NCBI GenBank assembly: GCA_001804805.1
Contig: MHBH01000001.1
Coordinates: 42,790 to 87,532, forward strand
Source of the DNA: Lentisphaerae bacterium GWF2_49_21
GTDB lineage: Bacteria; Verrucomicrobiota; Lentisphaeria; Victivallales; GWF2-50-93
Length of the DNA: 44,743 nucleotides
Direction: 5' to 3'
The position numbers and the translations under genes were made by a program. Below are positions 1-44,743 of this stretch, in pieces (within the stretch, counting starts at the first letter, position 1; each line of letters opens with the position of its first letter). A model generated the notes under the pieces. It saw nothing but the letters and a program-made list of their open reading frames with translations. It was not told where the DNA came from and did no database searches.

Positions 1-60
1 AAGTCGGAACCAGGACCGGAATCATATTCGGGCTTTGTTCTTTAAATTATTCTTTATCGT

Positions 61-139
<79 letters not shown>

Positions 140-160
140 TCTTTTTTTAACAAAACTGTC

Positions 161-415
161 ATGTTCTATCTTTATATACTTCAGAGCGAATCCACCGGAA
201 GATTCTACGTCGGGCATACCGAAGATCTGGAAAACAGACTACTGGAACATAACCGGGGAGAATCCAAGTCTACCCGAAACAGAGGCCCATGGAGGCCAGT
301 TTATTCAGAGACTTTCCAGAACAGGGCCGACGCACAACGACGTGAATACGAGATAAAATCAAAGAAGAGTTCTGAAAGCATCAAAAGAATCATCAGGCAT
401 CAACATAAGTCTTAG
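161..415 (+). CDS. Small GIY-YIG nuclease-domain protein (UPF0213/YhbQ type)
   Basis: The 84-residue protein is essentially one GIY-YIG nuclease fold. The first strand is FYLYILQS, the second motif is FYVGHT, the catalytic-type Arg lies in ENRLLEHN, and the late Glu lies in the helix RREYEIKSKK. The length and the closing Lys-rich helix fit the single-domain UPF0213 group, whose cellular role is not well established. Members are related to the nuclease domain of homing endonucleases and UvrC. The gene begins 21 bp after the 3' end of tRNA-Pro on the same strand. The two other GIY-YIG copies in the window (near 11.3 and 12.3 kb) also lie behind tRNA sequence but are broken, so this is the only intact one. 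No strong ribosome binding site is visible. Confidence 0.85.
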   Translation: MFYLYILQSESTGRFYVGHTEDLENRLLEHNRGESKSTRNRGPWRPVYSETFQNRADAQRREYEIKSKKSSESIKRIIRHQHKS

Positions 416-452
416 AGCACACCCCGAGCATCTTTTAAATAACGAGGGCTTT

Positions 453-2192
453 TCATTTGTCCGTTAAATTCACGGTGAACGGGACTGCAGGAAGCCCTTC
501 CTTGTTGTAGAGATTCGCCTCAGGTTTCAATCCCCATCCATATCGGACATTGTTGACCACTCCGGGAGTCTTTATTACAATGAAATTCTTGTCTGCTGTC
601 ACTTCGGCCTCCTTGAATAATCCATCTGGACTTCCAGTCTCAAAGCCCCTGATCTTTTCCGTGGAACCGGTTTTCCCCGCGATAAGGCCGCTGTCGGCAT
701 ATTTGAACTTCAACCTCAAACTTCCATCTCCCACTGTCACTGAATCAAAGATCGGACCGGAACAGACCACCTTCTGATTATAGAATCTTCCAAGTGCAGA
801 CAGGGCAAGCCGCTGCGCCTCCTCCTTCATGTTTCCGGGCTGGATTACAGCATCCTTTCCGGCATCGGGAATGATGTCGTAGGAAACGACCATGGCCGTG
901 ACATTGACCTTCTCGATCACTGAAGCCTGTGACAGCCTGAGCAGGGAACATTCTTCAGCGGAAATTATCTTGTCATCCTTAATGCCTTGAAGCTGCATGT
1001 ATATGAAAGGAAGGTCTCCTTTCTTCTGGTTCTGGGCCTTGTTCCATGTTGACCTCCAGTTTTTTATAAGGTTTGAAAGAATGTCGAAATAAACCTGTCC
1101 CCTCTCCCAGGATGCGTCAGATTCGCCCTGGCAGAAGACAAAACCTTTGATGGAATAAGGGACAAGAGGGTTGATCATGCCGTTGAACAAAGCCGAGGGT
1201 CTTGCACCGGAGGTTCTCGGATCGGCAATTATCCCGGACGCGATCTGGATTGCCAAGGGCCATGTCTTCTGCTCCTCCAGCAGCGCAATCCCCTTGGACT
1301 CGCGCTGCATTGAGTTTTCCACCCAGTCCTGGATCTTTTCCTGCCACTGTTCCGCTTCAGCATTGTTTTTTAAGATCTTCTTTGCATCATTTGATTTTGC
1401 CCACATCTGGAAGCGCTTGAGCGCCCCGGAATACCTGATATCGTCATCGGCCCTCGAAAACTCCTGAAGCCCCCTGTATGTTCCGCTTATCTTCATTTCA
1501 TAGTTCTGGATCACTTCCACGTAGCTTTCTATTTGTCCTAATTGCTTTATCCCCTTTATCGAATCCTTGTGCATCCAGGCATGTGAAAGAGACTCGGGAA
1601 CGGAGCAGACAATGATTCCAACCGGGACGTTCAGCTTCCTCCTTATCTCGTCCGCAAAATAATATGCAAGGGCCGGCATGTCCTCTGTGCCGCTGGCGAA
1701 ATTCTTCCATCTTCCAGGGAGAGTATCGCATGGAGCCCGGGCAAACTGACGCGGTGCCATGAAATATCTAATCTGTTTTTGTGGTGCGCCGTCTGCTTCA
1801 GCCGGAATCCTATCAATCGTCCTGTCCAAAAGAGATTCACCGGCAAATATCCAGACTTCACCGCTGTATATGTCTTTTACGGCCGCTTTTCCGGTTTCGC
1901 TCTGGACTTCTATCTGGAAAGGACCGCCCTCCTTGACAGCGGAAGCAACAACCTTCCATCTGCCATCCTTGTCGGCCGTGGCCGACAGTTCCTGTCCGGC
2001 AAAGCTGACCTTGATTTTCTTGGCGGGCAGATCAGTGCCCCAGATGGGAAGAGGTAGTTCCCGCTGGATGATCGCGCCATCGCAGAAAATGTCGGCGAGC
2101 CTGAGCTCCCCGCCGCTCTGGGCGTCAAGGGAGAGGATTACTGAAAAAAGCACTGCAGCCGCTGATAAAATCTTCATTTTCCAAATGTTCAT
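453..2192 (-). CDS. Secreted sialate O-acetylesterase-like SGNH protein, catalytic dyad apparently lost
   Basis: The family removes acetyl esters from sialic acids or plant sugars outside the cytoplasm. I chose the ATG at 2192 because AGGA lies 8 bases upstream and it gives a clean signal peptide ending near SLDAQS; an upstream ATG at 2225 overlaps the previous gene. Family landmarks are the N-terminal AIIQRELPLPIWG segment (normally MVLQR..PIWG), GEVWIFAGES around Ser120 (normally GEVWLCSGQSNM), and the central GFVFCQGESDA (normally WYQGESNA). Departures are notable. The GQSNM box reads GESLL, and the GGT oxyanion region reads PES. The C-terminal DIHP block that supplies the catalytic Asp and His reads VIQP. 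The nucleophile Ser remains but its partners seem gone, so this may be a sugar-binding or structural relative rather than an active esterase. It follows prepilin peptidase closely. Confidence 0.75.
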   Translation of the reverse strand: MNIWKMKILSAAAVLFSVILSLDAQSGGELRLADIFCDGAIIQRELPLPIWGTDLPAKKIKVSFAGQELSATADKDGRWKVVASAVKEGGPFQIEVQSETGKAAVKDIYSGEVWIFAGESLLDRTIDRIPAEADGAPQKQIRYFMAPRQFARAPCDTLPGRWKNFASGTEDMPALAYYFADEIRRKLNVPVGIIVCSVPESLSHAWMHKDSIKGIKQLGQIESYVEVIQNYEMKISGTYRGLQEFSRADDDIRYSGALKRFQMWAKSNDAKKILKNNAEAEQWQEKIQDWVENSMQRESKGIALLEEQKTWPLAIQIASGIIADPRTSGARPSALFNGMINPLVPYSIKGFVFCQGESDASWERGQVYFDILSNLIKNWRSTWNKAQNQKKGDLPFIYMQLQGIKDDKIISAEECSLLRLSQASVIEKVNVTAMVVSYDIIPDAGKDAVIQPGNMKEEAQRLALSALGRFYNQKVVCSGPIFDSVTVGDGSLRLKFKYADSGLIAGKTGSTEKIRGFETGSPDGLFKEAEVTADKNFIVIKTPGVVNNVRYGWGLKPEANLYNKEGLPAVPFTVNLTDK

Positions 2193-2218
2193 AGAGTTTA
2201 TCCTGAGTTTTTGATAAT

Positions 2219-3103
2219 TTACCATCCTCCACCCAATTTTAAAGTTATTTGTCTTGAAAGTTCAAGATATGACTCGCCGATGATTTCGCCGAAAAAGACC
2301 CAGAGCAATGTGCCTGCCGCCAGAAACGGTCCGAGAGGGAAGGCGCTCCTGAGCTTCTTCTTCCTGAATACCATGAGGAATATGCCGTATAATGAACCGG
2401 TGAGGGAGCCGAAGAGCAACGTGAAGAAACAGGCTGGCACCCCGATCAGCGCGGCCACGGCACCGATGTATTTGACGTCCCCCCATCCCATCGCTTCCTT
2501 CTTGAAGAGAATTTTGCCGAAAATGGAGACAGCCGCCATAAAAAGTATGCAGACCGCCATGCTGCCGAAAGAAAACATGAAGGAAATAATCCATTCAGGC
2601 ACTATCCATTTCCGGTGCGGGAGCCACAGCTCCGGCCAGAACACGGAGAAGAGAAGTCCTGCAACCATAGCCGAATATGTGGCCTCATTGGGAATTATCC
2701 TGTGCTCGGTATCGACGAAGATCGTCACTATGCACAATGCCACAATGCAGAAATAAGGGACTGCGGCGGATGCCGGCTGTCCCGTCATCATGACCTTCAT
2801 CCATACAAGGAAGAAAAGATATCCGGTCATAAGCTCCACCAGGAAATAACGCGGGCTGATCCCGGTCTTGCACTTCCTGCATTTCCCGCCAAGCGCGAGC
2901 CAGCTGAGCAGCGGGATGTTGTCGTACCACTGAATCAGATAATTGCATTTCGGACAGTGCGAAGGGGGCGACACCAGGGACTCTCCCCTCGGCAGCCTCC
3001 AGATGCAGACATTCAGGAAACTCCCGATGCATGTCCCCAATATGAAGACGAAAATATTCATCATGGGAACCATCGCTTCGGGGATTTGAGATATCTCATG
3101 CAT
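2219..3103 (-). CDS. pilD: Prepilin peptidase (type IV leader peptidase, A24 family)
   Basis: This inner-membrane aspartic protease cleaves leader peptides of type IV prepilins and type II pseudopilins and usually N-methylates the new N-terminus. The 294-residue protein shows the standard order: a first membrane segment with GSFLNVCIWRLPRGES, a cytoplasmic zinc domain with CPKC and CRKC pairs, then several membrane helices. The two catalytic Asp are in DTEHRIIPNEAT and in GWGDVKYIGA (the GxGD motif). It is the only such gene in the window and is a plausible processor for the pseudopilins at 21.0-22.1 kb, although it is about 18 kb away. Its last codons overlap an alternative upstream ATG of the esterase-like gene, so the two are probably co-transcribed. 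Confidence 0.93.
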   Translation of the reverse strand: MHEISQIPEAMVPMMNIFVFILGTCIGSFLNVCIWRLPRGESLVSPPSHCPKCNYLIQWYDNIPLLSWLALGGKCRKCKTGISPRYFLVELMTGYLFFLVWMKVMMTGQPASAAVPYFCIVALCIVTIFVDTEHRIIPNEATYSAMVAGLLFSVFWPELWLPHRKWIVPEWIISFMFSFGSMAVCILFMAAVSIFGKILFKKEAMGWGDVKYIGAVAALIGVPACFFTLLFGSLTGSLYGIFLMVFRKKKLRSAFPLGPFLAAGTLLWVFFGEIIGESYLELSRQITLKLGGGW

Positions 3104-3116
3104 AAGGTTCCGGATG

Positions 3117-3148
3117 GATTATTGGATTGATGGATTATTGGGTTTGTA
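3117..3148. repeat. GGATTATTGG-type phrase repeat at the aroE 3' end
   Basis: The stretch contains GGATTATTGG, then GATGGATTATTGGG. A closely similar phrase occurs at 17452-17486. It covers the aroE stop codon and its last seven or so codons. Confidence 0.6.
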
Positions 3149-4018
3149 GAACGGCGACTTGCAGGCATTACGCTTCGCGAATTCATCGTAGAGTGATTTC
3201 CTCATGACTTCCACTGGAGCCTTTTGCCCCGTCCATATTGAAAAAGAGGCCACTCCCTGGTGAAGAAGCATTGACAGGCCTCCGGCCGTCCTGCATCCCA
3301 TCCTCTTCGCAGCCTGTATGAATGCCGTCTCCCTGTAAATCGTGTCGTAGTAGAATTTTTCCTGCCTGAAAAATTCTTTCTCCAGAGGACAAGGATCCCC
3401 GTCCTTCAGTCCCAGGCTCGTGCACTGGATGACAACTGTCGTCTTTGAAATGAATTCGGACAGCAGTTTCTTGTCATCCAGCGAACAGCAGGAATATTTA
3501 GTTCCGGGACGGCTCCTTTTCAGTTCATCGACAAGTGTTTCTGACTTGGAGACGGTCCTGTTCGCAAATAAAAGACGTTCCGCGCCTTTCGCGGCGAAAT
3601 GGAATGATACGGCCTTGACTGTACCGCCAGTACCGACAAAGAGGAAACAGTTTCCTTTTACCGGAATTCCGAATTCCTCATTTATCGCTGTCTCAAGCCC
3701 GTATCCGTCAGTTGATTCCCCATGGAGATGACCATTGGTATTCTTGACGGTATTGACGCTTCCCGTGAGCTTGCACTCGTCCGAAATGGAATCCAGGAAC
3801 GGGATTATCGCGTTCTTGTGCGGGACAGTGATATTGAATCCGGCGAATTCCTTCCGGGCTCTTTCGGCGAAGACAGGGAGCTCCTGCTCCTTCACATGTA
3901 CCGAAACATACTCAGCATTGATGCCTAGGGCCTTGAAGGCGGGATTGTGCAGCTGGGGCGAAAGCGAATGCGCCACAGGATCACCTATCACCGCGTATTT
4001 GAGTTTCTTATCTGACAT
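3119..4018 (-). CDS. aroE: Shikimate dehydrogenase
   Basis: It reduces 3-dehydroshikimate to shikimate with NADPH in aromatic amino acid synthesis. The 299-residue protein carries the SLSP substrate motif (residues 18-21), NITVPHK with catalytic Lys68, NTV at 89-91, and STDGYG with Asp104. The NADPH-binding loop is GTGGTVKAV, followed by the NRT motif. The usual NTD substrate motif reads STD here, a mild change. The last residues (YKPNNPSIQ) are encoded by an A+T-rich repeat of the GGATTATTGG type that also occurs before leuA, so the native C-terminus was probably slightly different. The gene lies 15 bp upstream of prepilin peptidase on the same strand and diverges from the hydrolase at 4083. 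Confidence 0.92.
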   Translation of the reverse strand: MSDKKLKYAVIGDPVAHSLSPQLHNPAFKALGINAEYVSVHVKEQELPVFAERARKEFAGFNITVPHKNAIIPFLDSISDECKLTGSVNTVKNTNGHLHGESTDGYGLETAINEEFGIPVKGNCFLFVGTGGTVKAVSFHFAAKGAERLLFANRTVSKSETLVDELKRSRPGTKYSCCSLDDKKLLSEFISKTTVVIQCTSLGLKDGDPCPLEKEFFRQEKFYYDTIYRETAFIQAAKRMGCRTAGGLSMLLHQGVASFSIWTGQKAPVEVMRKSLYDEFAKRNACKSPFYKPNNPSIQ

Positions 4019-4082
4019 ATCCGGTTAATATACTTCCAAACTATAACTTTTTATAATTTTACTTTCATATATATTAATCTGC

Positions 4083-4946
4083 ATGTCAAACACCGCGTGC
4101 ATTTTCAAGCTCAGGGACGGAAGGAATCTCGGTTATGCCGAATACGGGAAACCTGACGGCACACCTATATTTTATTTCCATGGCTACCCAGGCTCCAGAG
4201 TTGAGGCCGAACTGGCCGACAAGGCGGCATCACATAAAAATTTCAGGTTCATCGGCATTGACCGTCCGGGATACGGGCTCTCCGATTCCAAGCCGGACCG
4301 CAGACTGATAGACTGGCCGGACGATGTTACAGAACTTGCCGACAATCTGGGATTCGACAAGTTCCATATAATCGGTCTTTCCGGCGGAGGCCCCTACACT
4401 GCGGTATGCGCCTGGAAAATCCCTTCGCGCCTGATCTCCGTCGGAATAATCAGCGGACTCGGTCCGGTGGATGTCCCCGGACTGAGAGCCCGTCTCAGCG
4501 TCTTCCAGAGATTCTGGTTTTCCACTGCGAAACACTTTCCTTTCATCATAAAACCGGCGGCATACATAGTCGGCAGGATGCTCTGCAGGCATCCTGAGGA
4601 ATTCAGGAAAATCCTAAAGGAACGGACTTCCAAATCTGACAAGGAAGCTCTCGACGATCCTGATATCCTCAGGGCGTTCACCAACTCATTTTCCGAGGGG
4701 TTGAAAAGGAGCAGCGAGGGATTGAACAGGGATCTTCTGATCTATGCGAATCCCTGGGGATTCAAATTGGAAGATATCAGATGTAAAGTAAAAGTCTGGC
4801 ATGGAGAGAAGGATCATGTCGTCAATGCTGATTTTGGGCGGCATTATGCTAAATGCATTCCGGGATGCCAGGCCGAGTTTTTTCCTGACGATGGCCATTT
4901 CTCGCTGGCGGGAATCAAGATCGAACATATACTGGATAAACTTTAG
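4083..4946 (+). CDS. Alpha/beta-fold hydrolase
   Basis: The 287-residue protein has a canonical alpha/beta hydrolase arrangement. FHGYPGSR is the oxyanion-hole HG region, IGIDRPGYGLSD follows strand 4, and GLSGGGPY is the nucleophile elbow with Ser as the likely nucleophile. The acid is probably Asp in HGEKDHVV and the base His in DDGHFSL. No signal peptide is seen, so it is expected in the cytoplasm. The substrate cannot be told from sequence; esterase, lipase-like and haloperoxidase-like members share these motifs. It is transcribed divergently from aroE and has no obvious partners. Confidence 0.85.
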   Translation: MSNTACIFKLRDGRNLGYAEYGKPDGTPIFYFHGYPGSRVEAELADKAASHKNFRFIGIDRPGYGLSDSKPDRRLIDWPDDVTELADNLGFDKFHIIGLSGGGPYTAVCAWKIPSRLISVGIISGLGPVDVPGLRARLSVFQRFWFSTAKHFPFIIKPAAYIVGRMLCRHPEEFRKILKERTSKSDKEALDDPDILRAFTNSFSEGLKRSSEGLNRDLLIYANPWGFKLEDIRCKVKVWHGEKDHVVNADFGRHYAKCIPGCQAEFFPDDGHFSLAGIKIEHILDKL

Positions 4947-5046
4947 GAGTTTAACCACAGAACACACTGAACACATCCGCCGCCGCTAAGAAGCTATGGC
5001 GGGACAGGCAGAAAAACATTAACCACGAAATACACGAATCACACTA
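4947..5046. repeat. Two copies of an AACCAC...ACAC phrase repeat
   Basis: The gap holds TTAACCACAGAACACACTG (from 4952) and TTAACCACGAAATACACG (from 5020), two variants of one A/C-rich phrase. Related copies on the opposite strand lie before mutS (33649-33671) and near 44107-44133. It has no coding potential; the role is unknown. Confidence 0.55.
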
Positions 5047-5056
5047 AAATAAGACA

Positions 5057-5656
5057 ATGGGAATAAGAACAACAATTGAAGAATGGAGCGAGGGTCGTTC
5101 TATAATAGGACGGATGCTCCTTGTCATCATGATGGCAGTTCTTGGAGTCTATCTTGCTGTCAGGCCTGATGCATGGACTCCGTTTGCACCTCTCGATCTG
5201 GTAATCCATGAGGTCGGACATCCTCTGTTCAGCTTCTGCGGAGAATGGATGCATTATGCAGGCGGCACCATCTTCCAGCATCTTATACCAATAATCTCTG
5301 TGTTCATTCTTCTCAGACAGGGAGAATATTTCGGAATTCCATTCTGCGGGGCCTGGTTCGCAGTCAATCTTTACGAGACTGCAAGATATATCGCGGACAC
5401 GCGTTCGCAGGTGCTTCCTCTTGTGACGCTGGGAACTGGAGATGAACCGGCTGAAGTGAAATTCACGGACTGGGAATATCTCCTCGACCGGATTCCCGGG
5501 CTTTCCATCGAATATGACATGAATGTGGCGTTTGCAGTCCGTATTGCAGCGTTTATAATCATGTGGAGCTCGATCGGACTCGGGGCATGGATGCTCTGGG
5601 TGATGTACAAGGGGAACCAGCCCAAATCTGTGACAGAAGAACAATTTGACAACTGA
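5057..5656 (+). CDS. Small integral membrane protein with HExxH motif (putative metalloprotease-like)
   Basis: The 199-residue protein has four or so hydrophobic segments. These are residues 19-35, a segment ending in IHEVGHPLFSF, 68-82 and 165-187. His51-Glu52-x-x-His55 resembles the zinc site of membrane metalloproteases such as site-2 proteases (M50), but the later Asp ligand motif is not clear and the protein is short. The family is not one I can name with confidence. The start has only a weak ribosome binding site. Upstream is a short repeat-filled gap, and downstream is an array of hairpins before pepF. Confidence is high that it is a real membrane protein and low for catalysis. Confidence 0.65.
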   Translation: MGIRTTIEEWSEGRSIIGRMLLVIMMAVLGVYLAVRPDAWTPFAPLDLVIHEVGHPLFSFCGEWMHYAGGTIFQHLIPIISVFILLRQGEYFGIPFCGAWFAVNLYETARYIADTRSQVLPLVTLGTGDEPAEVKFTDWEYLLDRIPGLSIEYDMNVAFAVRIAAFIIMWSSIGLGAWMLWVMYKGNQPKSVTEEQFDN

Positions 5657-5698
5657 TAATCTCTTTTAAATAGATGATTATTAATTCGTATTTTATTT

Positions 5699-5849
5699 GA
5701 GCGTGTAAACGCTCCTTGGAGTGCGGCAATTAATTGCCGCCTTTAACGACGGAATTTATTCCGTCCAAAAGAGTTTCCGCGAAATAAATTTCGCGAAACA
5801 AGGCGGTGATGAATCACCGCACTTCCAAGTGCGAATTTCGCAATTCGCA
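5699..5849. repeat. Array of six short perfect hairpins with four-base loops
   Basis: Consecutive palindromes lie at 5699-5714 (arms GAGCGT, loop GTAA), 5723-5740 (GCGGCAA, loop TTAA), 5748-5765 (GACGGAA, TTTA), 5778-5795 (CGCGAAA, TAAA), 5803-5820 (GCGGTGA, TGAA) and 5830-5849 (TGCGAATT, TCGC). Arms are perfectly complementary but unrelated in sequence. Apart from the last one, loops read TTNN on one strand or the other. The array is also bracketed by TTGGAGTGCGG (5717) and its near-inverse CCGCACTTCCAA (ending 5827). No coding potential. Confidence 0.8.
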
Positions 5850-5929
5850 TAATTTCGGAAAATAATTGCCGGCAAGATCCCAGTCATACGACGGGACAAG
5901 TGCCGGCGCTCCACAATAAAAGGAGACCA

Positions 5930-7789
5930 ATGAAGAAAAAAGACACCTCGCTGCCTGAACGTTCGAAGATACCGGTTGCAATGACCTGGGATCTCGACAA
6001 GATGTATCCTGATATTTCCCTCTGGGAAAGGGATTTCAAACTGCTCGATCCGCTTCTGGCTGATTTCATGGCTTTCAAGGGGAAACTTGGAATTTCCGCC
6101 GAGACGCTGCGCGATGCATTCAAGAAGAACGATGCCTTGGACAGATGCCTAGACAAAGTCTACACCTATGCGCATCTTAGAGCCGACGAAAACACTGCTG
6201 ATTCCAAAAATTCCTCGCGCCTGGACCAGGTAACTGCGAAATACGCGGAAATAGAAGGGGAGACAGCCTGGTTCGATCCTGAGATCCTCGCGCTTCCGGA
6301 AGAAAAAATGAAATCCTATCTCAAATCCCCTACTCTTTCATTCTATAAGAGGACTCTCGAGGAACTTCTCAGGGACAGGCCGCACACGCTCTCCGAACCA
6401 GAGGAAAAGATCCTCGGAATGGTATCTGATGCACTGTCAACGCCGTACAAGGCTTTCACGATGCTTAACAATGCGGACATAAAATTCCCAAAGGTGCCAA
6501 ACGGCAAAGGCGGGGAAGTCGAGTTGACGCACGGCAACTACATAAAACTTGTGGAGAATCCAAACCGCGAAATTCGCAAATCAGCCTTCGAGGCGATGTA
6601 TGACACGGTTGCAAAATACAGGAATACATTCGCCGCAATCCTCGACGGATCGACAAAGACACACACCTTCGAATCGAAGATCAGGAATTTCCCTTCGACA
6701 CTGCGCGCCTCCCTGCATGACGACAACATTCCTGAAGAAGTCTACACGAACCTTATCGCTACTGTCAGGAAGAACCTTCCGTTCCTACATAAATATTTCG
6801 AGCTCCGCAAAAAAGTCCTGAAGCTCGGAAAACTCGACATGTACGACATCTACTGCCCGATAGTTCCGGACTGCGAGATCGAGGTCGGATGGGATGAAGC
6901 ATGCAGATATGTGAAGGAATCCCTGGAGCCGATGGGCAAGGAATACTGCGCCGTGGTAGACAAATCCCTGAACGAGCGCTGGATCGACGTGCTCGAATGC
7001 AGAGGCAAAAAAAGCGGAGCATATTCAAGCGGCTGCTATGATTCAGTTCCGTATGTCCTGATGAACTTCAGCGGCACGATGAACGATGTCTTCACGCTTG
7101 CCCACGAGCTGGGGCACTCAATGCACTCATATTTCTCCCACAAGAAGCAGGATTACCATTATGCGAACTACAGCATATTCGCTGCAGAAGCGGCATCGAC
7201 CACCAACGAGCTCCTCCTGCATTCCTACCTGATGGAGAAATTCACCGACAGGAAGCTGAGGCTTTATCTGGTAAACCGCCTTGCCGAGGAGATAAGGTGC
7301 ACGGTATACCGCCAGACGATGTTCGCGGAGTTTGAAAAGATGATCCATGAGAAAAGGGAGAAAGGGATCCCTCTTTCCGCCGACGAACTTTGCTCCTCAT
7401 ATTTCAAGCTTAATTCCGAATACCATGGTTCGGCGGTCAGGCCCGACGACAGGATAAGGATGGAATGGGCTAGGATCCCGCATTTCTACTATAATTATTA
7501 TGTCTACAAATATGCGACAGGTTTTTCAGCTGCAATAAAATTCTCGGAAAACATCCTCAGCGGAGACAAGGCGAAGCTTGATGCATACATGGGATTCCTA
7601 TTTGCTGGAGATTCAAAGGACGTACTCGACATTCTCAGGGACGCTGGTGTAGACCTGGGCAGTCCTGAACCCATCGAATCGTGCATGAAACATTTCGCGG
7701 AAACTGTAAAGCAACTGGAAAAGGGATTGTCCATAAGGGGACAGGGAGAATATCCAATATTCAACAAGGAATGTCCAATATCCAAGTAA
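5930..7789 (+). CDS. pepF: Oligoendopeptidase F (M3B metallopeptidase)
   Basis: It is a cytoplasmic zinc peptidase that cleaves oligopeptides. I chose the ATG at 5930 because AGGAG lies 5 bases upstream; the earlier GTG at 5900 has no such site. The protein has 619 residues, normal for the family. Zinc ligands are His392 and His396 in the AHELGHSMH motif, with a third ligand expected in the following AAEAASTTNE helix. The substrate-side motif ATGFSAAI is present near residues 527-534. The last 14 or so residues (ending IFNKECPISK) are encoded by an A+T-rich TCCAATATCC-type repeat that continues past the stop, so the original C-terminus seems to have been replaced or extended by a repeat. Confidence 0.93.
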   Translation: MKKKDTSLPERSKIPVAMTWDLDKMYPDISLWERDFKLLDPLLADFMAFKGKLGISAETLRDAFKKNDALDRCLDKVYTYAHLRADENTADSKNSSRLDQVTAKYAEIEGETAWFDPEILALPEEKMKSYLKSPTLSFYKRTLEELLRDRPHTLSEPEEKILGMVSDALSTPYKAFTMLNNADIKFPKVPNGKGGEVELTHGNYIKLVENPNREIRKSAFEAMYDTVAKYRNTFAAILDGSTKTHTFESKIRNFPSTLRASLHDDNIPEEVYTNLIATVRKNLPFLHKYFELRKKVLKLGKLDMYDIYCPIVPDCEIEVGWDEACRYVKESLEPMGKEYCAVVDKSLNERWIDVLECRGKKSGAYSSGCYDSVPYVLMNFSGTMNDVFTLAHELGHSMHSYFSHKKQDYHYANYSIFAAEAASTTNELLLHSYLMEKFTDRKLRLYLVNRLAEEIRCTVYRQTMFAEFEKMIHEKREKGIPLSADELCSSYFKLNSEYHGSAVRPDDRIRMEWARIPHFYYNYYVYKYATGFSAAIKFSENILSGDKAKLDAYMGFLFAGDSKDVLDILRDAGVDLGSPEPIESCMKHFAETVKQLEKGLSIRGQGEYPIFNKECPISK

Positions 7790-7856
7790 ACTGGCATCTG
7801 TTCGAGAATTCAGTTCATCATTGGATATTCCATGTTCGATATTGGATATTCAATTC
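7747..7856. repeat. AATATCCAATATTC phrase repeat in inverted arrangement across the pepF stop
   Basis: Within pepF the phrase AATATCCAATATTC is followed by GTCCAATATCC. Downstream of the stop the inverse appears as TTGGATATTCC and GATATTGGATATTC. Together they form an imperfect inverted repeat around the stop codon. A related phrase (ATTCGATGTTGAATG) occurs near 43936. Confidence 0.65.
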
Positions 7857-8307
7857 ACAGAAGGGACCATAACCAGTACCCCCAGCAGATGGTACCGAGG
7901 GCGCCTAGGATGATTCCTGCCAGGGCCATAAGATTGCCCCTGTAGTGATAGAAGGGATCCGATATGAGAATCTTCGCGGAAACTCCAAGAATCAGCGCCG
8001 GGATGCTGAGAATTCCAAAGAATAAGATGCCAATTATGCCGCATACGAGAGCTACTCTGGCAAGAGGACAGTCTTCGCCGCTCCCGCTTCTGGCATGGAT
8101 CCTCCTGCCATTGTTCAAATTAGTCTTCTTCTTCACGCTCTTACTGGACGAATCTATGTAAACCGGCGCTGTACACGTATACTTGGCGGACTTTGTGGAC
8201 TGCATAGGGGGATAGAAGAAGTGCCTTCCGCAGTCGCACATATAGTCGCCTTCCCTCTCTACAGAGTAGGACCTTAAGCAGTACGGACATGTATAGATAC
8301 CTTTCAT
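7855..8307 (-). CDS. Zinc-ribbon plus DUF4190-type membrane protein
   Basis: The 150-residue protein starts with a zinc ribbon: CPYC near residue 8, then CDCG. A Ser/Lys-rich linker follows, then two hydrophobic helices with the small-residue pattern of DUF4190 (ALVCGIIGILFFGI ... LMALAGIILGALGTI). DUF4190 proteins are small membrane proteins of unknown function. The AGGTGA just before the ATG supports the start. The gene is convergent with pepF and its 3' end touches the repeat behind pepF. Confidence 0.75.
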   Translation of the reverse strand: MKGIYTCPYCLRSYSVEREGDYMCDCGRHFFYPPMQSTKSAKYTCTAPVYIDSSSKSVKKKTNLNNGRRIHARSGSGEDCPLARVALVCGIIGILFFGILSIPALILGVSAKILISDPFYHYRGNLMALAGIILGALGTICWGYWLWSLL

Positions 8308-8828
8308 CTCGTCACCTTTTCAGTTTAGATGCTTTAATACTCCTGATCCCCCTTGTAGCATATCCCGTGCCAACATGGATCTTTCCCTTGTTCTCCTATG
8401 GAAAACTTGAGATCTATGGCAGTTGCAAAATAGTCTCGGACTAGATTGGAGTTCCAAAAATATAGGAGGGCGGACATTCTTGTCCGCCGTGGCGTAGCTC
8501 TCTAGAGCGAAGACTGGTCCGCCAGTTCGCGGGTTAGAAAACCCGCGCTCCTTTGAAGAGCAAATGCGTCGGGACTATTACTAGACGATTAGTAAATGAG
8601 GATGTTCCAGGATAGGACCATCCATCAGGATGACATCGGAAATCAGTGGAGGCAATTTCAAAATTGCCTCCGTTGAGCTGATTTCTAACGTTGGAGTGCG
8701 CTGCTTTAGCGTGTGTAACCTGTTGAATGCAAAGACACACTAAAGTTGTGAACTCCAACGGGCGCATCCCCGCAAATAACGTTTTTCATATTTTTGAAAT
8801 CAGCTCAGTGAATTAAAGAAGTCGCCTT
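8308..8828. repeat. Gene-free gap rich in hairpins
   Basis: I see no gene here. Perfect hairpins lie at 8469-8488 (arms GGCGGACA, loop TTCT), 8528-8547 (arms CGCGGGTT, loop AGAA) and 8577-8594 (TTACTA/TAGTAA). The stem around 8648-8671 has arms GGAGGCAATT and loop TCAA, nested in GAAATCAG/CTGATTTC. A long bulged hairpin at 8689-8760 has outer arms CGTTGGAGT/ACTCCAACG and inner arms CTTTAGCGTGTGT and ACACACTAAAG. GAGCTGATTTC (8675) is repeated inverted as GAAATCAGCTC (8796). The first part (8308-8460) shows nothing recognisable. Confidence 0.75.
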
Positions 8829-10214
8829 TCAACCGCCTTTGATATCCAGCAGCTTGATTAAAGGCGGATTAGCCTCGTTTGAATAACTTGTGTGGAATGT
8901 CTCGCAGATCTTCTCGGATTTCTTCCAATACTCGCTTTTGGGCTTGAGGAATATATCCTGGCTCACTGGTCCAGTTATCGAGTCGAGGATTTCCCTGACA
9001 TGTAGCTTTTCAGGCGGCAGTGCGGGCAGATAGGTGACATTCCCCTCGCTGTTCTCCCTGATAAGCCTGTTTTGGACAAGCAACGGGATCACATCCTCCA
9101 GGAATGTCTCCGGAATACCTATATGCTCCGACAAGTCCTCCCTGTCCGGAGGCAGCCTGCCATGTTCAAAATGCTCGTTTATGACAAGAAGGCATGAAAG
9201 GGCTATTTTCTGCTTGTAGGAGGGTGTCATGTCCAAGGCCAGACGCCTGGACCTGAAAAGCTCGATGTTCTGGATGGCGAATGCCACATGCGCCCCGAAA
9301 AGCACGATCAGCCAGCCGAAGTAAAGGGCTATCAGCATGATCGGGATGACTGCCATTCCTCCGAAGAACGTATGCATTTCGAGGGCTTTTGAGACATAGA
9401 TGATGCTCAGCTTGTTGTTCAACTGCCAGAGAGTTCCACCGACAATTCCTCCAATCACGGCGGGATAGAACCTGACCTGCGTGTTGGGCACGACCTTGTA
9501 GAAGATCGTAAAGCCCACCCAGAGGGTCAGGAATGGAAGTATTTTCACAAGCGCCAATACTACGGAATGGCTCGTCCCCTTCCAGCTCATGAAAAGCTGT
9601 GTGCCGGTCAATCCCATGGTGATGAACAGCACCAGCGGGAGCAATGTGAGGCAGAGCCAGTACTGCAGGAACTGCTGCCAGATGGGTCTCCCGCTCTTGA
9701 CGTTCCAGATGTCGTTCATCGTACTTTCTATCGTCCTGAGCATAGAATACGCAATTAAAATGAACGGAACTATGCCGAAAAGGCCGAGTTTGCCGGCATC
9801 CATCTTAAAAAGGAGATCCTTCAGTTTCGCCACCGCAAGCTCCTTTGCCGAAACTTTCAGCTTGTCGCCATCCTCGCCGGCCGGAACCGCTTCAAGCTGT
9901 GGCGCGACATTCACGACGAAACTTTCAATTGCCTTGGGGATGAACTCCTCCGCCTTGTCCCTCAGGAATCCTTTTGAAAATGTGACCGCTATAATCAGCA
10001 GGGGGATCAGCCCGAGCACGCTCGTATAGCTGAGGGATGCCGCGACAGAGAGCGTCTTCTGCTGCACGAAATCATGGGTTATGACATACCCTACGCGCAA
10101 AGGAGAAATGAAAGGACGCAGGAAGGAAGGAGCGGTGTCCTTATCCATCCTCCATATTTCCTGGAGGAAGAAATTCCTGATCTTTGACAGTAGTATCTTT
10201 TCCTTTTTGGCCAT
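8829..10214 (-). CDS. YihY/BrkB-family inner-membrane protein with C-terminal winged-helix-like domain
   Basis: The 461-residue protein has the YihY core. VGYVITHDFVQQ begins the first helix, ASLSYTSVLGLIPLL is the family signature, and further helices follow to about residue 310. Members were once called ribonuclease BN, which is not supported; the true function is unclear. About 130 soluble residues follow the membrane part and include an IALSCLLVINEHF...LSEHIGIPETFLEDVIPLLVQNRLI pattern, typical of a helix-turn-helix/winged-helix fold. The gene starts 6 bp after cobS and is probably translated from the same transcript. Confidence 0.88.
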   Translation of the reverse strand: MAKKEKILLSKIRNFFLQEIWRMDKDTAPSFLRPFISPLRVGYVITHDFVQQKTLSVAASLSYTSVLGLIPLLIIAVTFSKGFLRDKAEEFIPKAIESFVVNVAPQLEAVPAGEDGDKLKVSAKELAVAKLKDLLFKMDAGKLGLFGIVPFILIAYSMLRTIESTMNDIWNVKSGRPIWQQFLQYWLCLTLLPLVLFITMGLTGTQLFMSWKGTSHSVVLALVKILPFLTLWVGFTIFYKVVPNTQVRFYPAVIGGIVGGTLWQLNNKLSIIYVSKALEMHTFFGGMAVIPIMLIALYFGWLIVLFGAHVAFAIQNIELFRSRRLALDMTPSYKQKIALSCLLVINEHFEHGRLPPDREDLSEHIGIPETFLEDVIPLLVQNRLIRENSEGNVTYLPALPPEKLHVREILDSITGPVSQDIFLKPKSEYWKKSEKICETFHTSYSNEANPPLIKLLDIKGG

Positions 10215-10220
10215 TCCCGT

Positions 10221-11132
10221 TCATCCTATCTTAATGAATTCCGGCAATATGATTCCCAAAGCCACCGCCAGCTCCGCAGTTTCACAGCAGGCTCCTAAAA
10301 TGTCGCCGGTGACGCCGCCAAGAAGACGGTCAGCCCTGAATTTCCAGTATAACATGACCATCCCGGCCAGGATGAGCGCCAGGATTAAATTCCTCCATGG
10401 AATCAGCAGTACAAACGGCAAAAGCCAGAGCGCGGCTATGAATATTGAAAGCACCGGCACCTTCCCGACGATCACTGCTCCAGTACCGCTTTCCCTGGGA
10501 TACTTGCTGATCGCGGCAAGCAGGACCATTGCGAATCTCGCAATCACGGTTGTCGCAGAGAGAAAGGCCAGTGGAACAATGGCAAGACACACCTTGAAAA
10601 GCATGAGATGTTCCACGTAATTGTCCTGATACTTGTTGTAAAGCAAAAAGGAGACATGCTTTTCAACCGAGAAAATCACAAGGAACAATAGAATAAGCTT
10701 GCCAATGATGAGCAGGATCAGGTATGCGACGGCGGCAGCGCCTGGATGCGGATCCTTCATGATTTTCAGCCTGTCCTCCTTTGTCGCGGACATGGAGGAA
10801 AATGCATCGCATGAGTCGCAGAATCCGTCAATATGAAGTATCCCGGTCATCCACGCCAGCCCGGCCACAAAGAGGAAGTCTCCGATCAATATTACTGCAA
10901 GCGCCGCAAACGGATTGCTGGTGAAGAAGCTGAAGACATCGCTGAAGCAGCAGATGAGCATGAACGGCATGGCCGCCAAAAAAGCGAGTATGTATCCACA
11001 GAAAGGGAAATATGCAGCACTCCTTCCCCAGTCAGAGGAATCCGCTTCCGACACCCTGACCGGAAGCCGTGTCAGAAGCGAGAGCGCCAGAAGAAACGGA
11101 TTTAAGATAAGCTTGTACAAAGTAACCGCCAT
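10221..11132 (-). CDS. cobS: Adenosylcobinamide-GDP ribazoletransferase (cobalamin synthase)
   Basis: It joins adenosylcobinamide-GDP to alpha-ribazole in the last steps of cobalamin assembly, in the inner membrane. The landmark is GILHIDGFCDSCDAF followed by RLKIMKDPHPGAAAV, equivalent to the family's GxLHLDGLAD...MKDSRIG region. Several hydrophobic helices follow. I prefer the ATG at 11132; the reading frame can be extended to a TTG at 11159. No other cobalamin genes are in the window, so it may serve salvage. It is followed by the YihY gene with almost no gap. Confidence 0.9.
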   Translation of the reverse strand: MAVTLYKLILNPFLLALSLLTRLPVRVSEADSSDWGRSAAYFPFCGYILAFLAAMPFMLICCFSDVFSFFTSNPFAALAVILIGDFLFVAGLAWMTGILHIDGFCDSCDAFSSMSATKEDRLKIMKDPHPGAAAVAYLILLIIGKLILLFLVIFSVEKHVSFLLYNKYQDNYVEHLMLFKVCLAIVPLAFLSATTVIARFAMVLLAAISKYPRESGTGAVIVGKVPVLSIFIAALWLLPFVLLIPWRNLILALILAGMVMLYWKFRADRLLGGVTGDILGACCETAELAVALGIILPEFIKIG

Positions 11133-11183
11133 TGTTTCTTTTTGTGGAATCAAAGGCAAATACGATATTTCCTGAATCGGATT

Positions 11184-11375
11184 TTACAATGGAGCGGGGG
11201 GCATTTGCTTAAATGGATTTTTCTTGAATTCTTTTTTGCTTAAATTCTTAAGTTTAATGAAATCCCCATTGATCAAAGCTTCCTTTTTTGACCGTTTCCA
11301 TTTTTTTAATTGCATTTCTCTTTGTACAGCTTTTTCTCTAGTATCGAAATTTTCGATGTAGACAAAATATTGCAT
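11184..11375 (-). pseudogene. GIY-YIG nuclease gene with internal deletion
   Basis: The product begins MQYFVYI, the first GIY-YIG strand, and jumps straight to ENFDTREKAVQREMQLKKWKR, which is the C-terminal part of the family. The YIG strand and catalytic Arg helix (about 35-40 residues) are absent. The reading frame stays open, but the nuclease core is lost. Upstream on the same strand is a leader shared with the second broken copy (11376-11416), and further up is a fragment of a tRNA 3' end (11512-11534). Confidence 0.75.
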
Positions 11376-11416
11376 GGGATTGTCCTTCGATACGCTCATT
11401 CCTCGCTACTCAGGGC
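11376..11416 (-). repeat. REP-like leader of GIY-YIG copy 1
   Basis: On the minus strand it reads GGCGGCCCTGAGTAGC, a variable stretch, then GCGTATCGAAGGACAATCC, directly before the GIY-YIG ATG. The same leader occurs at 12363-12404 before the second copy with a few substitutions. The CCTGAG...CGAAGG ends are partly self-complementary, like many REP elements. Confidence 0.6.
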
Positions 11417-11511
11417 CGCCATTCAATACTGGATATTGATGCCTGTAGAACTTCTTCATGTTCTTCGGCCTGCCATGAGTGTCTCGAGTGAAACGAGAGA
11501 TTTATCGAATC

Positions 11512-11534
11512 GCGGGAGCGACGGGGCTCGAAAC
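11512..11534 (-). repeat. Fragment of tRNA-Asp 3' end (possible attachment-site remnant)
   Basis: Twenty-one bases match the 3' end of tRNA-Asp at 12431-12451: the discriminator, the 3' acceptor strand CGCTCCC, and the T arm up to the T loop. The match stops inside the T loop, and the CCA is not kept. Both lie in the same orientation about 0.9 kb apart and flank a toxin-antitoxin pair. This is the arrangement left by integration at a tRNA gene, but duplication is also possible. Confidence 0.65.
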
Positions 11535-11639
11535 TGTTTGGCTCAAAACCAGGATTTAAAAAAGGTATTTGAGGCCCGGGAAAACCTGCCAGAAACCATG
11601 AAGCAGGGAAGATCTCTGTGCAAGAAACTAATGAGTTGC

Positions 11640-11921
11640 TTAATACACTTCGTCGTGTGTCCCGACTGTCAGAAGAAGGATGGTTTCCTTCCCATCGCTT
11701 TTCAAGAATTTAAAGATTATGCGCAAGTCATACCCGGCAGAGCAAGCCCAGCTTCCAGAGAGGACACCGGAAAGCTTGTGTGTCTTCAATGAGGCTTCAA
11801 ATGCGTCTTGGGAGAGCTTTTCGAGCGATATTTTAAAATCTTCTGCCCTGTCTGGATTCTTTTTGACTATTTTTTTGGCCGCCCTGACAAAGGACGGAGT
11901 ATTTATGAGATTTCTTTTCAA
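11640..11921 (-). CDS. RelE/ParE-superfamily mRNA interferase toxin
   Basis: Toxins of this group cut mRNA on the ribosome, or poison gyrase in the ParE branch, when their antitoxin is lost. I chose the TTG at 11921, which overlaps the antitoxin stop (TTGA) and has GAAGGAA 8 bases upstream; a longer frame to 11981 has no such support. The 93-residue protein ends with LKTHKLSGVLSGSWACSAGYDLRIIF and TVGTHDEVY, typical of the YafQ/HigB-like branch. It is translationally coupled to the antitoxin gene upstream. Confidence 0.85.
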   Translation of the reverse strand: MKRNLINTPSFVRAAKKIVKKNPDRAEDFKISLEKLSQDAFEASLKTHKLSGVLSGSWACSAGYDLRIIFKFLKSDGKETILLLTVGTHDEVY

Positions 11922-12133
11922 GAAAGAATTTCCTTCATAATTTCGGTAACGGTGGCCTGTTTTGCCATCCCTGACTTGCATTCTCCCTCGGCCTTGTGAA
12001 TCTCCAGGGCAAGCTTTTTCCGCTTGTCTTCAACTATCCTTCTCGAAAGGATATGTACGCATTCCTCCCGGTCTTGCAGGGGTAGTTTCTGAACTATCTC
12101 AAGAACATTGTTGATTGTCATCACGCTTTTCAT
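11918..12133 (-). CDS. Antitoxin of the RelE-type pair
   Basis: The 71-residue protein is small, helical and charged (VLEIVQKLPLQDREECVHILSRRIVEDKR ... TVTEIMKEILS in outline). It resembles the short partner proteins commonly found in front of GTHDEVY-type toxins. A GGAG lies 7 bases before the ATG at 12133. Its stop codon overlaps the toxin start. No clear DNA-binding motif can be named, so assignment rests mainly on position and general pattern. Confidence 0.72.
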   Translation of the reverse strand: MKSVMTINNVLEIVQKLPLQDREECVHILSRRIVEDKRKKLALEIHKAEGECKSGMAKQATVTEIMKEILS

Positions 12134-12230
12134 AAATTACTCCATTTGAATCTTGGATACTTTACATCCATTTCAATGTTTCGCAAATCGCATATGCTTT
12201 GTTCCCAGCCCGCCGCGAAAATGGGCCATG

Positions 12231-12362
12231 TCAACTCGTCGGAGCGGATTTTAATCTTTCCTCTGTTCCCTCAGGAAAATTCCGTATGGCAGTAAACTTT
12301 GACATTCCAGTATAAAACTTGTCCGAGCTGTATGAATATAGAATATAGACGTGATATTGCAT
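12231..12362 (-). pseudogene. Truncated GIY-YIG nuclease gene (N-terminal remnant)
   Basis: From the ATG at 12362 the product begins MQYHVYILYSYSSDKFYTGMSK, a good GIY-YIG start with the VYIL and FYTGMS strands. It then continues with unrelated residues and stops after 43 codons. The catalytic Arg helix and everything beyond are missing, so the junction lies near 12297. The ATG is 67 bases downstream of the 3' end of tRNA-Asp on the same strand. The junction may be where the toxin-antitoxin segment was inserted. Confidence 0.72.
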
Positions 12363-12404
12363 GAGATTGCCCTTCGATACGCAGGAGCTGCTACTCAGGA
12401 CCGC
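12363..12404 (-). repeat. REP-like leader of GIY-YIG copy 2
   Basis: The minus strand reads GGCGGTCCTGAGTAGC, a variable stretch, then GCGTATCGAAGGGCAATCT directly before the ATG. It matches the leader at 11376-11416. Between it and tRNA-Asp is a short perfect hairpin (AAAAAATGGCG/CGCCATTTTTT type, about 12403-12431) that includes the tRNA CCA. Confidence 0.6.
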
Positions 12405-12428
12405 CATTTTTTCGCCTTGGCAAAAAAA

Positions 12429-12506
12429 TGGCGGGAGCGACGGGGCTCGAACCCGCAACCTCTGCCGTGACAGGGCAGCGCTCTAAACCAATTGAGCTAC
12501 GCCCCC
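12429..12506 (-). tRNA. tRNA-Asp (anticodon GTC)
   Basis: On the minus strand the acceptor GGGGGCG pairs with CGCTCCC (one G-T pair), with discriminator G and an encoded CCA (12429-12431). The anticodon stem CTGCC/GGCAG closes the loop CTGTCAC, giving GTC. The T arm GCGGG TTCGAGC CCCGT is intact. Part of its 3' end is copied at 11512-11534, and a broken GIY-YIG gene follows it. Confidence 0.94.
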
Positions 12507-12806
12507 GCTTTTTACGCGGAAGTCCCAAAAATTATCATAAGACCAATACTTTGCAAGAGGATTTTGAAAATTATTGTTCAATAGGCTACGGATATCAATC
12601 CAAGAATGGCCTGCCATCCGTAGCCTGACTGGAACAAGGTGCTATACGAAGTGTGAAGACTATGGAAATAGAAACCTGTCTGCACTTTCGACGGGCGAAG
12701 ACTGGCATGCCGAGGCGAAGTTCGGAGCAGATTTGTTCTATGCCCGGCTTCGTTGGGATACTACGCCGTGGCAGTCTTCATTCTCCGCCATGCTCCGAAT
12801 GAAGAC
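12507..12806. repeat. Gap between tRNA-Asp and tRNA-Met with inverted repeats
   Basis: No gene is supported. GGCTACGGAT and ATCCGTAGCC (within about 12582-12626) form a 10-bp inverted repeat. CAGTCTTCATTC (12772-12783) and GAATGAAGACTG (12797-12808) form a 12-bp hairpin that runs into the CCA end of tRNA-Met. GAAGACTGGC near 12706 is a further copy of the same phrase. The region looks like an imperfect, multiply folded intergenic repeat. Confidence 0.6.
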
Positions 12807-12883
12807 TGGTGGCGGCTCTCGGATTCGAACCGAGGACCTGCGGATTATGATTCCGACGCTCTAACCAACTGAGCTAAGCCGCC
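12807..12883 (-). tRNA. tRNA with CAT anticodon (elongator Met, or Ile2)
   Basis: The acceptor GGCGGCT pairs perfectly with AGCCGCC, with discriminator A and an encoded CCA. The loop ATCATAA gives anticodon CAT. The anticodon stem TCGGA/TCCGC has a mismatch at its outer pair. An initiator is unlikely, because the acceptor pairs at its first position and the GGG/CCC anticodon-stem pairs are absent. Elongator Met and lysidine-modified Ile2 cannot be separated here. Confidence 0.92.
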
Positions 12884-12964
12884 AATTCGACGTGTAAAAT
12901 ATATGAAAAGCCATTTCTTGCAAGTATAAATGGGATTTTGAAGCCACTTTTAGGCTTCGTGCAT

Positions 12965-13714
12965 TCATTTCCCCTTGTCCCTGAAGGAAAAATATATGGT
13001 CACCGGAGACTGATATTTCCCGACCGTGTTTGGATTGACAACTATGAAGTCGTCGTTCTCCCCAGTGGATGCCGGATTGTCGAGTATTGTATTCCCGAAG
13101 CTCCAGATGTTGACAATGTTCCCCTCCTCCTTCGCAAGGCAGAGCATGTCATGCGAAAAGCTCGAGCCTACGAAAACCCAGCCCAGCCTGTCCATAGGCT
13201 TGGAAGTCTGCTTGTTAGAAAGCCAGTTTTCGACAGGAATCCGTTTGCCTCCTTCCGGCTTGACATCAATGTTGAAAACCGTCCCCTGCTTGATCTTTTC
13301 GCCACCGGTACGTGTACCGTTCTCGGCCCCTAGCAGAAGAAGCGCTATCTGCAATTTCATGGGATCCACCTTGCTGCCAAGCAGGCTTTCATGAACCCTC
13401 CCATGCGGCATCGAAATAAGCACTTCAAGATCTCCGGAAGTCATATTGACCGTTCCTGGAAAAGAAATTTCCTTTTCACGCCGGAGGATCGTTATGTCAC
13501 CGATTTTTATGTTCTGGTCCGGAAGAAGCTCGCCTCCGAGTTTCTGGAGCACACCCTTCTCGGCTTCATTCAACGGTGGCGGCGCGTCCTTGTCCTCCTT
13601 TGCATTTTCCTTGACGGGCAGGACTTGATTCGATGCCGCATCAGGAGTGACATTACTGCAGGATGAGGTCAATAGGACAACAAGCAGAGATGAGAACAAA
13701 AATGATTTTTTCAT
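12965..13714 (-). CDS. YdjY-domain lipoprotein
   Basis: The 249-residue protein has a lipoprotein signal with lipobox LTSSC, so Cys19 is the likely lipidated residue and the protein is anchored in the envelope. After a Lys/Asp/Pro-rich linker, the segment ISFPGTVNMTSGDLEVLISMP...VHESLL followed by MKLQIALLLLG matches the YdjY domain, common in Planctomycetes and Verrucomicrobia and of unknown function. It is immediately downstream of gpsA (2 bp gap) and probably shares its transcript. Confidence 0.8.
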   Translation of the reverse strand: MKKSFLFSSLLVVLLTSSCSNVTPDAASNQVLPVKENAKEDKDAPPPLNEAEKGVLQKLGGELLPDQNIKIGDITILRREKEISFPGTVNMTSGDLEVLISMPHGRVHESLLGSKVDPMKLQIALLLLGAENGTRTGGEKIKQGTVFNIDVKPEGGKRIPVENWLSNKQTSKPMDRLGWVFVGSSFSHDMLCLAKEEGNIVNIWSFGNTILDNPASTGENDDFIVVNPNTVGKYQSPVTIYFSFRDKGK

Positions 13715-13716
13715 GT

Positions 13717-14712
13717 TTAAAATTCCTTCTTTGCCTTTCGTGTCATCAGATCCTTGACGCCCCTGCGCGGATCCTTGCCGACATAGAGTTCCTCGTATAC
13801 TTCATTTATTATAGGCGTATCGACGTTGTTTTTCAAAGCGAGGCTGTGGGCGCTTTCGGAGGTCTTCACTCCTTCAGCCACGACAAGCCCCATCTCCTTC
13901 AGGATCTCGTTGATCTTCCTGCCCCTTCCAAGTTCTTCGCCGACATGCCTGTTGCGGCTGTGACGGCTGGTGCAGGTCACGATCAGATCCCCTATCCCGC
14001 TCAGTCCTGAAAACGTCTCATATCTGCCGCCAAGTACAACGCCGAGTCTCGCCATTTCGGCGATGCCCCTCGTCATCAGCGCCGCCTTGGGATTGTCCCC
14101 GAGCTTCATGCCGTCAATCACACCGCATGCGATCGCGAACACATTCTTCAGCGCACCTCCGAGTTCGACGCCGACGACATCGCTGGAAGTGTAGACCCGG
14201 AAGAACTCATTCATGAAAACCTTCTGCACCACCTCGGCAGTCGCTGCATCATTTGAAGCGGCTACTATTGCCGTAGGCACATTGACCGCGACCTCTTCCG
14301 CGTGGCTCGGTCCGGAAAGCACGCAATATCTGGTTTTCCCGAGAATCTCATCGCAAATTTCGCTCATGCGCTTCAAAGAGCCGACTTCGATTCCTTTTGC
14401 GACATTCACAAGAATCTGTTTTCCCGGGGAATGCAATTTGGAAAACTTTTCCAGCGTCCCTCTCATGTACTGTGAAGGCGATGCGAGCACGACAAGCTCT
14501 GAATCCTCTACGGCCTCCTTCATGTCCTCGCACAACACGAGCCCGTCCGGAAGTTTCACGCCCGCAAGGAACTTACTGTTCTCCCTGCTCTTGCGGATTT
14601 CGCAGATATAGTCCGGGAACGGGCCCCACAACCTGACACTGTGCCCGTTGTGAACCAGGAGGATTGCAAGAGCAGTCCCCCAGCCGCCATCGCTTAGTAC
14701 CGCTATATTCAT
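13717..14712 (-). CDS. gpsA: Glycerol-3-phosphate dehydrogenase [NAD(P)+]
   Basis: It reduces dihydroxyacetone phosphate to sn-glycerol 3-phosphate, the phospholipid backbone precursor. The 331-residue protein has the N-terminal dinucleotide motif SDGGWGTALA (normally GxGxWGTA), LSGPSHAEEV, catalytic Lys in GGALKNVFAIACG, and the substrate-binding GLSGIGDL...CTSRHSRN segment. AAGGAG precedes the ATG. It follows plsY, the enzyme that uses its product, with a strong hairpin between the two genes. Confidence 0.95.
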   Translation of the reverse strand: MNIAVLSDGGWGTALAILLVHNGHSVRLWGPFPDYICEIRKSRENSKFLAGVKLPDGLVLCEDMKEAVEDSELVVLASPSQYMRGTLEKFSKLHSPGKQILVNVAKGIEVGSLKRMSEICDEILGKTRYCVLSGPSHAEEVAVNVPTAIVAASNDAATAEVVQKVFMNEFFRVYTSSDVVGVELGGALKNVFAIACGVIDGMKLGDNPKAALMTRGIAEMARLGVVLGGRYETFSGLSGIGDLIVTCTSRHSRNRHVGEELGRGRKINEILKEMGLVVAEGVKTSESAHSLALKNNVDTPIINEVYEELYVGKDPRRGVKDLMTRKAKKEF

Positions 14713-14727
14713 ATGAACTCCTTGATT

Positions 14728-14770
14728 ATAAAGAATCTCATGTTCTCATGGCGATCATGAGATTCTTTAT
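14728..14770. promoter_or_regulatory. Perfect 15-bp hairpin between plsY and gpsA
   Basis: ATAAAGAATCTCATG (14728-14742) and its exact inverse (14756-14770) enclose a 13-base loop. The plsY stop codon lies inside one arm and the gpsA Shine-Dalgarno follows a few bases later. It has no U tract, so it is more likely an RNA-stability or translational-control element than a terminator. Confidence 0.6.
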
Positions 14771-15408
14771 TTCTTCTTCTCAAACTTGTTTTCCGTCCCA
14801 TTCATCAGCCTTCTGATGTTCGAATGGTGTTTCGCTATTGCAAGCAGCGTCAGCACGAGCAGGAATATCTGGATTGAATCGGCAAGAGGCCAGATCTTCG
14901 TCCATGACAATAAATATGAGCTGACCGGCAAAAGCGCCGCCGCGACTATGCTTGCAACAGACACGTATCTTGTGGCATAGAAGAAAATGATCCAGGCAAT
15001 CCCGCAGCAGACAAAGGAAAACGGCGCGATCGCAACAAGGACTCCTCCTCCAGTCGCCATGCCTTTTCCGCCCTTGAACTTCAGGAAAATTGTCCAGATG
15101 TGGCCGGCAACGACAGCAACCGCCGCGGTTATGACTGCCGCATCTGCGGAAACAGATATGATTTTTCTGGATACCAGGAAACTTACGGCCAGTACCGGCA
15201 GAAGCCCCTTGAGGAAATCCAGGAGGAAGCAGAGGTATCCCCATTTCTTTCCGAGCACCCTCATCACGTTCGTGGCGCCGACATTTCCGCTCCCGTGCCG
15301 GCGGATGTCGATCCCGTTGATCTTCCCGATGATGTATGCCCACGGCACGGAACCGAAAAGATAGCTGACCATCCCTATGACAGCGCAGATTACTGCTGGT
15401 GAATCCAT
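14767..15408 (-). CDS. plsY: Glycerol-3-phosphate acyltransferase, acyl-phosphate type
   Basis: It transfers an acyl group from acyl-phosphate to glycerol 3-phosphate in the inner membrane. The 213-residue polytopic protein has the three PlsY motifs: GSVPWAYIIGK with RRHGSGNVGATNV, LDFLKGLLPV, and FLKFKGGKGMATGGG. It starts the plsY-gpsA-YdjY gene run. Confidence 0.95.
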   Translation of the reverse strand: MDSPAVICAVIGMVSYLFGSVPWAYIIGKINGIDIRRHGSGNVGATNVMRVLGKKWGYLCFLLDFLKGLLPVLAVSFLVSRKIISVSADAAVITAAVAVVAGHIWTIFLKFKGGKGMATGGGVLVAIAPFSFVCCGIAWIIFFYATRYVSVASIVAAALLPVSSYLLSWTKIWPLADSIQIFLLVLTLLAIAKHHSNIRRLMNGTENKFEKKK

Positions 15409-15441
15409 TTATCCCCGATCTTATATGTTCATTTTAAAGAA

Positions 15442-15470
15442 TGTGGTACAGGCGAGACGCCTGTGCTACA
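15442..15470. repeat. Hairpin of the ACAGGC family
   Basis: TGTGGTACAGGCG pairs with CGCCTGTGCTACA over 13 positions, including two G-T pairs, around the loop AGA. A related hairpin, ACAGGCT-TTCC-AGCCTGT, lies at 21678-21695. The rest of the gap to the EF-hand gene (15471-15607) shows nothing clear. Confidence 0.65.
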
Positions 15471-15607
15471 CTCCCTTTTTCTAAACTCTTAATATAGCAC
15501 CACATGCCATTTTCGCTCAAACTGGAAATCCGTCCCCTTCAATGTATATTAGCCGCCGTTTCCAGATCAGGGGAATCCCTAAAGAACAAACAACGGAGAA
15601 ATGAAAA

Positions 15608-16207
15608 ATGAAGAAGTTACTCGCAGGACTCGCAGCCTCGGCAATTTTCACAGGAGCCCTTTGCCTCATGGCCCAGGACAAGGCCGCACAAACAGACGCC
15701 TACAAGAAAATGGACAAGAACAGCGATGGAAAAGTCGCTTCTGATGAATACAAGTCCTACTGGATAGACATCTTCGGCGTTATCGATACGAGCAAGGATG
15801 GAAAAGTCTCCGCAGACGAACACAAGGCCAGGGCAGAAAAGCTCATCTCCGAAAGAGACAAGGACAAGAACGGCACCCTTTCAAAGGAGGAATGGGCCAC
15901 CGTTGCAAAACCTGAAGGCAAGCTTCCTGAAAAGCCCGGAGTTGCCGTTGCACGCTTCGCACAGGCCGATGTGAACGCAGACGGATCAATCACCATCCAG
16001 GAACATTATATCGCCATGAGCGATAATTTCGACAAGGCCGACAAGAACAAGGACGGAAATCTCGACAAGGATGAGCTTGCAGGAATGTTCCTGGAAGTAT
16101 TCCGCAAGGTCGATATCGACAAGGACGGCGTTGTCACGCAGGACGAATGGGTTGCGTTCTGGATCGGCGTTGCGCCTAAGGATGTAAAAGCCGCTCCGGC
16201 AAAATAA
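15608..16207 (+). CDS. Secreted calcium-binding protein with six EF-hands
   Basis: The 199-residue protein has a signal peptide (KKLLAGLAASAIFTGALCLMAQ), so it is exported. Six 12-residue EF loops are visible at 36-47, 60-71, 84-95, 121-132, 145-156 and 169-180. Each starts with Asp and has Gly at position 6 and Glu at position 12, for example DKNSDGKVASDE. The composition is strongly Lys/Asp-rich. A good GGAG precedes the start, and a strong terminator follows. The role is unknown; calcium binding outside the cytoplasm is the reasonable inference. It stands as a single-gene unit. Confidence 0.88.
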   Translation: MKKLLAGLAASAIFTGALCLMAQDKAAQTDAYKKMDKNSDGKVASDEYKSYWIDIFGVIDTSKDGKVSADEHKARAEKLISERDKDKNGTLSKEEWATVAKPEGKLPEKPGVAVARFAQADVNADGSITIQEHYIAMSDNFDKADKNKDGNLDKDELAGMFLEVFRKVDIDKDGVVTQDEWVAFWIGVAPKDVKAAPAK

Positions 16208-16222
16208 CAGTTCTCAGTTTAT

Positions 16223-16251
16223 AAAAAGGCGGCGTTCAGCGCCGCCTTTTT
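16223..16251 (+). terminator. Rho-independent terminator after the EF-hand gene
   Basis: Arms AAAAAGGCGGCG and CGCCGCCTTTTT (12 bp, perfect) enclose the loop TTCAG, followed by further T-rich sequence. It starts 15 bases after the stop codon. Confidence 0.92.
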
Positions 16252-16263
16252 ATTTCTTTATTG

Positions 16264-16297
16264 TTTGAACTTTGGAGCTTGAGATTTGGAATTTAAT
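16264..16297. repeat. TTGAACTTTGGAGCTTGAG phrase before tsaD
   Basis: A phrase of the form GAACTTTGGAGCTTGAG, then ATTTGGAATTT, fills the short gap and supplies the whole tsaD leader. It looks like one of the A+T-rich phrase repeats seen elsewhere, though no second copy is in the window. Confidence 0.4.
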
Positions 16298-16302
16298 ATC
16301 AT

Positions 16303-17373
16303 ATGGATTTAATCCTTGGCATAGAGACAAGCTGTGATGAAACTGCGGCATCCGTGGTCGCCGACGGCTGCGAAGTCCGCAGCAATGTCGTGTCCTCTCA
16401 GATCGCCAAGCATTCCCTCTACGGTGGAGTCGTACCCGAGATCGCCGCACGCGAACACCTGAACGCAATCGAGCTTGTCGTCGATACCGCCCTCAAAAAT
16501 GCGAATTGCGCAATCAATGATATCTCCGCCGTGGCGGTGACAAATGGTCCGGGCCTCATTCCCGCACTTCTTGTCGGCGTGAATTTCGCGAAAGGCATTT
16601 CCGCCGGACACAAGATCCCGCTAATCGGCATCAACCATTTTATCGCGCATATCTACGGAAGCTTCCTTGAAAACGGCATGGAAAGGCTCAAACAACCTGA
16701 GACATATCCCATACTTTCACTTGTCGTCTCCGGCGGACACACCGCCCTCGTCCTGATAACCGCCGATGGCACCGCCAAAATCGTCGGCACAACTCTTGAT
16801 GACGCCGCAGGCGAAGCGTTCGACAAGGCGGCAAAACTCCTCAACCTCGGTTATCCCGGAGGCCCCGTGATCGAGAAGACCGCGAAAAAGGGAAATCCTG
16901 CGAAGTTCGCATTTCCACGCTCCCTGACAGGAACTTCAGGAAGAGCCCTTGAAAAGAAGGACCGTTTCAACTTCAGCTTCAGCGGCGTGAAAACATCCCT
17001 TTATTACCATTGCAAGAACGCAGGGGGAAACGAAAATATAAAAGGAGAGCTCCTTTATGACACCGTCGCTTCATACCAGGAGGCGATCGTGGACGTACTG
17101 ACAAGGAAGACCGCAGAAGCCGCGGAGCATTTCAACGCCCCGACAGTGGTCCTCTGCGGAGGCGTAGCCTGCAACGGCCTACTCAGGGAAAGAATGAAAT
17201 CGGTACTTCCGGCGAAACACCAGCTTGTCATATCCCATCCGAAGTTCTGTACCGACAACGCTGCGATGATCGCAGGCCTTGCATGTCACTATTACAGGGA
17301 AAAGCGCTTCGACAGCCATTCCCTCGATGCATATTCCCGCATGTCCGAACTCAGCTCGGTCGTCTTCGTCTAA
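16303..17373 (+). CDS. tsaD: tRNA N6-adenosine threonylcarbamoyltransferase
   Basis: It transfers the threonylcarbamoyl group to A37 of tRNAs that read ANN codons, with TsaB and TsaE as usual partners (not in this window). The 356-residue protein has the ASKHA fold. ILGIETSCDETA is at the start, then the metal-binding His pair in INHFIAHIYGS, SGGHTALV, the DDAAGEAFDK motif, and GGVACNGLLRE near the end. The ribosome binding site is poor because the leader is a repeat phrase. Confidence 0.95.
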   Translation: MDLILGIETSCDETAASVVADGCEVRSNVVSSQIAKHSLYGGVVPEIAAREHLNAIELVVDTALKNANCAINDISAVAVTNGPGLIPALLVGVNFAKGISAGHKIPLIGINHFIAHIYGSFLENGMERLKQPETYPILSLVVSGGHTALVLITADGTAKIVGTTLDDAAGEAFDKAAKLLNLGYPGGPVIEKTAKKGNPAKFAFPRSLTGTSGRALEKKDRFNFSFSGVKTSLYYHCKNAGGNENIKGELLYDTVASYQEAIVDVLTRKTAEAAEHFNAPTVVLCGGVACNGLLRERMKSVLPAKHQLVISHPKFCTDNAAMIAGLACHYYREKRFDSHSLDAYSRMSELSSVVFV

Positions 17374-17376
17374 ATC

Positions 17377-17405
17377 ATATTTTTTACGCTTTGCGGAAAA
17401 AATAT
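17377..17405. terminator. Probable terminator after tsaD
   Basis: ATATTTTTTACGC and GCGGAAAAAATAT pair with a single mismatch around the loop TTT. The stem has T runs on both strands. Confidence 0.6.
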
Positions 17406-17451
17406 TGCAAATTCCGATTTCCATTACATATTATAGCGAAATTTGAACCGG

Positions 17452-17486
17452 ATTATTAGATATCTGGATTATTGGACCGCTGGATT
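17452..17486. repeat. GGATTATT phrase repeat before leuA
   Basis: GGATTATTAGATATC, then TGGATTATTGG and CTGGATTA, similar to the phrase at 3117-3148 over the aroE end. No coding potential. Confidence 0.55.
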
Positions 17487-17542
17487 AAATTGATTTTTCT
17501 TCTTAATTCTCCCCCAACAATCCATTTAACACATTGATTATT

Positions 17543-19222
17543 ATGAACAAAAATCCAAAATATGAATATCCGAAGCCGATTCCGGTGAAGAACCGGAAAT
17601 GGCCGGACAACCAGCTTAAGAAGGCGCCGGTATGGTGTTCAGTCGATTTACGCGACGGCAACCAGGCGTTGCCCATTCCAATGACGCCGGAAAAGAAGCT
17701 CAAATACTTCACTGCCCTTGTCAACATAGGCTTCAAGGAGATCGAGGTCGGATTCCCCTCGGCTTCCCAGGACGATTTCGATTTCACAAGGAAGCTCATC
17801 ACTGAAAACCACGCCCCGAAAGGCGTGAGGATATCCGTGCTCACACAGGCGAGGAAGCATCTCATCGACAGGACAGTTGAATCGCTCATCGGCGTGAAGG
17901 AAGCGATAATACACTGCTATGTGGCCACATCGGATCTCCACGGCGGCATCGTCTTCGACAAGAGCCGCGAGGACGTCAAGAAAATGTCCATCGAAGGGAC
18001 CAGGATGATCGTAAAGGCCATTGAAAAGGCCGGACTCAAGAACATTGCATATGAATTTTCGCCGGAGGAATTCACTGATACAGACATCGACTTCGCGGTT
18101 GAAGTCTGCGAGGCGGTGAAGGAGGCATGGGGCAAGTCCGAAAAACATAATTTCATACTTAATCTTCCTGCGACCGTAGAACGCAGACCTCCATACCAGT
18201 ATGCCGACATGATCGAGTATTTCATCAGCAAATATAAGTATATGTCTGAGACGACGATAAGTTTGCATGCCCATAACGACCAGGGATGCGCAGTCGCCGC
18301 CACTGAAATGGCGCTCCTTGCAGGCGCAGACCGCGTCGAAGGGACTCTTTTCGGACACGGCGAGCGTACAGGCAACCTGGACATTGTGACCATTGCGCTC
18401 AACCTCCATTCACGCGGCATCAAGACCAACCTGGATTTTTCAGACATGCCCTCGATCGTGAAGATCGTAGAAAACGCCTCCTGCATACCAGTGCACCAGC
18501 GGCACCCATATGCAGGCGAACTTGTCTTCACAGCCTTCTCAGGCTCGCACCAGGATGCAATAAGGAAGGGGCTCAACTCCAGGAAAAAGGCGGAGGAGTT
18601 CTTCCATCTCGGCTGGAAGGTGCCATATCTCCACATCGATCCTGCCGACATCGGCAGAAAATACGAGCGTCTCATCAGGATCAACAGCCAGTCCGGCAAA
18701 GGTGGAGCAGTCTTCATCCTTGAACAGGACTTCGGGATCCGTCCTCCGAAGGAGATGCATCCTGAGATCGGCGATGCAATGCAGGCCTATGCCGACAAGA
18801 AGAAGAAGGAGATCACATCCGAAGAACTCTATGAGATATTCAAGAAAAACTTCATCGAAGTCAAGGGCCCGTACAGCCTTGATGACTTCCATATCATTTC
18901 CGAGCAGAACAAGGGCGAAAACGTCCACGCCAAGCTGACCGTTACGATCAACGGCGCAAAGCATGTGATCGAAGGCGAAGGGAACGGTCCTGTTTCCGCG
19001 GCCGTCCATGCCATGAAGACCCAGAAGGAAGTGATCGGATTCATCATAAATGATTTCTCCGAGCAGTCAATGGGACAGACCGCTGATGCCACCGCAGTGG
19101 CCTATGTCTCAGTGAAGCGCAGCTCGGACGGAAAGGCCTTCTACGGAGTGGGGATCCATTCTAATATTGAACAGGCCGCCCTGCGCGCAGTTTTCGCTGC
19201 ATTGAACAGGGCAGCAAACTGA
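17543..19222 (+). CDS. leuA: 2-isopropylmalate synthase, long (actinobacterial/yeast-type) form
   Basis: It condenses acetyl-CoA with 2-oxoisovalerate, the first step of leucine synthesis, and is normally inhibited by leucine. The ATG at 17543 gives 559 residues; a TTG lies 9 bases upstream and neither has a clear ribosome binding site. The N-terminal PKPIPVKNRKWPD lead-in and the length fit the type 2 subgroup. The metal site is in CSVDLRDGNQAL and SLHAHNDQG; GHGERTGN follows. A C-terminal regulatory domain begins near residue 430. The gene is followed closely by a D,D-carboxypeptidase gene. Confidence 0.95.
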   Translation: MNKNPKYEYPKPIPVKNRKWPDNQLKKAPVWCSVDLRDGNQALPIPMTPEKKLKYFTALVNIGFKEIEVGFPSASQDDFDFTRKLITENHAPKGVRISVLTQARKHLIDRTVESLIGVKEAIIHCYVATSDLHGGIVFDKSREDVKKMSIEGTRMIVKAIEKAGLKNIAYEFSPEEFTDTDIDFAVEVCEAVKEAWGKSEKHNFILNLPATVERRPPYQYADMIEYFISKYKYMSETTISLHAHNDQGCAVAATEMALLAGADRVEGTLFGHGERTGNLDIVTIALNLHSRGIKTNLDFSDMPSIVKIVENASCIPVHQRHPYAGELVFTAFSGSHQDAIRKGLNSRKKAEEFFHLGWKVPYLHIDPADIGRKYERLIRINSQSGKGGAVFILEQDFGIRPPKEMHPEIGDAMQAYADKKKKEITSEELYEIFKKNFIEVKGPYSLDDFHIISEQNKGENVHAKLTVTINGAKHVIEGEGNGPVSAAVHAMKTQKEVIGFIINDFSEQSMGQTADATAVAYVSVKRSSDGKAFYGVGIHSNIEQAALRAVFAALNRAAN

Positions 19223-19229
19223 GGAGCGT

Positions 19230-20321
19230 ATGAAGAAGCTTTTAATTACGTTTTCGATCGTGGCAGTTGTCATTGTCGCACATGTGATCCTGTTGAGGCA
19301 TTTCATCTTCCCCGAAAAAAAGACCCCGCCGGTCGAAGAGACAAAACCGGCCGATCCGATTGACAATTCCAAGATACCTCCTCCCCAGGATATTCCTGTT
19401 GTCAAACACAAGTACAGCCCCTTCAACTACAGGGGCGCTGTAATCGGAGATCTGCCAACGGTCCCGACTTCCAAGGACGCCACCTCCGGAATCCTCGTAG
19501 ACCTCGGCTCACGAAAGGTGCTCTGGGCGAAAAATCCAAGGAAAGCAGTCGCAATAGCTTCCATGACAAAGATGATGACGGAGCTGATCATCTTCGAGGA
19601 TCTTGAGAACCGCAAGGATGTGACGCTCGAAACGCAGATCCAGGTCACCAAGTCCGCATATAAGATCGGAGGCAGCCAGATATGGCTTGATCCCAGGGAG
19701 AGTTTTTCACTCGAGGACCTTCTGAAGGCCGTCATGATCAAGAGCGCAAACGATGCCGCCTACCTTGTGGCGGAATATTTCGGAAATGGAGATGTCTACG
19801 CCTTCGTGGAGAAGATGAACACCAGGTCCATGGAACTCAAGCTGCCCGGAGCGAAATTCTACAATCCTCACGGCCTCCCCGGAGATACGGCCGCCGAAGA
19901 CAACACCTGCAGTCCTGAAGGATGTGCCATGCTCGCCGAAAGGCTCCTCGATATTCCAAAGGCCGCCGAATTCGCGCGTACAAAACTCGATTATATCCGC
20001 GTAGGGACACCAAAACAGACCGCTCTTGCTAACCATAATCACCTTATCGGCGCATGTGCCGGAGTGAATGGGATGAAGACCGGCTGGATCCAGCGTTCCG
20101 GATTCTGCATAACGGCAACCTGCGAACGTGCAGGAAGAAAAATGGTGGCGGTAGTCACCGGCTTCCCGAGCTACAAGACCCGCGACGCATTCGTCGCAAA
20201 GCTCCTCGACTGGGGATACAGGCAGAAGCCAGTAGAGGATAAAGCCCCCGCAGAAGCCACCCAGCCCGGAAACGAGGAGAAGAACCTCGAGGATCTGCTG
20301 AACCAGGTCGTTCCAAAATAA
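19230..20321 (+). CDS. D-alanyl-D-alanine carboxypeptidase (S11 family)
   Basis: This penicillin-binding protein trims the terminal D-Ala from peptidoglycan stem peptides in the periplasm. The 363-residue protein has an N-terminal signal or anchor (residues 4-27). The three catalytic motifs follow: Ser111-Met-Thr-Lys114, Ser172-Ala-Asn174 and Lys283-Thr-Gly285. A Pro/Glu-rich linker precedes the domain, and a short acidic tail replaces the usual C-terminal amphipathic domain. GAGGAG precedes the ATG, 7 bp after leuA. Confidence 0.92.
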   Translation: MKKLLITFSIVAVVIVAHVILLRHFIFPEKKTPPVEETKPADPIDNSKIPPPQDIPVVKHKYSPFNYRGAVIGDLPTVPTSKDATSGILVDLGSRKVLWAKNPRKAVAIASMTKMMTELIIFEDLENRKDVTLETQIQVTKSAYKIGGSQIWLDPRESFSLEDLLKAVMIKSANDAAYLVAEYFGNGDVYAFVEKMNTRSMELKLPGAKFYNPHGLPGDTAAEDNTCSPEGCAMLAERLLDIPKAAEFARTKLDYIRVGTPKQTALANHNHLIGACAGVNGMKTGWIQRSGFCITATCERAGRKMVAVVTGFPSYKTRDAFVAKLLDWGYRQKPVEDKAPAEATQPGNEEKNLEDLLNQVVPK

Positions 20322-20342
20322 AATTTTCCATGGAAATTTTAT
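20318..20342. terminator. Palindrome at the carboxypeptidase 3' end
   Basis: ATAAAATTTTCCA and TGGAAATTTTAT pair with one bulged T and include the stop codon. The stem is A+T rich; a terminator or processing signal is possible. Confidence 0.4.
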
Positions 20343-20443
20343 AATAGTCGAAGTCAACAAGGATTCCACCTTGAAAGTCACCGGCTTCCGCAAGGCGCAG
20401 ACCGCAGAATTGAAATAATCCTTTTGAATCCCAATATTGACTA

Positions 20444-20473
20444 TGCATATAAAAGGTGCATATTAATGCATAT
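20444..20473. promoter_or_regulatory. Three TGCATAT boxes at the vapB start (putative autoregulatory operator)
   Basis: TGCATAT occurs at 20444, 20457 and 20467, and the first and last copies form ATGCAT palindromes. The boxes surround the ribosome binding site AAGGTG and the vapB ATG. VapBC complexes usually repress their own promoter, so this is a good operator candidate. Confidence 0.5.
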
Positions 20474-20663
20474 GAGAACGACACTTAACATAGACGCTGA
20501 AATTCTTGCAAAGGCTTCGGATCTTACTGGAATCCGGGAAAAGACAGCTCTTGTCAGAAAAGGGCTGGAATCACTTATTTCCAAGGCAAGCGCCGCCCGT
20601 CTGGCAAATCTTGGTGGAACTGAAAAAAACATCAAGCCTGTTCACAGACGGAGGGGCCCTTGA
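20466..20663 (+). CDS. vapB: VapB-type antitoxin
   Basis: The 65-residue antitoxin starts MRTTLNIDAEILAKA, then LTGIREKTALVRKGLESLI and ARLANLGG, the standard ribbon-helix-helix type VapB pattern (DUF2191-like). It ends with a basic Arg-Arg-Arg tail that would bind the toxin. AAGGTG lies 9 bases before the ATG at 20466; a second ATG at 20472 is also possible. Its stop overlaps the vapC start. Confidence 0.88.
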   Translation: MHMRTTLNIDAEILAKASDLTGIREKTALVRKGLESLISKASAARLANLGGTEKNIKPVHRRRGP

Positions 20664-21022
20664 TGGTTCTTGTTGATACCTCCGTATGGATAGATCATTT
20701 CAGGAACAATAACATAAAGCTAACCGAGATTCTTATCTCCGAAGAAGTTTCCTGTCATCCATTCATAATCGGTGAGCTGGCCTGCGGAAACATCAAAAAC
20801 AGGAAGGAAATCCTATCCCTGCTCAAGGCTCTCCCAACTCTGCCTAAAGCAGGAGACGAAGAAATATTATTTTTCATTGAGACTCATAATATTTCAGGAA
20901 AAGGCCTCGGACTTATTGATGTTCATCTGCTGGCATCATGCCTCTTCAAAAACGCTGCTTTATGGACTTTGGACAGAAAATTAAAAGAAACCGCCATATT
21001 GTGCGGGATTGAAGCTTTCTGA
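20663..21022 (+). CDS. vapC: VapC-type PIN-domain RNase toxin
   Basis: The 119-residue PIN-domain ribonuclease typically cleaves tRNA or rRNA. The four acidic positions are visible: Asp5 in VDTSVWIDHF, Glu38 in IGELACG, Asp86 in LGLIDVHLLAS and Asp104 in WTLDRKL. The ATG overlaps the vapB stop by one base (TGATG), and GGAGG lies 8 bases upstream. It converges with the pseudopilin operon. Confidence 0.92.
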   Translation: MVLVDTSVWIDHFRNNNIKLTEILISEEVSCHPFIIGELACGNIKNRKEILSLLKALPTLPKAGDEEILFFIETHNISGKGLGLIDVHLLASCLFKNAALWTLDRKLKETAILCGIEAF

Positions 21023-21026
21023 ATTA

Positions 21027-21044
21027 AAAAGGCAACTGCCTTTT
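21027..21044. terminator. Bidirectional terminator between vapC and the pseudopilin operon
   Basis: AAAAGGC and GCCTTTT enclose AACT, with T-rich sequence on both sides. It could end both vapC and the long minus-strand operon. Confidence 0.75.
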
Positions 21045-21214
21045 CATTTATTCAATGAATCGGCTTTCTTCTGAAGACTCTTCTCTATGTCCAAGTTCTT
21101 CTTGTGCCACTGGTAGTTGAATTCCAGGGCAAAGGAAAGCATTAGAAAAAGAACTGCAGTGAATACAATAACTATTATAATTGAAAATCCTTCCTGATTC
21201 TTCCTGTTCTTCAT
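21044..21214 (-). CDS. Very small GspK/PilX-like pseudopilin
   Basis: I prefer the ATG at 21214, preceded by GAGGTGG; this gives 56 residues. The N-terminus MKNRKNQEGFSIIIVIV is a classical prepilin leader with Gly at -1 and a hydrophobic helix, but position +5 is Ile instead of Glu. Loss of Glu5 is typical of the GspK/PilX tip subunit, yet those are usually far longer, so this is either a helix-only mini-pilin or a remnant. It is the last gene of the operon. Confidence 0.65.
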   Translation of the reverse strand: MKNRKNQEGFSIIIVIVFTAVLFLMLSFALEFNYQWHKKNLDIEKSLQKKADSLNK

Positions 21215-21230
21215 ATCCACCTCATTTTTG

Positions 21231-21662
21231 TCACATGCATGATACAATTCTTATTCTATCCTTGCTGTTCTGCTTCCCTTTAACTTCAACATTCAGCACT
21301 GCGAGTTTCTCAGAATTATCCTTTGCCTCGACCTCCAGGGAAACAATCATTCCTTCCGGAAGAAGGGCAAGATCCCTCTTGCCGTTTTCATCGACTAAGA
21401 ATATCCTGCTGTTATCGGCCATCAGCTTTTTCTGTCCGGACACAAGGCAGTTCCCCTCCTTTTTCCAATCCGGAGACAAATGTATGATATTCCTGAACTT
21501 GCCGGAAAGGACGAACATCTCCTGATTGCTCAATGATTTCTCGACCGCCTGGGTGCAGAGCTTTGATCCGTCATAGAAGAACTGGAATGCAAGCTCGAAC
21601 ATGACAAGCATTATCGCTATGACTACCAGCATCTCAATCAGACTGTAACAGTTTTTCCTCAT
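21231..21662 (-). CDS. Pseudopilin-like protein (leader NCYSLIEML)
   Basis: The 143-residue protein has a type IV prepilin N-terminus. SLIEMLVVIAIML is the methylation helix with Glu at +5, but the residue before the cleavage site is Cys instead of Gly. The remaining 115 residues are a small, likely globular domain (GKFRNIIHLSPDWKKEGN and LPEGMIVSLEVEAKD). A minor pseudopilin role (GspH/I/J class) is plausible. The preceding 32-bp gap holds the hairpin at 21678-21695. Confidence 0.8.
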   Translation of the reverse strand: MRKNCYSLIEMLVVIAIMLVMFELAFQFFYDGSKLCTQAVEKSLSNQEMFVLSGKFRNIIHLSPDWKKEGNCLVSGQKKLMADNSRIFLVDENGKRDLALLPEGMIVSLEVEAKDNSEKLAVLNVEVKGKQNSKDRIRIVSCM

Positions 21663-21677
21663 ATTTTCCCCAGTATG

Positions 21678-21695
21678 ACAGGCTTTCCAGCCTGT
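21678..21695. repeat. Hairpin ACAGGCT-TTCC-AGCCTGT between two pseudopilin genes
   Basis: Seven-base perfect arms enclose the loop TTCC. It is another member of the variable-arm TTNN hairpin family, and it sits inside the operon. Confidence 0.7.
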
Positions 21696-22069
21696 TATTT
21701 TATTTCTTCAGCAGGCGTCTGCCCTGTTTTAATTTCGATTCTGCCAATCTTCTTCCCATTTTTCCTCTGTATTTCCAGGACTGCCCTGCCATTGCGGATT
21801 TCGCAGCATTTCCTGACATCATCGTCACCTTCAAGTACGCTTCTTCTGAATTCATCTTCAAAAATATCCTTTATCCTGGCGAAATCCGCTTTTTTCTCGA
21901 AGGATATCCTTTCAAGTGAATTGTCGAGGACCTGGAGAGCCCTGCTCTCACGGGTGAAATTCCTGTCCATGACCCTGAGATTATGCGCGGAACTGGAAAA
22001 CAATGCCGCAACCATGGCCAGAAGCCCCATCGCAAATATGAGTTCCATAAGTGTATATTTATTCTTCAT
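21695..22069 (-). CDS. Pseudopilin-like protein (leader NKYTLMELI)
   Basis: The 124-residue protein begins MKNKYTLMELIFAMGLLAMVAAL, a prepilin helix with Glu at +5 and Lys in place of the -1 Gly. The rest is charged and probably alpha/beta. Its ATG overlaps the stop of the GspE-like gene by four bases (ATGA), a translationally coupled junction. Lentisphaerota prepilins often read K-FTLIELL without a Gly, so this fits the lineage. Confidence 0.8.
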   Translation of the reverse strand: MKNKYTLMELIFAMGLLAMVAALFSSSAHNLRVMDRNFTRESRALQVLDNSLERISFEKKADFARIKDIFEDEFRRSVLEGDDDVRKCCEIRNGRAVLEIQRKNGKKIGRIEIKTGQTPAEEIK

Positions 22070-23118
22070 AGCAGATACACATCCTTCTCATATATTATTC
22101 CGGCTTCAGCCATTTTCGCCGCAGCCTGTTTTACATCGGTGTCAGGATATTCCGTGATTTTCCTGCGGAGATCCCTGAGCCCCGGATTGCTGATTATGAA
22201 ATCCTTCCATTCATCATTCGGATTCAGATATGCGGCAACAGGAATCCGCCCTTCCCCATTTTTTTCCTGGACAAGCCTCTGGGCTATGACTCCTGTAATC
22301 GCCGAGGCGACAAGGAACGGTTCAAATCCCTGGTGCAGCATCCGCGCGTATACGGACGGAATATCCCCGGCATGAAACGTTGTAATCACACGGTGCCCGG
22401 TAAGAGCTGCGTCAAGCGCCACCTTGACGACGCTGCTGTCCCTCATCTCGCCGATGACTAGCGTCTTGACATCCTGCCGCAATGCCGCCCTCAGTGCTTC
22501 AGGATAACCCCACCCCTCCCCGCATCTGGTAAGGGAAATCTGTGATATCCCGTCAACTTCGCATTCGACAGGGTCTTCAACTGTAATGATAGAGGCGGGA
22601 TCCTGCGAATTCCGCAGCAGTTCCCGAATCATCGCATAGATTGTCGTTGTCTTCCCGCAGCCGGTGGGGCCTGTCAGCACTATCAGCCCTGAAGCAGGAA
22701 TTAGCATTTTTTGTAATGATGAAAGGACATTGTCGGTAAAATTAAGGTCGACGAGGCATGCGTTGATTCCGCTCCTGTAAAGGACGCGGATAGAAATTCT
22801 TTCGCCATTGGTAGTCGGCATCGCGGCAACACGGAGTTCAGCATCTGCGAAATCCGCAACTCCGCGGATGATTCCGTCCTGGGCTATCTTGGTCCTATAT
22901 GTAAGGAGCCCTGAAATCACTTTTATCCTGTTGACGCACTGGTCCCCGAACTCACGTGGAATCCTCTCATGGTCATGCTGGATCCCATTTATCCTGAACC
23001 TGATGTTATATCCGTCCTTCATGGGCAGCCAATAGATGTCGCTGGCCTTCCGCTTAAGGGCCTCGGAAAAAATCTTGTCGACAAATGGAGGAACTTGATT
23101 GTCTTCTTGTGTTTTCAT
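22066..23118 (-). CDS. GspE/PilB-family assembly ATPase (short form)
   Basis: It is a hexameric cytoplasmic ATPase that drives pseudopilus or pilus assembly. The 350-residue protein has Walker A GPTGCGKTTT around residue 150, the Asp-box Glu in TVEDPVE, Walker B TLVIGEMRD, and the His box TGHRVITTFHAGD. Compared with GspE of type II secretion (about 500 residues) it lacks the N-terminal GspL-binding domain and the tetracysteine zinc loop (the region reads LVQEKNGEGRIPVA). The length fits PilT-like proteins, but the context of GspF and pseudopilins argues for an assembly role. It lies between a GspF-like gene and a pseudopilin gene. Confidence 0.88.
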   Translation of the reverse strand: MKTQEDNQVPPFVDKIFSEALKRKASDIYWLPMKDGYNIRFRINGIQHDHERIPREFGDQCVNRIKVISGLLTYRTKIAQDGIIRGVADFADAELRVAAMPTTNGERISIRVLYRSGINACLVDLNFTDNVLSSLQKMLIPASGLIVLTGPTGCGKTTTIYAMIRELLRNSQDPASIITVEDPVECEVDGISQISLTRCGEGWGYPEALRAALRQDVKTLVIGEMRDSSVVKVALDAALTGHRVITTFHAGDIPSVYARMLHQGFEPFLVASAITGVIAQRLVQEKNGEGRIPVAAYLNPNDEWKDFIISNPGLRDLRRKITEYPDTDVKQAAAKMAEAGIIYEKDVYLL

Positions 23119-23122
23119 ATTT

Positions 23123-24457
23123 TCACCAAAATACCGTTACATAATCAGTAATCCTGAATATCCCAAGCGCAAGCCCGATTATTATTGAACCGAACAGGAT
23201 GACGTTTATCAGGACTGCGACAATCTCAATTATCTGGAGGAATCCCTTGGAAGAAGAGCTTATTTCAAAGCGCACCCATCGCAGGGATGTATCGAAGCCC
23301 TCGCTTAACCTATCCCTCATGACAGCATTCCTGATTATCATATTATGCAATGGATCATATAGCTCCATATCCTCCCAGGCATCAAGCCAGTTCCTGCCAT
23401 TCTCAGCTGACTTCACGAATTTCCCAAGCCTGAATTTTATAAACTGATAACGGCTTGAGGCTATGCTCCATTCAGCGGCTTTTATCACATCGTCACCGGA
23501 AGAAATAAAGGCGGCCATGGATCCGGACAGTTCAACTTGTGCGGCCGCCTTGTAATACCATCCGAAGACAGGCATCCTTATCAGGCATTCTTCCAGTATC
23601 CTTTTAATCAATGGAAGATTTGATATTAAAAGAACGGCACACAGGCCAATAAAGAGGAAAGACAATATCGCATCGTAATTGGCATGCAGGAAATCAGATA
23701 CGCAGAAGACTATCTTGGTCATTTCGGGATAATAAACAGTATTCCCCTCGTAAAGCTCATACAATATCTTCTGGAATTTTGGAACTATGAAAATCATGAG
23801 CCCCGTGGCTATCAGAGACAGGTTCACAAACTGGATTACAGGATATGCAAAGCTTGCCTTGATTTCATTTCTCAGGCCGTGGACAAAGCTTATATTTTCA
23901 GCCAGCTGCGGGAGAATTTCCCTGAGTTTCCTTTCCTTGTCGGCTTTTTGTATCGCAAGAAGCAGATAATCAGGGAAATATCTATGGAGCCTCCTGCTGA
24001 ATGATTCTGAAAGCGAAACTCCGTTTTTCAAATCCGCCGACACCAGCATTAATTGCGAATGGAATGATGGACTCGTGAAAACAATAAAGCTTTTTAACTT
24101 TTTCCTCTCATTTATAAAGAACAGGATAGGAAGAATTATCATGATCGCAATCATTATCATCGTCCATTTGATCATGTCTTCCATATAGATAGAGTTCCTC
24201 ATTAAAACGATCAAAAGCTTGAATATAAAAAAGAGTGCCAGTAAAAATACAGGAAGAAAAAGAAAATATGGACTTTTCCTGACTTTATATTTATCATCAT
24301 CAATTTGAGTCTCATTTCTTCCTTCCCTGCAGAATCCGTCAATCGCTTCATCAAAGGGTATATCGTTCCTGGCCGCAAACGCGAGAGTCTTCATAAAATA
24401 GTCGATGCCAGTATAGAAGTGCTGGCTATCAACATAGTATGGACCGTTCAGATTCAT
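23123..24457 (-). CDS. GspF-like platform protein, divergent type B (copy 2)
   Basis: The 444-residue inner-membrane protein starts TLAFAARNDIPFDEAIDGF, the GspF opening motif. An inserted pair of membrane helices follows (residues about 60-115), then two GspF-type halves. Helix-turn patterns such as LKNGVSLSESFSRRL and AAFISSGDDVIKAAEWS mark the two domains, and hydrophobic helices end it near residue 440. It is longer than a usual GspF (about 400). The nearest relative in the window is the 382-residue copy. The start is 3 bases after the previous gene, with GGTGG upstream. Confidence 0.82.
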   Translation of the reverse strand: MNLNGPYYVDSQHFYTGIDYFMKTLAFAARNDIPFDEAIDGFCREGRNETQIDDDKYKVRKSPYFLFLPVFLLALFFIFKLLIVLMRNSIYMEDMIKWTMIMIAIMIILPILFFINERKKLKSFIVFTSPSFHSQLMLVSADLKNGVSLSESFSRRLHRYFPDYLLLAIQKADKERKLREILPQLAENISFVHGLRNEIKASFAYPVIQFVNLSLIATGLMIFIVPKFQKILYELYEGNTVYYPEMTKIVFCVSDFLHANYDAILSFLFIGLCAVLLISNLPLIKRILEECLIRMPVFGWYYKAAAQVELSGSMAAFISSGDDVIKAAEWSIASSRYQFIKFRLGKFVKSAENGRNWLDAWEDMELYDPLHNMIIRNAVMRDRLSEGFDTSLRWVRFEISSSSKGFLQIIEIVAVLINVILFGSIIIGLALGIFRITDYVTVFW

Positions 24458-24460
24458 TTT

Positions 24461-25510
24461 TCATCCACCAAGCTTGTTTATGATTGCAATCAACGGCGTA
24501 AAGAGCCCTATAATAATACTGCCGACAGCGACGGAAAGTATGATTATCAGGAACGCCTCCCATGCCAATCCCGCCTTATTGATCGCGGCAATGGTTCTTT
24601 CCCGGTACATCTGGGAGAGATTCTTAAGCTCTTCAGACCGTCTGGTTTCAGGCACGTTTTTTACAGTCAGGACTATCAGGTCGGATATTATTTCCTCATT
24701 TTTCAGGCATTCGACAACATCCCTGCCCTCAGCGCATCCTCTTGAAATGTTCTTGAGCGAGGCTGAAAGCTTGGATTCCTCAATAATCTCGGAGATTGCC
24801 TCAAACGCATAGACCATTGAAAGCTTCTGTTCCATGAAGACAGCCCACATCGAGCAGAAACGGGACATCTGCAGGTTTTTGAAAATATTTCCAGAGAATG
24901 GAAGAAATCTTATTATCTTTATAAATGTCTTTTGGGACGCAGGACCTTTATTGGCAAAAAGCCAGATCAAAAAAGCAATTGATGAAAGAAAAAATGCCAG
25001 TATCGCAATCTCATATTTGACCGATAGTGAAGAGAGTGTGACAACTAAATCTGTAAGAGGAGGAAGCTTCTCACCCTCAAGAAGCTCACTGAATATCTGT
25101 GCGAACTGCGGCACTACAAGCCTGAGGATGAGAAAAAACAGCATGAATGAAAATGATATGGTGAACACCGGATACAGCGCAATTCCCTTCACCATCGAAA
25201 CAAGTTGGTGATTCATTCTCGACATATAGGCAATTTCGTTCAATATCTCGGACAAGGTTCCGCTTTTCTCGCCGCTTTCTATCATTCTTACATGGAACGG
25301 CTGGAAGTAATCAGGAAACTGCCCCATGGCCTCCGATAACGGCTGTCCCTTGGAGGTTCCTGCGGAAACGCTGAAGAGGACTTGTTTGAAGTCAGGCTTG
25401 TCAAAGTTGGCGGCAAGCTGGCGGATGCTTTCCGGAAGCGGCAGATTCGATTTCACAAGCAGTGATAGCTGCCTGTAGAAATCCGCGATTTCTGTTTCGT
25501 TGGTGGCCAT
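24461..25510 (-). CDS. GspF-like platform protein, type A (copy 2)
   Basis: The 349-residue protein has the GspF pattern FYRQLSLLVKSNLPLPESIRQLA at the start. VSAGTSKGQPLSEAMGQFP and MIESGEKSGTLSEIL follow in the first domain. Three membrane helices are present, and PQFAQIFSELLEGEKLPPLTDLVV precedes the second. Its sequence pattern closely parallels the protein at 26711-27748 (for example SELLEGEKLPPLT), so the two are paralogs. AGGA precedes the ATG. Confidence 0.88.
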   Translation of the reverse strand: MATNETEIADFYRQLSLLVKSNLPLPESIRQLAANFDKPDFKQVLFSVSAGTSKGQPLSEAMGQFPDYFQPFHVRMIESGEKSGTLSEILNEIAYMSRMNHQLVSMVKGIALYPVFTISFSFMLFFLILRLVVPQFAQIFSELLEGEKLPPLTDLVVTLSSLSVKYEIAILAFFLSSIAFLIWLFANKGPASQKTFIKIIRFLPFSGNIFKNLQMSRFCSMWAVFMEQKLSMVYAFEAISEIIEESKLSASLKNISRGCAEGRDVVECLKNEEIISDLIVLTVKNVPETRRSEELKNLSQMYRERTIAAINKAGLAWEAFLIIILSVAVGSIIIGLFTPLIAIINKLGG

Positions 25511-25540
25511 ACTGTCCTAATGTACCATTGTTAACGTATT

Positions 25541-26689
25541 TTAAAATGCCTCCGCGAGATATCCGATTATTCTGAATATCGAACCCAGCAGGGCTATTGC
25601 CGTTGAAGCGACAATGAGTCCTATGAACAATATTCCCGAGATCTCTATCCACCGGAGCTTTTTCACGGACGACTTCGAAACATCATTTGAGAGCCATACC
25701 AGCATTGTATCAAATCCTTCGGCGGGATTGTTCCTTGCCGCAGAATTAGTCACTATCCAGTCATTTATTGATACGCCAAACCCCATCTCCATCCATGCCA
25801 AAGACCAATCCTTCCCATTTTTTACCGACACTGCGAATTTCAAGAGTTTTTTCCTCATCCATGGCCTTCCAATCGTTGCCGCACTTATTTCCGCAGCCTC
25901 TGCAATGTCTTTTCCTGAAGACAGATATGACGCCATGGATCCGGCAAGTTCAAGCAAGGCGTTCCTTTTAACGCTTCTGTTAAGCAAGGGGATTCTGACA
26001 ATGATTTCCTCGAAAATGATTTTTAAATAAGATCCAAGAGGAATGTAGATTAACATGAATAGAAGAAAAAACATCAGCATAGTAAAGAAGTTTGAGAACA
26101 GCCAGTTTGATACAGAAATGTACCTGTTTAGAAAAACTGGAGTTTCCGTACCCTCCAAAAGCTCAGCGTAAATCTTTTCAAACTTTGGGACAATGAATAT
26201 TGACAAGAATGATGTTATGAAAATAATAACAACAAGTTCAATTGTCGGAAAACTCAGCGCGGAAAATATCCTCATCTTTATATCGGTCACGAAATTAATT
26301 CTTTTGGCAAAGCGTGGCATCATTTCCGCGAGACATCCTTCTTTCTCAGCTTTTTCCACAGCCTCAAGGAAATATGCAGGAAGATAATTTGATAGCCTTT
26401 TCCTCAGGGCCAGATGGAGAGGCGCTCCTTTTTTAATGTCGATAATTGCAAGCTCCAGGGAAGTACTCCACTTTTTCCTGAAAAAATTGCTGAAGTGCGG
26501 CATCAGATCGTCCTTGCCTCGCACCGTTCCGCAGTCCGTAATGGTCGACAGGGCCTCATCAAAGGGAATGTTATGATCTGCGGCCCAGGCTATGGTGCTG
26601 GCAAGAATGCCAGCCTTGGAATATGAAAGCATGCCGTCTGCCGACTCGGCATATTTTCCACTCGTATAAAGTAAATTGTTGCCCATCAT
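25541..26689 (-). CDS. GspF-like platform protein, divergent type B (copy 1)
   Basis: The 382-residue membrane protein opens with STIAWAADHNIPFDEALSTI, similar to the 444-residue copy. It has IKKGAPLHLALRKRLSNYLPAYF, VEKAEKEGCLAEM and PKFEKIYAELLEGTETPVF. A second-domain pattern is LAGSMASYLSSGKDIAEAAEIS. It lacks the inserted helix pair of copy 2. It is translationally close to its neighbours on both sides. Confidence 0.85.
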   Translation of the reverse strand: MMGNNLLYTSGKYAESADGMLSYSKAGILASTIAWAADHNIPFDEALSTITDCGTVRGKDDLMPHFSNFFRKKWSTSLELAIIDIKKGAPLHLALRKRLSNYLPAYFLEAVEKAEKEGCLAEMMPRFAKRINFVTDIKMRIFSALSFPTIELVVIIFITSFLSIFIVPKFEKIYAELLEGTETPVFLNRYISVSNWLFSNFFTMLMFFLLFMLIYIPLGSYLKIIFEEIIVRIPLLNRSVKRNALLELAGSMASYLSSGKDIAEAAEISAATIGRPWMRKKLLKFAVSVKNGKDWSLAWMEMGFGVSINDWIVTNSAARNNPAEGFDTMLVWLSNDVSKSSVKKLRWIEISGILFIGLIVASTAIALLGSIFRIIGYLAEAF

Positions 26690-26710
26690 AACGACTTGTC
26701 CTTAGGTTCC

Positions 26711-27748
26711 TTAATAGATAAAATGGCTGAGTATAGGCAGGAATAATATAAATATGATGGTTCCTACAGCACATATCATCATCATCATGGAAACAAGTTC
26801 CCAGGCAGTGCCCAAGCGCCTGAATCCAAGCGTTGCCCTGTCCTTGAACAGTTCGGCCAGCCTGTCGAGCTCTGAAGAAAGTTCCTTTTCAGGGCTGTGC
26901 TTCAGGGTCAAAGTCAATACTTCAGAGATATCTCCCTCCTTCGAGAGTTCTTCTACAAGGTTGCCACCTTCAGAACATTTGGATGCAATTCTTTTCAACG
27001 CCAGCTCCAGTCTCTTGTTTTCGACAAGCCCGGCTATGACAGACAGGGCTTCCGCTGCAGGTATGTTCTGCTTTATCATCAAGGACCAGAGCGAGCAGAT
27101 CCGCGCCATGGAAAGATTATAGAAAATCACATTTGAAAAAGGGACCGCCTTGATTACTTCCAGGAATATCTTCTGTGAAAAGAGGCTGTTTCCCAGCAGC
27201 CAGACTGAAAAAGCTATGTGCGAAATAAAAATAAAAGCGACAAAATAAACATGATTTCTTGTCAGTTCAGATATCCCCATAATGAACTGGGTCAGAGGCG
27301 GAAGCTTCTCGCCTTCAAGCAGGTCGCTGAAAATAATCGCAAAATGAGGAACGATATAGTACATGAGAAGGAAGAATATGAAAAACGCAAAAGTAGTAGT
27401 GAACAGTGGATATGCCAAAACATCTTTTACCAGGATGGTCAGCTGGCTCTGCAGGTGCGAAACACGCGCAATATCCAGCAGGATGTCGGGGAGAAGTCCG
27501 GATTTTTCCCCCAAGCTGATCATTTTCACGTGCATCGGATGGAAGTAGGAGGGGAATCTTTGCATCGCTTCGGCAAGGGGAACACCTTTTGACGTGTCCT
27601 CGCTTATTTTTTGGAGGATTTCCCGGAATTCCTTATGCCCTGAATTCCTGCCGAGATGACAGAGGGTTTCAGGAAGAGGCATGTTGGATTTTGTGAGGAT
27701 TGATAGTTCCCTGTAGAAGTCTGTAATTTCCTGGCTTCTTGTTTTCAC
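26711..27748 (-). CDS. GspF-like platform protein, type A (copy 1)
   Basis: The 345-residue protein starts with GTG, supported by GAGGAG 9 bases upstream. Key patterns are FYRELSILTKSNMPLPETLCHL, ISEDTSKGVPLAEAMQRFP, ISLGEKSGLLPDI and IFSDLLEGEKLPPLTQF, matching the type A copy at 24461-25510. GspF forms the inner-membrane platform around which the ATPase turns. It starts 31 bases after the macroglobulin gene. Confidence 0.88.
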   Translation of the reverse strand: MKTRSQEITDFYRELSILTKSNMPLPETLCHLGRNSGHKEFREILQKISEDTSKGVPLAEAMQRFPSYFHPMHVKMISLGEKSGLLPDILLDIARVSHLQSQLTILVKDVLAYPLFTTTFAFFIFFLLMYYIVPHFAIIFSDLLEGEKLPPLTQFIMGISELTRNHVYFVAFIFISHIAFSVWLLGNSLFSQKIFLEVIKAVPFSNVIFYNLSMARICSLWSLMIKQNIPAAEALSVIAGLVENKRLELALKRIASKCSEGGNLVEELSKEGDISEVLTLTLKHSPEKELSSELDRLAELFKDRATLGFRRLGTAWELVSMMMMICAVGTIIFILFLPILSHFIY

Positions 27749-27779
27749 TGTATTTCGCTCCTCATGCTATAATCTCACT

Positions 27780-30700
27780 TCATTGTTCAACTTTTTCAAC
27801 TTCAATAGCGACAGAACCGGTTTCGGAACTGATCGCAGGCTGATAATATTCATAAGCCCGTGAAACCGGAGTCTGCGCCCTTATCGGATATTTCGCCTTC
27901 ATATCAAAGGAAACAACCGCCTGGGAATTGGCTTTGATCTCCCTGAGATAAATTATTGCCTGCCGCCCCCTTATTTCCCATTGTTCAATATCATTTCGGT
28001 CTTTCATGGCCTCCAGCTTGTCAGGAATCACATCAAAACCCGGAGGCACTCCAATGTCCACGAGGACCATATTGGCAGGCATCGCCCCGTTGTTGTCCAC
28101 AGTAGCCCTGCAGTTTATAATATCATTGACCTTCAGGTTATTCTTTTCGTATTCGACATTGATCTTCAGGATCTCCTTGGCGTCTGAAGAGTGCTCCTTT
28201 TGGGGGATATAATACTCAACAACGAGCTGATAATTGTAGTTTTCATCTTTGGGAGAACGTATTTCAACGGAGTTCACTCCTAGCTGCACGGACGCTGCCA
28301 GATCAATCAGCTGGCATATGTCATAGTTCTCCCCGGTAATGCCTATTTTATTTACCGCTTTCCCGTTTACAGATATCGTTATCTCATAGGGCTTGTCGTA
28401 TTTCTTCTGTTTCTTCCCCGCTATAATCGCACGCAGGCACTGGATTGTCGACTGGGTGGTCCCCCAGTTTCCATTCTTATCCTTTTTACTGATCAGCCAT
28501 GACAGCACCTTGGAAGCCGTAGCCGTATGCTGTCCTGCCCTGAACATTGCCTGAAGTGCAAGGGCGGTTGCTTCAGTATCATAATAAATGTTCTTTTTCC
28601 CCTTGATGTTCCACATTACGAAATCCCCCTCCTCGCTCCTCGATTCATACAGCTTTTCTATCATATTATCGGCCTCCGGCCTTCTTGCAGCGGCAAAGGC
28701 ATTTGCACAGTACGCAAGCGTCCTTGCATCCTTGATCTCATCGAGATGTTTAAGGATATAATTGAACGATGGCTCCAGCTCAGAATTATCGAGTCCGGAT
28801 TCGGCGAGCGACATCAGGATATATGACGTAACTTCAATATCTGTATTCAGCCCCAGGGCCCATCTTTCATTCTTCCAGGAACCGTCCGCCTCGCGTTTGT
28901 AGATAAGCCATTTCCTTGTCCTCTCAATGACCTTTAAATCAACGCTCTCATAGACTTTCCGCATATCACAGAATTCCATCAGGCCGTAGGCGGACAATAC
29001 TGTATTAGCCGGAGATCTTCCGAACCATTCAAATCCACCGTTTGAGATCTCGAAAGAAAGAAGGCGCTGATATCCGGTATTTATCATGCCCAGGGCCTTC
29101 ATCTGTATCTCGGGTGATATCTGACCGGTCTTCTTCATGTACTGCAGAGCAAGTACATTAGGATAAGTTATCGATGAAGTCTGCTCAAAACATCCAGACG
29201 GCATCTTCAGTATTGATTCCATCCCATCGACAATCTGGCTGAAAACTCCCGGATATATCCTCATATATGCCCTGGCCGAACCTTCAACGGCGTTTCCGGG
29301 TATTTCAAACTTGTCCATCGTCTTTCCATCGACAGGAGAACCATTGATGACTATTTCAATCCTCTCCCCGGCAGGTTCAACCTCGATATTCCTTTCAATC
29401 GCGTCAGAGCTGTTCTTTCCAAAAGCCTTGACCGTTAGGGAATGCTTCCCAGATTTTACGGCTTCAACGGTGAAATATATGCTCTTCACCTGGCCTGGCA
29501 GAATGACAATTTCCTTTTTGAGCGAATCGGAAATCCTGAACGAACCATTGTCCACAAGCTCAAGCTTCACGGTCTGGGATTCATTCAGATAATTGTAGAC
29601 AGTAACAGGAATGCTGACAATATCGTGCTGAGTGAGTTTCACCGGGAAATCAATGTCGACAAAGAAATCCTTGAATACTGTGATATTATCCTCGGATGAA
29701 CCCAGTCTTCCGTTCTTATCAACGGCACCGGTCGACATCCGCCAGGTCGTAATTGAATCAGCCAGCGGGATCTCCACTGATGCCTTTCCATTCTCATCGG
29801 TCACAATTTCAGGAATCCATAGCAGGGTCTCCGGAAAATAGCGGCGGATACGGGCGCTGCCAACAGCCTTGTCGACATATTTTTCGTCCTGATCAATGAA
29901 AGGCTTCACCTCCTGCGTTGGATTTCCATAACCACCGCTCCATCCATCACCTCCACCGAGTTTATTCGTTATGCAAATCAATGGCATGAACATACTGATA
30001 ACAGTGATTGGAACAAGTATCAGTATCAACCCTATTGGACCATAGAAGAAGAATGCCATGAATATGAAAAGGGCGGGAGTCTCTCCCATTTTCCTTCCAA
30101 GCCCCCTTGCAGGCACCTGGCGGACGACGGGAGTTGCAAGCATTGATCCGCCTGTAAATGTAGTCACCCCGCAGGCATAGACGGAATATAAAGTTGCCAT
30201 TATGGCCAAGACAAGCAGGATATAAATCTCCAATAAATGCCTATTGACCGGCAGGCATACGGTAAGGAATGCAACCAATGCCGTTATAAGAACATAAAGA
30301 GGGTAGGCATAGAATGTCGGAAACAGCACCTTGTGTGAATTGTCCAGTTTCCAGGACAGCCTGAAAAACTTCTCAAGAGCTTTCCTGTATTTTAAAAATG
30401 AAATCAGGGCAGGAATGAACGTAATAACAAACAAAGTGAATAGCCAATAGAACAGGTAGCCATCCGCTATTTTCAACCTGAGACATAGAAGAACGATGCA
30501 GCAGGCAACCATGGGAACGCATGCAATCCATTTCCAGGTAATTGATGACAAGGAGCTCTCCCATTCATACCTGTCGCATTTTATGAATTCATATGTATTC
30601 TCCGCAGGAACCAAGGTCCTCTTCAAACCAAGAAGCAATGCCGGAAGGATCATCAGGAAGAAAACACCGATAAGCGCGAATATTATTCCTGCACTTAGCC

Positions 30701-32972
30701 TTTCCTGGTATTTATTCTTCTTTTCATCCAGCGCCTGTTTCCTTTTATCATAGCTTTCACCTGCAGTAAACTCGGCCTTGTTTATTTTCATATCGTTCGA
30801 AAGAAGCATGCCTGCCGACTGCTGATAGCTTTTTTCATTCCCCGCCGTTTCAGGGAATATCCGCGGAACAGCCTTTATCTGGTATTTCGGCTTGAGAAGC
30901 TCTTCCTGAAGGAGGAAATACATCTTTTCAAAGCCGGGATGCATCTGGCAAAGTGAAAAAACGGCCTCATCTACAATGGAAAGGCTCAACGCCGCAACAA
31001 CCGGCTTGCCGTTCTTGTCTTCAACTGCTAACTTCGCAGCGCAATTTCCTCCGGGCAGATATTTATCCTTATCCAGCTGAGTGGTTATCTTAAGGCTCTT
31101 CGGATCGTTGACCTGGATAAGCCTCAGATCGGAAACTATCTCGCCTCCGGGAAGTATCCTATATGCCTGGACCTGGAGCGTGCCGACAAGCTTGTCATCC
31201 ATGTCTATGAAACATTCGGCTTCCTTGTTTTTCACCTCGATTGTCTTCATCAGGATGCAGACACCGTTGCGGACGACATCGAGAAAGAATATGCCTGTTT
31301 CGACCGAGGTCATTATATTTATCTTTGCAGTATCGCCGACCTTGTAGACAGCCTTGTCCGTACGTAGAATGAAGTTTTCAGGCAAGGAATCTATCGAGTA
31401 TGATTTCTTTCCGGCTTGCTCGCGGTTGCCGGCACTCTTGACAGTGTATGCCAAACTCCAGCATGGAACACCAGAACTGGTGTTGCTTCTTCTGCTGAAG
31501 ATGGGAAAACCAGGGGGATTTTCATCTGCTTTGCCAGGAATCGCATCATTTATGTGGGGCGTAGCTGCGAACATCGCAATACCATTGTCATCTGTGGAAA
31601 CAGCACCAATTTTTTCAATATTGACCTCGGTCTTGACAGGCGTGCCGTCGGGATAGCTTGTAAAGACATAGAAATTAGTCTTTATTGGCAGAATCCTTCC
31701 ATTTTCCGGGAAGAATTCAACCTTGAAAGTGTCCTTGGAGATAACAGTCTTTTTTAAAAGCGACTGGCTGTGCCCTCCGGAATCCGTGGCTGAAACATCC
31801 AGCTTCACAAAAGCATCTCCGCTTTCAAGATGGCTGCCTGTAAAATATTCCTTCAAGGGAATGCTGAATTCGTAAACTCCTCCGCTGTCGCTCTTTCCCT
31901 TGACTGATGCAAACTCGTTGAATTTATCAGTGAAATCAGATGCCTTCACAGTAATATCCGCGCCTGAAACCGGTTTTCCGAACATATATGAAAGGGCTAC
32001 TGTTCCCCTGACGATCTCTCCTGGCTTGTAGAAGCACTGATCTGTCTTCACGGAAATGGAAAACTTAGGCAGGACATATTTCTTCACTTCGACAGTCTTC
32101 TCCGAAACGGTGTTCCCCATGGAAACCTTTATGCTGTAATCGCCGCTGTTCACCTGCTCTGCAAGAAGGAATGAAGTTGCGGCTATGCCGAAATCAGAAG
32201 TCTTCAATTCCTTCCTGTAGACCTTGTTTCCTTTCGGATCAAAGATTTCCATGTTGACATTCCTGCCGGCTGCCGGCTTTATCGAAGATGTCTCCATCGT
32301 CAGCGTTCTTATGTTCATAGTCTGTCCAGGCTGATAGACAGGCTTGTCCGTCGACAGCATGCACTTATAGGTACGCCTGACTGAAATCTGGCGTTCGGCG
32401 TTGACTTTCTGGCGGGTGTTCAGTACATATGCCTCAAGCTTGTAGTCCCCTTCGCTTATCTCAGGGAACACCTTCTCGACCACGGCTATCCCATTATTGT
32501 CGGTAACAGCCTCAAATGTCTCAAGGATTTTTCCGTTGCAGTCCTTCAACAAAATTTCGAGATCTTTGTTTTTGATCGCCGTCGAAGTCTGTCCATCGCG
32601 TATGAACACCCTGAAGGAGAGCTTCTGATCAGGTGAAAAGTTCCTGTGGCTGTAAATGAAAATTTCGGAAGGATCGGCCTTTGCGCTCAATATGTGGAAG
32701 GAAAGAGCAGTAGTCGCCAGTATCGCAGCAGAAAGAATTATTGCCGCAGCCTTCTGGAAAGTCCTGTTGAAAAAAAGCCCCCAGAAATCCCTGACATCTC
32801 CCATTGTCACAGGGGAAGGAACTTTATCCCTTATTGACCTCAGCACCTTTTTGACAAAAGCTTCATCGGGATTTACTCCTGCACGTACAACTTCCCTGAT
32901 CATTCCGTCCATTGCCGGTTTATCACCGGCATTACAGGGTATTTCCTCTTTTTTCATCTCTTCCTTATTCAT
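27780..32972 (-). CDS. Membrane-anchored alpha-2-macroglobulin-like protein with polytopic insert
   Basis: Alpha-2-macroglobulins trap proteases and bind them covalently through a thioester. The ATG at 32972 overlaps the sigma-factor stop and gives 1730 residues. Visible order: a charged cytoplasmic N-terminus (1-73) and one membrane helix (74-95). Macroglobulin beta-domains follow, with repeats such as CMLSTDKPVYQPGQTMNIR and FYKPGEIVRGTVALSYMFGKP. A helix-rich insert with about six membrane segments lies at about 755-1003. The C-terminal macroglobulin part includes SITTWRMSTGAVDKNGRLG and the thioester site Gly-Cys1261-Phe-Glu-Gln1264, where CGEQ or CLEQ is usual. An all-helical thioester domain and a receptor-type end domain follow. 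An even number of helices would put both large parts in the periplasm. The short N-terminus next to an ECF sigma factor could act as an anti-sigma region; this is inference. No pbpC partner is present. Confidence 0.88.
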   Translation of the reverse strand: MNKEEMKKEEIPCNAGDKPAMDGMIREVVRAGVNPDEAFVKKVLRSIRDKVPSPVTMGDVRDFWGLFFNRTFQKAAAIILSAAILATTALSFHILSAKADPSEIFIYSHRNFSPDQKLSFRVFIRDGQTSTAIKNKDLEILLKDCNGKILETFEAVTDNNGIAVVEKVFPEISEGDYKLEAYVLNTRQKVNAERQISVRRTYKCMLSTDKPVYQPGQTMNIRTLTMETSSIKPAAGRNVNMEIFDPKGNKVYRKELKTSDFGIAATSFLLAEQVNSGDYSIKVSMGNTVSEKTVEVKKYVLPKFSISVKTDQCFYKPGEIVRGTVALSYMFGKPVSGADITVKASDFTDKFNEFASVKGKSDSGGVYEFSIPLKEYFTGSHLESGDAFVKLDVSATDSGGHSQSLLKKTVISKDTFKVEFFPENGRILPIKTNFYVFTSYPDGTPVKTEVNIEKIGAVSTDDNGIAMFAATPHINDAIPGKADENPPGFPIFSRRSNTSSGVPCWSLAYTVKSAGNREQAGKKSYSIDSLPENFILRTDKAVYKVGDTAKINIMTSVETGIFFLDVVRNGVCILMKTIEVKNKEAECFIDMDDKLVGTLQVQAYRILPGGEIVSDLRLIQVNDPKSLKITTQLDKDKYLPGGNCAAKLAVEDKNGKPVVAALSLSIVDEAVFSLCQMHPGFEKMYFLLQEELLKPKYQIKAVPRIFPETAGNEKSYQQSAGMLLSNDMKINKAEFTAGESYDKRKQALDEKKNKYQERLSAGIIFALIGVFFLMILPALLLGLKRTLVPAENTYEFIKCDRYEWESSLSSITWKWIACVPMVACCIVLLCLRLKIADGYLFYWLFTLFVITFIPALISFLKYRKALEKFFRLSWKLDNSHKVLFPTFYAYPLYVLITALVAFLTVCLPVNRHLLEIYILLVLAIMATLYSVYACGVTTFTGGSMLATPVVRQVPARGLGRKMGETPALFIFMAFFFYGPIGLILILVPITVISMFMPLICITNKLGGGDGWSGGYGNPTQEVKPFIDQDEKYVDKAVGSARIRRYFPETLLWIPEIVTDENGKASVEIPLADSITTWRMSTGAVDKNGRLGSSEDNITVFKDFFVDIDFPVKLTQHDIVSIPVTVYNYLNESQTVKLELVDNGSFRISDSLKKEIVILPGQVKSIYFTVEAVKSGKHSLTVKAFGKNSSDAIERNIEVEPAGERIEIVINGSPVDGKTMDKFEIPGNAVEGSARAYMRIYPGVFSQIVDGMESILKMPSGCFEQTSSITYPNVLALQYMKKTGQISPEIQMKALGMINTGYQRLLSFEISNGGFEWFGRSPANTVLSAYGLMEFCDMRKVYESVDLKVIERTRKWLIYKREADGSWKNERWALGLNTDIEVTSYILMSLAESGLDNSELEPSFNYILKHLDEIKDARTLAYCANAFAAARRPEADNMIEKLYESRSEEGDFVMWNIKGKKNIYYDTEATALALQAMFRAGQHTATASKVLSWLISKKDKNGNWGTTQSTIQCLRAIIAGKKQKKYDKPYEITISVNGKAVNKIGITGENYDICQLIDLAASVQLGVNSVEIRSPKDENYNYQLVVEYYIPQKEHSSDAKEILKINVEYEKNNLKVNDIINCRATVDNNGAMPANMVLVDIGVPPGFDVIPDKLEAMKDRNDIEQWEIRGRQAIIYLREIKANSQAVVSFDMKAKYPIRAQTPVSRAYEYYQPAISSETGSVAIEVEKVEQ

Positions 32973-33531
32973 AGTCCGTACCGCTTTTGTAGTCTGTTCC
33001 TGAAATGGCGCTGTTGATGCAGGTTTCAAGCTCAGTCCTTGCGCGCTGAAGTCTTTTTCTGACCGTGGCCTCGTTGCAATCTATTTTTTCCGCCACTTCG
33101 CTGCCACTCAACCTGTTAAAATAGAAATATCTTAGAGGAACTCTCAATATTTCGGGAAGTTTCCTTATGCATTCGGCGAGAAAATGAAAGATGTCTGAAT
33201 CCTCCTTGTCGGAAGCATCCCAGAGGAGATGGGATTCCTCAAGGGAATCCAGCTGGCTTTCGTCAAGGTATATTTCTTTCCTGGTGCGGAGATATTCAAG
33301 GTGCTTGTTTCTTATTATTCCCCTCAACCAGGCTGGAAAACTTTTCGCAGTGTCAAATGTTTCTATCTTGAGGAAAGCCGTTACAAACGCATCCTGGACC
33401 AGATCTTCCGCCGTACTCTCGTCCCTTACCAGGCACAAGGCATAGGCGATAAGCCTCTTATGGTGTTCGCGGACAAGGATCTCAAAAGCCTTGCTGTCAG
33501 GAATGTTTTTGTTTGTAATCCTAGTATCCAT
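32965..33531 (-). CDS. ECF-type RNA polymerase sigma factor
   Basis: The 188-residue protein has region 2 (AYALCLVRDESTAEDLVQDAF...FPAWLRGIIRN) and region 4 (LPEILRVPLRYFYFNRLSGSEVAEKIDCNEATVRKRLQRAR). It lacks regions 1 and 3, as in ECF sigma factors. The last residues are a duplicated SGTDYK/SGTDYE. AGGGG precedes the ATG. Its final codons overlap the ATG of the macroglobulin gene by 8 bases, so the two are translationally coupled. This is typical for a sigma and its membrane regulator. It is the first gene of the 12.5 kb operon. Confidence 0.92.
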   Translation of the reverse strand: MDTRITNKNIPDSKAFEILVREHHKRLIAYALCLVRDESTAEDLVQDAFVTAFLKIETFDTAKSFPAWLRGIIRNKHLEYLRTRKEIYLDESQLDSLEESHLLWDASDKEDSDIFHFLAECIRKLPEILRVPLRYFYFNRLSGSEVAEKIDCNEATVRKRLQRARTELETCINSAISGTDYKSGTDYE

Positions 33532-33648
33532 AACAAAACCCCTTCTAACTGCTTTCTACCTATAATTGACACTTAAAGGGTGATTTGTGACATGTAATAT
33601 TTATTTTTTCACCTATTTTTTTTATTCGTAATTTTGAATACATAATTA

Positions 33649-33671
33649 CCTTTGTGCCTTTGCGGTTTTAT
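33649..33671. repeat. CTTTGTGCCTTTGCGGTT phrase before mutS
   Basis: This is the opposite strand of the AACC...CACAAAGG phrase family seen at 4952, 5020 and 44107. It fills the mutS leader, which has no clear ribosome binding site. Confidence 0.5.
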
Positions 33672-33683
33672 ATTATCTCCCAT

Positions 33684-36224
33684 ATGAACGACAATCTGAC
33701 ACCGATGATGCGGCAGTACCGCGAGATGAAGGGGGAGCTTCCCAAGGATGTGATCCTGCTCTTCCGGCTCGGGGACTTCTACGAGATGTTCTTCGAAGAT
33801 GCGAAGTTCGCAGCGCCGATACTGGACGTCGTCCTCACGAAACGCACGGAAATACCGATGTGCGGCATCCCATACCACGCCGTCGAAAACTATCTTCCGC
33901 TCCTGCTCAAGGCCGGACTCAAGGTCGCAATCGCCGAACAGATGGAGGACCCGCGTTTCGCAAAAGGGATCGTCAAACGCAAGATCACCCGCGTAATCAC
34001 ACCCGGAACTGTTACAGACTCCTGCATCCTTTCACCTGGGAAAAACAACTTTCTGGCAGCTCTCTCGTTCGACAAGGGAATTTACGGGCTCGCATCACTC
34101 GACATCAGCACCGGCGATTTCAGGACGACTGAATTTGAAAAGTCCGAGGAGCTCGAAACCGAACTCCACCGCCTCCACGCATCGGAATGCCTCCTTCCAT
34201 CATCATTGCACACCGAATGGAAGGAGAAGAACTCCCAGCCCCGCGTCTCCGGAAACATCATGTGGACGCCTCTCGACGACTGGATTTTCGCGACAGACAC
34301 TGCGATGGATCTTCTAAAACGGCATTTCAAGGTCGCATCTCTCGACGGTTTCGGCTGCAGGACGATGAATACAGGCGTCTCAGCGGCAGGAGCCATACTC
34401 CATTACGCCAAAGAAAATCTGCGCCATGAAGCCGGACACATCCGTTTCCTGAAGACTTACAGCAGCAGTCAGTACATGGTGCTCGATTCAATCTCCCAGC
34501 GAAATCTCGAGCTTGTCGATCCGATGCCGGGAGGCAAAAAGGAAGCAACCTTGCTGCATGTCCTCGACAATACCGCCACTCCGATGGGGAGCCGTCTGCT
34601 CAGGGAATGGCTTGTCAGACCACTCAACAACAGGGATGCGATCATCGCAAGACTTGATGCAGTATCGGCGTTCAAGGATGATCCTGCTACTCTCGCAGAA
34701 CTCATGGAGATCATAAATTCCGTCAGGGACCTAGAGCGCATCATTGCACGTCTGAACATTGGAAGCGCAAATGCACGCGACATGGCGGCGTTGACAAAAA
34801 GCCTCGAGTCGATCCCCGACATCAAAAACCTCCTCAAAGGATTCGACATCCCCCTGCTCTGCGAAATTCGCGGAAAACTGCACGAGCTTCCGGAACTTGT
34901 CTCAGAGATAAGCAAGACCATAGCCGATGAACCGCCGGCCGTACTGAATGAAGGAGGGATCATACGCGAAGGCTGCAATTCCGAGCTCGATGAACTGCGC
35001 AGGGCGGCGACGGAAGGCAAGAACTGGATCGCCGAACTCCAGGCAAAGGAACAGTCCCGAACCGGAATAAAATCCCTGAAGATCAGGTTCAACAACGTTT
35101 TCGGATATTACATTGAACTGAGCAAGAGCAACGCGGCAAATGCGCCTTCGGATTACATCCGCAAACAGACGCTTGTGAATGGCGAACGTTTCATCACTCC
35201 TGAACTGAAGGAGATGGAAAGCAAAATCCTCGGCGCCGAGGACAAGTCAAAGGCGCTCGAATACGAGATCTTCCAGAAGCTCAGGGAAAATGCGATGTCG
35301 TTCACCTCCCAGATCCTTGAAACCGCCTCATCCCTTGCGATGACCGACGTGATTGCGAGTTTCGCAGAATGCGCCAGGAAGCACAACTACTGCAGGCCGC
35401 AGATCCTCGAAGATGAGACCCTTGAGATTATTGCCGGCCGGCATCCGGTACTCGACTCCACGATGAAAGAAGCGCGCTTCGTCCCGAACGACACCACGCT
35501 CGACGGAGACCAGAACAGGATCATGATCATCACCGGCCCGAACATGGCAGGAAAATCAACATATATCCGGCAGGTCGCCCTGCTCGTCCTTCTCGCGCAG
35601 ACCGGCTCGTATATTCCGTCACAGAGCGCGAAGATCGGGCTCGTGGACAGGATATTCACGCGAGTCGGGGCGGTGGACGACATTTCGCGCGGACAAAGCA
35701 CGTTCATGGTGGAGATGCTCGAGACTGCGAACATCCTCAACCACGCCACGAAGAAGAGCCTCGTGATCCTCGACGAGATCGGGCGCGGTACAAGCACTTT
35801 CGACGGCATCAGCATCGCCTGGGCTGTCGCGGAATATCTGCATGATGCGCCAACGGCGAAGGCAAGAACCCTTTTTGCGACACATTACCATGAGCTGACA
35901 GAGCTTGCTCTGACCTGCAAAGGCGTGAAGAACTACAATGTTGCCGTCAAGGAATACGGCGAACAGATCGTCTTCCTGCGTCAGATCGTCCCGGGAGCGA
36001 CCGACAGGAGCTACGGGATACATGTTGCGAAACTCGCAGGACTTCCGAAAGCAGTCATCACGAGGGCTAATGAAATCCTTGAGAATCTCGAGAACAACGC
36101 CATCGCCGAGGCGGGACAGCCCGCACTCGCCGAACATCATGAGAAGAAGAAGGAGAAGAAAGAAAAGGGGAAGAAAACAAAGCAGCCTACATTGTTTGAC
36201 TGGAGCCAGAAAAACAATACTTGA
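33684..36224 (+). CDS. mutS: DNA mismatch repair protein MutS
   Basis: It recognises base mismatches and starts methyl-independent or methyl-directed repair with MutL. The 846-residue protein starts at the ATG at 33684. The mismatch-reading Phe-x-Glu is at 32-34 (DFYEMFFED). Connector, lever and clamp domains follow. The ATPase has GPNMAGKSTYIRQ near residue 618, then DEIGRGTSTFDG and TLFATHYHELTEL. The last 40 or so residues are a Lys/Glu-rich linker and a short TLFDW motif, a beta-clamp-binding-like tail. The DUF3800 gene follows 28 bases later. Confidence 0.97.
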   Translation: MNDNLTPMMRQYREMKGELPKDVILLFRLGDFYEMFFEDAKFAAPILDVVLTKRTEIPMCGIPYHAVENYLPLLLKAGLKVAIAEQMEDPRFAKGIVKRKITRVITPGTVTDSCILSPGKNNFLAALSFDKGIYGLASLDISTGDFRTTEFEKSEELETELHRLHASECLLPSSLHTEWKEKNSQPRVSGNIMWTPLDDWIFATDTAMDLLKRHFKVASLDGFGCRTMNTGVSAAGAILHYAKENLRHEAGHIRFLKTYSSSQYMVLDSISQRNLELVDPMPGGKKEATLLHVLDNTATPMGSRLLREWLVRPLNNRDAIIARLDAVSAFKDDPATLAELMEIINSVRDLERIIARLNIGSANARDMAALTKSLESIPDIKNLLKGFDIPLLCEIRGKLHELPELVSEISKTIADEPPAVLNEGGIIREGCNSELDELRRAATEGKNWIAELQAKEQSRTGIKSLKIRFNNVFGYYIELSKSNAANAPSDYIRKQTLVNGERFITPELKEMESKILGAEDKSKALEYEIFQKLRENAMSFTSQILETASSLAMTDVIASFAECARKHNYCRPQILEDETLEIIAGRHPVLDSTMKEARFVPNDTTLDGDQNRIMIITGPNMAGKSTYIRQVALLVLLAQTGSYIPSQSAKIGLVDRIFTRVGAVDDISRGQSTFMVEMLETANILNHATKKSLVILDEIGRGTSTFDGISIAWAVAEYLHDAPTAKARTLFATHYHELTELALTCKGVKNYNVAVKEYGEQIVFLRQIVPGATDRSYGIHVAKLAGLPKAVITRANEILENLENNAIAEAGQPALAEHHEKKKEKKEKGKKTKQPTLFDWSQKNNT

Positions 36225-36252
36225 AATAAAGAGTCTTTTAGAGAATTGATTT

Positions 36253-37035
36253 ATGCTAATATTTTTTGACGAGTCATTCAGGAATTCACTATCGGAACCA
36301 GGAGCTTCTTTGGGTACCCTGTGTGGCATCGCCATCCCGGAAAAGGAGATGGGGCGTGTTTCCGAGGAAGTATACAGAATAAAAAAGAAGCATTTCGGAG
36401 TTGACTTCGCCAAGGAAATGGAAATAAAAGGAAAGGATCTTTTCAAGAATTATGTGTTCAGACTTGCAGCCAAAGGAATAGAATCCAAAAACCTCAACTT
36501 CTCAAAGGATCTTATTCATTACATCAGGGGCAAAAAGCTGAAAATCTTCGGATGTGTCTGTTTTGAGAAAAGCATCCAGCGCTTCGAATGCGAAGATGTC
36601 AGAGCCCTTGACATGACATTCAGATATCTTTTCGAGCGCATAGACACCTTCATGAAAATTGAGCATTCAGACTCGATGGCAAAGCTCATTTTTGACGACC
36701 GTGACTATGGAATAAACAGGAAAAACTCAGAGGCCATAACAAACTTCTTCCTTAGAACTTCAAAAGGAAGCTCTATGGATTCAATAATCAAGACTCCTTT
36801 TTTCGCAATCTCTCAGTCTCAGAATGTAGGACTCCAGCTTGCTGACTTTGTGACAACCGTAATTGGCCTCAAATATGCGAATGAGACAAAAATTGAACCG
36901 TACTATGCCGATCTTAAAAAATCGGTGTACAGTTATTATGACGAAAATGACAGGTTTATAAGCGGAATTAAGGTGATTCATCCCAGAAAAGAAAAAACGC
37001 CAGGTGACCCGAAGATCCGCGGTCGGGACAAGTAA
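36253..37035 (+). CDS. DUF3800-family protein
   Basis: The 260-residue protein begins MLIFFDESF, the DUF3800 start (usually Y-x-DESG), and includes LIFDDRDY. Its C-terminal signature is SQSQNVGLQLADFVTTVIG. The family has an RNase H-like fold with acidic active-site-like residues, and many members lie in defence or mobile regions, but the function is not established. It is somewhat more A+T rich than mutS and follows it directly. Confidence 0.8.
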   Translation: MLIFFDESFRNSLSEPGASLGTLCGIAIPEKEMGRVSEEVYRIKKKHFGVDFAKEMEIKGKDLFKNYVFRLAAKGIESKNLNFSKDLIHYIRGKKLKIFGCVCFEKSIQRFECEDVRALDMTFRYLFERIDTFMKIEHSDSMAKLIFDDRDYGINRKNSEAITNFFLRTSKGSSMDSIIKTPFFAISQSQNVGLQLADFVTTVIGLKYANETKIEPYYADLKKSVYSYYDENDRFISGIKVIHPRKEKTPGDPKIRGRDK

Positions 37036-37114
37036 GCCCAACTCCCAGCGCATCATTAACACTAAATGGTTAAGATGAAATTTCAATGGAAGGTGGAGAG
37101 AAAGTTAAAATAAT

Positions 37115-38263
37115 ATGCTTTCGACCAGCAAACGATTAAAGGGTTTCACGGAGTCGGTTATAAGGGGGATGACCCGGCTTTCAAATAAGTACGGCGCCAT
37201 AAACCTTTCACAGGGATTTCCGGACTTTGATCCGCCAAGACAGCTTCTTGACGCGCTGAAGGAATGTGTCTACAAGGGACCGCACCAGTATGCCGTCACA
37301 TGGGGCGCTCCGCGCTTCCGCAAGGCGCTTGCGAAGAAGCAGTCGCGTTTCATGGGAATCCCGATCGATCCCGATGAAAACATCGTGGTCACCTGTGGCA
37401 GCACCGAGGCGATGATGGTGGCGATGATGACGACCTGCAATCCCGGCGACAAGGTAATAATATTCTCACCATTCTATGAGAATTACGGCGCTGACACGAT
37501 ACTTTCCGGGGCTGTGCCGGTATATGTCGAACTGCGTCCACCGGATTTTTCCTTTGATCCCGACGAACTGCGCCGGGCGTTCAAGCAGAGGCCGAAGGCG
37601 ATTGTCCTGTGCAATCCTTCGAATCCCAGCGGGAAGGTTTTTTCCCGGAAGGAACTCGGCCTGATTGCGAAATTAGCAAAGGAATTCGACACGTTCGTGA
37701 TCACCGACGAAGTCTATGAGCATATTGTCTTCAAACCATATGTGCATACCTATATCGCTTCATTGCCGGGCATGTTTGAAAGGACTATTTCCTGCAGTTC
37801 GCTGTCGAAGACATATTCCATCACCGGCTGGAGGCTCGGTTACATCATAGCTTCCGGGAGGATCATCAACGAGGCGCGGAAAGTGCATGATTTCCTGACG
37901 GTCGGGGCTCCGGCACCGCTCCAGGAGGCGGCAGTGACCGCGCTCGGGCTTCCGAACAGCTATTATCTCCAGCTGCAGAAGGATTATACGAGGAAACGGG
38001 ATGTCTTCCTCTCGTATTTGGGCAAAGCAGGATTACATTACACGACTCCTCAAGGTGCATATTATGTCATGGTCGACATCTCAGGGATGGGACACGGCGA
38101 CGATGTAAAGTTCTGTGAATGGATGGTGAAGGAGATTGGTGTCGCAGCTGTTCCAGGCTCGAGCTTCTTCAAGAAATCAGTGAAGGACATGATCCGTTTC
38201 CATTTCGCGAAGAAGGAAGAGACTCTCAGGAGTGCAGGAGAAAGACTGCTTGGATTGAAGTAA
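37115..38263 (+). CDS. PLP-dependent class I/II aminotransferase
   Basis: The 382-residue fold-type I aminotransferase has INLSQGFPDFDPP, VTCGSTEAMM, SPFYENY, LCNPSNPSGKVF, TDEVYEHI, and the PLP lysine in SSLSKTYSITGWRLGY. It resembles aspartate, methionine or kynurenine aminotransferases of the subgroup I-gamma type. The precise substrate cannot be given. A heptamer repeat begins a few bases after the stop codon. Confidence 0.92.
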   Translation: MLSTSKRLKGFTESVIRGMTRLSNKYGAINLSQGFPDFDPPRQLLDALKECVYKGPHQYAVTWGAPRFRKALAKKQSRFMGIPIDPDENIVVTCGSTEAMMVAMMTTCNPGDKVIIFSPFYENYGADTILSGAVPVYVELRPPDFSFDPDELRRAFKQRPKAIVLCNPSNPSGKVFSRKELGLIAKLAKEFDTFVITDEVYEHIVFKPYVHTYIASLPGMFERTISCSSLSKTYSITGWRLGYIIASGRIINEARKVHDFLTVGAPAPLQEAAVTALGLPNSYYLQLQKDYTRKRDVFLSYLGKAGLHYTTPQGAYYVMVDISGMGHGDDVKFCEWMVKEIGVAAVPGSSFFKKSVKDMIRFHFAKKEETLRSAGERLLGLK

Positions 38264-38273
38264 ACAGACAGGA

Positions 38274-38350
38274 ACAGGTGTCAGATGTCAGGTGTCAGGT
38301 GTCAGGTGTCAGGTGTCAGGTGTCAGGTGTCAGATGTCAGATGTCAGATT
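38274..38350. repeat. Tandem heptamer array (TCAGGTG/TCAGATG)
   Basis: From 38281 there are ten consecutive 7-base units: TCAGATG, six TCAGGTG, two TCAGATG, then TCAGATT. One more degenerate unit lies before them. Only one position varies (G/A at position 5). It lies between the aminotransferase stop and the next gene. It has no spacers and is not a CRISPR. Confidence 0.9.
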
Positions 38351-38392
38351 AAGAAGTTGTCGGGGGGCATAAAATAAGAGGAATAAGATAAA

Positions 38393-39262
38393 ATGATCTC
38401 GACGATTAAGAATAATGCTCTGGAAATCAAGGTTGACAGCAGCGGGGCGGAGTTGTCAAGCATAAAGAAGGTCGGAGACAGCTGTGAATATCTATGGCAG
38501 GCCGATCCGGCCTACTGGTCGAGAAAGGCACCGGTACTCTTCCCGATAGTCGGAAAACTTGTCAACAACAAGTATACGGTCGGCAAAAAGGAATATATCA
38601 TGACCCAGCATGGATTCGCGAGGGACATGGATTTTGCGCTTGTCGATCAGAAGCCGGACATGCTTTCATACAAGCTTGAAAACACACGGGAGCTCCTGAA
38701 CAAGTATCCTTTCAGCTTCAAGCTGATAATAACCTACCAGCTCAAGGGCAATGAACTTGCAATGACCTACGAGGTCCGCAACACGGATGTCACCAGGATG
38801 TGGTTTTCCATCGGTGCGCATCCCGGCTTCAACTGTCCGTTGCTCCCTGGCGAGAAAATGGAGGACTACTTCATCGTCTTTGAGAAGAAGGAGAACCTCA
38901 AGAGGACGATCCTGGACAACGGCCTCCTCACTGACGAGGAGCCTTTCCTGAACAACGAAAACACTGTCAAGCTGTCGCAGAAGCTGTTTGAGAGGGACGC
39001 AATCATCCTGAAAGGGATGAAATCCCAGTATGTCATTTTGAAAAGCAGCAAGAACAAAAGGCAGATAAAGGTGGATTTCAAGGGATTCCCCTACATGGGG
39101 ATATGGTCCAAACCGAGCGGAGCCCCGTTCGTATGCATTGAACCCTGGTTTGGAATAGCATCCTCAAAGACAAGCAAGCCTGCATTGAAGGACAAGGAGG
39201 GGATAAAGACCTTCCTGCCCGGCGACATCTTCCGCTGCCAGGTGAAGCTCACCATAGACTGA
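38393..39262 (+). CDS. Aldose 1-epimerase-like protein (LacX type)
   Basis: The 289-residue protein belongs to the galactose-mutarotase fold. GAELSSIKKVG near the start, EYLWQADPAYWSRKAPVLFPIVG, MTQHGFARDMDF with the catalytic-type His, and SIGAHPGFN with a second His match the LacX subgroup. The catalytic Glu is probably in CIEPWFGIA. It acts on the anomeric carbon of sugars in the cytoplasm. GAGGAAT precedes the start. Confidence 0.88.
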   Translation: MISTIKNNALEIKVDSSGAELSSIKKVGDSCEYLWQADPAYWSRKAPVLFPIVGKLVNNKYTVGKKEYIMTQHGFARDMDFALVDQKPDMLSYKLENTRELLNKYPFSFKLIITYQLKGNELAMTYEVRNTDVTRMWFSIGAHPGFNCPLLPGEKMEDYFIVFEKKENLKRTILDNGLLTDEEPFLNNENTVKLSQKLFERDAIILKGMKSQYVILKSSKNKRQIKVDFKGFPYMGIWSKPSGAPFVCIEPWFGIASSKTSKPALKDKEGIKTFLPGDIFRCQVKLTID

Positions 39263-39304
39263 TAAATTTTCCTCCCTGCCGGGAGAAATATTTATAAATA
39301 AAAA

Positions 39305-39338
39305 AAAGACCGGAAGGCGTTTAAACCTTCCGGTCTTT
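39305..39338 (-). terminator. Strong terminator shared by the epimerase and RRM genes
   Basis: AAAGACCGGAAGG and CCTTCCGGTCTTT (13 bp, perfect) enclose an 8-base loop. The minus strand continues with a run of eight T, so it best terminates the RRM gene, but it can also act on the plus strand. Confidence 0.9.
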
Positions 39339-39353
39339 AAATATCAAATGAAA

Positions 39354-39677
39354 TTAGAAGCGTCTTTTTTCTCCGCCACCAAATCCACCGCGTCCTCCTC
39401 CGCCACCACCACGTGGGCCACGGTCATCGCGCTGGGGCTTCGGGCGTGCTTCGTTAACGGTGATGGCTCTTCCGGAGAGCTGTGTTCCATTAAGAGCTGT
39501 GATAGCAGCCTGGGCCTGCTCGTTGTTTGCCATTTCTACGAATCCAAAACCCTTTGAACGGCCGGTGTAGCGGTCCATGATTACGCGTGCGGACTGGATT
39601 TCTCCATGCACCTGGAACGCGGTTTTGAGATCGTCATCGGTCACCTCGTAGGCAAGATTGCCAACATACAGATTCAT
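39354..39677 (-). CDS. Small RNA-binding protein with one RRM domain
   Basis: The 107-residue protein has RNP2 (LYVGNL) at residue 3 and RNP1 (KGFGFVEM) near 43, plus a Gly/Arg-rich tail (RGGGGGGRGGFGGG). It is like the cold-inducible RNA-binding Rbp proteins of cyanobacteria and other bacteria. It probably binds RNA as a chaperone. AAGGAAG precedes the ATG. Confidence 0.94.
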   Translation of the reverse strand: MNLYVGNLAYEVTDDDLKTAFQVHGEIQSARVIMDRYTGRSKGFGFVEMANNEQAQAAITALNGTQLSGRAITVNEARPKPQRDDRGPRGGGGGGRGGFGGGEKRRF

Positions 39678-39980
39678 TGTTCTTCTTCCTTATCGCCGCC
39701 ATAATTCTTTTTATCTTCGATAATCTGTCCATGGCGTTACGACATTTCTCGAGGCACCTTCTTTTTTCGGCGGATACCAGCTCTCCTAAGACAGCAATAA
39801 GCCTGTCATTTAAACAGGCATATAATATGCATTCCTATCCAAGGGTGTCAAGTCCTGTAAGTATTTTATATTAAACTAAATATTACATTTTACTTGCGAC
39901 CTCGCTCCTCATGCAATAAATTCCATCTGAATTGCTTAACAAAGCCGTCCAGGCCAACTTATACATGGAAGTCCTTGATT
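39678..39980. promoter_or_regulatory. Divergent leader region between the RRM and membrane-protein genes
   Basis: No gene is supported. It holds a small hairpin GCCTGT...ACAGGC (about 39811-39829) next to TATAAT, and A+T-rich sequence near 39860-39890. Promoters for the two divergent genes are expected here, but no convincing -35 box can be named. Confidence 0.4.
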
Positions 39981-41888
39981 ATGTTGGAGAAACAATATCG
40001 CAACCGCTTGATAATAGCAATACTTTCATGCTGCATCCTTGTAAACCTATTCTTCTGCTACACAAGGACATCGGTCATATCTACCGTATACGAGGTATTT
40101 TTCAGGGGGAACCTGCAGCCGATACAGCAAACCGCTGCTATGGACAGGCTGTTTGCCAAGTTCGAAAAGGGCAAGATCTTCCTCAAATTCGAAGGATTTG
40201 ACCTTAAAGAGTTTTCCGGGAATAATCTTGTACCGTTGTTCTATTTCAGGTCGGTTTTCGCTTATTATCCTGGCAGGATACTGGTTGGAGAGCCTGAGCT
40301 TATCATCAAGAAGGGAAATGAATTCCTGGAAAATCCGTTCGAACCGGACGACGAATGGCTTGCAAGGAACGATGTCAACTACGTAGTAACCTTGAAGTAC
40401 GGCAATCCGATCGGATTTGATGTCAGGGAACTGTCAAAGGAGTTCCAGCCTCTTGGAGCCCGAGGACTTGTCCCTGTCCTCATGAGAATCCTGTACTTCA
40501 TAGCCGCAGGCCTGCTCGTACTGCTGATGTCGATATTTTTCAGCCGGCTGATGGGGCCCGAGCAGCGGAGAGCTGAATCTTTCAAGCCCGACATCTTCTC
40601 CATATTTTCAATAGTTACCATTTCCATGATGTTTTTGGCCGTCTGCGGCCATTCGATACTGATGCCTCTCTATGAGTGGGATTCATTTGCAATCTGGGGC
40701 CTAAAGGCGAAAGTGCTTTTCTACGAAGGACTGGGATCGGACTATTTCCAGAATCCCAACCTGGCCTACAGCCATCTCGATTATCCGCTCCTTGTCCCGT
40801 TCCTCATGAGCGCCGGAGCATTCTCATCTCCGGGCTATATGGGGGAAATGACCTCCAAGATAATTTTCCCCTTCCTATATCTTGCATTTGTCATCCTGAT
40901 ATACAATGCGGCAAGATGGAGGCTTGACAGGAAGCACGCCCTGCTCCTGACAGCTGTATTCGCAAGCACCCCCGCCTTGGTGAGGTGGAGCGGCGCCGGC
41001 ACCGCCGACATGGCCCTCTCATTCTTCTATGCCGGCTCCATATTCTATCTGATAAAATTTTTCGATGACGGAAAATTTTATAACCTGGCGATTTCAATTA
41101 TATTCGCCCTATGCTGCGCGCTGACAAAGAATGAGGGCCTGCCTCTTGTAATCATAAACTTTATTGTCCTTTTGATTTTCTCTTCCAAGCCTCTCTTCAG
41201 TATAAAAAATTTAAAAGCTCCTGTTCTCTATATTTCAGTTTTTATAATTCTTTATCTCCCATGGTTCTTCTTTTCATCAAATATCCCAAAGATCCATGAA
41301 AACTATCTGGGGCAGCTGACAATTGCGAAAATCGCAGGAAACATCGACAGGCTCAGCTTGATCATCCCGGAAATGATCCTGCAGTTCTCATCCATCAAGA
41401 GCTGGGGGCTTGTCTGGATCCTTGCACTTCTTGCTGGCATAACAGGTCCAGTTTTTTTCAGATCCAAGGCGGCCTTCATCCTGTGGTGCCTCTTAGCCGG
41501 ACAACTTCTGCTTTATATCCTGATCTACGTAATTTACCCGTACAACGATCTTTCGAAACTCCTTTCTGAAACCATTGAAAGGCTCTACCTCCATATCCTG
41601 CCTACCGGCCTGCTGATCATCGCATTGCAGATTCCAAGCCCGGAAAAAGCAGAAGAAGCCAGTCCGGCGACAACGATTATCCCTGTAATGGCGACCGTAG
41701 TAACGGCACCAGCCGCTGAAAAACCGCAGGCTCCAGCAATCATTGGACTTCCAGCCGTAGAGAAAGCTCCTGCAAGCAGACATCACATACCGCCAAACAT
41801 CATAAAAGCAGAAAAACCGAAGAAGGCAAAACCACGGACCGTCAAGAAGGACACAAAAAAGACTCCACGGAAAAAGAAGTCCTCATAA
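39981..41888 (+). CDS. Multi-pass membrane protein, GT-C glycosyltransferase-like
   Basis: The 635-residue protein from the ATG at 39981 has about ten membrane helices, starting with LIIAILSCCILVNLFFCY. An early periplasmic loop holds the pattern MPLYEWDSFAIWGLKAKVLFYEG, with an acidic Asp. This resembles the first loop of GT-C enzymes such as ArnT/PMT, which glycosylate lipids or proteins on the outer face. ERLYLHILP near the end fits this too. The last 80 residues are a Pro/Ala- then Lys-rich tail (KKAKPRTVKKDTKKTPRKKKSS), probably cytoplasmic and disordered. An in-frame start further upstream at 39894 is less likely. Confidence 0.72.
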   Translation: MLEKQYRNRLIIAILSCCILVNLFFCYTRTSVISTVYEVFFRGNLQPIQQTAAMDRLFAKFEKGKIFLKFEGFDLKEFSGNNLVPLFYFRSVFAYYPGRILVGEPELIIKKGNEFLENPFEPDDEWLARNDVNYVVTLKYGNPIGFDVRELSKEFQPLGARGLVPVLMRILYFIAAGLLVLLMSIFFSRLMGPEQRRAESFKPDIFSIFSIVTISMMFLAVCGHSILMPLYEWDSFAIWGLKAKVLFYEGLGSDYFQNPNLAYSHLDYPLLVPFLMSAGAFSSPGYMGEMTSKIIFPFLYLAFVILIYNAARWRLDRKHALLLTAVFASTPALVRWSGAGTADMALSFFYAGSIFYLIKFFDDGKFYNLAISIIFALCCALTKNEGLPLVIINFIVLLIFSSKPLFSIKNLKAPVLYISVFIILYLPWFFFSSNIPKIHENYLGQLTIAKIAGNIDRLSLIIPEMILQFSSIKSWGLVWILALLAGITGPVFFRSKAAFILWCLLAGQLLLYILIYVIYPYNDLSKLLSETIERLYLHILPTGLLIIALQIPSPEKAEEASPATTIIPVMATVVTAPAAEKPQAPAIIGLPAVEKAPASRHHIPPNIIKAEKPKKAKPRTVKKDTKKTPRKKKSS

Positions 41889-41905
41889 ATCCAACCATGT
41901 TGGAT

Positions 41906-43840
41906 TTATTCATCCACAGGATCCACGGGGCCATTCCTCTCAGGCTTGTCGCCGATCTCCATGTCCTCCTCGAAATGCGCCGCCTCACCGGAATAGATGC
42001 AGTAAGGATAAGTCTTGTCCAGGTTCTCCTTGAGCGGCTTGTCGCTATCTGTACAATATAAGTTCACAATAAAAGGCCTGTGCACCGATGCTTTCTTCCA
42101 GTCGTCGGAATAAATCACACATGTCCTGTCTCGTGCAATTTCGCTGATCATTGAAAAGCTTGCCAGGGCATAATCAATCCTTTCATAATCGTCAGTTGCG
42201 GAATTCCAGCAAGTCCAGCTGGTGTTCATAGGATCAAGCGGCCTGATGTCGAAGAGCCTCTTTTCAATCCCGCTCCTCCTGTTGTAAAGCTCCTTCATGG
42301 GCGATTTTCCGCAGGTGTCGTTGAGATTTCCGACAACTAATATGTTCGAACCGGGTTCGGCCTTTGATATGTCGTTCACAAGGTATCTGAGCTGGCGGGC
42401 CTCGTATCGGCGCATGTCTGTCTGGTTATACTCCGGATGCTGCTGCCTGTCCTTTAAATCAGCGGCGAGCAGATGGAACTTATACCCTTTGACATTGAAA
42501 ACAGCGTGTGCAAACCCTCTGGAGACCGGCAGTTCCTTGTCCTCGATCTTATATTTGACATCAGTCATGGCTTCGAATTTTTCAGGTTTGATCTTTGCGA
42601 ACACCGCAATATGGGATTCCCTGTCGGCACCTTCGACCATCTCCTTGAAGACGCATCCATTGAGCCTGTCCATGATTTCATCCATGGCCTTGGCGTCCTT
42701 GATCCCGGTAAAGACAAATATGTCGGCCTTGTTCCTGGCGACCTGCTCGAATATCTCCTTTTTCCTCTCGGCCGGAAGCTCAATGGAATAGCCACCTGTG
42801 TCGAAGAACAGGACAGGAAGCGTTTCGGGATTTCCGTTGGCAGCCAAGTTCTTCTTCTTATCTGTTGTCTTATAGGAGGCGCATACGCCATCAGGGAAAT
42901 CCTTGTCTATTGTTTCTTTTCCCAGAGGCCTGGCATTTTCAGTACTTATGGTCACCAGGACAGGCCTGTGGTCCGAAGCGAACATCCAGTATTCCGGCAA
43001 ATGCACCACCTGTGTCTTTTCAAATTTTATTTCCGGCAGGAGGGACGAGGAGGCCATGGCATAATCAATACGTCCGTAAATGTCCTCGCTGTGCCACCAG
43101 TGGGTCCACGCCATTCCGTTGCGGTCGACAGGCCTCAGATCATAAAGCCTGTTCTCAGGGGATTTTTCTGGGGCGCGGAGGGTGATCATGGGATCCGAAG
43201 AATAGACGTCGTTGAAATCTCCGACGACCAGGATGTTCGCCTCAGGCTCGTTTTCCTGGATCTGGTTGACAAGATATCTGAGGAGCCTGGCCTCGTAGCG
43301 CCTCATGTCGGTCTGGATGTATCGCGGATGAGGGAGCCTCGACTTGAGATGCGCCCCTACCACATGCAGCCTGTAATTGTTTTCAAACTCGAAGACTGCG
43401 TGGAGGAACCCCCTCTGGACGAACACCTTCTCCGGATATCCATCCTGTCTGTCCTTGGGCTTGATCTTGTAATATAGATTTTCCTTCTTCTCGACCTTCA
43501 CCGGCCTGAACTTGGATATGAGCCCGATATGCCTGGACTCGTCTTCGCCCGTCATCTCATCTGAAAAAACATAATCCTTGCAGCCTGCCTTCTTCAGGTT
43601 CTCCATCAGGTCCGCGAGCGACTTCTCCCCGCCGAGCTCGACAACGAAGAGGATGTCGGGATTGCTGTTCTTAATCATGCCCATCAGGGCCTTCTTGGAG
43701 TCGTCGCCCTTTGGTTTTTCGGTCTCAGGAACGACGAAGTAGTTGTGGACGTTGTAGGCCATTACGGATATTTCTTTCGCAGACGAAAGAAATATAAATG
43801 AAAACCAAACCAACAGAACTGTCATGATGCGACTGGTCAT
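41906..43840 (-). CDS. Secreted tandem endonuclease/exonuclease/phosphatase protein, second domain degenerate
   Basis: The 644-residue protein has a signal peptide (TVLLVWFSFIFLSSAKE) and two successive EEP domains. The first (about 24-310) is complete: MAYNVHN, a VVELGG acidic motif, VGAHLKS, VVGDFNDV, GRIDYA and SDHRPV. The second (about 340-620) keeps the same backbone phrases, such as TDMRRYEAR and LVNDI. However, the motifs read FFDTGGY, VFTGIKD, LAADLKD, VVGNLNDT, ERIDYA and SVHRPF, so most metal and catalytic residues are lost. The substrate could be nucleic acid, phospholipid or a phosphoester outside the cell. No partner gene is adjacent. Confidence 0.88.
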   Translation of the reverse strand: MTSRIMTVLLVWFSFIFLSSAKEISVMAYNVHNYFVVPETEKPKGDDSKKALMGMIKNSNPDILFVVELGGEKSLADLMENLKKAGCKDYVFSDEMTGEDESRHIGLISKFRPVKVEKKENLYYKIKPKDRQDGYPEKVFVQRGFLHAVFEFENNYRLHVVGAHLKSRLPHPRYIQTDMRRYEARLLRYLVNQIQENEPEANILVVGDFNDVYSSDPMITLRAPEKSPENRLYDLRPVDRNGMAWTHWWHSEDIYGRIDYAMASSSLLPEIKFEKTQVVHLPEYWMFASDHRPVLVTISTENARPLGKETIDKDFPDGVCASYKTTDKKKNLAANGNPETLPVLFFDTGGYSIELPAERKKEIFEQVARNKADIFVFTGIKDAKAMDEIMDRLNGCVFKEMVEGADRESHIAVFAKIKPEKFEAMTDVKYKIEDKELPVSRGFAHAVFNVKGYKFHLLAADLKDRQQHPEYNQTDMRRYEARQLRYLVNDISKAEPGSNILVVGNLNDTCGKSPMKELYNRRSGIEKRLFDIRPLDPMNTSWTCWNSATDDYERIDYALASFSMISEIARDRTCVIYSDDWKKASVHRPFIVNLYCTDSDKPLKENLDKTYPYCIYSGEAAHFEEDMEIGDKPERNGPVDPVDE

Positions 43841-44381
43841 ACCCTAATTATATCTGTTTTCCTGACAAAAAACAGACACATGTCATATTTTTTCCCAAAT
43901 GAACAGCAGGAGATGCCAAAAACCTATCTCGCACATTCGATGTTGAATGTTCGATGTTCAATTAATCCTTAGCCTCTGCCATCTGTTTGTAGTCAAGCTC
44001 GCAAGAGCTGTTCTTTTCTTGTTATCTAGTTCTTAATTATACGCGTAAACAATTCAATCAAGAACACGTCTTGCGACGTTAACTACAAACGAATTCATAG
44101 GACTCTCCCTTTGTGCCTCCGTGACTTTGTGCGAAAATGCATTTTCCTTCAAGCTTTCCGACTGCCCGATCTGCCAGTCGAGGGGTTCGGTATTAAGGGC
44201 CAAAACCTTGATTTCGGGGCCTCCCGTGGTCTATTTTAGTTACTTATGGTAATTTATCATATGTCTTATATACATATGATGACAGCCTTGAGGCTAAATC
44301 GCCGGCGGGGCTTACAAATTTGCAATTTCGACCCCCTGCTTATGCGGAATCACATAATAATAAGTTAGAGTTTTAAAAACA
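43841..44381. other. Gene-free gap with repeats before the edge gene
   Basis: Apart from the REP-like pair at 43985-44090, I see an ATTCGATGTTGAATG phrase (about 43936), a CTTTGTGCCTCCGTGACTTTGTGC phrase split over 44110-44134, and a G+C-rich stretch near 44300-44335. Nothing coding is supported. Confidence 0.5.
43985..44090. repeat. Inverted pair of REP-like hairpins
   Basis: The left arm (43985-44015) and the inverse of the right arm (44060-44090) share GTTTGTAGT, then a hairpin, then TGTTCTT. The left hairpin is AGCTC-GCAA-GAGCT and the right one reads ACGTC-GCAA-GACGT. The stem bases change in compensating fashion while the GCAA loop stays. GTAG followed by a hairpin is the layout of REP elements recognised by RAYT transposases. 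About 44 bases separate the arms. Confidence 0.72.
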
Positions 44382-44743
44382 ATGAAAGACATACTTAAAT
44401 TATCTGAACGAATCGATGCATATACCTATTGTAAAAAACTTCGCACTAAAGGATTAGGCGCCGTTGTCGAAGAATTTTCCTTTGCAGAAGGGCCTATTAT
44501 TTTTATAGTTAAATTGCCGGAAGAACAATATGACCAATATAAAATTCTCTTTCCAGAAGATATTCCATCTGAACCAGCGGATTATGATCCTATGGTCAAA
44601 TGTCCTTATTGTGGCAATAGTGACGTTAAAGAGCCTCCTTCCCCCTGGGACTCTATACTATGTATTTTCATCATTCCTTTATTTGTTCATTATTTTCTGA
44701 GAAAACAAAAAGGCTTTTTATATATCTGTAAAAATTGCAATAA
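44382..44743 (+). CDS. Zinc-ribbon membrane protein, cut by the window edge
   Basis: The frame opens at the ATG at 44382 and is still open at the last base, so only the first 120 codons are seen. The N-terminal 60 residues (ILKLSERIDAYTYCKKLRTKG) look like the small alpha/beta DUF2007-type domain, which is a weak guess. A zinc ribbon with CPYCG at about residue 80 and a second CKNC at the end flanks a hydrophobic helix (LCIFIIPLFVHYFL). It is visibly more A+T rich than its neighbours and may be acquired. Function unknown. Confidence 0.6.
   Translation, partial: MKDILKLSERIDAYTYCKKLRTKGLGAVVEEFSFAEGPIIFIVKLPEEQYDQYKILFPEDIPSEPADYDPMVKCPYCGNSDVKEPPSPWDSILCIFIIPLFVHYFLRKQKGFLYICKNCN

What the first reader, a model, noticed from the sequence alone, without database searches (positions are those of the whole stretch)
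21044..33531. Sigma factor / alpha-2-macroglobulin / four GspF / GspE / pseudopilin operon
Ten genes run on one strand with short or overlapping junctions: ECF sigma, membrane-anchored macroglobulin with thioester, four GspF-like proteins, one short GspE and three pseudopilins. I know of no described system that combines a macroglobulin with a type II secretion-like platform under its own sigma factor. A possible reading is a protease trap that senses or delivers to the envelope. Secretin, GspG major pseudopilin, GspL/M and GspC are not here, so it would be a reduced machine or would borrow parts.
Basis: partly seen in the sequence, partly recalled or inferred. Interest (0 to 1): 0.88.

Follow-up and report, generated by a model that had tools for sequence, protein, structure and literature searches.

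The report
Macroglobulin wired to a pilus-type motor
In an uncultured Lentisphaerae bacterium, a ten-gene operon links a sigma factor and a membrane-threaded relative of our blood protease trap (alpha-2-macroglobulin) to a stripped-down pilus or secretion motor; the motor part, and cut-down versions of the macroglobulin beside it, recur in distant relatives, so the link is real, but what it does is untested.

Summary
In detail: ten co-directional genes with gaps of -8 to 32 nt. They encode an ECF sigma factor, a thioester macroglobulin, F1-F2-F3-F4, a short GspE and three minor-pseudopilin-like proteins. (1) The macroglobulin carries a polytopic membrane domain (aa 722-1039, about six TM helices) where animal A2M has its bait region. 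(2) F, F', E and pseudopilins form a conserved module: 15 of 137 genomes of the order, 13 genera, four families. (3) The membrane domain is the module's own partner. All five full-length copies found in the order lie directly upstream of F: full A2M here and in GWF2_50_93, a macroglobulin cut off before the thioester domain (G226), a shorter one (G320), and the membrane domain alone (G022). Trees make the operon a mosaic: F1 and F2 join the macroglobulin-linked modules, E joins the module of its own family, which in G004 follows an ECF sigma and a membrane anti-sigma-like protein. Most likely this is a reduced type IV filament-class motor coupled to a macroglobulin-derived envelope sensor or scaffold. 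Protease trapping is dispensable elsewhere; here the macroglobulin also fills the anti-sigma slot (inferred). I found no described system that matches.

The parts
33532..33595 (-). Conserved upstream region of the sigma gene: 64 nt identical in G001, with unrelated sequence further upstream. Contains TGTCACA-N14-TGTCA (33567-33592), resembling the ECF41-type motif TGTCACA-n16-CGTC.
   Evidence: ECF41 motif from PMC3426412. Spacer is shorter than in ECF41; promoter function not tested. The two other genome hits lie inside genes.
32965..33531 (-). ECF sigma factor, 188 aa, closest to the Rhodopirellula/Verrucomicrobium family (TIGR02989)
32760..32972 (-). A2M aa 1-71: cytoplasmic N-terminal segment, helical; aa 22-71 conserved in G001; the sigma-less relatives (G320, G226, C73 paralogue) have shorter N-termini. 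Proposed anti-sigma domain (inferred).
   Evidence: no family match and no alignment to the G004 anti-sigma-like protein
27780..32972 (-). Macroglobulin of 1730 aa: N-terminal TM (aa 72-90), MG1-MG6, polytopic domain, MG7, thioester domain with GCFEQ at 1260, receptor-type domain. Closest solved structures by sequence are animal A2M and CD109.
29856..30809 (-). Polytopic membrane domain inside the macroglobulin (aa 722-1039, about six TM helices), at the bait-region position
   Evidence: alignment to human A2M resumes at residue 729; homologues next to F in G320, G226 and G022
26711..27748 (-). F1: GspF/PilC-class platform protein; groups with macroglobulin-linked F proteins of other families
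   Evidence: 94/95
25541..26689 (-). F2: divergent partner platform protein (F' clade); groups with macroglobulin-linked F' proteins
   Evidence: 100/98
24461..25510 (-). F3: second F copy, most similar to those of G004, G005 and G007
23123..24457 (-). F4: second F' copy, 444 aa, with an extra N-terminal TM pair by hydropathy
22066..23118 (-). Short GspE ATPase (350 aa): covers GspE model positions 103-381 of 486, so lacks the N-terminal docking region and the C-terminal part; groups with G004/G005/G007
   Evidence: 95/92
21695..22069 (-). pp1: minor pseudopilin, GspI/ComGE-like
   Evidence: ComGE 5.5e-6, GspI 3.8e-4, both below the curated cut-offs
21231..21662 (-). pp2: minor pseudopilin, probably GspJ-like by position
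   Evidence: weak prepilin N-terminal match; inference
21044..21214 (-). pp3: 56 aa, prepilin N-terminal helix only, Gly at -1 and no Glu5, as in GspK
   Evidence: GspK assignment is inference

Best explanation
The operon joins two related versions of a reduced type IV filament-class inner-membrane machine that recurs in Lentisphaeria. The core is one ATPase (E), a two-part platform (F plus F') and a small cluster of minor-pseudopilin-like proteins (I/J/K-like). One version came with its own membrane partner X, a macroglobulin whose bait segment is replaced by a membrane domain of about six helices that docks on F (shown: domain position, linkage, tree; docking inferred). In this genus X-F1-F2 sits between an ECF sigma gene and the resident F3-F4-E-pseudopilin set. 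X here keeps the whole macroglobulin, thioester included, and has a longer cytoplasmic segment. The mechanism I think most likely (inferred): X is an envelope sensor and scaffold. Proteolysis or ligand binding in the periplasm collapses the macroglobulin around its membrane domain. That signal passes through the membrane domain to the F/F' platform, and through the N-terminal segment to the sigma factor, which is released and raises expression of the operon. Thioester capture is an add-on kept in this genus; the conserved role is that of membrane partner of F.
For: Shown: gene content, spacing and purifying selection. Core module in 15 of 137 genomes of the order. F and F' as two groups apart from canonical PilC/GspF; F clade 98/95, F' clade only 84/67. 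X membrane domain directly upstream of F in all 5 genomes with a full-length match; G320 X to window A2M E 7e-37, G226 X to window A2M E 2e-94. G226 X ends inside MG7, so it descends from a longer A2M. The insert lies at the bait position. winF1 and winF2 group with X-linked F and F' (94/95 and 100/98), while winE groups with G004/G005/G007 (95/92). G004 has an ECF sigma gene and a membrane anti-sigma-like gene (overlapping by 14 nt) in front of F, and G005 has a sigma remnant there. F' and E are fused in one ORF in G282. The end of the X membrane domain scores against a profile of F C-termini (E 5e-6 to 1e-4).
Against: The N-terminal segment matches no anti-sigma family and does not align with the G004 protein. 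The membrane domain was predicted only at low confidence (mean pLDDT 47 alone), so topology rests on hydropathy and helix count. No interaction, cleavage or expression data exist. Several modules (for example G007, G012, G025, G282) showed neither sigma nor X upstream of F, so neither is essential to the core. The tree support for winF1 (94/95) is just under the strict cut-off.
Confidence: 0.45

Rival explanations
1. X is purely a structural envelope component of the machine (taking the place of GspC/L/M). The macroglobulin domains are a spacer or substrate-binding arm. Neither proteolysis nor sigma release by X is involved, and sigma only regulates transcription.
For: The thioester domain is lost in G226 and G320, MG2 and MG7 too in G320, and all MG domains in G022, while the membrane domain stays next to F. 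The short GspE lacks the N-terminal region that docks on GspL, and no GspL/M is encoded in the operon (docking role from general knowledge).
Against: In this genus the flanking MG domains, thioester and receptor-type domain are all kept under purifying selection (dN/dS 0.12-0.16 across the three large segments), which a mere spacer would not need.
Confidence: 0.3
2. A classical protease trap or protease-defence protein (like YfhM or MagD) that shares a stress regulon with a satellite secretion machine. The genes are co-regulated but the proteins do not touch.
For: Complete A2M domain set with C-x-E-Q thioester; a paralogue on contig C73 stands alone without secretion genes.
Against: Recurrent adjacency of X to F in three families, including forms that cannot trap anything; a membrane domain stands in the bait position.
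Confidence: 0.15
3. An accessory secretion or assembly device of the T2SS/T4P type that borrows secretin, major pseudopilin and peptidase from the genome's other systems and secretes or displays the macroglobulin.
For: The genome has secretins, several other GspE/GspF sets and two prepilin peptidases.
Against: X has membrane segments at two places, so it cannot be a soluble cargo; the relatives at this locus have shrunk to the membrane domain.
Confidence: 0.1

Closest known systems
Type II secretion system (GspE, GspF, minor pseudopilins GspI/J/K)
   Same: E and F plus I/J/K-like minor pseudopilins, in that kind of gene order
   Different: Operon has no secretin, GspC, GspL/M or major pseudopilin; GspE lacks N-terminal and C-terminal parts; platform is a pair F plus F' (doubled here)
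Gram-positive competence pseudopilus (ComGA-ComGB-ComGC/D/E)
   Same: Short ATPase without the N-terminal docking domain; pp1 scores best against ComGE
   Different: No ComGC-type major pilin, two different platform proteins, Gram-negative-type lineage, macroglobulin partner
Animal alpha-2-macroglobulin, CD109, complement C3
   Same: MG1-MG7, thioester domain with C-x-E-Q, receptor-type C-terminus; best solved-structure hits are animal proteins
   Different: Membrane anchor, and a polytopic membrane domain in place of the bait region or anaphylatoxin domain
Bacterial A2M: E. coli YfhM/ECAM and the Pseudomonas MagD operon (from general knowledge)
   Same: Envelope-located bacterial macroglobulin with thioester; MagD also lies in an operon
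   Different: No PBP1C or Mag partners here; different domain set; polytopic domain present; partner is a secretion-type motor
ECF sigma / membrane anti-sigma pairs of the PVC group
   Same: ECF sigma gene overlapping the gene of a membrane protein with a cytoplasmic N-terminus and a large periplasmic part
   Different: The partner here is a macroglobulin; its N-terminus has no recognisable anti-sigma domain

Membership tests
Type II secretion system | Outer-membrane secretin (GspD) and GspC with the machine | tested here: not met
   None in the operon; secretins exist elsewhere in the genome. Neighbours of the modules in other genomes were not scanned for secretins.
Type II secretion system | GspE ATPase and GspF platform | tested here: met
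   T2SSE 1e-68, T2SSF in four proteins; GspE covers only model positions 103-381 of 486
Type II secretion system | Major pseudopilin GspG | tested here: not met
Type IV filament superfamily | Motor ATPase + platform + prepilin-like subunits + prepilin peptidase | tested here: met
   the peptidase is in the same window at 2219-3103, not in the operon
Type IV filament superfamily | Assembles a filament | not testable with these tools
   No major pilin in the operon; needs microscopy
Alpha-2-macroglobulin family | MG domains, thioester domain with C-x-E-Q, receptor-type domain | tested here: met
   GCFEQ at aa 1260
Alpha-2-macroglobulin family | Bait region between MG6 and MG7 | tested here: not met
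   Position occupied by a polytopic membrane domain; the loops beside it could still be cut
ECF sigma factor | Regions 2 and 4, no region 3 | tested here: met
Membrane anti-sigma factor (A2M N-terminus) | Recognisable anti-sigma domain or sigma binding | tested here: inconclusive
   No family hit, no alignment to the G004 protein; position, gene overlap and a longer cytoplasmic segment fit

The most novel reading that the evidence does not exclude
A protease-triggered switch. Cleavage of a membrane-threaded macroglobulin at its former bait position both traps the protease covalently and, through its membrane domain and cytoplasmic tail, engages a pilus-type motor and frees an ECF sigma factor. 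It would be a bacterial complement-like sensor wired to an ATP-driven envelope machine.
Probability: 0.15. Interest if true: 0.93.

Novelty: new variant of a known kind. Interest (0 to 1): 0.74.

Why it matters
Bacterial macroglobulins are usually treated as passive protease traps. Here a macroglobulin fold is built around a polytopic membrane domain, is inherited next to a pilus/secretion-class motor in three bacterial families, and persists there after losing its trapping parts. If the docking is confirmed, it gives macroglobulins a new role as partners of an ATP-driven envelope machine, and adds a reduced, two-platform member to the type IV filament superfamily. It also gives a testable case of a sigma factor whose sensor is a complement-like protein.

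Tried and rejected
Missing Gly at -1 of pp1 and pp2 (0 of 15 and 1 of 14 by my reading) looked like a module-specific loss of prepilin-peptidase cleavage. Three solitary pseudopilins from these genomes also lack it (H, N, K), so it may be lineage-wide and I do not use it. ECF-type motif: the two further genome hits lie inside genes, so no regulon could be built. Membrane domain of the C73 paralogue: same position but no detectable sequence match to the window's domain, so kept apart. AlphaFold models of the membrane domain are low confidence and its fold was not searched. The sigma nature of G004's upstream gene is firm; the anti-sigma nature of the next gene rests on layout plus a weak hit (E 0.035) only. 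One row of the first F tree (L058) was a wrongly called ORF and was left out of the later trees. Literature: six searches found no described macroglobulin-sigma or macroglobulin-secretion-motor system; subscription papers were not searchable.
Full report
WHAT IS THERE. On the minus strand, 33531 down to 21044, ten genes follow each other with gaps of -8, 31, 21, 30, 3, 4, -4, 32 and about 16 nt. They are an ECF sigma factor, a 1730-aa alpha-2-macroglobulin (A2M), four GspF/PilC-class proteins, a short GspE and three prepilin-like proteins. The genome is a 5.9-Mb assembly. Its nearest relative with the operon, G001, is Lentisphaerae bacterium GWF2_50_93, where all ten genes recur in the same order. 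Nine genes are 85-97% identical with dN/dS 0.04-0.24; pp3 is 91% identical. The 64 nt upstream of sigma are identical in both species, while sequence beyond is unrelated. They contain TGTCACA-N14-TGTCA, close to the ECF41 promoter motif TGTCACA-n16-CGTC (PMC3426412), a lead only.

THE MACROGLOBULIN. It has MG2, MG3, bait-region domain, A2M, thioester and receptor-type domains and an intact GCFEQ thioester motif. By sequence its best solved relatives are animal A2M and CD109 (best E 5e-60). It has an N-terminal cytoplasmic segment and TM helix, and a central stretch of about six TM helices within aa 722-1039. In the alignment to human A2M the match resumes after the insert at residue 729, the end of the human bait region (bait limits 690-728 from general knowledge). 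The AlphaFold model of aa 1-1165 resembles the C3 beta chain, which covers MG1 to MG6. So the membrane domain stands where A2M has its bait and C3 its anaphylatoxin domain. The domain itself is modelled only at low confidence.

THE CORE MODULE. Searches with F2 and E found the same short set in other genomes: F, a divergent F', the short E, then pp1, pp2 and often pp3. A close E (1e-105 or better) occurs in 15 of 137 genomes of the order, in 13 of 48 genera and four families, and a rearranged set lies in one genome of another family (G191). Named members include Victivallales, Lentisphaeria and Kiritimatiellota MAGs. F proteins form a clade (98/95) apart from canonical PilC/GspF and from the F' proteins (84/67). 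In G282 F' and E are one 742-aa ORF, which hints at contact. E covers GspE positions 103-381 of 486, so the N-terminal GspL-docking region is absent, in line with the absence of GspL/M from the operon.

WHAT STANDS IN FRONT OF F. In G320 the gene directly upstream of F encodes 821 aa: short N-terminus, TM, several MG domains without MG2, then the same polytopic domain, then the stop (E 7e-37 to the window A2M). In G226, of the same genus as G320, it is 1054 aa, has MG2 (1.5e-23) and the bait-region domain, continues past the membrane domain into MG7 and stops before the thioester domain. In G022 it is 310 aa, the membrane domain alone. A profile of this domain over the order finds five full-length copies (window, G001, G320, G226, G022), all beside F; further hits cover only about its last 30 residues, and those I could place are PilC/GspF proteins. 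A profile of F C-termini in turn scores the end of the X domain at 5e-6 to 1e-4. In G004 the slot holds an ECF sigma gene and a membrane anti-sigma-like gene (overlapping by 14 nt) in front of F; in G005 a truncated sigma remnant lies there.

A MOSAIC. winF1 groups with the F proteins of the macroglobulin-linked modules (94/95) and winF2 with their F' (100/98). winE groups with G004, G005 and G007 of its own family (95/92), and winF3 is most similar to theirs. The simplest history is that an X-F1-F2 block was set between a sigma gene and a resident F3-F4-E-pseudopilin set, taking the anti-sigma slot. Consistent with that, this A2M has a cytoplasmic segment (aa 22-71 conserved in G001) that is longer than in the sigma-less relatives.

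HOW IT MAY WORK. Shown: gene set, membrane domain position, recurrence next to F, mosaic. Inferred: X docks on F/F'; its cytoplasmic N-terminus holds the sigma factor; a periplasmic event on the macroglobulin changes both. Because G226, G320 and G022 lack the thioester domain, protease trapping cannot be the shared role. It may be an added function here, where all parts are kept under selection. A purely structural role for X is nearly as likely.

LIMITS. The relatives are nearly all MAGs; the G226 and G022 modules are split over contigs, so their order is partly inferred. Two same-genus genomes lack the operon, of which G003 is only 77% complete. Anti-sigma function found no sequence support. 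Gene neighbours outside the module in other genomes were compared only with the operon's own proteins. No functional data exist.

Noticed in passing
window 2219-3103 (-): A complete prepilin peptidase (A24_N_bact 1e-36, Peptidase_A24 1e-15) lies in the same window about 18 kb from the operon; it is one of two in the genome.
   Followed up: partly
L034 10975-16041 (G000 contig C73): A stand-alone A2M paralogue (42% identical in the C-terminal half) also has a membrane domain at the bait position; that domain ends in a pseudopilin-like DUF1559 stretch (SBP_bac_10, 2e-4). A pilin helix inside a macroglobulin is odd.
   Followed up: partly
pp1/pp2 of all modules; L075 3585, L127 18810, L138 2349: Prepilin-like proteins of these genomes mostly lack the Gly at -1 that prepilin peptidases usually need but keep Glu5; three solitary pseudopilins show the same.
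   Followed up: partly
L112 9242-11470 (G282): F' and GspE are fused in one open frame of 742 aa (T2SSF 2e-4, T2SSE 7e-71).
   Followed up: no
L074 11426-11530 (G005): Remnant of an ECF sigma gene (60% identical to G004's sigma over 35 aa) directly upstream of F.
   Followed up: no
L036 16487-17054 (G001): Between sigma and mutS, G001 has what looks by eye like a small toxin-antitoxin pair that the window lacks.
   Followed up: no
window 20660-21022 (+): A PIN-domain protein (1.5e-8) ends right beside the 3' end of the operon, convergent with it.
   Followed up: no
window 36253-37035 (+): A DUF3800 protein lies directly after mutS here and is absent from G001 at that place.
   Followed up: no

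Follow-up and report, generated by a model that had tools for sequence, protein, structure and literature searches.

The locus analysed here raises the question of why a gene cluster with a single assembly ATPase carries four genes for platform proteins of the GspF/PilC family. The window, a stretch of 44,743 nucleotides from Lentisphaerae bacterium GWF2_49_21, contains between positions 23123 and 27748 four minus-strand open reading frames, each with two T2SSF domains, in the order A1-B1-A2-B2 (Table 1). The Pfam T2SSF profile matched two stretches of every protein above its cut-off (A1 128.9, B1 53.2, A2 108.8 and B2 55.9 bits), in agreement with the initial annotation, which had described four GspF paralogs in alternating order from the letters alone, and the domain is thus present in the B type as well as in A. 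The SxLLEGEKLPPLT motif that had been proposed to unite the A copies is indeed common to them, reading SDLLEGEKLPPLT in A1 and SELLEGEKLPPLT in A2, and of the NIPFDEA opening ascribed to the B copies, IPFDEA occurs in both, the complete motif being found in B1 and B2 reading DIPFDEA. Protein identity is 43% between A1 and A2, 35% between B1 and B2, and 19-24% between the A and B types. The best NCBIfam match of A1, A2 and B2 is GspF, and scores with the GspF equivalog TIGR02120 (147.5, 62.3, 154.6 and 76.2 bits for the four window proteins) are all below the curated cut-off of 424. AlphaFold2 models, built for monomers from shallow alignments (11 and 12 rows), predict a fold that matches the GspF/PilC family with a mean pLDDT of 82 for A2 and 68 for B2, a modest confidence; low-confidence stretches of the B2 model lie at residues 1-15, 47-70 and 108-129. 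When compared to the same-genus L051 orthologues, the dN/dS values were 0.035 for A1, 0.19 for B1, 0.10 for A2 and 0.24 for B2, therefore all four platform genes are under purifying selection.

Table 1. Features of the platform gene cluster and related genes in the window (positions count from the first nucleotide of the window).
Feature	Position	Strand	Remarks
gspF type A copy 1 (A1)	26711..27748	-	345 aa, GTG start; two T2SSF stretches; sister to L061_A
gspF type B copy 1 (B1)	25541..26689	-	382 aa; two T2SSF stretches; sister to L061_B/L062_B
gspF type A copy 2 (A2)	24461..25510	-	349 aa; two T2SSF stretches; groups with its own family (L060/L063/L075 A)
gspF type B copy 2 (B2)	23123..24457	-	444 aa; extra hydrophobic hairpin, residues ~61-119, inside Cyto1
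T2SSE-family ATPase	22066..23118	-	350 aa, short; Walker motifs intact; sole ATPase of the cluster
Pseudopilin 1	21695..22069	-	124 aa; weak ComGE/GspI-like match below curated cut-offs; position conserved in relatives
Pseudopilin 2	21231..21662	-	143 aa; weak GspH-like match below curated cut-offs; position conserved in relatives
Alpha-2-macroglobulin-like protein	27780..33029	-	1749 aa; internal multi-TM region; next gene upstream of A1
ECF sigma factor	32965..33531	-	First gene of the co-directional run
Prepilin peptidase (Peptidase_A24)	2219..3103	-	~18 kb from the cluster; one of two in the genome

The platform genes lie within a co-directional run composed of the ECF sigma factor, the macroglobulin-like gene, A1, B1, A2, B2, the T2SSE ATPase and two pseudopilins, separated by no more than 32 bases or slightly overlapping, and purifying selection was found on all nine genes (dN/dS 0.035-0.24 against the same-genus orthologues). 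Features of the type IV filament superfamily are present, namely a Walker-motif ATPase adjoining a platform gene and prepilin-like N-termini. The cassette pseudopilins obtained low scores and mostly have no glycine at position -1. This was considered as an oddity of the whole genome and discarded, since its best-scoring prepilins mostly carry Gly or Ala there (21 of 29, these being top-scoring loci and hence biased towards Gly), so that the peculiarity belongs more to the cassette pilins. Across the relatives described below, the automatic picking of pilins was wrong for at least L073 and for pilin 2 of L075, and made no call for two of the 22 pilin-1 rows. A GspF-like tail ("PLICITNKLGG") suspected in the macroglobulin protein gave no hit in the A-profile search. 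In the host, whose lineage we take to be diderm, 14 secretin matches were detected genome-wide and none of them on the contig that carries the window; GspC, GspL and GspM had no match among seven cassette proteins in the NCBIfam scan.

The cluster can be compared with two known systems. It shares the protein families and the fold of GspE/GspF (PulE/PulF) of type II secretion, but its platform proteins score far below the GspF equivalog cut-off (the best at 154.6 versus 424 bits), its contig has no secretin, and the TMS3 Glu-Pro and Cyto2 GExxG motifs are altered. The Com (ComG) pilus, with ComGA and ComGB, is likewise a minimal set of one ATPase, a platform and small pilins, and as in the window cluster neither PilMNO nor a secretin belongs to it (PMC10191384); the Com system of monoderms, however, has one platform protein and five pilins, whereas the window cassette has only two pilins but four platform proteins, which fall into two types.

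Among relatives within the Lentisphaerota, the cassette in its basic form consists of A, B, the ATPase and two pilin genes, usually in this order. Cassette ATPases are separated from ordinary ones by a score gap (at least 395 versus at most 258 bits), and by this gap they occur in 15 of the 137 genomes from the order, in 21 of 197 from the class and in 14 of 387 sampled from the phylum, of which one lies outside the class. The MAG Lentisphaerae bacterium GWF2_50_93, which among the named genomes scanned is closest to the window, has a cassette ATPase 97% identical to that of the window. Two other genomes of the window's genus (90% and 77% complete) gave no cassette ATPase. We inspected 25 loci, comprising the window, 21 of the 23 loci from the ATPase search (the two omitted being distant Pseudomonas ATPases) and three others. 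Of these, 22 have A together with B, and no locus holds A without B beside it. L062 has B only and L072 has neither, because these loci are cut by contig ends, and L079 contains a broken ATPase relative with neither A nor B. With 22 of 25 loci holding both genes and two others truncated, the unusual and conserved unit is the A+B pair. Some variation was observed: the ATPase is on the opposite strand in L065, L066 and L069, the order in L071 is A-A-B, and A-B-A-B was seen, among the 25 loci, only in the window and in a same-genus relative. In L074 a gene of 742 aa fuses B to the ATPase. It was considered as a sign of 1:1 coupling, but the last membrane helix of B apparently reads out of frame; it is thus a likely frameshift and was unused as evidence, and for the trees the B and ATPase portions of this single reading frame were separated. 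Searches of open-licence PubMed Central texts brought up no title concerned with this cassette or with a single bacterial system that has two full-length paralogous platform proteins.

The origin of the two types and of the two pairs was addressed with an unrooted tree of 67 platform proteins (25 A rows, 25 B rows and 17 ordinary GspF/PilC proteins). All A rows formed one clade (100/99) and all B rows another (100/100), each apart from ordinary GspF/PilC; on this tree both clades are old and distinct from each other, and the two types proposed at first sight are real. The initial annotation had also suggested that the order A, B, A, B arose by duplication of a pair, with A1-A2 and B1-B2 expected as sisters in a tree, and this did not hold. 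A1 is sister to L061_A (100/99) and B1 to L061_B/L062_B (100/98), while A2 groups with the A proteins of its own family, from L060, L063 and L075, at 91/84, short of full support. Approximately unbiased (AU) tests forcing A1 with A2 or B1 with B2 gave p=0.0053 and p=0.0056, respectively, and a joint test on concatenated A and B, with the pairs held together, gave p=8e-7. Smaller sets were weaker, with p=0.044 for the A-only tree and p=0.092 for the B-only tree without the long-branched L067_B, L074_B and L148_B, in which B1+B2 was not rejected. The joined-pair tree, made without loci L067, L074, L148, L062 (no A) and L078 (a near copy of L077) and with a single A copy for L071, which has two, placed pair 2 with its own family at a support of only 42/61. 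A local tandem duplication of an A-B pair in the lineage of the window would explain the gene order and spacing, agrees with A1-A2 and B1-B2 being the most similar members within the window, and is tolerated by the B-only tree; nevertheless, as A1-B1 is sister to the L061 pair and not to A2-B2, and as the joint and separate tests reject it under the models used, we regard it as very improbable.

The simplest account is that a macroglobulin-A-B block moved between two lineages, perhaps into that of the window, and now lies in front of a native cassette. The window ATPase groups with those of L060, L063 and L075 (96/94) and apart from L061 and L062 (AU p=0.03). An 821-aa relative of the window macroglobulin protein is also encoded in L061, 13 bases upstream of the A gene; it aligns through the membrane region and ends before the thioester part, and this gene common to both loci suggests that the block moved together. 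A rather unlikely alternative is that the pair was duplicated before the families split and that one pair was later lost in nearly all lineages. Hidden paralogy of this kind can yield an identical tree shape, and the A and B of L061 themselves stand apart from the lineages with which its ATPase groups, as such a history would allow. It requires, however, many parallel losses, with two A-B pairs retained, among the loci that have A and B, only in the window and its same-genus relative, and the shared macroglobulin gene points instead to the movement of a block.

How A and B may divide the work was approached through the conservation of their two cytoplasmic domains in 18 cassettes (the domain-identity and tree-distance tests did not include the window, L059, L062, L074 and L078, and L072 and L079 are without A or B; 10 of the 17 ordinary proteins entered the domain-identity test). 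The two types are constrained in opposite ways: Cyto1 is the more conserved domain in A (identity 0.40 versus 0.30 for Cyto2) and Cyto2 in B (0.36 versus 0.30 for Cyto1), with Cyto1/Cyto2 ratios of 1.34-1.37 in A and 0.83-0.84 in B. Cyto1 exceeded Cyto2 in 147 of 153 cassette pairs for A, Cyto2 exceeded Cyto1 in 133 of 153 for B, and the trend was followed by 8 of 9 disjoint pairs in either type. In column bootstraps the A-to-B ratio of ratios was 1.64 (1.31-2.03); taken per type, the range excludes 1 for A (1.13-1.67) and does not exclude it for B (0.66-1.06). The tree distances of A and B remained correlated after removal of the ATPase (partial r 0.50, permutation p 0.0008, 18 cassettes), which fits a partnership and also linked inheritance.

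The membrane motifs also differ between the types. In PulF, three two-domain subunits are described as offering six cytoplasmic domains to six ATPase subunits, around a channel lined by Tyr-Pro of TMS1 and Glu-Pro of TMS3 (PMC10790770). The Tyr-Pro of TMS1 is found in 25 of 25 A and 17 of 17 canonical proteins; in B, Tyr is present in 13 and Pro in 19 of 25, window B1 having Phe-Pro and B2 Tyr-Pro. At TMS3, Glu and Pro occur in 9 and 0 of the 25 A proteins, 17 and 8 of the 25 B proteins, and 15 and 16 of the 17 canonical ones, respectively, and all four window proteins have Glu and no Pro. The Glu of a Cyto2 motif that we read as GExxG is present in all 17 ordinary proteins and in none of the 25 A or 25 B. 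Since A and B both lack this canonical motif, they are not a clean split of the motifs of one ancestor, and since Cyto2 of B holds invariant residues of its own, B is not merely a half-decayed copy.

Most likely, as judged from these sequence comparisons, A and B would co-assemble into one hetero-oligomeric platform resembling that formed by TadB and TadC of the Tad system, and this heteromeric platform is the best reading for the whole family of loci, beyond the window. Two other arrangements were weighed. In the first, which we consider unlikely, A and B would be separate homo-oligomeric platforms alternating on one ATPase, for instance for pilin addition and removal, an idea already in print for the two platform proteins of Tad (PMC4371748). 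Each cassette indeed has one ATPase and two platform types, and neither type has lost a domain or the membrane helices expected in a full platform. Yet the opposite domain constraint and the partial coevolution fit a mixed assembly better, and as the TMS3 Pro is absent from all 25 A proteins and the TMS1 Tyr from 12 of the 25 B proteins, neither type resembles a canonical channel in full. In the second arrangement, less probable still, A alone would be the platform and B a regulatory or targeting partner with added membrane hairpins. A is nearer to canonical GspF/PilC (129 and 109 versus 53 and 56 Pfam bits), the rate of evolution is higher in B (mean tree distance 3.1 versus 2.2), and extra hydrophobic stretches are present in B2 and in the B proteins of L060, L063 and L075; against this, B retains the two-domain fold, its Cyto2 is more conserved than that of A, and it lies beside A in every locus that holds A.

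The presumed hetero-platform has precedents, and the view that known systems use one platform protein therefore stands only in part. Tad (type IVc), with TadB/TadC (CpaG/CpaH), and the archaeal Epd pili, with EpdJ/EpdK, have two homologous platform proteins per ATPase, which are described as single-domain halves derived from gene fission (PMC6668835), and those of Tad have been modelled as three heterodimers (PMC11300603, PMC12019362). TadC is reported to resemble the N-terminal half and TadB the C-terminal half of a full platform (PMC6668835), so A keeping Cyto1 and B keeping Cyto2 parallel TadC and TadB, respectively. Unlike the Tad proteins, with one T2SSF domain each, the cassette A and B are full-length paralogues with two domains each, and their platform was most likely made by duplication rather than by fission. 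The arithmetic of Tad is not directly transferable, because two full-length types at 3:3 would give up to 12 cytoplasmic domains for six ATPase subunits. It is possible, though we propose it only tentatively, that the cassette came to a type IV filament platform of two proteins independently of Tad and by a second route, duplication followed by a division of labour (Cyto1 to A, Cyto2 to B), and so converged with the outcome of fission in Tad; in the genus of the window this platform would have been extended to four platform proteins of two lineages on one motor.

On balance, the explanation that we find best as a whole, and somewhat probable, is a minimal type IV filament motor with an A/B hetero-platform, to which a second pair was added from the cassette of another lineage. 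The cluster would be an assembly motor of Lentisphaerota in which one hexameric ATPase drives an inner-membrane platform of two obligate partners, both full-length two-domain GspF/PilC relatives, arranged as A/B heterodimers around the motor in the manner of TadC and TadB. A would bear the strongest constraint on Cyto1 and the TMS1 Tyr-Pro, and B would contribute its own Cyto2 surface and, mostly, the acidic residue of TMS3. The two pseudopilins may start or cap a putative short filament, whose major pseudopilin and prepilin peptidase would be shared parts supplied from elsewhere in the genome; the Peptidase_A24 protein of the window is the likely shared processing enzyme. In the genus of the window, the A1-B1 pair would have arrived with its macroglobulin gene from a different lineage and been placed before the native A2-B2-ATPase-pilin genes, so that one motor may serve two platform pairs, either exchangeable or mixed.

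The conserved oddity is thus a minimal cassette for a type IV filament that encodes full-length platform proteins as a pair. The coupling of ATPase motion to pilin insertion by the platform is little understood, in part since homotrimers hide the roles of the domains, and a natural system that splits the platform into two constrained partners, in single- and double-pair versions, would allow each half to be mutated separately. With this system, the question of why Tad and Epd have two platform proteins gains a further bacterial example, and platform pairs seem able to pass as units from one cassette to another. The 5.9 Mb host genome encodes two prepilin peptidases and at least 150 prepilin-like open reading frames, a lower bound with 150 of 272 candidates scored. 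It has four further loci with a single full-length platform gene each (contigs C52, C61, C77 and C80), and its contigs C20 and C32 carry pairs of single-domain platform genes in apparent Tad loci.

Glycine at position -1 of the prepilin cleavage site was absent in 36 of the 42 cassette pseudopilins counted, which comprised those of the window and the pilins of its relatives and were read automatically, with a few misread, while glutamate at +5 was kept in the cassette pseudopilins of both. At the scale of the whole genome containing the window, at least 150 prepilin-like ORFs scored above the TIGR02532 cut-off, against two prepilin peptidases; this figure is a lower bound, with 150 of 272 candidates scored.

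The cassette itself varies among related loci. A single MAG, Lentisphaerae bacterium RIFOXYC12_FULL_60_16, carries two differing cassettes (L065 and L066), in each of which the ATPase is encoded on the opposite strand. At locus L071 the two A copies are sisters in the tree with full support (100/100*), a local duplication of A only. The fused B-ATPase frame of locus L074 is probably a frameshift, since the last B helix appears out of frame. Extra hydrophobic stretches occur in B proteins at varying locations: within Cyto1, the first cytoplasmic domain, in the second B copy of the window, and between both domains in those of L060, L063 and L075.

Matches to the multi-TM region of the macroglobulin-like protein were found in only 2 of the 197 genomes of the class (E 1e-5), both of the window's genus, and related locus L061 encodes a divergent relative that ends ahead of the thioester part. 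The N-terminal part of the protein could serve as the anti-sigma factor for the ECF sigma factor. Upstream of A in L060 lie an ECF-like gene and one further gene.

Coordinates of the features discussed
Feature	Location	Remarks
Cassette pseudopilins	window 21231-22069	
Macroglobulin-like protein	window 27780-33029	thioester motif GCFEQ and multi-TM region inside protein
ECF sigma factor	window 32965-33531	overlaps start of macroglobulin gene
A-A-B cassette	L071:6389-8817	two close A copies
B and ATPase in a single frame	L074:8837-11065	742 aa
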